DNA of 64,000 nt. It comes from Ensifer adhaerens. GTDB lineage: Bacteria > Pseudomonadota > Alphaproteobacteria > Rhizobiales > Rhizobiaceae. Both the position numbers and the translations under genes were made by a program. Below are positions 1 to 64,000 of the stretch, one piece after another; positions within the stretch are counted from its first letter, which is position 1, and the number at the start of each line of letters is the position of its first letter. The stretch spans positions 372,001 through 436,000 of the forward strand of contig NZ_LGAP01000001.1 of assembly GCF_001270265.1 (NCBI RefSeq), given 5' to 3'. Below the pieces are notes generated by a model. The model did not search any database, had not been told where the DNA came from, and worked only from the letters and a program-made list of their open reading frames with translations.

Positions 1-2
1 TG

Positions 3-929
<927 letters not shown>

Positions 930-939
930 GAAACATCAA

Positions 940-966
940 GGTGCGTGCCGCATCGCGGCGCGCACC
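940..966 (+). promoter_or_regulatory. Hairpin in the rpoB-rpoC intergenic region
   Basis: Twelve-base arms (940-951 and 955-966) pair with one G-U wobble around a three-base loop, eleven bases after the rpoB stop. No T-tract follows. It could be an RNase III processing site, a stability element or a weak attenuator between the two subunit genes. Confidence 0.5.
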
Positions 967-1113
967 GCTTCCTCCGCAAGGCTTCATTGGCAAGCGAGAG
1001 GAACGGGGCCGCATCAAATGCGGTTTTAGCTGTTTATGGGGCAGGGGCCGGCGCCCGGGATTTGTCGGCACCCTCGCCAAGCTCAGGGCGTTAAGCCCGT
1101 AAAGGAGACAGGC

Positions 1114-5319
<4,206 letters not shown>

Positions 5320-5357
5320 TGGGAGGAGGGCGGTTCTCGCCCTCGTTTCCTCAAATC

Positions 5358-5393
5358 AAAAAAGCCGCCCGGAGCGATCCGGGCGGCTTTTTT
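5358..5393 (+). terminator. Rho-independent terminator after rpoC
   Basis: A perfect GC-rich stem (AAGCCGCCCGGA / TCCGGGCGGCTT) is flanked by A6 on the left and T6 on the right. It begins 38 bases after the rpoC stop. The A/T flanks make it able to act in both directions, also ending transcription from the small minus-strand gene that follows. Confidence 0.93.
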
Positions 5394-5438
5394 CATTATG
5401 GGAGGCTGCAAGGGTCTGACGTTGGGGCGTCGACGGCC

Positions 5439-5735
5439 TCAGTTGAAACGAATGATCGCAACTTCGCCCTCAAGGGCGCCCTGGTAGGCCGAGGCATGCG
5501 GCTCCTCGTTCGGCACGTCGGTCAGTGTGCCGATCTGATCGAGGTCGGCCTCGAGGAAGCCTTCCTCGGCGAGCGCGTTCAGCGCCTCGCGCACGGCGGT
5601 ATCGTCGTCGGGTGCGCGCAACATCACGTGAATGTCGACGCCTTCGTCGTCTCCGTCGGTCTCATAGGCCTTGCCGATGATGATGAAGACCATCGGTTCG
5701 TCCGGTGCATTGTCGTTGTCAGGCGTGACGCTCAT
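5439..5735 (-). CDS. Conserved small acidic protein of unknown function
   Basis: A 98-residue acidic protein starting MSVTPDNDNAP. I chose the ATG at 5735 because it has GGAT upstream on the minus strand; the open frame extends 40 codons further but looks like noncoding sequence. The core (MVFIIIGKAYETDG...DDDTAVREALNALAEEGFLEADLDQIG) alternates short beta and alpha segments. There are no membrane segments and no catalytic motif. It converges on rpoC across the shared terminator. I do not recognise a family; function unknown. Confidence 0.7.
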   Translation of the reverse strand: MSVTPDNDNAPDEPMVFIIIGKAYETDGDDEGVDIHVMLRAPDDDTAVREALNALAEEGFLEADLDQIGTLTDVPNEEPHASAYQGALEGEVAIIRFN

Positions 5736-6295
5736 TGAATATCCTTTCGAGTGCGTGACTGACTTTAGCGCCCTTTTCGGTGCAGGGCGAAAGAAATAGC
5801 TCAGAGGCCACAGGCTTGGTTGGCGGGTAGAATCGCTACGGTGGAAAACCGTCACAAAGTGGTTGCTGATTCCTTAACCCTGTTGGAAGCTGCTTGTGTT
5901 CAGGCGCAATCCCGGTCGCCATGACCCGCCGCGATACGCGCAACCCCTTGTTTTCCGGGCATGGCGAGCCGGCCGACCGGAGATTATTTGTTAATTGCCC
6001 TTGACTGTCGGCCTTGAAATCAGTACACCCCGCCGCATCGGAGCCCATGTGAGGCTGGCTGGTTCGGAACGTCGCGTTCTGGAGTTCGCCTCAAACAAGG
6101 TTCAAAACGCACGCTGACTACAAAAAATGCTGCACGCATGACGCGCGAAATTGTGTGTCCTCTGCTTTTTGTGGGGCCATCTGCGATAAAGCGGATCGGT
6201 CCTCGTTTGCGCATTTTACAGGCGTTCGTATCGCCGGCGACGGCAACGATCCGCCCGCAAGGGTAACGAGACAAGATTTTGCAAGGGATGGTTAC
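5736..6295. other. Intergenic region carrying the str operon promoter
   Basis: These 560 bases separate the divergent small gene and rpsL. I see no convincing coding sequence. The stretch is long enough for a leader and holds the promoter candidate listed separately. The in-frame extension upstream of rpsL shows no protein-family signal. Confidence 0.6.
6001..6029 (+). promoter_or_regulatory. Candidate sigma-70 promoter for rpsL-rpsG-fusA-tuf
   Basis: TTGACT at 6001-6006 is separated by 17 bases from TACACC at 6024-6029. The -35 is near consensus; the -10 is weak, which is common in rhizobia. It lies about 267 bases upstream of rpsL. Confidence 0.45.
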
Positions 6296-6667
6296 ATGCC
6301 TACCGTAAACCAGCTGATCCGTAAGCCGCGTCAGGCACAGGTAAAGCGCAACAAGGTTCCTGCCCTGCAGGAAAACCCGCAGAAGCGTGGCGTTTGCACC
6401 CGCGTCTACACGACGACCCCGAAGAAGCCGAACTCGGCTCTGCGTAAGGTTGCCAAGATTCGCCTGACCAACGGCTTCGAAGTCATCGGCTATATCCCGG
6501 GTGAAGGCCACAACCTTCAGGAACACTCGGTTGTCATGATCCGCGGCGGCCGCGTAAAGGACCTTCCGGGTGTCCGCTACCACATCATCCGCGGCGTTCT
6601 CGATACGCAGGGTGTCAAGAACCGCAAGCAGCGCCGCTCCAAGTATGGTGCGAAGCGTCCGAAGTAA
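6296..6667 (+). CDS. rpsL: 30S ribosomal protein S12
   Basis: This 123-residue decoding-centre protein is the first gene of the str operon. The start [11 protein letters not shown] fits the family N-terminus. The decoding loop [14 protein letters not shown] carries Lys43 and the second loop [13 protein letters not shown] carries Lys88, so the classical streptomycin-resistance positions are wild type. Asp89 is the usual methylthiolation site in bacteria that have RimO. rpsG follows 79 bases downstream. Confidence 0.98.
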
Positions 6668-6734
6668 TTTCGGGTTTCACGAATTCGGCGCTGCGCGAGG
6701 TTCTCCGCGTGTTAAGGCGCCAGTCAACAGTTGA

Positions 6735-7217
<483 letters not shown>

Positions 7218-7246
7218 TCGACGACTAATTTCGAAAGGGAGTCCCT

Positions 7247-9346
7247 ATGGCTCGCGAATACAAAATCGAAGACTACCGCAATTTCGGTATCATGGCGCAC
7301 ATCGACGCCGGCAAGACGACGACGACCGAACGTATTCTCTACTACACCGGTAAGTCCCATAAGATCGGCGAAGTCCACGACGGCGCCGCTACCATGGACT
7401 GGATGGAGCAGGAGCAGGAACGCGGTATCACCATTACGTCTGCTGCGACCACGACCTTCTGGAAGGGCCGTGACGGCAAGACCCGCCGCTTCAACATCAT
7501 CGACACTCCCGGCCACGTTGACTTCACCATCGAAGTCGAGCGCTCGCTGCGCGTTCTCGACGGCGCTATCGCGCTGCTCGACGCCAACGCCGGTGTTGAG
7601 CCGCAGACGGAAACCGTCTGGCGCCAGGCTGAGAAGTACAATGTTCCGCGCATGATCTTCTGCAACAAGATGGACAAGACCGGCGCTGACTTCTACCGCT
7701 CTGTCTCGATGATCAAGTCGCGCCTCGGTGCGATCCCGGTTGTCATGCAGCTGCCGATCGGCGCTGAGACCGAGTTCAAGGGTGTCATCGACCTGATCGA
7801 GATGAACGCTCTCATCTGGCGCGACGAATCGCTCGGCGCTCAGTGGGACGTCGTCGAAATTCCTGATGACATGAAGGCAGAAGCGCAGAAGTACCGCGAA
7901 CTTCTGATCGAGACCGTTGTCGAGATCGACGAAGCCGCGACCGAAGCGTACCTCGAAGGCAACCTGCCTGACAACGAACAGATCCGTGCGCTCGTTCGCC
8001 GTGGCACCATCGACGTGAAGTTCCACCCGATGTTCTGTGGTACCGCGTTCAAGAACAAGGGCGTTCAGCCGCTTCTCGACGCCGTTGTCGATTACCTGCC
8101 GTCGCCGCTGGATATCCCGGCGATCAAGGGCATCGACGTTAAGACCGAAGCCGAGACCGAGCGCCACGCTGACGACAGCGAGCCGCTTTCGATGCTCGCA
8201 TTCAAGATCATGAACGACCCCTTCGTCGGTTCGCTCACCTTCGCCCGCATCTACTCCGGCAAGCTCGAAAAGGGCACGTCGGTCATGAACACGGTCAAGG
8301 AAAAGCGCGAGCGCGTCGGCCGTATGCTTCAGATGCATTCCAACAGCCGTGAAGACATCGAAGAAGCCTTTGCAGGCGACATCGTTGCTCTGGCTGGCCT
8401 CAAGGAAACCACCACTGGCGATACGCTCTGCGACCCGCTGAAGCCGGTTATCCTTGAGCGCATGGAATTCCCGGAGCCGGTTATCCAGATCGCGATCGAG
8501 CCGAAGACCAAGGGCGACCAGGAAAAGATGGGCCTCGCGCTCAACCGCCTGGCTGCAGAAGATCCGTCGTTCCGCGTCAAGACCGACGAAGAGTCCGGCC
8601 AGACGATCATCGCAGGCATGGGTGAACTTCACCTCGACATCCTGGTTGACCGTATGCGTCGCGAATTCAAGGTCGAAGCAACCGTCGGCGCGCCGCAGGT
8701 TGCCTACCGCGAAACCATCACGCGTCAGCACGAAGAAGACTACACGCACAAGAAGCAGTCCGGTGGTACCGGCCAGTTCGCGCGCGTCAAGATCGTCTTC
8801 GAACCGAACCCGGATGGCGAAGACTTCAAGTTCGAGTCCAAGATCGTTGGTGGTGCTGTTCCCAAGGAATACATCCCGGGCGTTCAGAAGGGCATCGAAA
8901 GCGTTCTGTCTTCGGGTCCGCTGGCTGGCTTCCCGATGCTGGGCGTCAAGGCGACGCTCATCGACGGTGCCTTCCACGACGTCGACTCGTCGGTTCTGGC
9001 GTTCGAAATCGCTTCGCGTGCCTGCTTCCGTGAAGCAGCCAAGAAGGCCGGCGCTCAGCTCCTCGAGCCGATGATGAAGGTGGAAGTGGTAACGCCGGAA
9101 GATTACGTCGGTGACGTTATCGGTGACCTCAACTCGCGTCGTGGCCAGATCCAGGGCCAGGAATCGCGCGGTGTTGCCGTCGTCATCAACGCGAACGTCC
9201 CGCTGGCGAACATGTTCAAGTACGTGGACAACCTGCGCTCGATGTCTCAGGGCCGCGCCCAGTACACGATGACCTTCGATCACTACTCGCCGGTCCCGTC
9301 GAACGTCGCACAGGAAATCCAGGCAAAGTATTCCGGTCAGAAGTGA
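7247..9346 (+). CDS. fusA: Elongation factor G
   Basis: A 699-residue GTPase that drives ribosomal translocation and, with ribosome recycling factor, subunit splitting. The P-loop [15 protein letters not shown] lies near residue 17; DTPGHVDFT and [10 protein letters not shown] complete the G-domain motifs. The later VAYRETIT and [11 protein letters not shown] segments belong to domain IV, whose tip enters the A site. GGGAG precedes the ATG. It lies 29 bases after rpsG and 72 before tuf, so co-transcription is likely. Confidence 0.98.
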
Positions 9347-9418
9347 CCGGAATACCCTTTCGCTGAAAACAGTTAGATAAGATTTCCCCGATAGGGGACA
9401 GGAAACGGAGAGCCGAAA

Positions 9419-10594
<1,176 letters not shown>

Positions 10595-10616
10595 TCGGCG
10601 AACGGGCGGAAAGAAA

Positions 10617-10640
10617 CGGGGCGCATTGTTATGCGCCCCG
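10617..10640 (+). terminator. Hairpin after tuf, likely terminator or processing site
   Basis: CGGGGCGCAT / ATGCGCCCCG is a perfect ten-base stem with a four-base TGTT loop, starting 22 bases after the tuf stop. The lack of a T-run makes it a weak intrinsic terminator; it may mainly protect the str mRNA 3' end. Confidence 0.5.
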
Positions 10641-10679
10641 GGCATAGCCGCCCAGCATGATTTAGTTGGTCGCACGGCT

Positions 10680-10740
10680 TGCCGACGACGCCGAAATAGT
10701 GCAAATGGCGCGCAAGCGTGATTTGCACGGTGCGTCGGCA
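10680..10740 (+). promoter_or_regulatory. Nested inverted repeat upstream of the S10 operon
   Basis: An outer stem TGCCGACG/CGTCGGCA (10680-10687 and 10733-10740) encloses an inner stem GTGCAAAT/ATTTGCAC (10699-10706 and 10721-10728). If transcribed it would fold into a long interrupted hairpin about 170 bases before rpsJ. This is the place where other bacteria carry an autoregulatory S10 leader, but no r-protein binding site can be assigned from sequence alone. Confidence 0.5.
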
Positions 10741-10910
10741 TAGTGCGATCGCGAAAGTACAGGCCGGCCACGGCCGCTCAAATAGGAAGGGGCAGGGGAA
10801 ACCTTGTCCCTCCGATCTTTGAAAAATTAGCGGACTGGCCGAACATCAAACGAAGTTCAATGCGTGTTTCTCCACGGAAACCGCAACTAACATGAACAAG
10901 GATAAGTCGT

Positions 10911-11219
10911 ATGAACGGCCAGAACATCCGCATCCGCCTCAAGGCGTTTGATCACCGGATCCTCGATGCCTCGACGCGCGAAATCGTCTCGACGGCCAAG
11001 CGCACCGGTGCCAGCGTGCGCGGTCCAGTACCGCTGCCGACGCGCATTGAAAAATTTACGGTCAACCGTTCGCCGCACGTCGACAAGAAGAGCCGCGAAC
11101 AGTTCGAAATGCGTACCCACAAGCGCCTTCTCGATATCGTAGATCCGACCCCGCAGACCGTTGACGCGCTGATGAAGCTCGACCTCGCTGCCGGCGTCGA
11201 CGTGGAAATTAAGCTTTAA
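10911..11219 (+). CDS. rpsJ: 30S ribosomal protein S10 (NusE)
   Basis: A 102-residue small-subunit protein that also serves as NusE in transcription antitermination. The start [15 protein letters not shown] and the loop ending [20 protein letters not shown] are diagnostic. It is the first gene of the S10 cluster; a 140-base gap to rplC follows with AAGAGGA before the next ATG. Confidence 0.97.
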
Positions 11220-11359
11220 TAACAAGGAAGGTACGTGGGCTTCGGTCCAACGGCTTCCAGAAACGGGCGACCCGACGTTCCGCAAGGAGCAGAGGGAGAC
11301 CTTAAACAAGAGATGCGAAGGGGCTCGCCCCGACGTTAACTCTCAAGAGGAATGAACCG

Positions 11360-12046
11360 ATGCGTTCAGGTGTGATTGCACAGAAAGTGGGAATGACGCG
11401 CGTCTACAACGACGCCGGCGAGCATATCCCGGTAACAGTATTGCGGCTGGAAAACTGCCAGGTGGTAGCCCAGCGCACGGACGACAAGAACGGCTATACC
11501 GCTGTCCAGTTGGGCGCCGGCACTGCCAAGGTCAAGAACACGCCGAAGGCGATGCGCGGCCACTTTGCTGCCGCCAACGTCGAACCGAAGGCGAAGCTCG
11601 TCGAATTCCGCGTTTCCGCGGACAATCTGATCGACATCGGCTCCGAACTGACCGCCAACCATTTCGTTGCGGGCCAGCTCGTCGACGTCACCGGTACCAC
11701 GATCGGTAAGGGCTTTGCCGGCGCTATCAAGCGCCACAACTTCGGCGGTCTGCGTGCAACGCACGGCGTTTCCGTATCGCACCGTTCGCATGGTTCGACC
11801 GGCTCCAACCAGGATCCGGGTCGCGTCTGGAAGGGCAAGCGCATGGCTGGTCACATGGGCCAGACGCGCGTCACCACGCAGAACCTCGAAGTCGTATCGA
11901 CCGACGAAGACCGCGGTCTGATCCTGGTCAAGGGCGCTGTCCCCGGCTCCAAGGGTGCCTGGATCGTCGTTCGTGACGCCATCAAGTCGGGCACCCCGGA
12001 AGGCGCACCGCGCCCCGCGGCCGTGCGCGCCGAAGCATCGAAGTAA
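11360..12046 (+). CDS. rplC: 50S ribosomal protein L3
   Basis: A 228-residue early-assembly protein near the peptidyl transferase centre. [20 protein letters not shown] is the family N-terminus, and the central loop ([20 protein letters not shown]...) reaches toward 23S rRNA. The Gln in [10 protein letters not shown] is the PrmB methylation position in related proteins. AAGAGGA gives a good ribosome binding site. Confidence 0.97.
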
Positions 12047-12058
12047 GGGAGCCGAATA

Positions 12059-12679
12059 ATGGATCTCACCGTCAAAACCCTCGAGGGCAAGGACGCGGGA
12101 AAGGTTTCCCTTTCGGACGCCATTTTCGGTCTCGAACCCCGTGAAGACATCATTGCCCGCGTCGTTCGCTGGCAGCTCGCTAAGAAGCAGCAGGGCACAC
12201 ACAAGGCCAAGGGCCGCGCGGAAGTTTCGCGCACCGGCGCCAAGATGTACAAGCAGAAGGGTACGGGCCGCGCCCGCCACCACTCCGCTCGCGCTCCGCA
12301 GTTCCGTGGCGGTGGTAAGGCTCATGGCCCGGTTGTTCGCAGCCACGCCCATGACCTGCCGAAGAAGGTTCGTGCACTCGGCCTTCGCCACGCTCTGTCT
12401 GCCAAGCTGAAGGCTGAAAACATCATCGTTCTCGATGATCTTGTTGCCGCAGAAGCAAAGACGAAGACCCTCGCAGGCGTATTCGCCTCGCTCGGTCTGA
12501 CCAATGCTCTGATCATCGGCGGCGCCGAAATCGAGAACAACTTCAAGCTCGCAGCCCAGAACATCCCGAATGTGGACGTTCTGCCGGTTCAGGGCATCAA
12601 CGTTTACGACATTCTGCGCCGTGGCAAGCTCGTGCTTTCCAAGGCTGCCGTGGAAGCTCTGGAGGAGCGGTTCAAATGA
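12059..12679 (+). CDS. rplD: 50S ribosomal protein L4
   Basis: A 206-residue protein lining the exit tunnel. The extended loop ([22 protein letters not shown]) is present near residues 61-82. In enterobacteria L4 also represses its own operon, but I see no matching leader here. The ATG follows rplC by 12 bases and the 3' end overlaps rplW by four bases (ATGA), implying translational coupling. Confidence 0.97.
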
Positions 12680-12969
12680 CGGATCTTCGCCACTACGACG
12701 TGATCGTGTCCCCCTCGATCACTGAAAAGTCGACGCTGGTTTCCGAACAGAACCAGATCGTCTTCAACGTCGCCAAGGGCGCTTCGAAGCCTGAAATCAA
12801 GGCTGCTGTCGAAGCTCTGTTCGGCGTCAAGGTTACGGCCGTGAACACGCTCGTCCGCAAGGGCAAGACCAAGCGCTTCCGCGGCTTTACCGGGAAGCAG
12901 AAGGACGTGAAGAAGGCGATCATCACGCTCGCCGACGGTCAGTCCATCGACGTCTCCACCGGTCTCTAA
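12676..12969 (+). CDS. rplW: 50S ribosomal protein L23
   Basis: A 97-residue protein at the tunnel exit that docks trigger factor and signal recognition particle. The start [20 protein letters not shown] and the [20 protein letters not shown] segment are diagnostic. It overlaps rplD by four bases. Confidence 0.97.
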
Positions 12970-13012
12970 CGGATAGGCCCATTAGGGTAAAAACCCAAAA
13001 GGGAACAATAAA

Positions 13013-13852
13013 ATGGCATTGAAAAGTTTCAATCCGACGACCCCGAGCCAGCGCCAGCTGGTCATCGTTGACCGGTCCGGCCTCTACAAGGGCAAGCCGG
13101 TAAAGGCGCTGACCGAAGGTCTGCACTCCAAGGGCGGTCGCAACAACCTCGGCCGCATCACCGTTCGCTTCCAGGGCGGCGGTCACAAGCGGACCTACCG
13201 TCTGGTCGACTTCAAGCGTCGCAAGTTCGACGTAGAGGGCACCGTAGAGCGTCTGGAATATGACCCGAACCGCACCGCGTTCATCGCGCTGGTAACCTAC
13301 GCCGATGGCGAACAGGCCTACATCCTCGCTCCGCAGCGCCTTGCTGCCGGCGACAAGGTCATCGCTTCGGAGAAGGCAGCCGTCGACGTCAAGCCCGGCA
13401 ACACCATGCCGCTGCAGTTCATCCCGGTCGGCTCCATCATCCACAACGTGGAAATGAAGCCGGGCAAGGGTGGTCAGCTCGCTCGCTCTGCCGGTACCTA
13501 CGCCCAGCTCGTTGGTCGTGACCAGGGCATGGCAATCCTTCGCCTGAACTCGGGTGAACAGCGCCTCGTGCACGGCTCTTGCCTTGCATCCATCGGAGCT
13601 GTATCGAACCCCGATCACGGCAACATCAATGACGGTAAGGCTGGTCGTTCGCGCTGGCGCGGTAAGAAGCCGCACGTTCGCGGCGTCGTCATGAACCCGG
13701 TTGACCACCCGCACGGCGGTGGTGAAGGCCGTACGTCCGGTGGTCGCCACCCGGTTACCCCTTGGGGCAAGCCGACGAAGGGCAAGCGGACGCGCTCCAA
13801 CAAGTCGACCGACAAGTTCATCATGCGGTCGCGTCACCAGCGCAAGAAGTAA
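13013..13852 (+). CDS. rplB: 50S ribosomal protein L2
   Basis: A 279-residue protein needed for subunit association and peptidyl transferase assembly. The conserved [20 protein letters not shown] motif near the C-terminus contains the histidine implicated in activity. Length and ends match the family, with GGGAACAATAAA before the start. Confidence 0.98.
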
Positions 13853-13867
13853 GAGAGGAAGTCTCAA

Positions 13868-14146
13868 GTGGCTCGTTCAGTATGGAAAGGTCCGTTTGTT
13901 GACGGCTATCTTCTCAAGAAGGCTGAGAAGGTTCGTGACGGCGGTCGTAACGAAGTGATCAAAATGTGGAGCCGTCGCTCCACGATCCTTCCGCAGTTCG
14001 TGGGTCTCACCTTCGGCGTCTACAACGGCAACAAGCATGTTCCCGTTTCGGTGTCAGAAGAAATGGTCGGACACAAGTTCGGTGAATTCTCTCCGACCCG
14101 GACCTATTACGGTCATGGTGCGGACAAGAAGGCAAAGAGGAAGTAA
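13868..14146 (+). CDS. rpsS: 30S ribosomal protein S19 (GTG start)
   Basis: A 92-residue protein of the small-subunit head that contacts S13. Translation begins with GTG at 13868, preceded by AGAGGAAG at the end of rplB; the following residues [20 protein letters not shown] are the family N-terminus, so no upstream ATG is needed. [23 protein letters not shown] is the conserved core. Confidence 0.97.
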
Positions 14147-14148
14147 CA

Positions 14149-14538
14149 ATGGGCAAGGCAAAAGCCGAACGCCGGCTGAAGGATAATGAAGCGCAGGCAA
14201 TTGCGCGCACGATCCGCGTCAGCCCCCAGAAGCTCAACCTGGTTGCCGCGATGATCCGCGGCAAGAAGGTCGAGCGCGCTCTGGCCGAACTCGAGTTCTC
14301 GCGCAAGCGGATCTCCGAGACGGTCAAGAAGACGCTTGAATCCGCGATCGCAAACGCTGAGAACAACCACGACCTCGACGTTGATTCGCTCATCGTTGCC
14401 GAGGCGTATGTTGGCAAGTCGATTGTGATGAAGCGCTTCCACGCTCGTGGTCGCGGCCGTGCATCGCGTGTTGAAAAGCCGTTCTCTCACTTGACGATCG
14501 TCGTTCGTGAAGTGGAAGCCAAAGGGGAGGCTGCATAA
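14149..14538 (+). CDS. rplV: 50S ribosomal protein L22
   Basis: A 129-residue tunnel protein whose beta-hairpin loop ([24 protein letters not shown]) reaches the macrolide region. It begins three bases after rpsS, with AGAGGAAG overlapping the end of that gene, and its TAA shares one base with the rpsC ATG. Confidence 0.97.
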
Positions 14539-15251
14539 TGGGCCAGAAGATTAATCCGATCGGTTTCCGTCTCGGCATCAACCGGACCTGGGATAGCCGT
14601 TGGTTCGCTGATAACGCGGAATACGGTCAGCTTCTTCACGAAGACCTGAAGATCCGCGCTTACCTGATGGAAGAGCTCAAGGCCGCTGGCATTGCCAAGG
14701 TCGTGATCGAGCGTCCGCACAAGAAGTGCCGTGTAACGATCCACTCGGCTCGTCCGGGCCTGATCATCGGCAAGAAGGGCGCAGACATCGAAAAGCTCCG
14801 CAAGAAGCTTTCCGAGATGACCAACTCCGAAACCCACCTCAACATCGTTGAAGTGCGCAAGCCGGAAGTTGACGCAACGCTCGTTGCCCAGTCGATCGCC
14901 CAGCAGCTCGAGCGCCGCGTGGCTTTCCGCCGTGCAATGAAGCGCGCCGTTCAGTCGGCCATGCGTCTTGGCGCCGAAGGCATCAAGATCACCTGCGCCG
15001 GTCGTCTCGGTGGTGCCGAAATCGCTCGTACCGAATGGTACCGCGAAGGTCGCGTTCCGCTGCACACCCTGCGTGCGGACATCGACTACGGTACGTCTGA
15101 AGCTGAAACCGCTTTCGGCATCTGCGGCATCAAGGTCTGGATTTTCAAGGGCGAAATCCTTGAGCACGATCCGATGGCTTCCGAGCGTCGCGCGATCGAG
15201 AGTGACAACCAGGGCGGCAGCAGCAGAGACCGTCGTCGCGAAAACGCGTAA
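14538..15251 (+). CDS. rpsC: 30S ribosomal protein S3
   Basis: A 237-residue protein at the mRNA entry tunnel. The KH domain contains the GXXG-type loop in [19 protein letters not shown] near residue 75, and the C-terminal domain has [31 protein letters not shown]. The first base of the ATG is the last base of the rplV stop, so the genes are translationally coupled. Confidence 0.97.
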
Positions 15252-15289
15252 CATGCGCGCGTGGCAGCCAATATCGGAGAATTAAAAAA

Positions 15290-15703
15290 ATGTTGCAGCC
15301 AAAGCGTACGAAGTATCGCAAGCAATTCAAGGGCCGCATCAAGGGCGTAGCCAAGGGCGGATCTGATCTCGCCTTTGGTGAATTCGGCCTGAAGGCTCAA
15401 GAACCAAACCGCGTCAATGCGCGTGAGATCGAAGCGGCCCGCCGCGCGATCACCCGCCATATGAAGCGTGCCGGCCGCGTCTGGATCCGTGTGTTCCCTG
15501 ACGTTCCGGTTACCGCCAAGCCTACCGAAGTCCGCATGGGTAAGGGTAAGGGCTCGGTTGAATACTGGGCATGCAAGGTCAAGCCTGGTCGTATGATGTT
15601 CGAGATCGATGGTGTCAGCGAAGAACTCGCCCGTGAGGCACTTCGTCTTGGTGCTGCCAAGCTCTCTGTCAAGACGCGCTTCGTGCAGCGTATCGCAGAG
15701 TAA
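15290..15703 (+). CDS. rplP: 50S ribosomal protein L16
   Basis: A 137-residue protein near the A-site tRNA elbow. [16 protein letters not shown] and the central [20 protein letters not shown] are diagnostic. GGAG precedes the start by several bases. Confidence 0.97.
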
Positions 15704-15715
15704 GGAGTGAATCTC

Positions 15716-15916
15716 ATGAAAGCCGCAGATGTTCGCGCTCTGAGCGCCGATCAACTCAACGAAGAGCTTGCCAAGCTGAAGAAAGAGCAGTTCAATCTGC
15801 GTTTCCAGAAGGCAACCGGCCAGCTCGAAAAGTCGTCGCGTATCGACGAAGTCCGCAAGGACATCGCACGCGTCAAAACAATTGCCCGCCAGAAGGCGGC
15901 AGAAGCCAAGGCCTAA
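15716..15916 (+). CDS. rpmC: 50S ribosomal protein L29
   Basis: A 66-residue helical-hairpin protein at the tunnel exit. I start at the ATG at 15716 ([14 protein letters not shown]), with AAGGAG nine bases upstream, rather than at the in-frame GTG nine bases earlier, which would bury the ribosome binding site. Confidence 0.95.
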
Positions 15917-15928
15917 GGACCACAAAAT

Positions 15929-16165
15929 ATGCCGAAACGCATTCTGCAGGGCACAGTCGTCAGCGACAAGAACGACAAGACCGTCGTCGTCAGAGTCGAG
16001 CGCCGCTTTGCGCACCCGATTCTCCAGAAGACCGTTCGCCGTTCGAAGAAGTACAAGGCGCACGACGAAAACAACCAGTACAAGGTTGGTGACGTTGTTT
16101 CCATCGAGGAATGCGCGCCGATCTCCAAGGATAAGCGCTGGACGGTGGTTGCCGCCCAGGCTTGA
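15929..16165 (+). CDS. rpsQ: 30S ribosomal protein S17
   Basis: A 78-residue primary 16S-binding protein with an OB fold. [21 protein letters not shown] and the ISKDKRW C-terminal segment fit the family. It is followed by a 178-base gap with a terminator-like hairpin, so expression of the downstream spc genes may be partly uncoupled. Confidence 0.97.
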
Positions 16166-16239
16166 TTTCTACGGGATTTGACCGCGAGACCCTTGCGTCT
16201 TGGGCAAATATCTGTATGAAGCACGCAATTGAAGTAGAG

Positions 16240-16271
16240 GAACGCTCGAGTCCGGGCGTTCTTTTGCTTTG
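16240..16271 (+). terminator. Terminator-like hairpin between rpsQ and rplN
   Basis: GAACGC (16240-16245) pairs with GCGTTC (16256-16261) around a ten-base loop, followed by TTTTGCTTT. The stem is short, so it is more likely an attenuator at the S10/spc boundary than a complete stop. Confidence 0.5.
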
Positions 16272-16343
16272 AGATAGGCACAATAAGCCGGGCGAGGGGG
16301 TCTAGACCCAACCGGCCCGGTAACAACAAGAAGGCGACCTGAC

Positions 16344-16712
16344 ATGATTCAGATGCAAACAAACCTCGACGTGGCGGATAATTCCGGCGCACGTCGTGTC
16401 ATGTGCATCAAGGTGCTGGGCGGCTCCAAGCGTAAGTACGCGTCGATCGGCGACATCATCGTCGTTTCGATCAAGGAAGCCATTCCGCGCGGCCGCGTGA
16501 AGAAGGGTGATGTCATGAAGGCTGTTGTCGTTCGCACCGCGAAAGACATCCGCCGTGCGGATGGCAGCGTCATTCGTTTTGACACAAACGCAGCCGTTCT
16601 TATCGATAACAAGAAAGAGCCGATCGGCACCCGTATCTTCGGACCGGTTCCGCGCGAACTTCGCGCCAAGAACCACATGAAGATCATCTCGCTGGCTCCG
16701 GAAGTACTCTAA
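16344..16712 (+). CDS. rplN: 50S ribosomal protein L14
   Basis: A 122-residue beta-barrel protein of the subunit interface. [21 protein letters not shown] and [24 protein letters not shown] are the conserved ends. It is the first gene of the spc group. Confidence 0.97.
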
Positions 16713-16726
16713 GGGAGCGTTGAGAG

Positions 16727-17038
16727 ATGCAAAAGATTCGTAAAGGCGACAAGGTCGTCGTTCTCACCGGTAAGGACAAGGGTCGTACCGGCGAAGTCGT
16801 ACAGGTTATGCCGAAGGAAGATCGGGCTGTAGTGCGTGGCGTGAACATGGTGAAGCGTCACCAGCGCCAGACCCAGAGCCAGGAAGCCGGCATCATCAAC
16901 AAGGAAGCCTCGATCCATCTTTCGAACATCGCGATTGCCGATCCGAAGGACGGCAAGCCGACCCGCGTCGGCTTCAAGATCGACGGTGACAAGAAGGTCC
17001 GCGTGGCCAAGCGTTCGGGAGTAGTGATCGATGGCTAA
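16727..17038 (+). CDS. rplX: 50S ribosomal protein L24
   Basis: A 103-residue assembly initiator with an N-terminal KOW motif ([24 protein letters not shown]). It ends in VVIDG and overlaps rplE by eight bases. Confidence 0.97.
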
Positions 17039-17588
17039 GTCCGCTTATGAGCCGCGGCTCAAGAAGGAATATGTCGAGCGTATTCGTGCGGCTATGCAGG
17101 AGAAGTTCTCCTACGCCAACGAAATGCAGATCCCGCGCCTCGACAAGATCGTCATCAACATGGGCGTTGGCGAATCGACCGGCGACTCCAAGAAGCCGAC
17201 CGTCGCAGCTGCCGACCTCGCTGCGATTGCTGGTCAGAAGCCGGTAATCACCCGCGCTCGCAACTCGATCGCCGGCTTCAAGCTGCGCGAAGGCATGCCG
17301 ATTGGTGCCAAGGTTACCCTGCGCGGCGTTCGGATGTATGAGTTCCTGGATCGTCTCGTGAACATCGCTCTTCCGCGCGTTCGCGACTTCCGTGGCCTCA
17401 ACCCGAAGTCCTTCGATGGCCGTGGCAACTTCGCCATGGGCGTCAAGGAGCACATTGTGTTCCCTGAGATCAACTACGACAAGGTTGATCAGATGTGGGG
17501 CATGGACATCATCGTTTGCACGACGGCTACTAACGACGACGAAGCACGCGCTCTGCTTACAGAGTTCAACTTCCCGTTCCGTCAGTAA
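17031..17588 (+). CDS. rplE: 50S ribosomal protein L5
   Basis: A 185-residue 5S rRNA-binding protein of the central protuberance. Conserved segments are [13 protein letters not shown] and [18 protein letters not shown], then the C-terminal [20 protein letters not shown]. The start lies inside the end of rplX, with AGTAGTG serving as a weak ribosome binding site, so coupling to rplX is likely. Confidence 0.97.
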
Positions 17589-17622
17589 TCCGTAACGACA
17601 AGCGTAAAGAAGGATAACTGTT

Positions 17623-17928
17623 ATGGCGAAAACGAGCGCAGTTGAAAAGAACAAGCGCCGCCGCAAACTGGTTGCCGGGCAAGCCTCTAAGCGCGCCGCT
17701 CTGAAGGCAATCATCATGAACCAGTCTCTGCCGATCGAAGAGCGGTTCAAGGCAACCATCAAGCTGGCTGAACTGCCGCGTGATGGATCCAAGACCCGCA
17801 TCCGCAACCGTTGTGAAGTTACGGGCCGTCCGCGCGCCTACTATCGTAAACTTCGCATGTCGCGTATTGCGCTTCGCGAACTGGGCAATTCCGGCCGCGT
17901 GCCGGGTATCGTCAAGTCGAGCTGGTAA
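17623..17928 (+). CDS. rpsN: 30S ribosomal protein S14 (zinc-free, long form)
   Basis: A 101-residue protein of the small-subunit head. It is the long C-minus form: the region around [30 protein letters not shown] has only one of the cysteines of the zinc-binding short form. AAGGA precedes the ATG. Confidence 0.97.
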
Positions 17929-17940
17929 GGAGACGGGCAC

Positions 17941-18339
17941 ATGGCAATGACTGATCCGCTGGGCGATATGCTCACCCGTATCCGTAACGGCGCGGCTCGC
18001 CGCAAGTCGAGCGTTTCCACGCCGGCTTCGAAGCTCCGCGCACGTGTTCTGGATGTCCTTCAGGCTGAAGGCTACATCCGTGGATACTCTGAAGTCGTAT
18101 TCGGCAACGGCAAGGCCGAGCTGAACATCGAACTGAAGTACTACGAAGGCGCTTCCGTAATCCGTGAGATCGGACGCGTTTCCAAGCCGGGCCGCCGAGT
18201 TTATGTCTCGGTTAAGTCCATTCCGCAGGTCGCGAACGGCCTCGGCATCACCATCCTTTCGACTCCGAAGGGCGTGATGGCCGATCATCAGGCACGCGAA
18301 CAGAATGTTGGTGGCGAGATTCTTTGCTCCGTCTTCTAA
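17941..18339 (+). CDS. rpsH: 30S ribosomal protein S8
   Basis: A 132-residue protein binding the 16S central domain; in enterobacteria it is also the spc translational repressor. [20 protein letters not shown] and [33 protein letters not shown] are diagnostic. The ATG at 17941 has AAGGAGA upstream; the second ATG two codons later is an alternative. Confidence 0.97.
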
Positions 18340-18379
18340 GACGTAACATGATCTCCATAGCGAACAGACAGGTATAAAA

Positions 18380-18913
18380 ATGTCTCGTATCGGTAAGAAG
18401 CCCGTTCAAGTTCCTGCAGGCGTCACGGCAAGCGTGGATGGCCAGAAGGTAACGGCGAAGGGCCCTAAGGGCGAACTGTTCTTTGTTGCAAACGACGAAG
18501 TATCGGTAGCGCTCGAAGACAATGCGGTTGTTGTACAGCCGCTCAACCAGAGCAAGGATGCTCGTTCGAAGTGGGGCATGTCCCGCACGATGATCGAGAA
18601 CATCCTGAAGGGTGTTAAGGACGGTTACGAGCGCAAGCTCGAAATCAACGGCGTTGGTTACCGTGCTTCGCTGCAGGGCAAGAACCTGCAGCTGGCGCTC
18701 GGTTTCAGCCACGACGTGGTCTACCAGACGCCTGAAGGCATCACGATCGCTGTGCCGAAGCCGACGGAAATCATCGTCTCCGGCATCAACAAGCAGCAGG
18801 TCGGCCAGGTTGCAGCGGAAATCCGCGAATACCGCGGCCCTGAGCCCTACAAGGGCAAGGGCGTCAAGTATGCCGAAGAGCGGATTGTCCGCAAAGAAGG
18901 CAAGAAGAAGTAA
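18380..18913 (+). CDS. rplF: 50S ribosomal protein L6
   Basis: A 177-residue two-domain protein near the factor-binding site. [15 protein letters not shown] and the C-terminal block ending [18 protein letters not shown] are invariant family signatures. Confidence 0.97.
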
Positions 18914-18925
18914 GGATCACGCGAA

Positions 18926-19288
18926 ATGGCTAGCAGGAAAGATACTCTTGTGCGTCGCGCCAACCGCGTGCGCCGTCAAATCAAGGCGGTCGCGAATGGC
19001 CGTCCGCGCCTGTCGGTTCATCGCTCGTCGAAGAACATCTACGTACAGGTTATCGACGACGTGGCCGGCAAGACGCTTGCGTCTGCCTCCACGCTCGACA
19101 CCGATCTGCGTTCGTCTTTGAAGACGGGCGCTGACGCGGCAGCTGCTGCTGCCGTCGGCAAGCTCATCGCTGAGCGTGCCGTAAAGGCTGGCGTCAAGGA
19201 CGTTGTCTTTGATCGTGGCGCCTTCATCTATCACGGCCGCATCAAGGCTTTGGCCGAAGCTGCACGTGAAGGTGGTCTGAACTTCTGA
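18926..19288 (+). CDS. rplR: 50S ribosomal protein L18
   Basis: A 120-residue 5S rRNA-binding protein. The basic N-terminus ([34 protein letters not shown]) and the end [25 protein letters not shown] are typical. A 128-base gap with a GC hairpin separates it from rpsE. Confidence 0.97.
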
Positions 19289-19298
19289 TCGGTTGCTA

Positions 19299-19317
19299 GG
19301 CGGGCCCTGCGCCCGCC
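19299..19317 (+). promoter_or_regulatory. GC hairpin between rplR and rpsE
   Basis: GGCGGGC and GCCCGCC pair perfectly around a five-base loop, eleven bases after the rplR stop. There is no T-run; a processing or pausing site is more likely than a terminator. Confidence 0.4.
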
Positions 19318-19416
19318 TGGAACCTTCATAAGTTTCCGGTCGCTTCCGATCCATGGGACGGGGGCGACTTTTGTCAATCTGCCGATTGCACCCGGAAAAG
19401 AAAAAGGAAAAGGACA

Positions 19417-19986
19417 ATGGCACAGGAAAGAAGGGGTTCTCGCGAAGATCGCCAGAACCGCGAAGAGCGCGACAGCGAATTTGTCGACAAGCTCGTAGCA
19501 ATTAACCGCGTCGCCAAGGTGGTGAAGGGCGGTCGTCGTTTCGGTTTCGCAGCTCTCGTCGTCGTTGGCGACCAGAAGGGCCGCGTTGGCTTCGGTCATG
19601 GCAAGGCGCGCGAAGTGCCGGAAGCCATCCGCAAGGCAACGGAAGCCGCCAAGCGCGATCTGATCTTCGTCCCGCTGCGTGGTGGTCGTACCCTGCATCA
19701 CGACGTTCACGGCCGCCACGGCGCCGGCAAGGTGCTGCTGCGTTCGGCTAAGGCCGGTACCGGTATCATCGCTGGTGGCCCGATGCGCGCCGTCTTCGAA
19801 ACGCTCGGCGTTCATGACGTCGTCGCTAAGTCGACCGGTTCGTCGAACCCGTATAACATGGTTCGCGCAACGTTCGACGCCCTCAAGAACCAGATGCACC
19901 CGAAGGACATCGCAGCTCAGCGCGGCATGAAGTACGCCACGCTCCAGGCTCGTCGTGTTTCCTCCGGCGCTGCTTCCGAAGAATAA
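19417..19986 (+). CDS. rpsE: 30S ribosomal protein S5
   Basis: A 189-residue fidelity protein at the mRNA entry. The dsRBD-like domain ([19 protein letters not shown]...[21 protein letters not shown]) and the S5 C-terminal fold ([25 protein letters not shown]) are both complete. The long charged N-terminus ([20 protein letters not shown]) is normal in Rhizobiales. Confidence 0.97.
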
Positions 19987-19998
19987 GGGAGCTGACAG

Positions 19999-20202
19999 AT
20001 GGTTAAGAAAGAAAACGCTGCGAAGACGGTTACCGTCGAGCAGATCGGTAGCCCCATTCGCCGTCCGGCCGTACAGCGTCAGACGCTCATCGGCCTGGGC
20101 CTCAACAAGATGCACCGGGTTCGCACGCTGGAAGACACCCCAGCTGTTCGCGGCATGATCCGGTCGGTCCAGCACCTCGTTCGCGTCGTCGACGAGAAGT
20201 GA
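19999..20202 (+). CDS. rpmD: 50S ribosomal protein L30
   Basis: A 67-residue protein with the short bacterial L30 fold ([32 protein letters not shown]). It lies between rpsE and rplO as usual, with GGGAG before the start. Confidence 0.96.
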
Positions 20203-20215
20203 GGGGGATAAGCTC

Positions 20216-20686
20216 ATGAAACTGAATGAAATCAAGGACAACGAAGGCTCGACCAAGAACCGTAAGCGTCTTGGCCGCGGCATCGGTTCCGGCTCCGGCA
20301 AGACTGCCGGTCGCGGTGTGAAGGGTCAGAAGGCTCGTTCGGGCGTTGCCATCAACGGCTTCGAAGGCGGCCAGATGCCAATCTACCGTCGTCTGCCGAA
20401 GCGCGGCTTCAACAACATCTTCGCTTCGGAGTTTGTTGTCGTGTCGCTCGGCCGCATCCAGACGGCGATCGACGCCAAGAAGCTTGACGCTTCGAAGACC
20501 GTCGATGCAGCAGCTCTCAAGGCTGCCGGCGTCATCCGTCGCGAAAAGGACGGCGTTCGCGTCCTGGCCGACGGCGAACTGAAGGCGAAGATCTCGCTCG
20601 AAGTTGCAGGCGCTTCCAAGCCGGCGATCGAAAAGATCGAAAAGGCTGGCGGCTCCATCAAGCTGCTTTCGGCTGCCGCAGAATAA
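20216..20686 (+). CDS. rplO: 50S ribosomal protein L15
   Basis: A 156-residue late-assembly protein. The glycine- and arginine-rich N-terminus ([27 protein letters not shown]) and the [14 protein letters not shown] motif are diagnostic. A strong terminator follows directly. Confidence 0.97.
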
Positions 20687-20697
20687 TATTACTGATC

Positions 20698-20730
20698 AAC
20701 CGCCCGGGGTGCTTCACTCCGGGCGGTTTT
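20698..20730 (+). terminator. Rho-independent terminator after rplO
   Basis: AACCGCCCGG(A/G)-type arms form a perfect stem (20698-20709 with 20717-20728) followed by TTTT. It lies between rplO and secY, so secY and later genes probably have their own promoter in the 190 bases that follow. Confidence 0.85.
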
Positions 20731-20919
20731 GCTCCCATATGTGAGCCTCACGTCCGCGATGGCGAATCGCTCGCCTCGGCGGACATAGCGGAAACCACGG
20801 TGAGGCATCCGATTGCAGACACAATCGCCTCGCGTCCGGTTTTCAAGACGAAAAGTTAGTCCTTCCGGAACGGACAGGGTACTCCCGCTGATTCCGAGAT
20901 TTGGTACGCGGAGAATTGC

Positions 20920-22260
20920 ATGGCTTCTGCAGCGGAACAGCTCGCCTCGAACCTGAATTTCTCGACTTTCGCCAAGGCGGAAGATCTGAAGAAACGACTG
21001 TGGTTCACGCTTGGTGCGCTTTTGGTCTACCGTCTTGGCACCTATATCCCGCTGCCCGGCCTCAACCCGGACGCGTTTGCGCAGGCCTTCCAGGGCCAGA
21101 GCGGCGGCATCCTCGGCCTCTTCAACATGTTTTCGGGCGGTGCAGTGGAGCGCATGGCGATCTTCGCGCTCGGCATCATGCCCTATATCTCTGCTTCGAT
21201 CATCGTTCAGCTGATGACCTCCGTCGTTCCGGCGCTGGAACAGCTGAAGAAGGAAGGCGAGCAGGGTCGCAAGATCATCAACCAGTACACCCGCTATGGC
21301 ACGGTGCTTCTCGGCGTCATGCAGGCCTACGGCATTGCGGTCGGCCTTGAGAGCGGCAACGGCCTCGTGAACGATCCGGGCTGGTTCTTCCGCATTTCCA
21401 CGGTCATCTCGCTGCTCGGCGGCACGATGTTCCTGATGTGGCTCGGCGAGCAGATCACCTCGCGCGGTATCGGCAACGGTATTTCGCTGATCATTTTCGC
21501 CGGCATCGTCGCCCATCTGCCGACGGCTCTTGCCGGAACACTCGAACTTGGCCGCACCGGTGCGCTTTCGACCCCGCTGATCCTGGCGATCATCGTCATG
21601 ATCGTTGCCGTCATCGCGCTCATCGTCTTCGTCGAACGTGCGCAGCGCCGTCTTCTGATCCAGTATCCGAAGCGCCAGGTCGGCAACCGCATGTTCCAGG
21701 GTGATACGTCGCACCTGCCGCTGAAGCTCAACACCGCAGGCGTCATCCCGGCGATCTTCGCATCGTCGCTCCTGCTGCTGCCGGCCACGCTCGCTGGCTT
21801 TGCCAACACCGCAGCGCTCCCGGGCTGGGCGACATCGATCGTCAGTGCGCTCGGTCACGGCCAGCCACTCTACATGGTGCTCTACGGTGGCATGATCGCG
21901 TTCTTTGCCTTCTTCTACACGGCCATCGTCTTCAATCCGAAGGACACGGCCGACAATCTGAAGAAGCACGGCGGCTTCATTCCGGGCATCCGTCCGGGCG
22001 AGCGTACAGCGGAATACATCGATTACGTTCTGACGCGCATCACCGTGCTCGGCGCGATCTATCTGATTTTCGTCTGCATCCTGCCTGAAATCCTCATCGC
22101 GCAGACCGGCGTGCCGTTCTACCTTGGTGGTACGTCGCTTTTGATTGTTGTCAGCGTTACCCTTGATACGGTAGCACAGATCCAGGGTCACCTCATTGCT
22201 CAGCAGTATGAGGGGCTGATCAAGAAGTCGAAGCTGCGCGGAGGAAAGAGGGGACGATGA
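20920..22260 (+). CDS. secY: Protein translocase subunit SecY
   Basis: A 446-residue inner-membrane channel of the Sec translocon. About ten hydrophobic segments are visible; the plug region ([10 protein letters not shown]) and the conserved [23 protein letters not shown] segment are present. The cytosolic C-terminus ends [15 protein letters not shown]. The last four bases overlap adk. It sits downstream of a terminator, which suggests separate transcription from rplO. Confidence 0.98.
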
Positions 22261-22835
22261 GACTGATTTTTTTGGGACCGCCCGGAGCTGGCAAGGGGAC
22301 GCAAGCCAAGCTTCTGACGGAGAGGTACGGTATTCCGCAGCTTTCCACAGGTGACATGTTGCGGGCAGCCGTCGCGCAGGCGACCGACGTCGGCAAGCGC
22401 GCCAAGGCGGTCATGGACGCCGGCCAGTTGGTCTCCGATGCGATCGTCAACGAGATCGTGTCGGACCGGATCGACGCCCCGGATTGTGCCAACGGCTTTA
22501 TTCTCGACGGATACCCGCGCACGGTTCCTCAGGCGGTCGCTCTCGGCCAGATGCTCGAAGGCAAGGGCTTGAAGCTCGATGCCGTAATCGAGCTGAAGGT
22601 CGACGAGACTGCGCTTGTAAAGCGCATGGAGAATCGCGTAGCGGAGACCATCGCTGCGGGCGGCTCGGTCAGATCGGACGACAATCCGGAGGCCTTCAAG
22701 CGCCGGCTCACGGAATATCGGGAAAAGACCGCGCCGTTGTCCGAGCACTATGCGGGCACGGGAGAACTGAAGACGGTCGACGGCATGGCCGATGTAGACG
22801 CCGTGACTGCACAGATCGAGAAGATTCTGGCTTAG
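22257..22835 (+). CDS. adk: Adenylate kinase (short LID form)
   Basis: A 192-residue cytosolic kinase interconverting ATP plus AMP with two ADP. The P-loop [12 protein letters not shown] starts at residue 7; the AMP-binding TGDMLR and [10 protein letters not shown] motifs follow. The LID is the short form without zinc cysteines. It overlaps secY by four bases (ATGA). Confidence 0.97.
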
Positions 22836-23066
22836 ACCCTGGGTCTTTGCCGAAAAGGAACCGCCGGGGAGTTGACTTTTCCGGCTGATTCCGCCAAAGA
22901 CAGCGCCAACTCGCGACATGGGAGCGATCGGCGCGGTCTTCAACGAAACGAAGTCCGGGTACGGTCGTTTTTGACGTGTCTCGAACCTCAATCAACGTGC
23001 GGCTCTTGAGGTCGCGTAACGAAGCACCTATTGCCGGATGGCAACTGGAACGCAAGGAGAATAGAC

Positions 23067-23435
23067 GTGGCACGTATCGCTGGCGTCAACATCCCGACGG
23101 CAAAGCGCGTTGTTATCGCGCTGACCTATATTCACGGGATTGGACCGAAATTCGCACAGGAAATCGTCGAGAAGGTCGGTATTCCGGCTGATCGCCGCGT
23201 GCATCAGTTGACGGACGCTGAAGTTCTTCAGATCCGCGAAACGATCGACCGTGACTACCAGGTTGAAGGTGACCTGCGTCGTGACACGTCGATGAACATC
23301 AAGCGTCTGATGGACCTTGGCTGCTACCGCGGCCTGCGTCATCGCCGCAGCCTGCCGGTGCGCGGTCAGCGTACCCACACCAATGCCCGCACCCGCAAGG
23401 GTCCGGCAAAGGCGATCGCCGGTAAGAAGAAGTAA
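23067..23435 (+). CDS. rpsM: 30S ribosomal protein S13 (GTG start)
   Basis: A 122-residue head protein contacting P-site tRNA. GTG at 23067 has AAGGAGA eight bases upstream, and the following residues [25 protein letters not shown] are the family N-terminus; an in-frame ATG 12 codons earlier adds non-homologous residues. The C-terminus [24 protein letters not shown] is normal. Confidence 0.96.
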
Positions 23436-23455
23436 TTTCCCGAATAGGGAGATTG

Positions 23456-23485
23456 GGAGGCTGGCGCACGCGCCGGCCTCCTTTT
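23456..23485 (+). terminator. Terminator between rpsM and rpsK
   Basis: GGAGGCTGGCGC and GCGCCGGCCTCC form a twelve-pair stem with one G-T wobble, followed by TTTT. It begins 20 bases after the rpsM stop. Genes rpsK, rpoA and rplQ lie 180 or more bases further, so it may act as an attenuator unless an internal promoter exists. Confidence 0.7.
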
Positions 23486-23663
23486 GCAGTTTGGGAAGGG
23501 CGTTGCCCGACCGTTGCGGAACTGGATAGGTTTCGTGAAATGCCTGCAGGGCCGGTTCCGCCGGTTCTGGATGAAACTGAAGAAGCAGGGCAGGGGACGA
23601 AAATTCCTTTCCCGGTGGAGCCGCTGGAATTACGGCGGTGCAGAGATCTAAGAAAGGGATCCT

Positions 23664-24053
23664 ATGGCCAAGGAAGCCACCCGCGTTCGCCGTCGCGAAC
23701 GCAAGAACATCACGTCTGGCGTTGCGCACGTCAATTCGTCGTTCAACAACACCATGATCACCATCACCGACGCACAGGGCAACGCAATTGCCTGGTCGTC
23801 TGCCGGTGCCAAGGGTTTCAAGGGCTCGCGTAAGTCGACCCCGTTTGCCGCTCAGATCGCCGCTGAAGACTGCGCCAAGAAGGCCCAGGAACACGGCATG
23901 AAGTCGCTTGAAGTTGAAGTTTGCGGTCCGGGTTCCGGCCGTGAATCCGCTCTTCGCGCACTGCAGGCAGCGGGCTTCATGATCACCTCGATCCGCGATG
24001 TGACCCCGATCCCGCACAACGGTTGCCGCCCGCGCAAGAAGCGCCGCGTCTGA
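23664..24053 (+). CDS. rpsK: 30S ribosomal protein S11
   Basis: A 129-residue platform protein. [33 protein letters not shown] and the C-terminal [19 protein letters not shown] match the family from end to end. GAAAGGGAT precedes the ATG. Confidence 0.97.
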
Positions 24054-24156
24054 TCATTTGCGTTCAAAATGCCGGTGAGGGCGCTTTGGCGCGCTCCCGG
24101 ACTTCGGGGCTCGGTTGTCACGATTGGATGGTGACAACGAACGGAAGGCACAAAAC

Positions 24157-25167
24157 ATGATCCAGAAAAATTGGCAGGAACTGATCAAGCCGAACAAGGT
24201 GGAGTTCATCTCCTCGGGCCGCACCAAGGCAACGTTGGTGGCGGAACCGCTTGAACGCGGCTTTGGTCTGACGCTCGGCAACGCGCTTCGCCGCGTGCTG
24301 CTGTCGTCGCTTCGCGGTGCTGCTGTCACCGCGGTGCAGATCGACGGCGTCCTGCACGAGTTCTCCTCTATCCCGGGCGTCCGGGAAGACGTGACGGACA
24401 TCGTGCTCAACATCAAGGAAATCGCCATCAAGATGGATGGCGACGACGCAAAGCGCATGGTTGTGCGCAAGCAGGGTCCGGGCGTTGTAACCGCCGGTGA
24501 CATCCAGACGGTTGGCGATATCGAAATCCTCAACCCGAACCATGTGATCTGCACGCTCGACGAGGGCGCGGAAATCCGCATGGAGTTCACCGTCAACAAC
24601 GGCAAGGGCTACGTTCCGGCTGACCGTAACCGTTCGGAAGATGCTCCGATCGGCCTCATCCCGGTCGACAGCCTGTACTCGCCGGTCAAGAAGGTCTCGT
24701 ACAAGGTGGAAAACACCCGCGAAGGCCAGGTTCTTGATTATGACAAGCTGACGATGTCCATCGAGACGGACGGCTCCGTCACCGGTGAAGATGCGATCGC
24801 GTTTGCGGCCCGCATCCTTCAGGACCAACTGTCGGTTTTCGTCAACTTCGACGAGCCGCAGAAGGAAGCAGAGGAAGAGGCAGTCACCGAACTCGCCTTC
24901 AACCCGGCGCTTCTCAAGAAGGTCGACGAACTGGAGCTTTCCGTCCGTTCGGCCAACTGCCTGAAGAACGACAACATCGTCTACATCGGCGACCTCATTC
25001 AGAAGACCGAAGCAGAAATGCTCCGCACGCCGAATTTTGGTCGCAAGTCGCTGAACGAAATCAAGGAAGTTCTCGCTTCCATGGGCCTGCACCTCGGCAT
25101 GGAAGTGCCGTCCTGGCCGCCTGAGAACATCGAAGATCTCGCCAAGCGTTACGAAGACCAATACTAA
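24157..25167 (+). CDS. rpoA: RNA polymerase alpha subunit
   Basis: A 336-residue subunit. The N-terminal dimerisation domain carries the conserved [21 protein letters not shown] segment near residue 35. The C-terminal domain ([20 protein letters not shown]...[19 protein letters not shown]) binds UP elements and activators. [17 protein letters not shown] is the family start; an upstream in-frame ATG adds 14 unrelated residues. Confidence 0.98.
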
Positions 25168-25211
25168 CCATTAGACTGCGGGCAGATGCCTGCAAGTGAA
25201 GGAGAATAGCA

Positions 25212-25637
25212 ATGCGCCACGGTAAAGCCGGCCGCAAGCTGAATAGAACCGCCAGCCACCGCAAGGCGATGTTTGCCAACATGGCAGCTTCGCTGATCGA
25301 GCACGAGCAGATCGTTACGACCCTGCCGAAGGCTAAGGAAATCCGCCCGATCGTTGAAAAGCTCGTCACTCTCGGCAAGCGCGGCGACCTGCATGCTCGC
25401 CGTCAGGCGATCTCGCAGATCCGCGACGCCGCTGTCGTTTCGAAGCTGTTCGACACGATCGCATCGCGTTACGCCACCCGCAACGGCGGCTACCTGCGTA
25501 TCATGAAGGCTGGCTTCCGCCAGGGCGACAACGCTGCTCTCGCTGTCATCGAATTCGTTGACCGCGACACCGATGCAAAGGGTGCGAAGGATCGCGCTCG
25601 CGTCGCAGCTGAAGCTGACGCCGCAGAAGCAGCCTGA
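25212..25637 (+). CDS. rplQ: 50S ribosomal protein L17
   Basis: A 141-residue protein; [34 protein letters not shown] is diagnostic, followed by an alanine-rich tail. It is the last gene of the alpha operon, with AAGGAGAA before the start and a terminator 22 bases after the stop. Confidence 0.97.
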
Positions 25638-25659
25638 TCTTTTCAGGCAAGCTGAATTG

Positions 25660-25694
25660 AAAGCGGCCGGGTGTTCTTCACCCGGCCGCTTTTT
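25660..25694 (+). terminator. Terminator after rplQ, overlapping the end of msrQ
   Basis: AAAGCGGCCGGGTG and CACCCGGCCGCTTT pair perfectly around TTCTT, followed by further T residues. The msrQ stop codon (25678-25680) lies inside the hairpin, so one element probably ends both convergent transcripts. Confidence 0.9.
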
Positions 25695-26340
25695 CTGTTT
25701 CAGGGGCTCGGATCGGCCGGGCGCCTGCCTGGCGTTTGCGCTTCAGATAAGGCTTGCGCGCCAGACGCCAGCATAGAAGCAGGGTGACCAAGGCGAGATA
25801 GGTCGCCTGTTCCGGGCCAACCACCTTGACCGACATCGCGAAATGCAGCGCCCCCGCCGCGGCAATGACGTAGGCGAGCTTGTGCAGCCGGCTCCACCGG
25901 TTGCCGAACCGGCGGATCGACCAATTGTTGGAGGTCAACGCCAAGGGGATAAGCATCACCAGACCGGCCATGCCGATGGTGATGAAGGGACGCCGAGCGA
26001 TATCGGCGATGATAGCAGGAATGTTCAGCACCTGGTCGAGCAGGAAATAGGCCAGGAAGTGCATCACGACATAGTAGAACGACAGCAGCCCGAGCGCGCG
26101 CCGATAGCGCAGCCAGTTGATGCCGAAGATGTCGCGGATCGGTGTGATCGCCAGCGTAGCGATCAGAAAGCGCAGCGCCCAGATGCCAAGCAGATGCTCG
26201 AATTCCTTGACCGGGTTGCCCGGCAGACGCCCCGTCGCCCCGAGATAGAAGGCGGCAAGGGCCGGACAGAGGCCCAGCCCGTAAAGTGCCCAGACGGACG
26301 CGGAGTGAAAGCGTTTCGGCAGGGCGGGCAATCTGGCCAT
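25678..26340 (-). CDS. msrQ: Heme-binding membrane subunit MsrQ
   Basis: A 220-residue inner-membrane b-type heme protein of the YedZ family. It passes electrons from the respiratory chain to MsrP for repair of oxidised methionine in periplasmic proteins. Five or six hydrophobic helices are visible, with candidate heme histidines in EFEHLLGIW, YYVVMHFLAYF and RLHKLAYVIAAAGALHF. The start lies two bases after the msrP stop, so the two are one operon. Confidence 0.92.
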   Translation of the reverse strand: MARLPALPKRFHSASVWALYGLGLCPALAAFYLGATGRLPGNPVKEFEHLLGIWALRFLIATLAITPIRDIFGINWLRYRRALGLLSFYYVVMHFLAYFLLDQVLNIPAIIADIARRPFITIGMAGLVMLIPLALTSNNWSIRRFGNRWSRLHKLAYVIAAAGALHFAMSVKVVGPEQATYLALVTLLLCWRLARKPYLKRKRQAGARPIRAPETEKAAG

Positions 26341-26342
26341 CC

Positions 26343-27290
26343 TCAGAAGTTCGCTTTCAGGTCCATGCCGGCATAGAGGCCGGCGACGTCGTCCGCATAG
26401 CCATTGAAAGGCAGGGTATCGCGCCGGTTGGCGCCGAAGAAGCCACCACCACCAATCCTGTTTTCGGTTGCCTGGCTCCAGCGCGGATGGTCGACGGCTG
26501 GATTCACGTTGGCATAGAAACCGTATTCGTTGGGTGCTGACAGGTTCCAGGTCGAGGGCGGCGGCGTTTCCGTCAGCGAGATACGCACGATCGACTTGAT
26601 GCCCTTGAAACCGTATTTCCAGGGAACGACGAGCCGGATCGGCGCGCCGTTCTGGTTGGGTAGCGTCTTGCCATAGACGCCGACCGAGAGAATGGTGAGC
26701 GGATGACGCGCCTCGTCCAGGCGCAAACCCTCGCGATAGGGCCAGGGCAACGGCTGGAAGAAGCCGGATTGGCCGGGCATCTCCTCGGGGCGCACCACGG
26801 TATCGAACGAGACATATTTGGCATTGCCGAGCGGTTCGACCTTGTCGAGCAGGGCTGCGAGCGGAAACCCGGTCCAGGGGATGACCATCGACCAGGCCTC
26901 GACGCAGCGCATCCGGTAGACGCGCTCCTCAAGGGGGAGTGCCAGAAGCTCCTCCAGCCCGAATTCCCTTGGCTTGGCGACGAGACCGTCGACTTTCACG
27001 GTCCACGGCGTCGTCTTGAAGGCCTCCGCGTTTGCGGCAGGATCGGCCTTGCCGGTCCCGAACTCATAGAAATTGTTGTAGCCCGTGACGTCGCCTTCCG
27101 GCGTCAGGTCTTCGTCCACCGTATATTTGCCCTTGGGCGCAACAAGGGCGGCCGCTTGCGCGGCACGGGCGCCAGCTCCTGCAACCAGCAGGCCACCGGC
27201 CGTCGTTGCGAGAAAGGCGCGGCGCGAGAGAAAGCAGCCCTCCGGGGTGATTTCGGACAATGCGATTCTCGGTGGACGATAGGCCGGCAT
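26343..27290 (-). CDS. msrP: Periplasmic methionine sulfoxide reductase, catalytic subunit
   Basis: A 315-residue molybdopterin enzyme of the YedY/MsrP family. A twin-arginine signal is visible: [19 protein letters not shown] with the arginines at residues 23-24. The Mo-ligand cysteine lies at about residue 129 in [11 protein letters not shown]. It reduces methionine sulfoxide in periplasmic proteins with electrons from MsrQ, encoded immediately downstream. It is divergent from the degQ-type protease gene, which also serves envelope quality control. Confidence 0.94.
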
Positions 27291-27488
27291 GAGCTTTTCC
27301 GCTTTGAACGTGTGGGTCTTGTCTGCTCAAACTGACCAGAGTTTCGATCACTGAGAAAGAGGCGGATAACCACGTTTTCGTGCATTGGACGTGATGGCGC
27401 CGACTTTGGGTATCTTGCCGCGACGTTTGCCTTTTTTCCTGCGAAATCCTATCTGAACGTAGCGGCGACGAATAGGAGAATGCTTCAT

Positions 27489-28886
27489 ATGATCTTTGGT
27501 CAAAGAGCGCTTGCGGCGCTCGTTCTTGCGGTCTCTCTGTCCTGTCCGGCAATGGCCCAGGATGTAAAGGCCGTGCCTCAATCGCGCACGGAGATGCAGC
27601 TTTCCTTCTCCCCGCTGGTCAAGCAGACGGCGAATGCGGTCGTCAACGTCTATGCCGAACGGGTGGTCGAGCGCCGGTCGATCTTCTCGGGTGATCCCTT
27701 CTTCGAGGAGTTCTTCGGGCAGCGCATGCCGAACCGCAGTGAGAAGCAGTCGTCGCTCGGATCCGGCGTGATCGTCGGCAAGAACGGCATCGTCGTCACC
27801 AACAACCACGTCATCGAGGGTGCCGACGATATCAAGGTGGCGCTTGCCGACGGCCGCGAATATCCCTGCAAGATCGTGCTCAAGGACGATCGCCTCGATC
27901 TTGCGGTGCTGAAGATTCAATCCGATGGCCCATTCGACAATATCCCGATCGGCGATTCCGATGCGGTCGAAGTCGGTGACCTTGTGCTGGCGATCGGCAA
28001 CCCCTTCGGTGTCGGCCAGACGGTGACGAGCGGTATCGTCTCGGCCCTTGCCCGCAATCAGGTATCATCAGGCGATTTCGGCTTCTTCATCCAGACCGAT
28101 GCCGCCATCAATCCCGGCAATTCCGGCGGCGGCCTGATCGACATGAACGGTGCGCTGATCGGCATCAACACTGCGATCTTCTCCAAGGGCGGCGGCTCGA
28201 ACGGCGTCGGTTTCGCCATTCCGGCTAATCTGGTGAAGGTCTTCGTCGCATCCGCCGAGGGCGGCAATGGCTCCTTCGTGCGTCCGTTCATCGGCGCGTC
28301 CTTCGAACCTGTGACATCGGAAGTCGCCGAAGCGCTCGGCCTTGATCGCGCGCGCGGTGCGCTCGTGACCGCCGTTGTCAATGGCGGGCCGGCGGCCACG
28401 GCCGGCATCAAGCCCCGGCCGGGGGTCACCGCCGGCCACCGCATCGCCGTCGAACATCCCCATGCCCCCCGCTCTCGCCCGACCACGGGCGGCATCGGCC
28501 CCGAGGCACGCGTCACGATTTCCGAAAACGGCAAACCGCACGACGTCAGCCTGAAGCTGGACCGGGCGCCGGAGACGTCACCCCGTGATGAACGGCTCAT
28601 TGAGGGTCGCAATCCGTTTGCGGGTGCAGTTGTGGCAAATCTCTCTCCACGGCTTGCCGAGGAACTGCGCATGTCGACCTCGTCGCAGGGTGTCGTCGTC
28701 ACCGAGATCAATCGTGGCTCGCCCGCCGCGCGCATAGGTCTGGCGCCGAAGGATATCATCCGCTCCGTCAATGGCGCGGCGATCGATAGTTCGAAGACGC
28801 TGGAGACCGTCATGGCCGATGATGCATCTTTCTGGCGCGTCGAAATCGAGCGTGACGGCCAGCTCATTCGTCAGTTCTTCCGATGA
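27489..28886 (+). CDS. Periplasmic DegQ/Do-family serine protease with an aberrant PDZ1
   Basis: A 465-residue HtrA-type protease/chaperone. I start at the second ATG (27489), nine bases after AGGAGA; the first ATG at 27480 directly abuts that site. A signal peptide ends near SCPAMA-QD. The catalytic triad is His107 (TNNHVIEG), Asp137 (DRLDLAV) and Ser212 (NPGNSGGGL). Two PDZ domains follow. Within PDZ1 about 28 codons (roughly 28410-28500) depart from the family pattern into a Pro/Arg/His-rich, GC-heavy stretch, then return in the same frame. This may be a sequencing problem or real damage. The last four bases overlap rarA. Confidence 0.88.
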   Translation: MIFGQRALAALVLAVSLSCPAMAQDVKAVPQSRTEMQLSFSPLVKQTANAVVNVYAERVVERRSIFSGDPFFEEFFGQRMPNRSEKQSSLGSGVIVGKNGIVVTNNHVIEGADDIKVALADGREYPCKIVLKDDRLDLAVLKIQSDGPFDNIPIGDSDAVEVGDLVLAIGNPFGVGQTVTSGIVSALARNQVSSGDFGFFIQTDAAINPGNSGGGLIDMNGALIGINTAIFSKGGGSNGVGFAIPANLVKVFVASAEGGNGSFVRPFIGASFEPVTSEVAEALGLDRARGALVTAVVNGGPAATAGIKPRPGVTAGHRIAVEHPHAPRSRPTTGGIGPEARVTISENGKPHDVSLKLDRAPETSPRDERLIEGRNPFAGAVVANLSPRLAEELRMSTSSQGVVVTEINRGSPAARIGLAPKDIIRSVNGAAIDSSKTLETVMADDASFWRVEIERDGQLIRQFFR

Positions 28887-30190
28887 GCGATCTCTTCTCC
28901 TCCTCGGAACCGCCGGAAATGACCTCGGCTAGGCCGCTTGCCGATCGTCTGCGTCCGCGTACGCTGTCCGAGGTCACCGGTCAGGAACACCTGACGGGCG
29001 AGGATGGCGTGTTGACGCGAATGATCGCATCGGGCTCGCTCGGCTCGATGATCTTCTGGGGACCGCCGGGCACGGGCAAGACGACGGTCGCCCGGTTGCT
29101 GTCGGGTGAGGCGGGTCTGGCCTTCGAGCAGATCTCCGCAATCTTTTCCGGCGTCGCCGATCTCAAGAAGGTTTTCGAATCGGCGCGGGCGCGGCGGATG
29201 TCTGGCCGTCAGACCCTGCTCTTCGTCGACGAGATCCATCGTTTCAACCGTGCCCAACAGGACAGCTTTCTGCCTGTCATGGAAGACGGTACGGTCATCC
29301 TGGTTGGGGCGACGACGGAAAATCCATCCTTCGAGCTCAACGCCGCTCTCTTGTCGCGCGCCCGCGTGCTGACGTTCAAGCCGCATGGAGAAGAGAGCCT
29401 GCAGGAATTGCTGAAGCGTGCGGAGGAGACGGAAGGCAAGCCTCTTCCGCTCGACGCGGACGCGCGGGCAAGCCTGATCCGTATGGCCGACGGTGACGGC
29501 CGGGCGGCGCTGACGCTGGCCGAGGAAGTCTGGCGCGCCGCGCGGCGCGACGAGGTCTTCGATGTCGAGGCGCTGCAGAAAGTCGTGCAGCGGCGAGCGC
29601 CCGTTTACGACAAGGGCCAGGACGGTCACTACAACCTGATCTCGGCGCTGCACAAATCGGTGCGCGGCTCCGACCCCGATGCCGCACTTTATTATCTCTG
29701 CCGGATGTTCGATGCCGGTGAGGATCCACTCTATCTCGGGCGACGGCTCGTTCGCATGGCGGTGGAGGATATCGGCCTTGCCGATCCTCAGGCGCTGGCG
29801 ATCTGCAATGCCGCCAAGGACGCATATGATTATCTCGGCTCGCCGGAAGGCGAACTGGCACTGGCCCAGGCCTGCGTCTATCTCGCGACCGCGCCGAAGT
29901 CGAATGGTGTCTACACGGCCTACAAGGCGGCGATGCGGGCAGCCAAGGAAAACGGTTCGCTTCTGCCTCCGAAACATATCCTCAACGCACCGACCAAATT
30001 GATGAAGGGTGAGGGCTACGGCGACGGCTATCGCTACGATCACGACGAGCCCGATGCGTTCTCCGGGCAAGACTATTTCCCCGAAAAGATGGGACGCAAG
30101 ACTTTCTATGATCCACCGGAACGCGGCTTCGAGCGGGAGATCCGCAAGCGGCTGGAATGGTGGGCAAAGCTGCGTCGGGAGCGAAGCTGA
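28883..30190 (+). CDS. rarA: Replication-associated AAA+ ATPase RarA (MgsA)
   Basis: A 435-residue AAA+ protein of the RarA/MgsA/WRNIP1 family that acts at stalled replication forks. Walker A is GPPGTGKT at residues 60-67 and Walker B VDEIHRFN near residue 115; sensor 1 is GATTENPSFELN. The C-terminal tetramerisation region (DAALYYLCRMFDAGEDPLYLGRRLVRMAVEDIG) is intact. It overlaps the protease gene by four bases. Confidence 0.94.
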   Translation: MSDLFSSSEPPEMTSARPLADRLRPRTLSEVTGQEHLTGEDGVLTRMIASGSLGSMIFWGPPGTGKTTVARLLSGEAGLAFEQISAIFSGVADLKKVFESARARRMSGRQTLLFVDEIHRFNRAQQDSFLPVMEDGTVILVGATTENPSFELNAALLSRARVLTFKPHGEESLQELLKRAEETEGKPLPLDADARASLIRMADGDGRAALTLAEEVWRAARRDEVFDVEALQKVVQRRAPVYDKGQDGHYNLISALHKSVRGSDPDAALYYLCRMFDAGEDPLYLGRRLVRMAVEDIGLADPQALAICNAAKDAYDYLGSPEGELALAQACVYLATAPKSNGVYTAYKAAMRAAKENGSLLPPKHILNAPTKLMKGEGYGDGYRYDHDEPDAFSGQDYFPEKMGRKTFYDPPERGFEREIRKRLEWWAKLRRERS

Positions 30191-30251
30191 CTCTCTGTCG
30201 CGAGGCATTTCCTGACGGAAAACCGCTTCGCACTTTCCCTGAAAATGCTTA

Positions 30252-30274
30252 AGCCCTGCCAGTCGCGCAGGGCT
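30252..30274 (+). terminator. Hairpin after rarA
   Basis: AGCCCTGC and GCAGGGCT pair perfectly around a seven-base loop, 61 bases after the rarA stop. Only GATTTG follows, so it is a weak intrinsic terminator candidate separating rarA from the riboswitch-controlled exporter. Confidence 0.5.
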
Positions 30275-30329
30275 GATTTGCCCCGGCATATCTTGCTGCC
30301 GTCAGTGAACCGTGAGATAGAAGCCGCGT

Positions 30330-30410
30330 TGCAGACGGCTGCACGGTTTTGAGACTCTCGATACCGAACATCCGCGGGGACGGCCTCGCTCCATACTCTA
30401 GGAGTTTGAA
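30330..30410 (+). promoter_or_regulatory. Candidate guanidine-II (mini-ykkC) riboswitch
   Basis: Two hairpins each present an ACGG loop: TGCAG-ACGG-CTGCA at 30330-30343 and GCGGGG-ACGG-CCTCGC at 30374-30389 (one G-U pair). They are 30 bases apart, and the second is 10 bases before AGGAG and 21 bases before the ATG of a Gdx-type exporter. Paired hairpins with ACGR loops next to the ribosome binding site define the guanidine-II class, in which guanidinium brings the loops together and frees the Shine-Dalgarno sequence. Confidence 0.8.
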
Positions 30411-30725
30411 ATGGCCTGGTTAATCCTCCTGCTTGCCGGCATCCTTGAAATCGGCTGGGCAATCGGTCTCAAATATACCGAAGGCTTCACGCGGGTAACG
30501 CCGACGATCCTGACCGTCGGTTCGATGATCTTCAGCATCGCGCTGCTGGGTCTGGCGGTCAGAACCCTGCCGCTTGGCACGGCCTATGCCGTCTGGACCG
30601 GCATCGGCACCGTCGGCACCGTCATTCTCGGCATCTTTCTCTTTGCCGAACCGGCAACGTTTGTCCGCCTCGGCTGCATCACCCTGATCGTTGCCGGTAT
30701 CGCCGGGCTAAAGCTCTCCGCTTAA
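30411..30725 (+). CDS. sugE: Guanidinium exporter of the SMR family (Gdx/SugE)
   Basis: A 104-residue four-helix small multidrug resistance protein. The essential glutamate lies at residue 13 in [19 protein letters not shown], and [18 protein letters not shown] matches the SugE/Gdx subtype rather than EmrE. Gdx proteins exchange guanidinium for protons across the inner membrane. The upstream two-hairpin ACGG element independently supports guanidinium as substrate. Confidence 0.93.
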
Positions 30726-30777
30726 CGCGTCGTCAGAGATCTCTCGTAATTCTTTCGCAATGTGTCCCGGCGCGCCG

Positions 30778-31563
30778 CTACCGCAGCGCGTCGAGAACGG
30801 CTGCTGCCGCCTGCATTTCCTGCCAACGGGCTTCGCGGCGCTTGAACGCCTCCTCGTCCGTGCCCCAATGCTCGATCTGCCAATCTTCGTCGACATGGGC
30901 CGCGGTCCAGGCCTGTTCGGCCGTCAGCCGGCCGGATGCGAACGCAACCGCAAGCAGGGCCGAGCCGGTCAAGGTGGTGATCGTATGCACGCAGGTCAGG
31001 CCAAGCGGCGTCGCAAAAGCGCGTAGACCCTCTGCATAGGCAGTGATCGCCTCACCAGGCTGTTCCTGGTGGATGACGCCTTCGGCAAGAATGAAACGGG
31101 CGCCCAGCGACTGCGCGGCCCATTCGAGCACCGGATTCCAGACGGCGTTCTGCCGTCCGACGAGCCCTTCCGGGCTGTCGGCGCGGTAGCAGAGCAGATC
31201 GGTTCCGGCAAAGCGCAGCACGTCCTCGAAAACCGAGCGTTGGTCCTTGGCAACACCGTCGAGCGCCGTATTGACGATCCGGGTGACCGGCATCTTGGCG
31301 GGATCGATGACTTCGACCTGCGCATCCCATTCGGCTGCCAGCATCTCGGCAAGCCTGAGGGTGGGGACTGCAAGCGGATGTTTCGCCGGCGTGCGGACCG
31401 GCCGGCCGTCAAGCAGGACGCTGTGGCCGCCGTCTTCCGAGGCGCCGATGCTGACGTCCTTGTAGAAGCGCTTGGGCAGCGGCTTCAGCATCTGGATCTG
31501 CGCGCGCCGGACCGGGTCCTCGTGGCTCAACGCACCGCTGAGTTCGTCGCGAATATCAGGCAT
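30778..31563 (-). CDS. ATP12-family F1-ATPase assembly chaperone
   Basis: A 261-residue protein of the ATP12 family, characteristic of alphaproteobacteria and mitochondria, which binds the F1 alpha subunit during ATP synthase assembly. PLPKRFYKDVSI at the N-terminus, the central AGTDLLCYRADSPEGLVGRQ and the C-terminal AWTAAHVDEDWQIEHWGTDEEAFKRR are typical. The start MPDIRDELSG at 31563 overlaps the end of the HAD gene by eight bases; the open frame extends 51 codons upstream without similarity. Confidence 0.88.
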   Translation of the reverse strand: MPDIRDELSGALSHEDPVRRAQIQMLKPLPKRFYKDVSIGASEDGGHSVLLDGRPVRTPAKHPLAVPTLRLAEMLAAEWDAQVEVIDPAKMPVTRIVNTALDGVAKDQRSVFEDVLRFAGTDLLCYRADSPEGLVGRQNAVWNPVLEWAAQSLGARFILAEGVIHQEQPGEAITAYAEGLRAFATPLGLTCVHTITTLTGSALLAVAFASGRLTAEQAWTAAHVDEDWQIEHWGTDEEAFKRREARWQEMQAAAAVLDALR

Positions 31564-32221
31564 GATAGTGTTCCATCCACTCAATGATGTCGGCCGGCGT
31601 CCGTGCAATGTAATCGGCACCCGCCTCGACGAGATCGGATACACCGGCATAACCCCACGCGACACCGATGGCGGCAGCGCCGGCGGCCTTCGCCATCTGC
31701 ATATCATAAATCGCATCGCCGATGACGACGGTGTCGCTCGGATCGATCCCGGCCTGCGAGCAGCATTCCGTTACCATTGCCGGATGCGGCTTTGAAGGGC
31801 AGTCGTCGGCGGTGCGCGACACGAAGAACATCCGGTCAAAGCCGTGGGTCTCGGCAATATGCGTCAGGCCGCGTCGCGATTTGCCCGTCACTGCGCCGAT
31901 CAGCAGTTCGTCGCGGCCGGAAAGTGTCTGCATCATCTCTGCGATGCCCGGAAACAGCAGCTCCTGAAAGCCAGCTTCCGCACGAACGCCGGCAAAGATC
32001 GCCTTGTAGTGCGCTGTCATTGCCAGCGCCTGCTCGTCGACATGCTCGCGTTCGAGCAGGCGGGCAATGGCGATGTCGAGCGTCAGGCCGATAATGCCCT
32101 TGGTCGCGGAAATTTCGGGTCGATCGAGGTCGAAGGCTTCGAAGGTCCGTGCCATCACTTCATGGATGAGACCGCCGCTGTCGACCAGCGTGCCGTCGCA
32201 ATCGAAAAGCGCCAGTTTCAT
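31556..32221 (-). CDS. HAD-superfamily hydrolase, phosphoglycolate-phosphatase-like
   Basis: A 221-residue HAD phosphatase. Motif I is FDCDGTLVDSG at residues 6-16 with both catalytic aspartates, motif II is in GAVTGKSRRGL, and motif III/IV is KPHPAMV...VVIGDAIYDMQMAKAAG. A helical cap lies between. The exact substrate cannot be read from sequence. It overlaps the pseudouridine synthase gene by one base and the ATP12 gene by eight, so the three are one operon. Confidence 0.88.
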   Translation of the reverse strand: MKLALFDCDGTLVDSGGLIHEVMARTFEAFDLDRPEISATKGIIGLTLDIAIARLLEREHVDEQALAMTAHYKAIFAGVRAEAGFQELLFPGIAEMMQTLSGRDELLIGAVTGKSRRGLTHIAETHGFDRMFFVSRTADDCPSKPHPAMVTECCSQAGIDPSDTVVIGDAIYDMQMAKAAGAAAIGVAWGYAGVSDLVEAGADYIARTPADIIEWMEHYHA

Positions 32222-33213
32222 CAGTCGTCCTCGCCAGGCTCGTTTTCTTCGAAGCCAAGCAGGTTCCAGCTCTGGACCATGTGCGGCGGCAGCGGTGCGG
32301 TTACCCGCAGGCGACCACCGTCCGGATGCGGGATATCGATATGGCGCGCGTGCAGGTGCAGTCGGTTCTGCATGCCGCCGGGCAAGCTCCAGTTGACATC
32401 CGCGTCGAAGTATTTGGGGTCGCCGAGGATCGGATGGCCGATGTGCAAGGCATGTACGCGCAGCTGATGGGTACGGCCGGTATAGGGCTCCATCTCCAGC
32501 CAGGCGAGATTCTGTGCCGCCTGCTCGCGCACACGATAATAGGAAATGGCGTGGTCCGCGCCGTCCTCGCCATGTTTGGCGATGCGCATGCGGTCGCCGT
32601 CCGGCGTTTGTTCCTTGACCAGCCAGGTCGAAATGCGGTCTTCGCGCTTGCGCGGGACACCCTTGACCAGCGCCCAATAGGTCTTCTTGGTGTCGCGTTC
32701 GCGGAAGGCGGCAGTCAGCTTCTGCGCGGCGCCACGCGTGCGGGCAATGACAAGCACACCGGAAGTGTCACGGTCGAGGCGGTGCACCAGACGGGGCTTT
32801 TCGCCACGCTGGTTGGTCCATGCCTCGAGCATCTTGTCGATGTGCCGGTTGACGCCGGAGCCGCCCTGGACGGCGAGGCCGGCCGGCTTGTTCAGCACGA
32901 TGACCTTCGCATCCTCATGCAGCACCATGCGCGACAGCAACTCGCCATCGGGCGAATGGCGAAGGTCGCGACCGGCGATCGGGCCTGTCTTTATCTCTTT
33001 CGCATCGACGCCAAGGGGAGGGATGCGGACCGTCTGGCCGGGCTGCAGGCGCGTGTCGGATTTGACGCGGCCGCCATCGACACGGATCTGGCCCGAGCGC
33101 AAAAGTTTCTGCAGCGGACCGAAACCCAGTCCGGGGAAATGCACCTTGAACCAGCGGTCGAGGCGCATGCCTGCCTCGTCGCCGTCCACCTGCTTGTGTT
33201 CTATGCCTGCCAT
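32221..33213 (-). CDS. RluC/RluD-type ribosomal pseudouridine synthase
   Basis: A 330-residue enzyme with an N-terminal S4 RNA-binding domain (MRLDRWFKVHFPGLGFGPLQ, then a RSGQIRVDGGRVK loop) and the RluA catalytic domain. The catalytic aspartate is in VHRLDRDTSGVLVIAR; GRTHQLRVHALHIGHPILGD is the conserved later motif. It most resembles RluC, which modifies 23S rRNA, but RluD cannot be excluded. It lies in an operon with the HAD and ATP12 genes. Confidence 0.9.
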   Translation of the reverse strand: MAGIEHKQVDGDEAGMRLDRWFKVHFPGLGFGPLQKLLRSGQIRVDGGRVKSDTRLQPGQTVRIPPLGVDAKEIKTGPIAGRDLRHSPDGELLSRMVLHEDAKVIVLNKPAGLAVQGGSGVNRHIDKMLEAWTNQRGEKPRLVHRLDRDTSGVLVIARTRGAAQKLTAAFRERDTKKTYWALVKGVPRKREDRISTWLVKEQTPDGDRMRIAKHGEDGADHAISYYRVREQAAQNLAWLEMEPYTGRTHQLRVHALHIGHPILGDPKYFDADVNWSLPGGMQNRLHLHARHIDIPHPDGGRLRVTAPLPPHMVQSWNLLGFEENEPGEDD

Positions 33214-33250
33214 CTCAGCGAACCTGCTTCCTGTTCTTTAGAGGCAGCCT

Positions 33251-33628
33251 TTAGACCATTGCGCGCATCAGGGCCAGCCCGGCAAATACCGCGAGGATCG
33301 AAAGCACGACGCTGGCGGCGACGTAGCCGAGCGCGAGCGCGACATCGCCGCGCTCGAACAGCATGATCGCGTCCAGCGAAAAGGCCGAGAAGGTGGTGTA
33401 GCCGCCGAGCACGCCGGTGATCAGGAACAGCCGCATCTCCGCCGATGCGCCGAATTTGCGCATGATCAGCTCGGCGAGCAATCCGATCAGGAACGAGCCG
33501 GTGACGTTGACGCCGAGCGTTCCCCAGGGAAAGCCCGGTCCCCATCGCTGCAGCGTCCAGAGGCCCAGGAGATAGCGGGCCATCGATCCGATAGCGCCGC
33601 CGGCACCGACGAGGAGAAGATGCGACAT
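33251..33628 (-). CDS. crcB: Fluoride exporter CrcB/Fluc
   Basis: A 125-residue four-helix membrane protein of the Fluc fluoride channel family. GAGGAIGSMARYLLG at the N-terminus and WGTLGVNVTGSFLIGLLAE are the signature segments; GGYTTFSAFSLD contains the phenylalanine and polar-track residues of the pore. The start MSHLLLVG at 33628 lies 26 bases after fghA. There is no room for a separate fluoride riboswitch, so expression probably comes from upstream. Confidence 0.93.
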   Translation of the reverse strand: MSHLLLVGAGGAIGSMARYLLGLWTLQRWGPGFPWGTLGVNVTGSFLIGLLAELIMRKFGASAEMRLFLITGVLGGYTTFSAFSLDAIMLFERGDVALALGYVAASVVLSILAVFAGLALMRAMV

Positions 33629-33654
33629 CGGAGACTCCGGCCGTTTCCCGTGGA

Positions 33655-34488
33655 TTAGGCCAGCCGCTCGGCGTGCCACTTCAGATGATCGTCCATGAAG
33701 GTCGAGATGAAATAATAGGAGTGATCGTAGCGCTCGTGCATGCGCAGCGTCAGACCGATGCCGGTCCCCTTGATCGCTTCCTCGAAAAGCCATGGCCGCA
33801 GGCCGTTGTCGAGGAAGCTGTCCGCCTTGCCCTGGTCGATGAGGAATTCTGGGAACCGGGCGCCGTCCTTGACGAGCGCGCAGGCATCGTATTGCCGCCA
33901 CGTAGCCCGGTCCTCGCCGAGGTATTTCTCGAAGGCGCCGATGGACCAGTCGGCCGTCGACGGCTCGACGATCGGTGCGAAGGCCGAGCAGCTGCGGAGG
34001 CGGTCCGGGTGCTTGAGCGCGATGGTCATTGCGCCGTGGCCGCCCATCGAATGTCCGAAAATGCCCTGTCGGCTCATGTCGATCCGGAAGTGCTGGCTGA
34101 CGAAGGCCGGCAGCTCCTCGGTGATGTAGCTGTACATCTGATAGTGCTCGGACCACGGCGTTTGCGTGGCGTCGAGGTAGAAACCGGCACCCTTGCCCAT
34201 CTGCCAGTTGGTGAGCTCGTCCGGAACATCCGTGCCTCGCGGGCTTGTGTCTGGGCAGACGACGATCAGCCCCAGTTCCGCGGCCATGCGGCGGTATTCG
34301 CCCTTCTCCATCACGTTGGCATGGGTGCAGGTGAGGCCCGAGAGATACCAGAGCACCGGCCGTGGCTCCTTGATCGCCTGGGGCGGGACGAAGACCGCGA
34401 AAGTCATCTCGCCCTTGCAGGCCACGGACTCGTGCGAGAAGACGCCCTGCATGCCGCCGAATGCGGTGTTCTGCGAGAGGACTTTCAT
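33655..34488 (-). CDS. fghA: S-formylglutathione hydrolase
   Basis: A 277-residue esterase-D-family alpha/beta hydrolase. It hydrolyses S-formylglutathione to formate and glutathione, the second step of glutathione-dependent formaldehyde oxidation. The nucleophile is in GHSMGGHGAM; the oxyanion region is LSGLTCTHANVMEKG. The start MKVLSQNTAFGGMQGVF at 34488 has AAGGAG upstream. Its partner adhC lies on the same strand 1.2 kb upstream. Confidence 0.94.
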   Translation of the reverse strand: MKVLSQNTAFGGMQGVFSHESVACKGEMTFAVFVPPQAIKEPRPVLWYLSGLTCTHANVMEKGEYRRMAAELGLIVVCPDTSPRGTDVPDELTNWQMGKGAGFYLDATQTPWSEHYQMYSYITEELPAFVSQHFRIDMSRQGIFGHSMGGHGAMTIALKHPDRLRSCSAFAPIVEPSTADWSIGAFEKYLGEDRATWRQYDACALVKDGARFPEFLIDQGKADSFLDNGLRPWLFEEAIKGTGIGLTLRMHERYDHSYYFISTFMDDHLKWHAERLA

Positions 34489-34513
34489 CAAATGCTCCTT
34501 GGGTATCGTTGGA

Positions 34514-35161
34514 TCAGCCGGCGAGTTGCACGGCCGCGTTGACCGCAGCGGCGACAAGCACGGTGTTGAAGAAGAAGGAAACGATGGCGTGCATCAGGTT
34601 GATGCGCCGCATCGCCGTGGAGGTGAGGGCGACGTCCGATGTCTGGGCGGTCATGCCGATTACGAAGGAAAAATAGAGGAAGTCGTAACCACCGGGCTCG
34701 GGTGTTTCTGGAAAATCGAGGCCGCGCTGCGGCGCAGGGGATTGCCCATCACCACCCGACACCCAATAGACATGGGCATAGTGCATTGCCGCCATCACAT
34801 GGATGGTTGCCCAGCCGAGAACGACGGAGGCAAAGGCCAGTGCCAGCTCGAGTGTCGGCCTCGTACCCTGTCCGTTGAGCGCGAAGAACAGGGAGGCGAG
34901 CGAGGTCGCAGCCGCTCCGAAGGTGACCAGGAAAATCACCGCCTCGGGCTCGTCCGTGTTTCGCGCGTGTGTCTTCAGGTGCTTTCCGGTCATCATCCGC
35001 AGCCGTCGGCCGCTCATGATGAGGTAGACGCAGAAAAAGGTGATTGCCGCGACTTCGAGAAGGTAACTCGAAGCGAGGAACCACATGATCGGCAGGCTGG
35101 TGAAGGCGCACAGCGATGCGGTGTAGAACGGCCAGTGCCTGAGCCTTGTCGTCGCTGTCAT
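34514..35161 (-). CDS. DUF1345 family membrane protein
   Basis: A 215-residue inner-membrane protein with about five hydrophobic helices. The conserved HVMAAMHYAHVYW segment, the GLDFPETPEPGGYDFLYFSFVIGMTAQTSDVALT block and the C-terminal FFFNTVLVAAAVN are typical of DUF1345. Its function is unknown. The start MTATTRLRHWP at 35161 is preferred to an upstream in-frame ATG overlapping the neighbour. Confidence 0.85.
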   Translation of the reverse strand: MTATTRLRHWPFYTASLCAFTSLPIMWFLASSYLLEVAAITFFCVYLIMSGRRLRMMTGKHLKTHARNTDEPEAVIFLVTFGAAATSLASLFFALNGQGTRPTLELALAFASVVLGWATIHVMAAMHYAHVYWVSGGDGQSPAPQRGLDFPETPEPGGYDFLYFSFVIGMTAQTSDVALTSTAMRRINLMHAIVSFFFNTVLVAAAVNAAVQLAG

Positions 35162-35202
35162 CGAAATGCCCTTGCTATCCCTTGCGGCTCGGCGCTGCGC
35201 TC

Positions 35203-35643
35203 TCACTTTTTCGTCTGGCGCGCGAGTCGGTCAAGTGTCTCGAGGAAGGTCGAGCGGTCGCGTTGGGTGAAGGCGGCATTGTACCCCTTGCTTTCGCCGG
35301 TCTCGCGCAGGTGTTGGCCAAGGTCGCGCATCGCCGAGGCCATGCCGATATTGCTCTTGTCGAAGACGCGACCGGACGGGCCGGTGACAAATGCGCCGGC
35401 AGCCACGCAACGAACCGCAAGCGGCACGTCGGCGGTGACGACGATATCGCCGTCATGCGCGCGTTCGGCGATCCAGTCGTCGGCGGCGTCGAAGCTTGCC
35501 GACACGATGACGTTGTGCACCATCGGGTCGCGTGATGGGCGCAAGCCCGAATTGGCGACAAACGTCACCTCGAAGCCGTGGCGCTCGGCCACCTTCAGCA
35601 CTTCTGCCTTTACCGGGCAGGCATCGGCATCGACATAGATCAT
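35203..35643 (-). CDS. UPF0178 (YaiI/YqxD) protein, PIN-like nuclease fold
   Basis: A 146-residue protein of the DUF188/UPF0178 family. MIYVDADACPVKAEVLKVAERH and the DDWIAERAHDGDIVVTADVPLA block contain conserved acidic residues of a PIN-like fold. A nuclease role is inferred from fold only. It sits between adhC and the DUF1345 gene on the same strand. Confidence 0.9.
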   Translation of the reverse strand: MIYVDADACPVKAEVLKVAERHGFEVTFVANSGLRPSRDPMVHNVIVSASFDAADDWIAERAHDGDIVVTADVPLAVRCVAAGAFVTGPSGRVFDKSNIGMASAMRDLGQHLRETGESKGYNAAFTQRDRSTFLETLDRLARQTKK

Positions 35644-35723
35644 CTTGAATCAATTTCTCAAAAGGACTGAAAAAGCGCCGGAATACAATCGATTCCGGCG
35701 CCTTCCTGAATCGGATTGCGAGC

Positions 35724-36851
<1,128 letters not shown>

Positions 36852-36932
36852 CTGTTTTCTCCCTTCAACTAAGAATGATCTCGGGCGGCATCGGCGCATC
36901 GGCCAATGTCGCCCGTTGGAATCGGCAATGAA

Positions 36933-37331
36933 CTAACGAATAGTCTGTTGGACGCGATTGAGTTCCATCTCAAGAGCCGCAATCGCCTTGCCGGTCTGTT
37001 CGTGCAATTTCTTGACGAGTGCGAGTTGTTCGCGAAGGCTTTCGCCGGAAGCGGTCTTCGTCTCGTCGTCCGGTGCGCGGCCCATGCCGGCGATCAGCCA
37101 GGCGGGTGTGACGCCGAGCACACCGGCAAGCATGAACAGGCGGTTGGTGCGCGGCTCTGCCCGATCGCGCTCCCAGGCGGCGACCGTTTCTATCCGTACG
37201 CCGAGCTGATCGGCGAGATCCTTGGTCGAAAGATTGGCTGCGTCGCGCGCGCGCCAGATGCGTCCGCCCAGCGTATCTCCATCGCCGGTATCGCGCAGGC
37301 GAGCAATCATCGTTTCGGTGGACAAGCGCAT
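36933..37331 (-). CDS. XRE-family transcriptional regulator
   Basis: A 132-residue protein with an HTH_3 domain at about residues 20-80 (GGRIWRARDAANLSTKDLADQLGVRIETVAAWERDRAEPRTNRL). A C-terminal coiled coil (ESLREQLALVKKLHEQTGKAIAALEMELNRVQQ) suggests dimerisation. The start MRLSTETM at 37331 has AAAGGAGA upstream. It lies directly upstream of adhC on the same strand and could regulate it, but no operator was identified. Confidence 0.88.
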   Translation of the reverse strand: MRLSTETMIARLRDTGDGDTLGGRIWRARDAANLSTKDLADQLGVRIETVAAWERDRAEPRTNRLFMLAGVLGVTPAWLIAGMGRAPDDETKTASGESLREQLALVKKLHEQTGKAIAALEMELNRVQQTIR

Positions 37332-37552
37332 GGATATCTCCTTTGCCACGGTTACGTTCAAAGGTCCCGGTTTCTGATCAGAGAAGTGAGAAAGCTTCTC
37401 CTCCGGGGCGGAAGATGAAGTGAGCTTATAGGCATTCGGCCCGTCGGGGACCACCCCGGAGCGGCAAAAACGCGGTCAAAAGCGGCTCGGACGGTGAAAC
37501 ACGCTCTGCCGTGCCGTACCCGCACGCGTTGAAAAGCGCTGCGAACGTTCCA

Positions 37553-37926
37553 ATACCAACCTGCACTGATATTGACCTATTGCGTGGGATCGCCTGCGGT
37601 CCTCTGGCAAGGAGCATATCGCAGAGCGATGCCTTACAGCGCCGCGCGTCAAATCTGACGCGCAAAGGACACTGTAACGCTTTAAACTTGCTGCATAATT
37701 TTATCCTTAAATCGGATCCGATTTAAGGAATTATGCAGTAGCATCGGTCGAGGATTGCGACGCTGCCGGTGGCCGACAGGCGACCCACCCGAAGGGCCGG
37801 GCGCTTTTGGCCTCCGGACGGCGTCGATAATCCTCACCGGACCGCTTGGGTCCGCTTCCGGTTCTCTCCTTGCCGGAAACCAAAATCGCTCCGGCGCAAG
37901 AGGTCAATATCAGTGCAGGTTGGTAT
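37553..37926. repeat. 374-bp segment bounded by 26-bp perfect inverted repeats
   Basis: The left arm (37553-37578, beginning ATACCAACCTGCACTG) is the exact reverse complement of the right arm (37901-37926, ending CAGTGCAGGTTGGTAT). The arms are 322 bases apart. The right arm ends 30 bases before the transporter start, so it lies in promoter or leader territory. It could be a composite repeat element or paired operators. Confidence 0.75.
37634..37740. repeat. RIME1-like rhizobial intergenic mosaic element
   Basis: About 107 bases with two palindromes. The first is GCGCGTC/GACGCGC at 37644-37663. The second is a 24-base perfect palindrome (37705-37728, centred on GGATCC) flanked by further arms CTGCATAATT and AATTATGCAG. 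Length and two-palindrome architecture match RIME1 of Rhizobium/Sinorhizobium. Confidence 0.8.
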
Positions 37927-37956
37927 AAGGTGGCGCATCCGAATCGGAACAAGCCC

Positions 37957-38901
37957 ATGACCGCGCCGGTATCGACAGCAGCCAATCCCCACAACACGGT
38001 AATGCAGGGCGTCGCCATCATGCTCTTTGCCATGGTGATCCTGCCGGGCATGGACGTGATCGCCAAATACATGGCCGTCTTTGAGGGCATGGCGCCGGCG
38101 CAGGTGACCTTCTACCGCTTCTTCTTCCAGCTTGTCGCGACACTGCCCTTGCTCATCAAGATCGGGGGCGTGCGGGCGCTGCGTCCGAAACGTCTCTGGC
38201 TCAATTTGCTGCGTGGTGTCCTTCTGGCGGCGGCTGCGCTGTTCTTTTTCATTTCGGTGAAATACATGCCGCTCGCCGACGTATTTGCGATCTACTTCGT
38301 CGAACCGTTCATCCTGACCTGCCTTTCAGCGCTGATCCTGCGCGAGAAAGTCGACTGGCGCCGCTGGCTGGCGATCGCGATCGGTTTTGCCGGCGCGATG
38401 ATCGTCATCCAGCCGAGTTTCGCAGCGTTCGGCACAACATCTTTGCTACCGGTCGCCTGCGCCACGGTCTTTGCGTTCTATCTCCTTTTGAATCGCGCGG
38501 TCGGAACGGCCGACAGCCCGCTGACGATGCAGACGATCGCCGGTATCGGCGGAACGCTGTTCATGGTCGGCGTGATTGCGATCGGTAACGGCATGGGTGT
38601 CGCGGATTTCGAGCCGTCCTTGCCGAAGACGGCACTCGGCTGGGTGCTCGTCGTCATCCTCGGCTCGCTTTCGGGCTATGGCCACCTGCTGGTGGTCAAG
38701 GCCTTCCAGGCCGCACCCGTTTCGCTGTTGGCGCCGTTTGCCTATTTCGAAATCGTCACCGCGACGGCCCTTGGCTACCTGATCTTCGGCGACTTTCCAT
38801 CGGTCTCGAAATGGCTGGGCATAGCGATCATCGTCGTGTCAGGGCTTTTCATGATCTGGCGCGAGCGTCAGGCCGGCGTTCGATCCATCGAAGCACCGTG
38901 A
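37957..38901 (+). CDS. EamA/DMT-family transporter
   Basis: A 314-residue inner-membrane protein with about ten hydrophobic helices in two EamA repeats (FAMVILPGMDVIAKYMAVFEGMAPAQ begins the first; LLPVACATVFAFYLLLNRAVG the second). The family exports or imports diverse small metabolites; the substrate cannot be read from sequence. I start at MTAPVSTAANP (37957); the open frame extends 37 codons upstream into the inverted-repeat element. The C-terminus is short and cytosolic. Confidence 0.85.
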   Translation: MTAPVSTAANPHNTVMQGVAIMLFAMVILPGMDVIAKYMAVFEGMAPAQVTFYRFFFQLVATLPLLIKIGGVRALRPKRLWLNLLRGVLLAAAALFFFISVKYMPLADVFAIYFVEPFILTCLSALILREKVDWRRWLAIAIGFAGAMIVIQPSFAAFGTTSLLPVACATVFAFYLLLNRAVGTADSPLTMQTIAGIGGTLFMVGVIAIGNGMGVADFEPSLPKTALGWVLVVILGSLSGYGHLLVVKAFQAAPVSLLAPFAYFEIVTATALGYLIFGDFPSVSKWLGIAIIVVSGLFMIWRERQAGVRSIEAP

Positions 38902-38929
38902 TACACGCCGACTCCTGACGCCTCCTCGT

Positions 38930-39661
38930 TCAGGCTTCGTCGTTGCGGGTAGGGCCGAAGACCGTCTCGAAGGCTTCGCGCAGCCGCATGTCCACATCAG
39001 GCACCATAACCGGCAGGCCGAGATCGACCAGGCTGGTGACGCCGTAGCCGCGGATGCCGCAGGGCACGATGCCGCCGAAATGGTCGAGATCTGGATCGAC
39101 GTTGAGCGAGAAACCGTGAAAGCTCACCCAGCGGCGCAGGCGAATGCCGATTGCCGCGATCTTGTCTTCGGCCATCGACCCGTCGGGGAGCGACGGTTTT
39201 TCCGGTCGGCGAACCCAGACGCCGACGCGATCCTCGCGCCGTTCGCCTTTGACGTTCATCGAATCGAGCGTCGAGATAACAACGCTTTCCAACGCGGCGA
39301 CAAAGGCGCGTACGTCCTGTCGCCGGCGCTTGAGATCCAGCATGACGTAGACAACCCGCTGGCCGGGTCCATGATAGGTGTATTCGCCGCCGCGTCCGGT
39401 CGCAAACACCGGGAACCGGTCGGGCATCACCAGGTCGGCGGCGTCGGCGCTTGTGCCCGCGGTATAAAGCGGCGGATGTTCGACCAGCCAGACCAGTTCG
39501 TCGGCGGTGCCGGCGGCAATGGCGGCGGCTTCCCGCTCCATCGTTTCAACTGCCTGTGGATAATCGACGAGGTGAGGGGCGATCCGCCAGCGAACCGGGG
39601 GTGATTCCGGCGGGGCGAACATGTCCTGGCTCAGATTTTCGCGCTGCATTTCCGTCTGCAT
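38930..39661 (-). CDS. lipB: Octanoyl-ACP:protein octanoyltransferase
   Basis: A 243-residue cytosolic enzyme that transfers octanoate from acyl carrier protein to lipoyl domains, the first step of lipoate synthesis. [24 protein letters not shown] contains the conserved glycine/histidine motif, [20 protein letters not shown] the active-site lysine region, and [12 protein letters not shown] the catalytic cysteine. In-frame ATGs at 39649 and 39622 (the latter after CAGGA) are alternative starts. Confidence 0.92.
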
Positions 39662-39842
39662 TCCTGTTTTGATCCCCTGTACATGGGACGGCGCGCGACA
39701 AGAGTCCAGCGTTTGCAGGGCTTCGCGAGGAGGCTGTTGAAATAGTTTCTTTTCCCGTCAAATTTCTGTCGTCATGCCCTTGTGCACCCCAGAGGCTTTT
39801 GCTACATGCAGCCCCGCCGGAGCAATTCGGCGCCTACCACGA

Positions 39843-39927
39843 TGCGGTCGTGGCGGAATTGGTAGACGCGCAGCGTTGAGGTCGCTGTGGGGCAACCCGT
39901 GGAAGTTCGAGTCTTCTCGACCGCACC
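39843..39927 (+). tRNA. tRNA-Leu (anticodon GAG)
   Basis: The acceptor arm GCGGTCG pairs with CGACCGC; the anticodon stem CAGCG/CGCTG encloses TTGAGGT, giving GAG and reading CTC. A class II variable arm and a T arm with TTCGAGT are present, and the 3' CCA is encoded. Everything to the right of it looks like accessory DNA, so its 3' end is the probable integration site. Confidence 0.96.
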
Positions 39928-40600
39928 AAGCCTTCTGGGCGATATTGATTTGTATTGTTTTTTTTATTTCTTATGAATCCTTTGTGTCCCAGAATGAGCC
40001 CACTTTGAGTCCCACTGCGCACTCAATTCCAATTTGAAGTCGTGCTAGGAATCCGCTCACATTTCAATCCTTGTGATCACGCTGCGTGGCGAGACGGCGA
40101 ACTAGCCGTTCAAAGGATTCCGGACTTCCGCTTTCCTCGTGAAAAATCCACGGGAAGGCGTATTAGGGATCCATGCAAATCTACGCACTACCGGTGCATC
40201 GATGACGAGGAGCATTGTTTTTTGTGACAGCGATAAGCGCAAATCGTCCCACGGTCTTGTTACCTTGCATCGAGGAGCGATTTTTGCCTGCCGCCCGTCC
40301 AGCGATATCCGGGTCGTTGGTTGCCGGGCGGGTTAGCATGGACAGATGAAAAGGGGTGGCAAGGCATAACGCCCGAACGGCCATAGTTCCCAACCAATAG
40401 GATCAACTGCAGCCGCTCTCGATCCAACCAGTCTTGCCCGCCATCCGGCCTGCTCGCGACCTTCTTAATCTCCATTAGCAAGCGCTTGTTGTGCATTGAT
40501 CATTATGATCACTATATGATCATAATGATCAGAAGTCGAGCGATTTCATAATGCAGAGCGCGTAGTCGGCCTGTAGTGAGATTCCGGGTCCGATGAGCGA
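39928..40600. other. AT-richer gene-poor stretch after tRNA-Leu
   Basis: These 673 bases hold no credible gene. The first 60 bases are T-rich. A long perfect palindrome lies at 40497-40531. No integrase and no second copy of the tRNA 3' end were found in the window, so the island's other border is probably outside it. Confidence 0.55.
40497..40531. repeat. 35-bp perfect inverted repeat, possible operator
   Basis: TGATCATTATGATCA and its exact reverse complement TGATCATAATGATCA flank CTATA. Each arm is itself nearly palindromic, giving four TGATCA-type half-sites. It lies about 130 bases before a small ORF and 310 before the broken permease, and resembles a regulator binding site more than a terminator. 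Confidence 0.65.
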
Positions 40601-40660
40601 ATGGTCGATACCCGCCGCCTAGAATCCGGTTCGAATACTGACAGAGCCGAAACCATCAAC

Positions 40661-40843
40661 ATGAACGGACTCAGTCTAGCACTGATTGAACGCCTCAAGC
40701 TGGAGCATCGTCACCTGCTGCGACGGGCACTGGCGGAAGCATGTCACTGGAACCGCCGTATCGAACGAAATCTGACGAAGCCTTCCGACCAGTTCTGGAT
40801 CGAAACTTTTTCAACCGGAGAAGCTGAAACAGCAGGCAAATGA
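40661..40843 (+). CDS. Small orphan ORF, hypothetical
   Basis: A 60-residue ORF starting MNGLSLALIERLKLEHRHLL; an in-frame start exists 20 codons earlier. It is helical and charged (RRALAEACHWNRRIERNLTK) with no known motif. It overlaps the start of the permease fragment by four bases. It may be a remnant rather than a gene. Confidence 0.3.
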   Translation: MNGLSLALIERLKLEHRHLLRRALAEACHWNRRIERNLTKPSDQFWIETFSTGEAETAGK

Positions 40844-41394
40844 TCCTCGAAGTTGCCGAAATCACCGTGAAGCCCGGACTGGAATCAGCTATGTTCCCCT
40901 TGCGAACGTCGAACTCACGGATCTTGCAGTGGTTCACTGCGGCCGTCGTCCTGGGTGTCGGGGCGGGGATCGACCTCCGGCTTCTAGCCCGATACCTCAT
41001 GGGGCCGATGGCCGTCAGTGCCGTCCTGCATTTCTCTGGCGTGACCGACTTCGAAATGCCGAGCGTCGCACTGGCCGCGGCGCAGGTGGTGATCGGTACC
41101 ACGGTCGGATGTCGCTTCGCAATGGCGTCACCACGGAAGATCCTGAAGGTTATCGGTCTCTCGATCGGATCCACCTTCCTTCTGCTATGCATCTCGCTGG
41201 ACTTTGCCGGGGGCCTCGCCTATTTCACCGGTGATTGGTTCATCACACTTATGCTTGCCTACTCGCCAGGGGGCGTGGCTGAGATGAGCATCATTGCACT
41301 GTCACTCGAGATAGAAGTGCCGTTCGTTGTCTTCCATCACATCGTCCGCGTCCTGCTGGTAGTCGGGGGTCGGCGTTGGTGTTTAAATATGTGA
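40840..41394 (+). pseudogene. AbrB-family (AmoB-like) membrane protein fragment fused to a foreign N-terminus
   Basis: The bulk of this 184-residue frame matches the C-terminal half of AbrB-family permeases: a GPMAVSAVLH segment, AAAQVVIGTTVGCRF, and LMLAYSPGGVAEMSIIALSLE, the family signature. The first 18 residues (MILEVAEITVKPGLESAM) instead look like the start of an antibiotic-biosynthesis-monooxygenase domain. The C-terminus breaks off in GGRRWCLNM. I read it as a deletion fusion of two genes. Confidence 0.65.
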
Positions 41395-41661
41395 AAGAGC
41401 ATAGATAAACGTCACGTCACCCCCCATGCCTGCGCTAGACATTGGGCAGATACCTCGATGCTCAGGTGGCAAACTCGATGGGCCAATGCCGTTTGACCGC
41501 AGGCTCGGCAGATCGCGTAGGAAGGCTGTGTGAGGTCATGAACGCCCTGCTTTACATCGCTTCGACCGACCGCAACGTTGTGGCAACAGGCAGCGTCAGG
41601 TCGATTGCCTTAAATGTGGTAGGATGCAGACGACAGAGGGCGGTCGAAAATGGAGACTAGG

Positions 41662-41862
41662 ATGCCACAAGGTGGAAAGGACGATGTGAACAAAGCCAAC
41701 GACTCTCGCCCGATCGGGAAACCAGTCGACGACAACAAAACGTTTGGCGAAGCGCTGTCAAAGATAGGATTCGTGCCTGCCAATGTCGGACGCAAGATTG
41801 TGTCCCAGGGGAGGCGCAGAGAAACGCTGAAGAAGAGCGCCCCCAGAGACTCGGACAAATAG
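41662..41862 (+). CDS. Small hypothetical protein
   Basis: A 66-residue basic ORF (MPQGGKDDVNKANDSRPIGKP...); an in-frame ATG four codons earlier is an alternative start. The central GEALSKIGFVPANVGRKIVSQGRR may be helical. I do not recognise it. It stands alone with 260 bases of empty sequence upstream. Confidence 0.3.
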   Translation: MPQGGKDDVNKANDSRPIGKPVDDNKTFGEALSKIGFVPANVGRKIVSQGRRRETLKKSAPRDSDK

Positions 41863-42065
41863 CTTTGGGAACGCGATCGCAAATCTTCTTCTAACATAAT
41901 CGGCCGTGGTGCAAAACGCAAAGTGCTGACCATCCCGGGCGCTTACTTGGTTAGCCATAGCGCGCAACCTAGTCGATAAAGGGAAACTTCGGCATCGGCG
42001 CGAAGGTCTCTGGCCTCACAGTATCGCCTGCGGGCATCCGATACCGGTCCTGCAAGAACGGTGTC

Positions 42066-42554
42066 GTGTACGAGGTCACTATCGGCTACGACGATGAGGC
42101 CGAGGCATTTGTCCGCTTCACCTTCGACGTCCAGGGCAGGGAAGAATCCGTTTTTGACGTCAGCTATGCGTTACGACACACGGTCGACCTGTCATCCGAT
42201 TGGACAGAAGTTGTGCTCATGGGGGAAGACGACGAGCACGACACTATCTCGGAACCTATCGGAAATGATATCAGGGTCGACCGCAGCTATGTCCCAACGC
42301 AGATCTTCCGACGCTTCGCGGAATTTCGCTCCGGCGTGAAGGTGGTGCTCGACGTGTCCTTAACGAAAGGCGGCGGTCGCGACGAGACCGGGAGGACGAG
42401 AACGCTCAAGACCCTGCAGGAGGTCGTTCCAGCACTGCCGAACGCGGAGACCGTCGTTTGCTCTGAAACCGATGTCAGAATTCAGTACATTCACGATCCG
42501 AAGCACGCGAACTACAGCCACTCGCTGAGCGCCCTCAGTAACCCTGCTACGTGA
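42066..42554 (+). CDS. Hypothetical protein (GTG start)
   Basis: A 162-residue acidic ORF beginning with GTG (MYEVTIGYDDEAEAFVRFTF). The pattern suggests a beta-rich protein without signal peptide or membrane helix. No family recognised. The ribosome binding site is poor, so the true N-terminus could be missing. Confidence 0.4.
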   Translation: MYEVTIGYDDEAEAFVRFTFDVQGREESVFDVSYALRHTVDLSSDWTEVVLMGEDDEHDTISEPIGNDIRVDRSYVPTQIFRRFAEFRSGVKVVLDVSLTKGGGRDETGRTRTLKTLQEVVPALPNAETVVCSETDVRIQYIHDPKHANYSHSLSALSNPAT

Positions 42555-42716
42555 TCGACTACGTTCTGCGCGCTCGTCCACAAGGGCGAGCGATAATCGG
42601 CCACCTGCTTTGCGCGCTCTGCGGCCTGACCGTCGTTGTAAATCTTCCATTAAACGGAGCCTAAGGAAATTGCCGGCGGACGTTCTCAATTAAGATACCG
42701 ACAACCCCGGGCTGTC

Positions 42717-43148
42717 ATGGATGGAGAGATTGTGTCGGCTTGGCGCGGGGAGAATTGCTCAGTGAGTTCAATGAGAGAAGTTTTCACTTTTAACAATTTG
42801 GAATACGACGTTTCCGGCCTAAACAGCTTAGTGGCGCTCAATCCCTATCGTTATGGGCCACTTCCTTGTGAGATTACCGAAGATTTCCTCCACCACATTT
42901 CCGGCTACAAAGAAGTTGACGAAAGCCGCATCGCGTCGATGACAATCGAACGACTGCAGGCTCCTCCAATATCAGTGAGACTGGAGAACGGAGAAACAAG
43001 GGTTGTCGATGGTCACCACAGGATCCATAGGCTTCACAGGGAAGGGGCGAAGGAATTCCTCATGTTTCTCATTCCGTACGAGGAAAGCCTGCCGTTCATA
43101 ACAAGAACGAAGAAATTTAAACCTTCTAGGAAGGTGCGGCTGCGTTAA
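42717..43148 (+). CDS. ParB/sulfiredoxin-fold-like hypothetical protein
   Basis: A 143-residue protein. The segment PISVRLENGETRVVDGHHRIHRLHREGAKEFLMFLIP resembles the core of ParB-like nuclease domains, where a D-G-H-H-R type motif follows a beta strand. The N-terminal half is not recognised. No partner (parA, helicase or toxin) is adjacent. Start choice is uncertain; an in-frame ATG at 42771 is an alternative. Confidence 0.5.
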   Translation: MDGEIVSAWRGENCSVSSMREVFTFNNLEYDVSGLNSLVALNPYRYGPLPCEITEDFLHHISGYKEVDESRIASMTIERLQAPPISVRLENGETRVVDGHHRIHRLHREGAKEFLMFLIPYEESLPFITRTKKFKPSRKVRLR

Positions 43149-43152
43149 ACTG

Positions 43153-43230
43153 GTGAACAGTCTTCGGGACGAGATCAAGGCGGCGCTCGACAACGCTGCC
43201 GTCGTGCCGTTTCCGCGTTCGCGCAAATGA
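43153..43230 (+). pseudogene. C-terminal gene remnant
   Basis: A 25-codon frame (NSLRDEIKAALDNAAVVPFPRSRK) reads like the end of a longer protein and has no usable start. It is probably debris from an earlier insertion or deletion. Confidence 0.25.
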
Positions 43231-43347
43231 CGGAGCGACCGTAACATACAGTAACACACTGTTCTTTGTAGGGGGGTGTGAAGCATTGGTGGTGGCCATC
43301 ACCCTCCCTGACGGTCGAGTTTAACGCTGTTAACGATCGGACGTGCG

Positions 43348-43944
43348 ATGACGAACAGGCTAGCAGTTTTCGCAGCGGCGGTAGTCCTCGCCGCTTTTTG
43401 CTTCGCCGCCCCCAGCCGGGCGGACACCATCAGCTACGCGGACGCGGTGAGCACACTTGCCAACGACTGCGGCTCCGACATCAAGAAGTTCTGCAAGGGA
43501 CTTAACCTTGGCAACGGCCGGATCCAGTCCTGCCTGGGGCAACACGCAGGAAAAGTCTCGCCAACAGGGCGTCGGCAGCCTTCCGGACTGGCAGGAGCTT
43601 TCGAAGCTGTCGCAACTGATCGTCGAGATCGAATTCGAGAACGACCCGGTCGCCATCGAACCGAAACCCACCGCACGGTCGGGCTGATCGCCGATGCGCT
43701 TCATAATCCCAACCTGCGGCGCTACAATTTCCTCGTCCTCGGCCATACGAGCTCGACCGGCGATGCCATGCACAATCTCAAACTCAGCGCGCAGCGCGCC
43801 AGTGCAATAACAGAGGCGCTCTCGACGACATTTGCGATTGCGCCGGACCGTCTGTATGCGATCGGTGTGGGAGAGGAGTGGCCTTTCGATCCAGCCAATC
43901 CGCAGGCCGCAGGCAATCGACGGGTCTAACTGGTCAATCTCGGA
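43348..43944 (+). pseudogene. Broken exported Cys-rich/OmpA-domain protein
   Basis: The 5' part has a clear signal peptide (LAVFAAAVVLAAFCFAAPSRA) and a Cys-rich repeat (DCGSDIKKFCKGLNLGNGRIQSCLGQHAGKVSP). The 3' part is an OmpA-type peptidoglycan-binding domain (LVLGHTSSTGDAMHNLKLSAQRA...NRRV). The middle (LPDWQELSKLSQLIVEIEFENDPVAIEP) reads in another frame, entered near 43545 and left near 43670. Where the family continues NRRVQLVN, the Q codon is TAA. Three lesions in one gene argue for a decayed pseudogene. Confidence 0.75.
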
Positions 43945-46447
43945 CTTGTCACAATGGGTTATCGCGATCTCCGTCATCTGTAGGGCGTCGGGGTATAGGC
44001 CTTGGGCGGCTAGCGCCTGCGCGCCAACGGACTGAAAGATTGTCTGAAAGAGCGTAAAACCCGATTTACACAATATGGACATGGCCGGCCGCAGCTTCTG
44101 GAGGCACTTGTCCGGGTTACCCGCCCGCAAGTGAAGTTCGGCTTCGAAGCAATCGGCATATGCATGCCACACGTCGAGAGAGAGGGCTTTTGTGTGTTCA
44201 CGAAGGAGGTCGATGTAGTGGGCGGCTAGCGTGTCGTTACCGGAGAGGAGTGATAGTGGGCAGGCCGCCTCCGCCAGTACGTTGCAAAGGGAGAGATGGT
44301 GCTGGATGTCAGTAGCATGTCGTACGGTCTCCTCGACTTCCCGGAGCGCGCCGCCTTCGTCTCCAAGGAGCCACAGCGTTCGCGCGAGGATGATGCGGGC
44401 TGTGACCCTCTGATCAAATTGAAACCGCACGGAATGGTGACGCTCCTGCAAAGCCTCGTATTCTTCGAGCATCTCGCGAAGCTGATCCCGCGCCTCTGTC
44501 TGACGGGCGATCCAATGCAATGTCGCACCACGCATGCGCTTTCCCACAATCGCGTCAGCACCATCGCGCGATGATTTCGCGAGAACGCAAAAACGTTCGG
44601 TGTACTCGAGGCCGAGGCGGGGTTCGGCGCGGTTGATCGCATCCACCCACAGGGCCCAGGTCGCACGCAACTGATAGTCAAGGTCGCCGATCTCCTCCGC
44701 GATCCTGAGGGCTGTCGTCCAAGCCGCGATGCCATGCTCCGGCGCTTCGGTCGCGCGCATCTGCGGCCAGCCGAGCGCTGCATATAGCTTCATGCGGCTC
44801 CGCTCGTCCAAGCCTGGCTTGGCGTCCAGGTAGTTAATCGCATGCGTTACGAAGACCAGGCACTCGTCCAGGAGCGAGAGCCTGAAGAAAAGAGGCAGGG
44901 CGGCCACCGCGAGACGCACGCCGAGCGGGCATTGTCGCTTTCGCGGAACGACCATTCCAAGGCAATCCGCAGACCTCCGACATGCTGGGCGTAGTCCTGC
45001 GACCAGCATGATATCGGACTTGAATAGAGTTCGTATTCGGCGCTTTCAAAGACAGCGTCGAGATATCTAGCCAGTCGCGCCATCGCGGCGGGGGTTTCAT
45101 TCGCCTGGCCGAGTTTCTCCGATGCATAAAGCCTGGTTGTGTCGAGCAGGCGGTAGCGGGTTTCCCGGGAGGATGCGTCGGCAACGACGAGCGATTTAGC
45201 TACCAGCGCGGCGACAAGGTCTTCGGGTTCGCAGCCCGTGAGCACGGCGGAGGCAGCATCGTTCGCGAACCATCCTGGGAAAACAGATAGCTCGCGTAGA
45301 GCTATCTGTTCCGGGGCGGGGAGTATCATGTAACTCCAGTCCAGGGTCGCGCGGAGCGTCTGGTGCCGTGGCAAGGCCGTCCGACGACCCCGGGTGAGCA
45401 CCCGAAAGCAGTCGGTGAGCGACGTGGCCAGGGCCTGGATGCCTACGGTCTCAAGTCGCCCTGCGGCCAATTCGATGGCGAGCGCGATACCGTCCAGACG
45501 AGCGCAGATTTGCGCGACGTGGGGCGCGTCCTCATCTGTCAATTCGTAGCTTCCAAGGCAGGCATCCGCCCGATCGACGAACAACTGCGCAGCCGATGAC
45601 TGAAGCGCCACCTGTGCGGTCGTGCCGGGCGGCGGAATTTCCAGCGGTGGCATTCGGTTGACGCGCTCGCCAGCAGCACGGAGGGGCTCACGGCTTGTAG
45701 CCAACACACGAAGCCCGGGGGTCTCAGTGAGGAGGTCTTCCACAAAGGGGGCCACGCTCGCCACGACGTGTTCGCAACTGTCCAGAACCATGATCACGTC
45801 GCGCGTTCCGAGGTGGGACGTGATTTCACTGACAATGTCCTCGCTTCGGGAAAGTATGCCCAAGGCCGACGCGACGCTCGTTGGGACTAGCTTTGTGTTC
45901 GCGACCTCGGAGAGGTCAACCCAAACAACCTCGGATGGACAGCGGTCTGGGGCTGTGAGTGCCCGCGCGACGGTCGACTTGCCTATGCCTCCGGGGCCGA
46001 CGATCGTCAGCAGCTTTGACCTTGAGAGCTGCGCCTCGATCGACATGATTGCCTCGTCCCGGCCAAATATGCGTGACACGACGCGATCTGGTCTTACCTT
46101 GAGACGTGCATCCTGCCGACCGTTTCCGACCGCGTCCTTGCGTCTAACCTGGGCAATGAAGATGTACCCCCGACCCGGGACATTTGCGATGAATTGCGGT
46201 TCCTTCTGGATGTCCCCCAGCGCTTTTCGAAGCGCGGAAACATGAACGCGGAGATTGGCCTCTTCGACGAACGTGTCCGGCCAGACGTGTTTCACGATTT
46301 CAGCGTTCGTCCGAAGTTCCCCTGCGTGCGTCACTAGATAGGCCAGGATGTCACCGCGCGGCTCCCCAGCGGCAGGGCGACACCGTCACGCGTCAGTGTG
46401 CGTCTCCTGGCGGCAATCGTGAACGGTCCAAATTCGAGCTCTTCCAC
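43935..46447 (-). pseudogene. Winged-helix ATPase (NB-ARC/TPR-like) transcriptional regulator, two frameshifts
   Basis: The intended product has an N-terminal OmpR-type winged helix, an ATPase domain with P-loop GPGGIGKSTVARAL and Walker B VIMVLDSCEHV, and a helical repeat C-terminus. The likely start is GTG at 46447, after AAGGGA. A missing base near 46355 breaks GSRAV-DILAYLVTHAGE, and another near 44925 breaks NAR-LGVRLAVAALPLFF. Similarity stops after CDKSE near 43940, where the converging OmpA pseudogene ends, suggesting a recombination junction. The longest intact piece is 44847-46334 (495 codons). Confidence 0.75.
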
Positions 46448-46540
46448 GCGACGTTCCCTTGGGATGCGCCGCGGATTTTGCGTAGGACCGAGCCATCCTG
46501 TCAATCAATCAGTGCAAAAACAATCTGATGGAGCCTTCTG

Positions 46541-46675
46541 ATGACCTACGAATACCTGGGAGCACGAGGGGTGCTAGTCGCCGCGTGGCGGGATCCTACC
46601 GGCAACAAAGAGGACGAGAGCTTCCTTGATCTTGATGTCAAGGAAAACCCCGCAATCGACGAGAATGAGATCTAG
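46541..46675 (+). CDS. Very small hypothetical protein
   Basis: A 44-residue acidic ORF (MTYEYLGARGVLVAAWRDP...) with GGAG seven bases before the ATG. It lies between the divergent regulator pseudogene and the convergent SRAP gene. No family recognised. Confidence 0.4.
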   Translation: MTYEYLGARGVLVAAWRDPTGNKEDESFLDLDVKENPAIDENEI

Positions 46676-46725
46676 CGCGCGTGCCTCATCGTCTGTTTTG
46701 GTATCGACCCAGTGCAACGTAGCAG

Positions 46726-47496
46726 TCACAGAAGGGTCCCCTGAACGGGTTCTCCGTCCGTCGAGACGATGCTGGATCCGTAGGGCTCGCGCGATGTGAT
46801 CATGATCGCATCATTCGGCGCCGGACGTGCGAGATGCTGCGCCTCCTCCCACGGCGCATTCATCCAGAGATCCGTCTCCTCCTTCGTCAGTAGCAGGACG
46901 GGCATTGCCTTCCAGTGAATGGGCTTCACGATGTCGTTCGGGTTCGTCGTCAGGAATCCGTATAGATCGTCTGTCGTCAGCCCGTCCTTCACCTTCCGTA
47001 CGCTTGTCCACCTCGGGACGTGGATCCCGGCGAAGAACGTAAGCTCTTTGCTTTCGTTTCGCCCGAACCAGGCATTCGGGATTTTCCCTCCCGGCTCCTG
47101 ACTGTCGGGATCGGGTTCAGCGAAAGTTGTCACCGGAACGATGCATCTATGCTCGACGCCAAACCATTGCCTCCAGTGCTTGAGATGGAGCTTCCGCACA
47201 TTCGTCACGCCGCGGTCAGGCTCCATCCGCAGGAGTTCGTCCATATCGAAAGGCTTTCCCTTGGCCGCGAGTTTCGCGGCCCGGCCCTCGGCAGCTTCCT
47301 CCTGGACACGTGTCGGAGATGGCAGACCCCAGCGGGCATGGACGAGCTGCTTGCGACCGTCTGCGGTGTTGCGGATGATCGGCCCCATCTGGTCCGGGTT
47401 CATTTGATACGTGGGCATCAAGTTGATCATGCTCTCGGCATCGATTGCCCATTTCCGGACCCAATCTCTGTCGTCCATGCGGTATAGGTTGCACAC
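46726..47496 (-). CDS. SOS response-associated peptidase (SRAP/YedK family), GTG start
   Basis: A 256-residue SRAP-domain protein that caps abasic sites in single-stranded DNA through its N-terminal cysteine. I choose GTG at 47496, nine bases after GGGAG, because it gives M-C-N-L-Y with the required Cys2; the ATG three codons upstream abuts the Shine-Dalgarno and would move the cysteine. The active-site glutamate is in VPVTTFAEP and the histidine in IHWKAMPVLL. It precedes a mutasome operon, consistent with a DNA-damage role. No LexA box was seen upstream. Confidence 0.88.
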   Translation of the reverse strand: MCNLYRMDDRDWVRKWAIDAESMINLMPTYQMNPDQMGPIIRNTADGRKQLVHARWGLPSPTRVQEEAAEGRAAKLAAKGKPFDMDELLRMEPDRGVTNVRKLHLKHWRQWFGVEHRCIVPVTTFAEPDPDSQEPGGKIPNAWFGRNESKELTFFAGIHVPRWTSVRKVKDGLTTDDLYGFLTTNPNDIVKPIHWKAMPVLLLTKEETDLWMNAPWEEAQHLARPAPNDAIMITSREPYGSSIVSTDGEPVQGTLL

Positions 47497-47624
47497 GCCA
47501 GTCATCTCCCGTCAGTTGGGATGCGCAACGTAGCCGACCAACATAAAGCTGCCAACACCTGCGATCTGGAAAGCACCGGCGACCGCTCCTATCTCCAGCC
47601 CAATAGGAATTCAGGGAGGTTACC

Positions 47625-47837
47625 ATGCCAGAACCTGCCAATCGTGCGGGCGAAAGGCCTCTTGTCGAGATCCTTCCGCCAGCGAGCTTCTCCTGCCGCG
47701 GAACCGTCGTCTGCGATTGCTGCCATCAGAGGAAAAGCAGGGACAACTTCGACGAAGATGCATTCGGAATCTGCACAGAATGTATCGGTTCCGACGAGGC
47801 TATCCTGGATATCGTACCTCGTTCTCCAGACGACTAG
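47625..47837 (+). CDS. Small zinc-ribbon-like hypothetical protein
   Basis: A 70-residue protein with two CXXC pairs 17 residues apart (CDCC...CTEC), spaced for a zinc ribbon. GGGAGG lies seven bases before the ATG, a strong ribosome binding site. No known family. Confidence 0.55.
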   Translation: MPEPANRAGERPLVEILPPASFSCRGTVVCDCCHQRKSRDNFDEDAFGICTECIGSDEAILDIVPRSPDD

Positions 47838-47882
47838 CGATCTGCCACTCCACTGGGCGGGGTCGGCTGCAGGGATGGGAGC

Positions 47883-48140
47883 CGAGTGCCGCACCGATCC
47901 CCATCCGCATCCACAAGGCGGTCGCATCCGAGCAAGCCGGGCGAACGTAACGCCGGCACCATGCTTCTTGACGAGTTCCGCGCGGACGTAGCTACCTGAG
48001 TGACAACAGGCCCGGCACTCGACCTCTATGATGGGATTCGCGCACCTGCCGCAGTGTCGAGGACAAGTCGAGTGGCTTTTTGGCCTTCCTGGGCAACGGC
48101 TCCATGACGAAATGTCCGGGTCATAGGCGTAATCCTTCAC
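47883..48140 (-). CDS. Possible cysteine-rich hypothetical protein
   Basis: The frame starting MKDYAYDPDISS at 48140 contains CPRHCGRCANPIIEVECRAC, four or more cysteines in zinc-finger spacing, and a polar helix (RAELVKKHGAGVTF). The frame stays open to 47589, but the part antisense to the plus-strand zinc-ribbon gene is probably not coding, so the 3' limit given is a guess. Confidence 0.35.
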
Positions 48141-48273
48141 AATCTTTTTTCAATAAAGCCGGTGACTTACGAGATTCGGCTACGTGCCTGATTCAACGGC
48201 ATATTCTTTCGCGTCACTAAACTTGTGAGACGACATTCATATTTTAGGGTGTCTTGACTCTGATTTCGGGAAG

Positions 48274-48288
48274 GAACATTACAGGAAC
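48274..48288 (+). promoter_or_regulatory. LexA (SOS) box upstream of imuA
   Basis: GAAC-ATTACAG-GAAC is an exact GAAC-N7-GAAC match, the alphaproteobacterial LexA operator. It lies 63 bases before the imuA ATG. Confidence 0.9.
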
Positions 48289-48350
48289 ATTCGCATTCAA
48301 GCGACATGATGTCGTCAGTTTCAACGCGATCTGAACAGGATTCGTGATCG

Positions 48351-49103
48351 ATGTCCGCTGTCCCCGCGCACGTCATAGCCGATCTCCGGGAACGCATCAG
48401 CGCCATCGAGCGCCATGCGGTGAGGAAGGTCGGGTGTCTGCCGTTCGGCGTGCCGCAGATCGACTCGGTTCTTCCGGGAGGCGGACTGAGCAATGGCGCT
48501 CTGCATGAGTTCGCTGGGGGCGGCTCCGGCACGGTCGACGGAGCGGCTGCAGCCTTGTTCGCAGCAGGGATCGCCGCACGTACGAAGGGGCCGATTGTGT
48601 GGTGCCTGACGAGGCCGGATCTCTTCTTCCCGGCGCTGGCGCAGGTCGGCCTGCATTCCGACCGAGTGATCTTCGTCGAGTCGGACAAGGAAGAGGACGT
48701 GCTGGCGAATATGGAAGAGGGACTTTCCTTTGGCGGCCTCGGTGCCGTCGTCGGGGAGATCGTCCGGCTGCCGATGACCGCTTCCCGTCGCCTGCAGCTT
48801 TCCGCCGAGCGGACAGGCACGATGGCGCTCACGATCAGGCGGTGGCGGCGGCAGACCGAGGCAAACGACTTCGGGCAGCCGACGGCCTCGACCACGAGAT
48901 GGCGAGTGAGCGTCCTGCCGTCCGAGGAGCTTCCGGTGCCGGGAGTCGGTCGGCCGAGGTGGCTTCTGGAGTTGATGAGATCGCGTGCGGGCGAGTGTGC
49001 TGAGTTTGAAATTGGAGCCTGCGATGACAAGGGTCGTATCCATCTATCTACCGGATCTGGCGACCGATCGAATACGTCGCGCCGATCCGTCTATCCCGGC
49101 TGA
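48351..49103 (+). CDS. imuA: ImuA, RecA/SulA-like SOS mutagenesis protein
   Basis: A 250-residue RecA-fold protein lacking a standard Walker A. PFGVPQIDSVLPGGGLSNGALHEFAG and RRWRRQTEANDFGQPTASTTRWRVSVLPSEELPVPGVGRPRW are family motifs. It works with ImuB and DnaE2 in error-prone lesion bypass. The gene overlaps imuB by 80 bases, tighter than usual, so its last residues (after [14 protein letters not shown]) are probably not under strong constraint. It sits under a perfect LexA box. Confidence 0.9.
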   Translation: MSAVPAHVIADLRERISAIERHAVRKVGCLPFGVPQIDSVLPGGGLSNGALHEFAGGGSGTVDGAAAALFAAGIAARTKGPIVWCLTRPDLFFPALAQVGLHSDRVIFVESDKEEDVLANMEEGLSFGGLGAVVGEIVRLPMTASRRLQLSAERTGTMALTIRRWRRQTEANDFGQPTASTTRWRVSVLPSEELPVPGVGRPRWLLELMRSRAGECAEFEIGACDDKGRIHLSTGSGDRSNTSRRSVYPG

Positions 49104-50535
49104 TCAGGCAATAGCCGTGATCGCGAAGTCTGGTTCGAAGCGCTGGGTGTCCGCTGCCGATCCTGCCGCACGAAAGGCCGGCGTGCGCGTCGGGATGCAG
49201 GCCGCCAAGGCCCAGGCGCTATTCCGCGGCCTGATGATGGTGGATGCGGATCCTGCGGCTGATGCTGCCGCACTGGAAAGGATTACACTCTGGGCGCTGG
49301 CGCAGTATTCGCCCATCGTTGCCATGGACGCACCCGACGGCATCGTGCTCGACACCGAAGGCGCCGACCATCTTCAGGGTGGCGAACTGCCCATGGTCAC
49401 GAAGATCTCGAACCAGTTCTTCGCGAAGAAGCTCACGGCGAGGGTGGCCGTGGCCGATACGTGGGGCGCTGCTCACGCCTGCGCGCGGGCGATCAGCCGC
49501 GAGACCCTCATCGTGCCCGCGGGCGAAATCGTCCGGGCGGTCGAGAAGCTTCCGATCTCCCTTCTAAGGGTGCCTGAAAAGATCATCGGCGACCTGCAGA
49601 TGCTGGGCTTTAAATCCATTGGCGAACTGGCCAACACACCACGTGCGCCGCTGACCCTCCGCTTCGGACCCGAAGTGGGCCGCCGCCTCGATCAGATGTT
49701 CGGCCGCACGCCGGAGCCAATCGATCCAATCAGAACCCGCGAGTTGATCGAGGTCGCCCGGGCGTTCGCAGAGCCGATCGGTGCCGCCGAAACCATCAAC
49801 AAGTACGTCGGCCGGCTGATAGCTCAGCTCATCGACAAGCTTCAGAAGGAAGGCCTCGGTGTCCGCAGAGCAGATCTCATTGTCGAGAAGGTCGATGGCA
49901 CCCACCAGGCTGTCCGGGCAGGTACCGCAAAACCTGCCCGCGATGTCGTGTGGCTGACCAAGCTCTTCCGTGACCAGACCCAGAAGATCGAGCCGGGCTT
50001 TGGCATCGAAAAGCTGACGCTCGTTGCGGTCATGTCCGAGCCGCTTGAGGACGTCCAGAAGTCGTCGTCTCTGGTCGAGGACGAGGTAACCGACGTGACA
50101 CCGCTGATCGACATCTACGGAAACCGCGGTCAGCGCGTCTATCGTGTCGCCCCGGTCGCCTCCGATGTTACCGAGCGTTCCGTAGGCCGTATTGATGCCG
50201 CCTCGGATCCTGTGGAGACAACCTGGATCCACCACTGGCGGCGGCCCGTCCGCCTGCTGGCGCAGCCGGAGCAGATTGATGTGATGGCTCTGATGCCGGA
50301 CCATCCGCCCGTCTGGATCATGTGGCGTGGCAAGCGCCGAAAGGTGAAGTGTGCTGACGGTCCCGAGCGGATATTCGGGGAGTGGTGGCGGCGCAGCTCG
50401 GAATACGAAGCCGTTCGGGACTATTTCGTCATCGAGGATGATGCGGGCGAGCGGCTTTGGATATTCCGCTCTGGCAACGGTGTGGATCCGGAAACGGGAT
50501 CGCATAGGTGGTTCATGCACGGGATCTTCGCATGA
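49024..50535 (+). CDS. imuB: ImuB, inactive Y-family polymerase homologue
   Basis: A 503-residue Y-family-like protein. [19 protein letters not shown] at 49024 is the family N-terminus; the open frame extends 13 codons further into imuA. The positions that hold catalytic acidic residues in active polymerases (D in strand 1, DE in SIDEAYLD) are absent here, as expected of ImuB, which recruits DnaE2 to the beta clamp. Its stop overlaps the dnaE2 start (ATGA). Confidence 0.92.
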
Positions 50536-53500
50536 GGTACGCGGAACTCCAGGTCACCACCCACTTCAGCTTTCTCAGGGGCGCATCGTCTGCCGACGAG
50601 CTGTTCCAGACTGCCAAGGAGCTTGGCATAGATGCCGTCGGTGTCGTTGACAGGAATTCGCTAGCCGGGATCGTGCGTGCTCTCGAAGCGTCTCGGGCGA
50701 CAGGAATCAGGCTCGTCGTCGGCTGTCGGCTGGACCTTCAGGATGGCATGTCGGTTCTCGTCTATCCGACAGATCGGGCCGCATATTCCCGGCTGACCCG
50801 GCTGATCACTCTGGGAAAGTCCCGGGGCGGCAAGAACAACTGCATCCTGCACTGGGACGATGTTGCCTCCTATTCCGAGGGAATGATTGGCATGCTCGTG
50901 CCCGACCTCCCTGACGATGTCTGCGCGACGCAGCTTCGGAAGATGGCAGGCCTCTTCGGCGACCGTGCCTACGTCTCGCTGTGCCTGCGACGGCGGCCGA
51001 ATGATCAGCTCCGGCTGCACGAGCTCTCCAACATGGCCATCCGCTTCAAGGTCAGAACCGTCGTCACCAATGACGTGCTCTTTCACGAACCTGGCAGGCG
51101 GCAGCTCCAGGACATCGTCACGTGCATCCGCAACAATACGACGATCGATGAAGTCGGCTTTGAGCGCGAACGGCACGCGGATCGCTATCTCAAGCCGCCG
51201 CACGAGATGGAGCGCCTGTTCCCGCGACACCCAGAAGCGTTGGCCCGGACGATGGAGATCGTCCACCGCTGCAGGTTCTCCTTGGAGGAGTTGACCTACC
51301 AGTATCCGGAAGAGGCGATCGTCCCCGGCAAATCGGCACAGGTGTCGTTGGAGCACTACGTCTGGGAATGCGTACCGCAGCGATATCCTGAAGGTCTGCC
51401 GCCGGATGTGCTGAAGACGATCCGCCACGAGCTCGACCTCATCCAGAAGATGAGGTACGCGCCCTATTTCCTCACCGTCTTCAGCATCGTCAAATTCGCC
51501 CGCAGCCAGGGCATCCTGTGCCAGGGAAGAGGATCGGCGGCCAACAGCGCCGTCTGCTATGTCCTTGGCATCACGAGCATCGACCCATCCACCAACGACC
51601 TTCTGTTCGAACGCTTCGTCTCGCAGGAGCGGGACGAGCCGCCTGATATCGACGTGGACTTCGAGCACGAGCGCCGGGAGGAGGTGATCCAGTGGATCTA
51701 CAAGACCTACACCCGGGAGAAGGCCGCCTTGTGTGCGACGGTCACGCGGTACCGTGCACCCGGTGCGATCCGTGATGTCGGCAAGGCGCTCGGCCTGCCC
51801 GAGGACGTGATCAAGGCGCTGTCGTCGGGCATGTGGTCGTGGTCGGAGGAGGTCACGGATAGGAACGTCCGCGAGCTTAACCTCAACCCTGAAGATCGCC
51901 GCCTTGTGCTGACGCTGAAGCTGGCGCAGCAGCTCATGGGCGCGCCGCGGCACCTCGGCCAGCATCCGGGCGGGTTCGTCCTGACCCACGACAGGCTGGA
52001 CGATCTCGTGCCCATCGAACCTGCCAGCATGAAGGATCGGCAGATCATCGAATGGGACAAGGACGATATCGAAGCGCTGAAGTTCATGAAGGTCGATGTG
52101 TTGGCCTTGGGGATGCTCACCTGCATGTCGAAGGCTTTCGATCTGATCCGAGAGCACAAGGATGACGATCTCGACCTCGCCACGATAAGGCAGGAGGACA
52201 GCGCCACGTATGCGATGATCAGGAAAGCCGACACGCTCGGCACTTTCCAGATCGAGAGTCGCGCCCAGATGGCCATGCTGCCACGCCTGAAGCCACGGAC
52301 GTTCTACGACCTGGTCGTTCAGGTGGCGATCGTTCGTCCGGGCCCGATCCAAGGCGACATGGTCCACCCCTACCTCAGGAGACGGGAAGGAAAGGAGCCT
52401 GTGGAATACCCGACACCGGAGTTGGAAGCCGTGCTCGGCAAGACCCTCGGCGTGCCGCTATTTCAAGAGTCGGCGATGAGGGTCGCCATGGTGTGCGCGG
52501 GCTTCACGGGCGGGGAGGCCGATCAGCTCCGGAAGTCGATGGCGACCTTCAAGTTCACGGGCGGGGTAAGCAGGTTCAAGGACAAGCTCGTATCCGGGAT
52601 GGTGAAGAACGGTTACACGCCGGAATTCGCGGAGAAGACGTTCTCGCAGCTCGAGGGATTCGGTTCCTACGGTTTCCCGGAATCCCATGCAGCGTCGTTC
52701 GCCCTGATCGCCTACGCCTCCAACTTCGTGAAGTGCCACTACCCGGACGCGTTCTGTGCGGCGCTTCTGAATTCGCAGCCGATGGGGTTCTATGCCCCGG
52801 CCCAGATCGTGGGCGACGCGCGAAACCACGGCGTCGAGGTTCGGCCCGTCTGCATCAACCGATCCCGCTGGGACTGCACGCTCGAGCGCGTCGGCAACAC
52901 CGACCGCCACGCAGTTCGGATGGGCATGCGGATGGTCAGGGGGCTGGCTGCCGCCGATGCGGCAAGGATCATTGCAGCGAGAATGAACAGCGATTTCGAA
53001 AGCGTCGATGACGCATGGCGGCGATCCGGCGTCCCGTCCGAGGCACTCGTGCAGCTCGCCGAGGCTGACGCATTCCGGCCGTCGATGAAGCTCGAGCGAC
53101 GCGATGCACTATGGGCGATCAAGGCTCTTCGTGATGAACCGCTGCCGCTATTCGCCGCCGCCGCAGAACGCGAGGAGCGGGCTATCGCTGAGCAGCAGGA
53201 GCCGGAAGTCGAGCTCCGGCAGATGACCGAAGGCCACAACGTGGTTGAGGACTATTCGCACACGGGGCTGACACTCCGGGAGCATCCCGTCGCATTCCTC
53301 CGGCGGGATCTGCAGCGACGCAACATCGTCACCTGCGCGGATGCCATGAACGCCCGCGACGGGCGATGGGTCTGCGCGGCCGGCCTCGTTCTTGTTCGGC
53401 AGAAGCCAGGATCCGCAAAAGGTGTCATGTTCATCACCATCGAGGACGAGACCGGACCCGCGAACATCGTCGTGTGGCCTTCGCTCTTCGAGAAGCAGCG

Positions 53501-53789
53501 GCGCGTTGTCCTCGGATCATCGATGATGGCGATCCATGGAAAGATACAGCGCGAGGGCGAGGTTGTTCATCTCATCGCGCGGCATCTCATCGACCTCTCG
53601 CAAGACTTGTCAGGCCTCGCCGATCGCGATGTCGAGTTCAAGCTGCAGCCAGGCAGTGGTGATGAGTTTGCCAGAGGAGGTGGGCCGGATCACAAGTATA
53701 CGCCGAAACCAACGGTCCAACCGCGGGATATCTTCGTGCCGGACCTGCGCATCGACACACTCAAGGTCAAGGCGAGAAATTTCCAATAG
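50532..53789 (+). CDS. dnaE2: Error-prone DNA polymerase DnaE2 (ImuC)
   Basis: A 1085-residue C-family polymerase for mutagenic lesion bypass. The N-terminal PHP domain begins [21 protein letters not shown]; the catalytic aspartates are in [17 protein letters not shown]. The C-terminal OB fold is near [22 protein letters not shown]. Translation from the ATG at 50532 overlaps imuB by four bases; an upstream in-frame ATG lies inside imuB. The full imuA-imuB-dnaE2 cassette is intact. Confidence 0.95.
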
Positions 53790-53868
53790 GCGGCGCAGAT
53801 ATCGAATCGGTTGCCACGCTTCCGCGTTTACGCAAAACTATTGCAGCCCCTCCCATGACAGGTCCCCT

Positions 53869-54834
53869 ATGACAATCGTTGCCTCCTACGTCTACCGCGA
53901 CGGAAAACGCGCCGACGCGATCCCCCTTGCCGCAGAACCTTTCGAAGCAGCAGACGGCGAATTCGTCTGGATCGGACTTGTCGATCCCACCCCGGATGAG
54001 ATGGCTGACCTCCAGGCGATGTTCGGTCTCCATCAGTTGGCGGTCGAAGATGCACTTAACGGCCGGCAGATGCCCAAGGTCGATATCTATGGGGACCAGC
54101 TTTTCGTGGTCGTTAAGACGGCGCATCTGGATGGAGAGAAGATCGCCTATGGCGAGACCTGCATCTTCGTGGGCAAGCATCATCTGATTTCGGTCAGGCA
54201 CGGCTCGGCCCGCGCCCACAGCGAACTGCGCGACCAGCTCGAGCGTTCGCCAAAACTCCTCGCCCACGGACCCGACTACGTCCTCCATGCGATCATCGAT
54301 TTCGTCGTCGACGGCTACCTGCCAATGGTCGAGACGTTGGAAGACAAGGTTCTGGAGCTGGAGAAGCATGTCCTGGTGTCTTTCCTGCAACCGGAGCAGA
54401 TCCGGCGCATTTTCCGCATGCGGCGCCAGGTGATCCGGTTTCAGCGCATTCTTGGTCCGATGGGCGAAGTCGTTGGAAAGCTCGTCCATCTGGAACTGCC
54501 CTGTGTCGATGACAACGCGAAGCCGTTCTTCAAGGACGTTCACGACCATGTGCGTCGGGTTGAAAGCACGGTCGGCGGCCTGAGAGAAATCATGACGTCG
54601 GTTTTTGAGGCATCCAATCTTCTCGAACAGCAACGCCAGGGGACGATCACGCGGCAGCTCGCCGCTTGGGCCGCCATCCTCGCCGTCCCGACTGCCATTG
54701 CAGGCATCTATGGAATGAATTTCCAGAATATGCCTGAGCTGAGTTCCCGCTACGGATACTTCGTCGTCCTAAGCGTGATCGTGACCCTCTGTGCGATCCT
54801 GTACGTGCGCTTTAGGAAGGCGGGCTGGTTGTAG
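53869..54834 (+). CDS. corA: CorA-family magnesium/cobalt transporter
   Basis: A 321-residue divalent-cation channel. It has a large cytosolic N-terminal domain, a long stalk helix, and two C-terminal transmembrane helices with the YGMNF selectivity motif between them (IAGIYGMNFQNMPEL). The start MTIVASYVYRDGKRAD at 53869 fits the family; the open frame upstream overlaps dnaE2. An island copy suggests an accessory rather than sole magnesium transporter. Confidence 0.93.
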   Translation: MTIVASYVYRDGKRADAIPLAAEPFEAADGEFVWIGLVDPTPDEMADLQAMFGLHQLAVEDALNGRQMPKVDIYGDQLFVVVKTAHLDGEKIAYGETCIFVGKHHLISVRHGSARAHSELRDQLERSPKLLAHGPDYVLHAIIDFVVDGYLPMVETLEDKVLELEKHVLVSFLQPEQIRRIFRMRRQVIRFQRILGPMGEVVGKLVHLELPCVDDNAKPFFKDVHDHVRRVESTVGGLREIMTSVFEASNLLEQQRQGTITRQLAAWAAILAVPTAIAGIYGMNFQNMPELSSRYGYFVVLSVIVTLCAILYVRFRKAGWL

Positions 54835-54868
54835 CCGCAGAATACGAACGGCTGCGCAACACCTAAAC

Positions 54869-55504
54869 TCAGCGGAGGAGCCCATCGCGCCCGAACTCTT
54901 CCCAGCCGAGCAGCTTCGGACGGGAGGCATCGTCAGGGTTGCCTTCCGGTTCTGAAGGGCTCTTTCTGCCACTCTTCAGCGACCGCGTCAGCTTTGCCTT
55001 CAATGCCGCGCGCCGCCTGTTCTCGGCCGAAGCTTCTGCATCCTCTTCGCGCCAGACGGTAACCAGGTCCCGGTCGAGGATGTCTTCAACGACACGAGGA
55101 TCGAATACGTGGAAGGTGATCTGCCTCGCGCGTCCCCGCAGCTTCACGGTGCGAGTTCCCGCGCTGGGCAAGCGTCCGTCGTTGAGCCACCGATGCCTCT
55201 CGGTCGTGGAGATCGTCAGGATATCCTCTATTTCGCGCGGGATCACAGGCAGGCTCTCGATACCATCGAGTGCCTGTTTGACGATCGCAGAAGCAGAGCG
55301 GAACTCACCTCTGGAGACTTCAGGCATCGCCAGGGTCAGAACGCCTGCTTCGAGATCGATCGACTTGCGACCCGCCAAGGGAAGCCGCGCTCGAATTTCC
55401 AGCAGGATGCCTTTCGCACGGACGGATGACCCGAGCGTAGCTGAAGGCGGCAGCGACCAAGTCTTGATCAACTCCGCGCAATTGTTCTTTTTCTGCTTTG
55501 ACAT
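54869..55504 (-). CDS. Hypothetical protein near the Ku genes
   Basis: A 211-residue basic protein. The middle part (IEDILTISTTERHRWLNDGRLPSAGTRTVKLRGRARQITFHVFDPRVVEDI) resembles a MerR/excisionase-type winged helix; the C-terminal region (RRAALKAKLTRSLKSGRKSP) is a charged helix. It may bind DNA. It lies downstream of the Ku genes on the same strand with a 133-base gap. Not recognised as a named family. Confidence 0.6.
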   Translation of the reverse strand: MSKQKKNNCAELIKTWSLPPSATLGSSVRAKGILLEIRARLPLAGRKSIDLEAGVLTLAMPEVSRGEFRSASAIVKQALDGIESLPVIPREIEDILTISTTERHRWLNDGRLPSAGTRTVKLRGRARQITFHVFDPRVVEDILDRDLVTVWREEDAEASAENRRRAALKAKLTRSLKSGRKSPSEPEGNPDDASRPKLLGWEEFGRDGLLR

Positions 55505-55637
55505 CGAACACGATAGATGGGTGTGCCGCGCCTTCCTCGTTGCATCATACTGGTTGAACGCTCCGGCCGTCGTCTCCGATGAAAATCGATTCGCCAGCCA
55601 CGGGCGTCGTGCTTGATTGGCGTGGTCAAATGCATGG

Positions 55638-56447
55638 TCATCCCGCCTTCCGGTTTTTCAGATCTGCCTCCAGGGACTTGCGCAGAGCAGACATGATATC
55701 CACGACGTTGGAACCGGGTTTTTCCTCTTTCTTACCCTTTGTTGCCTTCTTCGGACGGAGGAGCTTCTTCTTCCCTTCAATGAGCTGCAGAAGGCTCTCC
55801 TGGATGGGGTCACTGACCATGTCGGGCGACCAGCGCTTCGTCTTTTGCTTGATGAGCTGCTGTACGAGCGGGACGAGATCTGGGTCGGCATTCTCGTCGA
55901 TATCCTCGAAATAGGCTTCCTCCGGCCTTACCTCGTCTCCGAAGCGGAGCGACCAGAGGACGATCCCTTCATCGCGGGGTTCCAGGATGACGGCGCGTTC
56001 GCGACGGCCTATCACCAGCTTCGATACGCCAACGACGCCGTCCGCCTTCATGGCATCGCGTATGACTGCAAAGGCCTCGTTCCCGACGGCATCGTCGGGC
56101 ATCAGGTAGTGGGGCTTCTCGAGGTAGATCCATTCGATGCTGTCGGCGGACACGAACTTCTCGATGTCGATCGTCTTCACCGTGTCGAGCGCGACAGCAT
56201 CGAGATCCTCATCGGTCAGGATCACATAGTCGTTCTCGCCGCGGGCATATCCCTTGCCCTCATTCTCGTCCTTGACCGGCTTCCCCGTGACGGAGTCGAT
56301 GTACTGCGAGACGACGCGATTGCCAGTATCCTTGTTGAGGGTGTGAAAGCGGACTTTTTCGCTCTCGCTGGTAGCAGGGGTCATTGCGACAGGGCAGGTG
56401 ACCAAGGAAAGCTTGAGGTAGCCCTTCCAATAATAGCGCGGTGCCAT
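55638..56447 (-). CDS. Ku protein, intact copy
   Basis: A 269-residue bacterial Ku that rings DNA double-strand ends and recruits LigD for non-homologous end joining. The start MAPRYYWKGYLKLSLVTCPVAM, the RFHTLNKDTGNRVVSQYIDSVTGKPV core and the basic C-terminus (KKKLLRPKKATKGKKEEKPGSNVVDIMSALRKSLEADLKN) are typical. It follows the broken Ku copy by 12 bases, as in an operon. No ligD is in the window. Confidence 0.93.
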   Translation of the reverse strand: MAPRYYWKGYLKLSLVTCPVAMTPATSESEKVRFHTLNKDTGNRVVSQYIDSVTGKPVKDENEGKGYARGENDYVILTDEDLDAVALDTVKTIDIEKFVSADSIEWIYLEKPHYLMPDDAVGNEAFAVIRDAMKADGVVGVSKLVIGRRERAVILEPRDEGIVLWSLRFGDEVRPEEAYFEDIDENADPDLVPLVQQLIKQKTKRWSPDMVSDPIQESLLQLIEGKKKLLRPKKATKGKKEEKPGSNVVDIMSALRKSLEADLKNRKAG

Positions 56448-56459
56448 AGCCCCACCTCC

Positions 56460-57368
56460 TTAGCTAGCTTTGCGGTGCGGAGCAGCCTTTGAACGGGCGG
56501 ACTTCGCTGTCGGGCCGCGGGAGGCACGCACCCGTGCGGTGCCAGCGCTGGTATTTGCAGCCGTCCGTTTCGGCTTGTCGGCTGCAGCCCTCATCATGCC
56601 AGCACTCTCGCGGAGCGCGGCCAACAGATCGTTCGGCTTCGACACCTCCACCTTCTTTGGCTTCGGTAGGGCCTTGCCCTCGACCTTGGCCTTCACGAGC
56701 TCGGCGAGCGCAGCCTCATAGCGATCATCGAATGTCGCCGGATCGAACTCGCCCTTCTTCGTCGAAATGATGTGCTTGGCGAGGTCGAGCATCTCGCCTT
56801 CGATCTTGATCTTCGGCATCTCCTCGAACGCCTTCTTTGAAGACCTTACCTCGTAGTCGTAGTTGAGGGTCGTCGCTATAAAGCCTTTCCCGTGCGGCCG
56901 GATTAGCACTGTGCGCATGCGGCGGAAAAGAACCGTTCTGGCGATGGCGGCCACTTCTGACTGCGCCATGCCGTCCCGCAGTGCTACGAACGCGTCGCTG
57001 CCCATTTTGTCGGGTGTCAAATAATAGGGCTTGTCGAAGTAGACATCATCGACATCGGAGCAGGGGATGAAGGCCTCGATCTCCAGGGTCTTGTTGCTCT
57101 CAGGGATCGTCGCAGCGACCTCTTCCGGATCACTATGATGTACTGGCCGTTGTCTATCTCGAAGCCCTTGGTCTGCTTCTCCTTCGGTACCGGATCCTCG
57201 GTCTCGCTGTCGATGAATACGCGGTTAACCCTGTTTGCCTGTTGCCTTGTTGATCGTATTGAAGGTGATCCGTTCTGACGTGGATGCGGCGGTGTAGAGA
57301 GCAACGCCGCATCTCACTTCGCCGAACTTTATGAAACCCTTCCACTGGGCACGATGTCCTGTCGCCAT
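56460..57368 (-). pseudogene. Second Ku gene with two compensating frameshifts
   Basis: The N-terminus begins with the ATG at 57368 (MATGHRAQWKGFIKFGEVRCGVA...NKATG). One extra A near 57234-57236 shifts the frame to read NRVNRVFIDSETEDPVPKEKQTKGFEIDNGQYIIV. A missing base near 57136 (expected VDPEEV) then returns to the first frame for YLTPDKMGSDAFVALRDGM to the end. The tail is alanine- and lysine-rich. The indels cancel, so the corrected product would be about 302 residues. This could be a pseudogene or a sequencing artefact. Confidence 0.85.
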
Positions 57369-57399
57369 AGCTCTGCACTCCGAATCACTACGGCGATTC

Positions 57400-57424
57400 A
57401 AAGCGTGTGCAGGTGATTCGTTCC
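57400..57424 (-). promoter_or_regulatory. Candidate RpoE2 (EcfG) promoter for the Ku operon
   Basis: On the minus strand GGAAC (57424-57420) is followed after 18 bases by TT, matching the GGAAC-N18/19-TT spacing of Sinorhizobium RpoE2 promoters. It lies about 32 bases upstream of the Ku ATG. An inverted repeat TGATTCGTT/AACGAATCA (57414-57440) overlaps it. Confidence 0.4.
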
Positions 57425-57612
57425 AACTCGAAACGAATCATTTTTCAATGACTTATGGAGTGTTCTTCCGACTTTGAATCCGGTTCGTTCCCTGGTTGCA
57501 GCCTTTCACGCTCGGCCCACAGCGTCCGAGCGTGCCACTCACTGCGAGGTTGTCACGCAACTCGTTGGAATCTCACGCGTTCTTCCTGTTTCCAACAAGG
57601 AGGATCATCCCC

Positions 57613-57945
57613 ATGTCTAAGCATGAATTGATCAATACCGGAACAGACAAGCACTACGTTCGCCGCGACAAGGAGGGGCAGTTCAAGGAAAGCGTCGATG
57701 TCGGCCGCTCGCTGTCCGCCGACAAGCGTCAAAAGGCGAAGACGGTGGCCAAGCCGGGCGAGGCGACCAGGGCGACCAGCTCGGCACTCATTGATTTTTG
57801 TCCGCTTATAGCTCGATGGCGTGGGTGGCCGACGGCATCCGGCTCAAAAAGGGATCTGTTCTCCTTCTCTGATGCACTCACCTACGCCCGCTCTGCCGAA
57901 CCGAAGCTGAGAGCTTGGATCATTCCGCTGGGCAGTGATCGTTGA
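57613..57945 (+). CDS. Small conserved basic protein, probably frameshifted at its 3' end
   Basis: The first 50 residues (MSKHELINTGTDKHYVRRDKEGQFKESVDVGRSLSADKRQKAKTVAKPG) read as a small, hydrophilic rhizobial protein, with AAGGAGG upstream. After KPG the frame becomes unlike the start; the +1 frame instead gives GDQGDQLGTH and stops at 57794. I suspect a one-base loss near 57758 in a gene of about 60 codons. Confidence 0.55.
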   Translation: MSKHELINTGTDKHYVRRDKEGQFKESVDVGRSLSADKRQKAKTVAKPGEATRATSSALIDFCPLIARWRGWPTASGSKRDLFSFSDALTYARSAEPKLRAWIIPLGSDR

Positions 57946-58211
57946 TCGATGGGCCGACAGCCGACATCCGGTGTTCCTCGGTTCCGGAGACGTGGAGTTT
58001 CCGCCGCGGTGGCTTCCAGACACCGGCCTTCTATGGTGGCTACGTTATGTCCCCAAGATTGGAGCGGTCGCGACACCCGTGTTTCGACAAAGCGTCACTG
58101 ACTGGCGCTTCCATCAAGGAGCTGGCGAGGATCGAGCTGCGCCGGCCACCGAGGTCGCGGTCAGGAACGCCTGCCTTCGAAGCCTATCTGGCACGGGCGC
58201 GGAGGTTTTGA
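57942..58211 (+). CDS. Uncertain ORF, possibly a remnant
   Basis: An 89-codon frame starting MIDGPTADIRCSS. The last part (ASIKELARIELRRPPRSRSGTPAFEAYLARARRF) looks more protein-like than the first. No family and a poor ribosome binding site. Probably a gene remnant. Confidence 0.2.
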   Translation: MIDGPTADIRCSSVPETWSFRRGGFQTPAFYGGYVMSPRLERSRHPCFDKASLTGASIKELARIELRRPPRSRSGTPAFEAYLARARRF

Positions 58212-58658
58212 GAGACCGTCGGCGACACGAAGCCCGCTTTCCATTCGCCTAAATCTCCTCCTAGAGGTTCCACTGGGAAACTTCCAGGAGAGTTTGAGCC
58301 GGGTGGCCATGGCCGACCAGTCATATTAAGGCGCACCTCGCCTGGAATTCACCCCGGCTCAACAGGATTCGAAAGCGAATCCACAAGCAATCCATCCCTG
58401 CCAAATATCTTCTTGTTAAAACCGTCAATGAACGAATTTACCACCAAATGAGTAACGGCCGATCAATCGCTACTTCAAGGACTCAGTCCTTTTCATCGGA
58501 GCCGAAAGGTCGCTAGGGAAAGTTGGGCAGGATACGGCGCAAACGGAGGCCCAATCATGCCCCAGTTCGATTTCGCCAGGAACAACCTCACATCCGGACG
58601 CCGAACGCTACGGGCACCAAAACGGCTAGTTCATTGTTTTCATTCAGTATTCTGGAAG

Positions 58659-58872
58659 TCGGTGTACGCTGTTGGCGGGCAGGGTGCACGCTGTTGGCAA
58701 GCTGGTGCACGCTGATGCCAAGCGTTACAAATGTTGTAGCGCTCGTCATCAGCGTACACCGACAATCATAGAAATCATTCAGCTTTTGGGAACATGCGAG
58801 CGCTGTGGCGTGCACTGTGCTGGTCATCAGTGTAAACTGAAGCAGCCCTGCTCGGCATCAGCGTAAACTGCG
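58659..58872. mobile_element. Remnant ends of an IS21-like element
   Basis: Three copies of a GGTGTACGCTGATGNC-type motif point right (58659-58676, 58682-58699, 58703-58720) and three point left (58745-58762, 58823-58840, 58854-58872). Multiple short terminal repeats in opposing orientation are typical of IS21-family ends, here with no istA/istB between them. I infer a deletion derivative or MITE-like remnant. Confidence 0.65.
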
Positions 58873-58898
58873 CATTCGGTCGAGTTTTGTGAGCCCAA

Positions 58899-58985
58899 TT
58901 ACCTATGTTCCATGCTATCTCCAGAAGCTGGATCGAGCCTTTCGAACCAGCCGAGAATCGCGACGATACCAACCTGCATTGTCAT
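58899..58985 (-). CDS. Tiny ORF with strong ribosome binding site, possibly truncated gene
   Basis: A 28-residue ORF (MTMQVGIVAILGWFERLDPA...) with GGAGG nine bases before its ATG. The stop falls 27 bases from the IS-remnant repeats, so it may be the start of a gene cut off by that insertion. Confidence 0.3.
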   Translation of the reverse strand: MTMQVGIVAILGWFERLDPASGDSMEHR

Positions 58986-59043
58986 CGTTGAATCCTCCAC
59001 AGGGATCCTTGTCCATTGACATCCTCATCCCGCGCGGTGAGGT

Positions 59044-59682
59044 CTAATACGTCGGCCCAGAAGCTCTCACGATATCGAATGCTTCCTCGACGTGCTCGTG
59101 GAGGAGACGCAGTCGCAGTCTCTGAGGAGAGGTATTGTTTGCCGAGGGGAAAGGGGAAGCGAAGTAATCCGGGCGCGCGTCAACGAGTGTCGGATCTATG
59201 CGATGGCTGTTGTGCTTCAGCAGATTGTTGAGGCGGTTCAGGTTATCGAGCTGCGGACTGAGGGGGTATTTCTTGGCGCTCTCGGTACTCAGTATCCCGA
59301 AGTGATCGCGCCTGCCATGAAGCCCGGTCCATGCTCTCGCGGACCGCTCCCAATAGTGAAAGGCGCTGGTAACGAAGGCTTCACGTACGACACTAACCGC
59401 CAAGATAGCGTCCATCTCTGCCTGGGCGAGCGAATGCGCGGTGGAGCCAAGCAGGATGCCATCCTCGTCATATTCCGAGTCATCGACGCCGGCTTGGTCA
59501 TACTGTGCATAGGCCTGTTTAGCTTGACTGAGCGCCTCGTTCATCTTATCCGCCGATGCCCTGTATGCATCGCAGACGCGATCAATTCCGGTCTGATATC
59601 GGAAGGCTTTAAAGCTGTCGGGTAAAATCGCCATAAACGTCTCGAATCCTTCGCTCGACATGATCGCCTTCTGGTCGCACAC
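59044..59682 (-). CDS. Hypothetical protein upstream of the CBASS module
   Basis: A 212-residue soluble, largely helical protein. GFETFMAILPDSFKAFRYQTGIDRVCDAYRASADKMNEALSQAK and the ARAWTGLHGRRDHFGILSTESAKKYPLSPQLDNLNRLNNLLKHNS segment are notable. Alternative start MSSEGFETF seven residues in. It is on the same strand as the ImmA/XRE pair, 123 bases beyond it. I do not recognise the family; a defence role is only suggested by position. Confidence 0.6.
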   Translation of the reverse strand: MCDQKAIMSSEGFETFMAILPDSFKAFRYQTGIDRVCDAYRASADKMNEALSQAKQAYAQYDQAGVDDSEYDEDGILLGSTAHSLAQAEMDAILAVSVVREAFVTSAFHYWERSARAWTGLHGRRDHFGILSTESAKKYPLSPQLDNLNRLNNLLKHNSHRIDPTLVDARPDYFASPFPSANNTSPQRLRLRLLHEHVEEAFDIVRASGPTY

Positions 59683-59805
59683 AAAATGAGCGAGCGTCGC
59701 CTCAAAAATAGGGACCGTCGCAAGCCGGCATTGAAGCGCTCAACGACCAGAACTCATCTCTGTCCGAGGTACTCGCTGGGTTGCAGGCCGCGTAGCAGTA
59801 GTGGT

Positions 59806-60714
59806 CTACGCCCGCGCCCCCAGTCGGAAAAACTGCGTATACGAGTCCTGAAAATCATCCTCGGCTTGATAGGCTGGCGCCTTGCCTTCAAAATGTAGAA
59901 GCGTCAACTCGAAGTCATATCGATCTGTCCTCATGCACATTTCGAAAGTCGGCTCCGGAAACCAAACGCCTGCCTTCTGCTGAATGCCCTCCAAGGATTC
60001 GTCTCGCGACAGCTTGCTGACAGCAAGCGAAGCGGCAGGCAGTTCAAACAGGTCGCTTTTAGTCCGGAGAAAGCGACCTGACTTGAGGGCCGCATCGCTA
60101 GATTTCGCCCAGAGCGCGAAGCCATCCACGGACGCGACGACCATGGCCCGCGATGTCGTATACTCGAGCCACCTCAGCGTCGCGGCCGTGAGCGATACAC
60201 CATACCTTGCGGCCGCTTCGCCCAAACGAGAGAAGTCAGCGAGCTGATCGGAGGGGATGAACCGCCGATAGTCATCGAGGGGCATGAGGAGCGTGGCAGC
60301 GAACTCGTTCGCTTCCTTCTCGATGTTTCGTCCGGCGCCATGCTCGACGGCTTCCTTCGTGCAATGGAAGCCACCGTCAAAATCAGGATCCTTATCGACA
60401 AGATCCCGGTGAAGCATGAAATGTCCGAGTTCGTGCGCAACGGTGTAGGCCCGGCGCCCCGCGTTCTGCTTTTTGTCGTACATGATCGCCCAACGCCGGG
60501 GCGTGGTATCGCCTGGAACGAGGGCACCTTCGCATCCAGGCAGATCATCACCGACGATCTGCTCAATGTGACTGCTTGGCGAGATCTGCTTCGTGTATTC
60601 GAGTGCAACCTCGTCCACGTTAACAGGCCCGCGCTCGAACCTGTCATTGCCAAACATCGTGTTCAGCACCAGCGAGATGTTGTTAGCAACGGCTCTCGGC
60701 GACTTCGGTGTCAA
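59806..60714 (-). CDS. ImmA/IrrE-type zinc metallopeptidase (CapP-like)
   Basis: A 302-residue M78-family peptidase. The zinc motif HELGH is at residues 94-98, and a third ligand glutamate lies in EKEANEFAATLLMP near residue 134. The C-terminal region contains a sensor-like domain not recognised. Peptidases of this type cleave partner XRE repressors; in CBASS loci the equivalent is CapP, activated by single-stranded DNA. It overlaps the XRE gene by four bases and is divergent from the cyclase gene. Confidence 0.85.
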   Translation of the reverse strand: MTPKSPRAVANNISLVLNTMFGNDRFERGPVNVDEVALEYTKQISPSSHIEQIVGDDLPGCEGALVPGDTTPRRWAIMYDKKQNAGRRAYTVAHELGHFMLHRDLVDKDPDFDGGFHCTKEAVEHGAGRNIEKEANEFAATLLMPLDDYRRFIPSDQLADFSRLGEAAARYGVSLTAATLRWLEYTTSRAMVVASVDGFALWAKSSDAALKSGRFLRTKSDLFELPAASLAVSKLSRDESLEGIQQKAGVWFPEPTFEMCMRTDRYDFELTLLHFEGKAPAYQAEDDFQDSYTQFFRLGARA

Positions 60715-61037
60715 TCTTTCTTGCCTCCAAGAACCTTGGCCATCGCTCGAATCTTCTCGCGGGTGTCGGGGTCCATCTGACTGTATTCACGAAAGAAGGC
60801 CTTGTCCTCGGCATCAGCGAGCGTGACCTCCTCGCGCCCGATCAGGTAATCGGTCGTAACACCGAGAGCTACCGCGATTGTCGCCAGCTTTTCTGCGGAA
60901 GGACGCGGAGGATCCTTGTTCTCCAGTTCCCAGATGTAGCTTTTGGATGAACCCGTAGCCGTCGCGAGCTGGTCGAGCGTCAAGCCCTTCTGCGTGCGTA
61001 ACTCTTTGATTCTTGTTCCAAATGTCGGCTTTGCCAT
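60711..61037 (-). CDS. XRE-family repressor (CapH-like)
   Basis: A 108-residue protein with an HTH_3 domain at about residues 5-65 (FGTRIKELRTQKGLTLDQLATATGSSKSYIWELEN...LATIAVALGVTTDYLIG) and a short C-terminal tail (YSQMDPDTREKIRAMAKVLGG). Paired with the ImmA-like peptidase by a four-base overlap. Position and partner suggest a repressor of the divergent cyclase operon, cleaved by the peptidase under stress. Confidence 0.88.
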   Translation of the reverse strand: MAKPTFGTRIKELRTQKGLTLDQLATATGSSKSYIWELENKDPPRPSAEKLATIAVALGVTTDYLIGREEVTLADAEDKAFFREYSQMDPDTREKIRAMAKVLGGKKD

Positions 61038-61059
61038 GGCGGTACCGTTCTCGTTTTTG

Positions 61060-61073
61060 TTGTTCGGTGTAGC
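61060..61073. promoter_or_regulatory. Operator candidate 1, TTGTTCGGTGTAGC
   Basis: This 14-mer recurs with one change at 61116-61129, 56 bases away. It lies just downstream of the -10 of the XRE promoter. Confidence 0.5.
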
Positions 61074-61076
61074 AGT

Positions 61077-61105
61077 ACAATATGGCCCTTGACTCTGGAA
61101 GGCAA
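61077..61105 (-). promoter_or_regulatory. Candidate sigma-70 promoter for the XRE-ImmA operon
   Basis: On the minus strand TTGCCT (61105-61100) is separated by 17 bases from TATTGT (61082-61077), 40 bases upstream of the XRE ATG. Confidence 0.5.
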
Positions 61106-61117
61106 CATCTCCATCTT
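61089..61117 (+). promoter_or_regulatory. Candidate sigma-70 promoter for the CBASS operon
   Basis: TTGACT (61089-61094), a 17-base spacer and CATCTT (61112-61117). The -10 is weak. It overlaps the divergent XRE promoter, so one operator set could control both. Confidence 0.4.
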
Positions 61118-61129
61118 GTTCGGAGTAGC
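61116..61129. promoter_or_regulatory. Operator candidate 2, TTGTTCGGAGTAGC
   Basis: It matches the 61060-61073 copy in 13 of 14 bases, same orientation. It overlaps the end of the -10 and the start site of the CBASS promoter, as expected for a repressor site. Confidence 0.5.
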
Positions 61130-61232
61130 GATATTTAACGAAGTATTACGGCGAACCCGCTCTGAGGTCGGGGCTGGCTAGTAGACATCAAGGCGCGGCG
61201 CAGCGTGCGGGTCAAGCGAGATCGGAAGCAGC

Positions 61233-62672
61233 ATGAAACTTGTAAGTGATTTCAAGGATTTCCTGGAGGATACCGTCAACCTCAATCAGACGCGCATCGA
61301 CTTGCTCTCAGCTCGTGTCGACGCCATCAAAGATTTTCTCAGGGCATCCGACTGGGACCCGCAGATCCTTCGTTTCATCGAGCAGGGGTCGTGGGCGCAC
61401 GACACGATCATCCGTCCCGTCGACAAGGGGGAGTTCGACGCTGACCTGCTCGTGAAGGTCAAACCCGTCGACGGTTGGAGCGCCGCCCAGTACGTGAAAG
61501 AACTCGGTCGCGTCTTCCGCGATAGCAAGCGCTATGGCGAGATGACGGTCGTCTACGATTACTGCGTCACCATCACCTACGCCGATGATTGCAAGATCGA
61601 CATCGCGCCGTTGGTGACGGATCGCGAATATCAGGGAACGCTTGAGGTCTGCAACAAGCGCGCCGACGAATTCGAAGAGTCTCAGCCGATCGAGTACACC
61701 CGCTGGATCAAGGAAAAGAACGGATACTCGGGCAACAACTCCTTCCGGAAGGCAACGCGGCTGATCAAGTACATCCGCGACATCAAGAAGCGGTTCAGTT
61801 GCCAGTCAGTTCTGCTGACGACCTTAATCGGCCATCGGATCGAGTGGTGGGACAAGGACACCACGGCCTTCGCCGACACGCCGAGCGCCCTCCAGACGAT
61901 CATGGGAAGGCTCGACGACTGGCTGCAGGAACGCCCTGAAAAGCCGAAGGTGGAGAACCCATCCCTGAAATCGCAGGACTTCGCGGATCTTTGGAACGAC
62001 ACCCAGTACGCGAACTTTCGCAACTTCGTGCACAAGTACCGGACGTGGATCGATGACGCCATTGAGGCCCCGAACCGCGCCGAAAGCATCGAGAAATGGT
62101 GCAGGGTCTTCGGCGATGACTTCGCGAAGGGCGAGAACGTCAAGAAGGCCGAGGCTTCAGTGACCGATCGCGCACGGGTCCTTCTCATGGACACAGCCGC
62201 CCATCTTGACGGACTTGTCGACACCGTGATCGATTACGGGGTGGGAATCCTTCCGTCCATCTTCAACAAGCCGCCACATCAGCAGGCACCGCCCTGGCCG
62301 ATGGCGGAAACCGTCTCGCGCAATGTTCAGGTCTTTGCGGAGCATAGCGGTACCAAGCTGAAGGGAAGGGGGCACCGGATCAGCTCGGGTGAGGCACTCG
62401 CTCCCAAGGGCGGGCTCTGGTTCGATGTGCGCATCAACAAGTTCCAGGCAGTTCCATCTGACTGCTACGTTCGGTGGCGCATCACGAACACGGGCGCAGC
62501 CGCGATGGCCCAGAAGTGCGGGAGAGGCGGCTTCGAAAAACCCACTGAAGGCGATCGCCGGTGGGAGGGGCTGCAGTACCGCGGTGTCCATATGGCCGAA
62601 GCCTTCATCATCAGGCGACGCGACGATCGTGTTGTTGGCCAGAGCGACCCGTTCTACGTCGTGATTAAGTAG
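61233..62672 (+). CDS. CBASS cyclic-oligonucleotide synthase (CD-NTase, SMODS) with AGS-C-like sensor domain
   Basis: A 479-residue nucleotidyltransferase. The GS motif is residues 52-53 (QGSWAHDTII), the metal-binding D-x-D is Asp69/Asp71 (GEFDADLLV), and the third aspartate is Asp123 (CKIDIAPLV). The helical middle continues to about residue 340. The C-terminal 130 residues, beta-rich (KGGLWFDVRINKFQAVPSDCYVRWRITNTGAAA), look like the AGS-C nucleotide-sensor domain found in some CBASS cyclases. All active-site residues are present, so it is probably functional. A 12-base gap leads to the membrane protein. Confidence 0.85.
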   Translation: MKLVSDFKDFLEDTVNLNQTRIDLLSARVDAIKDFLRASDWDPQILRFIEQGSWAHDTIIRPVDKGEFDADLLVKVKPVDGWSAAQYVKELGRVFRDSKRYGEMTVVYDYCVTITYADDCKIDIAPLVTDREYQGTLEVCNKRADEFEESQPIEYTRWIKEKNGYSGNNSFRKATRLIKYIRDIKKRFSCQSVLLTTLIGHRIEWWDKDTTAFADTPSALQTIMGRLDDWLQERPEKPKVENPSLKSQDFADLWNDTQYANFRNFVHKYRTWIDDAIEAPNRAESIEKWCRVFGDDFAKGENVKKAEASVTDRARVLLMDTAAHLDGLVDTVIDYGVGILPSIFNKPPHQQAPPWPMAETVSRNVQVFAEHSGTKLKGRGHRISSGEALAPKGGLWFDVRINKFQAVPSDCYVRWRITNTGAAAMAQKCGRGGFEKPTEGDRRWEGLQYRGVHMAEAFIIRRRDDRVVGQSDPFYVVIK

Positions 62673-62684
62673 GAGCAGAAACGA

Positions 62685-63455
62685 ATGCCTAAGGTCGATA
62701 CCGTCAGTAAGAACTATTACGCCCCACTCACGCTGATGGACACCATCGGAGGCTGGCTGTTCTGGGTGATCTCCATCCTGTCCATCGTCACTCTTTTTAT
62801 CGACAAGGCCGCGTATCCGCAGGCGAACATCGCTCTCCAGATAGCGTTCCTGATCGGCGCTCTGCTCTTCTTCGTGCATGGACAGGTTCAGAACATCTAC
62901 CTCTTCCCAAGGGCCGAGGATGCGAGGCGGCAAGAGGCGCTATCCAACAGCTTCAACGTCGCGCTCACGCATGAGGAGACTGTCGGCTATTACAATAACG
63001 ACCAGACGAACCCGCTCAGGCGGTTGGCCGCGAACTCCATGGAGAGCGTATTCTTTACGCGCTCCATTGTTCGCAAGATGCTGCGGTCCCAGCGGATAAC
63101 GACGCTTGGCTATCTCGTGGTCTGGATTGCGGCGATGGCATATCCCTCCACCGATCTCGAGGTCATCGGCGTTGCGGCGCAAGCAATCTTCAGCGGGGAA
63201 ATCGTCGGACGACTGGTTCGCATGGAATGGCTCCGCATGCGCTGCGAACACCTCTTCAACGACTTCAACAGGCTCTTCAACGGCGGTCGGGGGGCATCCA
63301 AGTCCATCACTCAGGCCCAGATCATCGAATTCTTCGCCTATTACGAGACAACCAAATCGACCGCTGCGATCCTCCTATCCACGAAGATCTTCAATGAGCA
63401 GAACCCAACGCTGACCGCCGAATGGGAGCGCATACGCGCTCGCATCGGTATCTGA
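62685..63455 (+). CDS. Four-helix membrane effector of S-4TM type
   Basis: A 256-residue protein with hydrophobic segments at about residues 20-39, 48-67, 138-154 and 157-173, and long soluble regions between and after them. AGGAG lies eight bases before the ATG. It sits directly behind a CD-NTase, as SMODS-associated 4TM effectors do; such effectors are thought to open the membrane when they bind the cyclic nucleotide. Identification rests on topology and context more than on motif identity. Confidence 0.7.
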   Translation: MPKVDTVSKNYYAPLTLMDTIGGWLFWVISILSIVTLFIDKAAYPQANIALQIAFLIGALLFFVHGQVQNIYLFPRAEDARRQEALSNSFNVALTHEETVGYYNNDQTNPLRRLAANSMESVFFTRSIVRKMLRSQRITTLGYLVVWIAAMAYPSTDLEVIGVAAQAIFSGEIVGRLVRMEWLRMRCEHLFNDFNRLFNGGRGASKSITQAQIIEFFAYYETTKSTAAILLSTKIFNEQNPTLTAEWERIRARIGI

Positions 63456-63465
63456 GGCTGCATCC

Positions 63466-64000
63466 ATGGCCACGACAGTTGCCGGTGCCTTCCAACAGTT
63501 CAAGACCAATCTGGAGATTTCTAACCTGCAGGAGAGCACGACATCTACGCGCCAACAGAATGTGCGGGATGCGGTCTCCCAGGACTTCGTGGTCCTCGAC
63601 ACCTTCCTTACCGGATCCTATCGCCGCAGCACGATGATCGCGCCCCTTAAGAGCGCCGACATCGATGTGTTCGCCGTCCTTGATCCGAGGTACTACGCGG
63701 CCAAGAACCAGCACGCGCTGCTGACATCGGTAATGACCACGCTCAAGAAGAAATACCCCTCGACACCGAGGATAAAACCCGACGGACAGGCCGTGACCAT
63801 CACGTTCACGGATTTCGAGGTCGACGTCGTGCCGGGCTTCTAGCGGACCGGCGGAGGCTTTCTTATTCCCGACGCGAATCTCAAGCGATGGATTCCTACG
63901 GATCCCAAAAAGCACGTGGAGCTCTGGTCCCAATCCAACAAGGCTCACAACGGCGCACTCGTTCCGCTTATAAAGATGCTCAAGTGCTGGAACCGGTCGA
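63466..64000 (+). pseudogene. Second CD-NTase (SMODS), interrupted by in-frame TAG, 3' end outside window
   Basis: Residues 50-51 give the GS motif (LTGSYRRSTMIAPL); D-x-D is Asp65/Asp67 (SADIDVF) and the third aspartate Asp120 (FEVDVVPGF). Codon 126 is TAG at 63841, exactly where relatives continue with a residue before R-x-GGG; the frame stays open afterwards (RTGGGFLIPDANLKRWIP...) to the window end. A TAC or TAT to TAG change would explain it. It differs clearly from the first cyclase and starts 10 bases after the effector gene. Confidence 0.8.

Follow-up and report, generated by a model that had tools for sequence, protein, structure and literature searches.

A lineage-specific three-hairpin variant of the guanidine-II riboswitch upstream of the gdx exporter gene of Ensifer adhaerens

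Within the window, i.e. the whole 64-kb stretch of Ensifer adhaerens DNA analyzed here, a gene for a protein of 104 amino acids starts with an ATG at position 30411 and extends to position 30725 on the + strand, which also carries all window features described below. The encoded protein belongs to the SMR family (Pfam PF00893) and scored 132.5 bits with the SugE model NF008512 (cut-off 126). Among solved structures, the closest are two SMR chains, 6wk5 (2.9e-30), which we take to be Gdx-Clo, and 8vxu (1.4e-29), both far ahead of EmrE (2.5e-7). All of the residues E13, W16, S42, Y59 and W62 are found in the window protein; in the Gdx-Clo structure, the substrate glutamate is held by this set of residues, with W16 distinguishing Gdx from Qac (PMC7695847). 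An earlier reading, made from the DNA letters without database searches (the sequence-only reading), had assigned this gene as Gdx, and the SugE model, the nearest structures and the residues including W16 all agree. We therefore refer to it as gdx (sugE), a guanidinium/H+ exporter gene; Gdx antiport is described as exchanging 2 H+ for 1 guanidinium (PMC12186494).

A second SugE-like gene is present in the same genome (contig C34, positions 169897-170202; L010) and shares 46% identity with the window Gdx. No double ACGR hairpin was found upstream of this paralogue and its 10 relatives (0/11). All 11 genus upstream regions of the paralogue have ATAGTTACCAAAAGGTGCGTAATTG in common, which is perhaps a candidate repressor site.

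Upstream of gdx, two hairpins with ACGG loops can be read directly from the sequence, as the sequence-only reading had reported. P1 (TGCAG-ACGG-CTGCA) occupies positions 30330-30343 and shows an A-U pair as the second pair below the loop; P2 (GCGGGG-ACGG-CCTCGC) occupies positions 30374-30389. The P2 stem is G+C-rich and the P1 stem contains two A-U pairs. The two hairpins are separated by 30 nt, and the spacing earlier called acceptable thus lies inside the published range of 7-40 nt for the linker between the two ACGR hairpins of guanidine-II elements (PMC7544219). The Shine-Dalgarno (SD) sequence AGGAGT (30400-30405, with AGGAG at 30400-30404) was likewise read directly and begins shortly behind the end of P2 at 30389, in agreement with the earlier placement of the second hairpin near the SD. 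The linker consists of a predicted, covarying third hairpin (CGGT....ACCG, 30344-30366), which abuts P1, and the 7-nt joiner AACATCC (30367-30373), which leads to P2. The pentamer GCTCC (30388-30392), which shares its first two bases with the P2 foot, forms a 5-bp complement (one G-U) of positions 30401-30405 and represents an anti-SD. Neither this anti-SD nor the third hairpin had been noted in the sequence-only reading.

Further upstream, we noted a putative promoter with a -35-like block CTTGCT (30292-30297) and, about 17 nt past it, a -10-like block AGATAG (30315-30320). By eye, CTTG and GATAGA are each present in 16/16 same-genus upstream regions. Since an E. coli-type promoter scan and a terminator scan of positions 30190-30780 gave no match, the promoter call rests on this conservation seen by eye. 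The transcript is predicted to start a few nucleotides 5' of P1.

The conservation of the element was analyzed in the genus Sinorhizobium/Ensifer, for which the 19 genus-level loci comprise 16 genomes and the loci L040-L042. The closest titled Gdx relatives were L040 of Ensifer adhaerens and L042 of Sinorhizobium medicae, with 94% and 86% protein identity, respectively. P1 and P2 are identical in all 16 same-genus genomes, including the GCAGACGGCTGC core of P1, and the linker between them varies in its letters and in its length from 21 to 30 nt. The sequence-only reading had named missing loop conservation in close relatives as an outcome that would count against it, and both loops turned out to be conserved throughout the genus genomes. 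A scan for pairs of ACGR hairpins (5-50 nt between the two, stems of at least 5 bp with no more than one G-T) detected one pair on the + strand of the 64-kb window, namely the P1-P2 site, and none on the - strand. The same scan found no pair in 200 random sequences (one strand each) generated with a first-order dinucleotide Markov model of the window.

Double ACGR hairpins with varying stems were detected upstream of 43/57 gdx relatives from the family outside the genus and upstream of 54/80 titled gdx relatives; these two counts follow a lax rule (stems of at least 4 bp, within 250 nt of the start) that carries no chance estimate of its own. The remaining 14/57 family relatives showed no hairpin pair in this upstream scan. 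When a tighter limit was set on the distance from the start codon, 107/153 loci (80 + 57 + 16) qualified. Among these 107 loci, the linker is shorter than 18 nt (median 15) in 43. In the genus, a hairpin past P1 is predicted in 19/19 genus-level loci, following P1 directly in 18 and after 1 nt in L042, and always leaving a joiner of 7 nt to P2. The window linker hairpin folds with -9.3 kcal/mol, a value reached by none of 100 shuffles, and it is kept in the minimum free energy (MFE) fold of the leader. Considering the long linkers outside the genus, 26/45 fold to -3 kcal/mol or below; in 17 of these, the second pair of P1 is A-U, and in nine P1 is canonical. Conversely, of the 19 non-genus loci that show the A-U second pair, 17 have a predicted linker hairpin, the exceptions being L171 and L175.

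A covariance-model search with Rfam had been proposed as a check in the sequence-only reading, and a missing match was the other outcome named there against the riboswitch. This outcome came true: at the gathering cut-offs, the Rfam models matched only a tRNA in the whole window, and Guanidine-II was not among the matches. RF01068 scores 15.7 bits at the site (cut-off 32), taking GAG/CTC of the linker as P1 in place of the ACGG hairpin. In our view, it is the Rfam model that falls short here and not the anatomy that defines the class, and we do not regard this result as fatal. A relative (L048) reached 29.2 bits with RF01068, still under the cut-off, and in other genus genomes six matches of 22-25 bits were seen (L191-L196).

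We also used a lineage-specific covariance model, R1, derived from 17 non-genus sequences (alignment A1) and from no sequence of the genus itself. Its seeds were chosen for the linker hairpin: out of 19 non-genus loci whose P1 has the A-U pair, 17 were used and the hairpin-less L171 and L175 were excluded. In the window, R1 matched positions 30327-30389 with 58.0 bits (E 1.5e-9), and the next-best place scored 10.7 bits. It further matched 19/19 genus-level loci and 14/151 family genomes (including our own and one other genus member), and all 14 family matches are located 17-49 nt upstream of gdx. In the family scan, RF01068 matched none of these 14 sites at E <= 0.001. As its seeds come from the same family, R1 tests the left-out genus and not unrelated bacteria. 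Across the order, R1 matched 3/297 genomes, all of the same family; no match outside the family appeared at this sampling, at which filters lose weak matches. These results indicate that a rhizobial lineage of gdx guanidine-II switches escapes the standard family model.

The linker helix was further examined by covariation. Among the 17 non-genus relatives, 6/6 pairs of the helix have changed on both sides, with 88.7% of the helix cells paired (A1). In P1, 3/5 pairs have changed on both sides. For the structure as a whole, the covariation score amounts to 0.397, compared to 0.134 +/- 0.020 in shuffled alignments and at most 0.099 with slid partners (A1). On one of five measures, the number of further pair types, 50/500 shuffles reached the value of A1. 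The choice of sequences by their hairpin favours pairing as such, but it would hardly produce compensatory changes throughout all pairs of a single register. Within the genus alone, the evidence for the linker helix is thin: three linker pairs show change on both sides (82/500 shuffles as good), the covariation score was reached by 1/500 shuffles, and in the register of the model, the two inner linker pairs are left open by 10/16 and 9/16 sequences. P1 and P2 give no covariation within the genus because they hardly vary there. Overall, the original reading of a guanidine-II element preceding a Gdx exporter gene is the best one for this site, supported by its loops, their conservation and the identity of the gene, and the element is a lineage-specific three-hairpin variant of the known guanidine-II riboswitch.

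We also analyzed how the element may control gdx. The MFE fold of the leader has -34.1 kcal/mol (z -2.44; 2/200 shuffles as good) and keeps P1 and the third hairpin, leaving P2 open and GGCCTCGCTCC paired with the SD and the start-codon region. Forcing P1 and P2 together costs 5.1 kcal/mol in the window, with a genus median of 4.1 kcal/mol. Across the genus, the SD thereby becomes unpaired to a median fraction of only 0.26, up from 0.02, and stays mostly paired even in the forced state, which counts against the switch model. Two loci, L019 and L042, also speak against it, as P2 is retained in their MFE fold and it is P1 that misfolds. In the window, the MFE fold also pairs CCGCG (30324-30328), located 5' of the element, with the 5' arm of P2; this pairing was discarded as a general feature, as it is not kept across the genus. 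For the comparison between loci, an anti-SD was defined as at least 5 bp covering the SD and starting at or downstream of the penultimate base of P2. Under this definition, an anti-SD is present in 19/19 genus-level loci versus 4.8 expected with a shuffled spacer, in 16/17 three-hairpin relatives versus 2.1 expected, and in only 11/60 other guanidine-II elements versus 6.2 expected; these expectations serve as guides, since the sequences are related and not independent.

On this basis, the element is very probably an ON switch that acts at the level of translation and represents a lineage-specific, three-hairpin form of the guanidine-II class. As long as guanidine is absent, GGCCTCGCTCC, which comprises the P2 3' strand and the bases following it, would pair with the SD and the start region of gdx, and P2 would stay unformed. 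We infer guanidinium as the ligand, which would occupy the ACGG loops of P1 and P2 and stabilise a loop-loop complex. The stabilised P2 would then claim its 3' strand and free the ribosome site, so that Gdx would be made and guanidinium exported. Two bound ligands together with the loop-loop complex could pay the forcing cost of 5.1 kcal/mol. The third hairpin beside P1 would turn the 30-nt linker into a 7-nt joiner and presumably bring P1 and P2 into position beforehand, which suggests a way to keep a long linker short in space.

This reading has to be weighed against several alternatives. That the two hairpins are a product of chance could be argued from the shortness of the motifs, the G+C-rich DNA and the sub-threshold Rfam match, which uses another P1; given the 0/200 random sequences with a pair, the conservation in 16/16 genomes and the R1 match at E 1.5e-9, we regard chance as vanishingly improbable. 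A conserved structure could also be a constitutive or protein-bound element of the 5' UTR instead of a guanidine sensor, and both the low Rfam score and the indirect derivation of guanidine binding at this site leave room for such an interpretation. Against it stand the invariance of both ACGG loops, loops of this type being the published binding pockets (PMC5486947), and a downstream gene that is a guanidinium exporter by its residues, so that we consider a non-sensing structure quite improbable.

A more serious competitor accepts the guanidine-II switch and its two hairpins, and sees in the linker hairpin a neutral spacer without any role. Many guanidine-II elements manage without such a hairpin, as illustrated by the 43/107 short linkers with a median of 15 nt, the published linker range extends from 7 to 40 nt (PMC7544219), and the two loci L171 and L175 combine the A-U pair in P1 with a hairpin-less linker. 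The compensatory changes at 6/6 helix pairs speak against a neutral spacer, as does the geometry of the relatives, in which the helix begins 0-1 nt past P1 and the joiner is held at 6-9 nt (7 nt in the genus) although the hairpin changes in length. Taken together, we consider the neutral spacer unlikely, though clearly less so than the other two alternatives, and favour the three-hairpin form with a functional linker helix.

Guanidine-II riboswitches have been described as two ACGR hairpins whose kissing loops form two guanidine pockets, with linkers of mostly at least 13 nt (PMC5486947), and the genes downstream of them code for exporters and breakdown enzymes (2025 review, PMC12186494). The window element resembles the RF01068 (mini-ykkC) family in its two G-C-closed ACGR loops, a linker inside the 7-40 nt range, the proximity of P2 to the SD and the SMR exporter gene downstream, but it differs by the third hairpin, the A-U second pair of P1, an anti-SD that overlaps the P2 foot, and a score below the cut-off. 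With the sugE riboswitch of E. coli it shares the downstream gene family and the loop motif. However, a putative anti-SD of the E. coli element was placed in the linker between P1 and P2 (PMC9094411), whereas in the window a hairpin takes up the linker and the anti-SD is found at and after the foot of P2. It seems that this lineage freed the linker for the hairpin and moved the anti-SD to the P2 foot; with an anti-SD at P2 and not in the linker, guanidine-II riboswitches would use at least two kinds of expression platform.

Two Pseudomonas loci (L083, L099), which are among the nine non-genus loci with a linker hairpin and a canonical P1, resemble the window element in their 28-nt linkers with a strong predicted hairpin. 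Here, P1 is canonical and G-C-rich, and the hairpin begins 2 nt past P1 and is followed by 8 nt to P2, in contrast to the window. The hairpin of these loci is probably unrelated to and independent of that of the window lineage, and an insertion of this kind probably arose more than once, because the two are unrelated. In the literature on guanidine-II and mini-ykkC, neither a linker hairpin nor a rhizobial gdx switch was found among the matches listed, and a mention in the 2017 work of Sherlock or Reiss is possible.

The most interesting functional neighbour of this class in the genome lies elsewhere, outside the window. A canonical guanidine-II element was detected on contig C56 at positions 132836-132878 with 36.5 bits (positions 1501-1543 of locus L001, which spans C56:131336-134378; see also L038). 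It is located 229 nt upstream of a gene for an additional copy of ATP-synthase subunit a, termed AtpB2 (PF00119, 224 bits), which is 64% identical to the copy on contig C8. By eye, the C8 copy is neighboured by frames resembling atpI and the c and b subunits, while AtpB2 lies off the operon. RF01068 matched 15/16 genus genomes at E <= 0.1 (14 above the cut-off), G012 being without a match. The atpB2 locus was aligned from all 15, of which 14 encode 249 aa and one (L180) stops at 210 aa. In 13 comparisons with our own copy, leaving out L180, dN of AtpB2 ranges between 0.013 and 0.075 versus a dS of 0.27-0.64. Across the element-atpB2 gap in the genus (L001, about 1580-1710), a poorly kept frame of about 41 codons, extending to 60 codons in 3/15, follows an SD-like GGAG and may be a leader peptide or a spacer.

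Two AtpB matches at E <= 1e-60 were found in 10/151 family genomes, and RF01068 matches 19-229 nt upstream of AtpB2 in 10/10 of them, nine at E <= 0.001 and one (G008) below the cut-off with 25 bits; a simple stem scan missed the G008 element. In G112, AtpB2 is cut to 139 aa and the element is also present upstream. A protein search across the order (297 genomes, E <= 1e-103) yielded three AtpB2-like genes besides our own in two other families, and all three of these outside genes are preceded by an element above the cut-off (40.7-46.5 bits). AtpB2 and the operon copies of these 10 family genomes are separated with 100/100 support. Positions at which the residues of the two groups do not overlap include 172 (His in AtpB2, Leu in the operon copies) and 179 (Val versus Asn or Ser), located three before and four after Arg175, which we take to be the essential arginine of subunit a. 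His172 and Val179 are also found in all three AtpB2 copies outside the family.

Guanidinium could be regarded as a free copy of the arginine side-chain head and would as such jam the a-c interface of the ATP synthase; His172 and Val179 of AtpB2 would let the enzyme work despite guanidinium. Judged from these residues, AtpB2 may be a guanidine-tolerant replacement. We thus propose, tentatively and at somewhat less than even odds, a two-pronged guanidine response, in which Gdx exports guanidinium and a guanidine-II-switched AtpB2 with altered residues by Arg175 keeps the ATP synthase working. To the joint statement of this response and a distinct three-helix guanidine-II architecture of the window element we give the same guarded, not quite even credence. 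If true, the AtpB2 link would give guanidine toxicity a specific target in the cell that can be put to the test. A precedent exists in acylguanidine arginine mimics acting at the F1Fo a-c interface, which are described as inhibiting ATP synthase only weakly, with the caution that not all mimics can inhibit (PMC8873251). As a likely cause of guanidine toxicity, the 2025 review offers protein denaturation, and ATP synthase is not mentioned in its main text (PMC12186494). In the literature on atpB or ATP synthase subunits with guanidine, riboswitches or rhizobia, no link between guanidine-II and atpB2 was found among the matches listed.

In some genomes, atpB2 and exporter genes are adjacent. In G085 (L245), gdx is located 23 nt downstream of atpB2, and in G064 (L247) and G362 (L268) atpB2 is followed by an RF01068 match (34 bits and, just below the cut-off, 31.8 bits, respectively) and then by an SMR gene. 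By eye, no SMR gene was noticed beside atpB2 in the remaining genomes. Other guanidine-II elements of the family precede different genes. Three loci (L230, L236, L243) carry the element before a chlorhexidine-efflux (PACE) gene, tested with PF05232 for L230 and judged by eye for the others, and four (L217, L231, L235, L238) before a DUF1989 gene (PF09347, tested for L217, the rest by eye), a domain which is presumably urea-carboxylase-associated. In L215, the element is located before a gene of the Na/Ca-exchanger family (PF01699).
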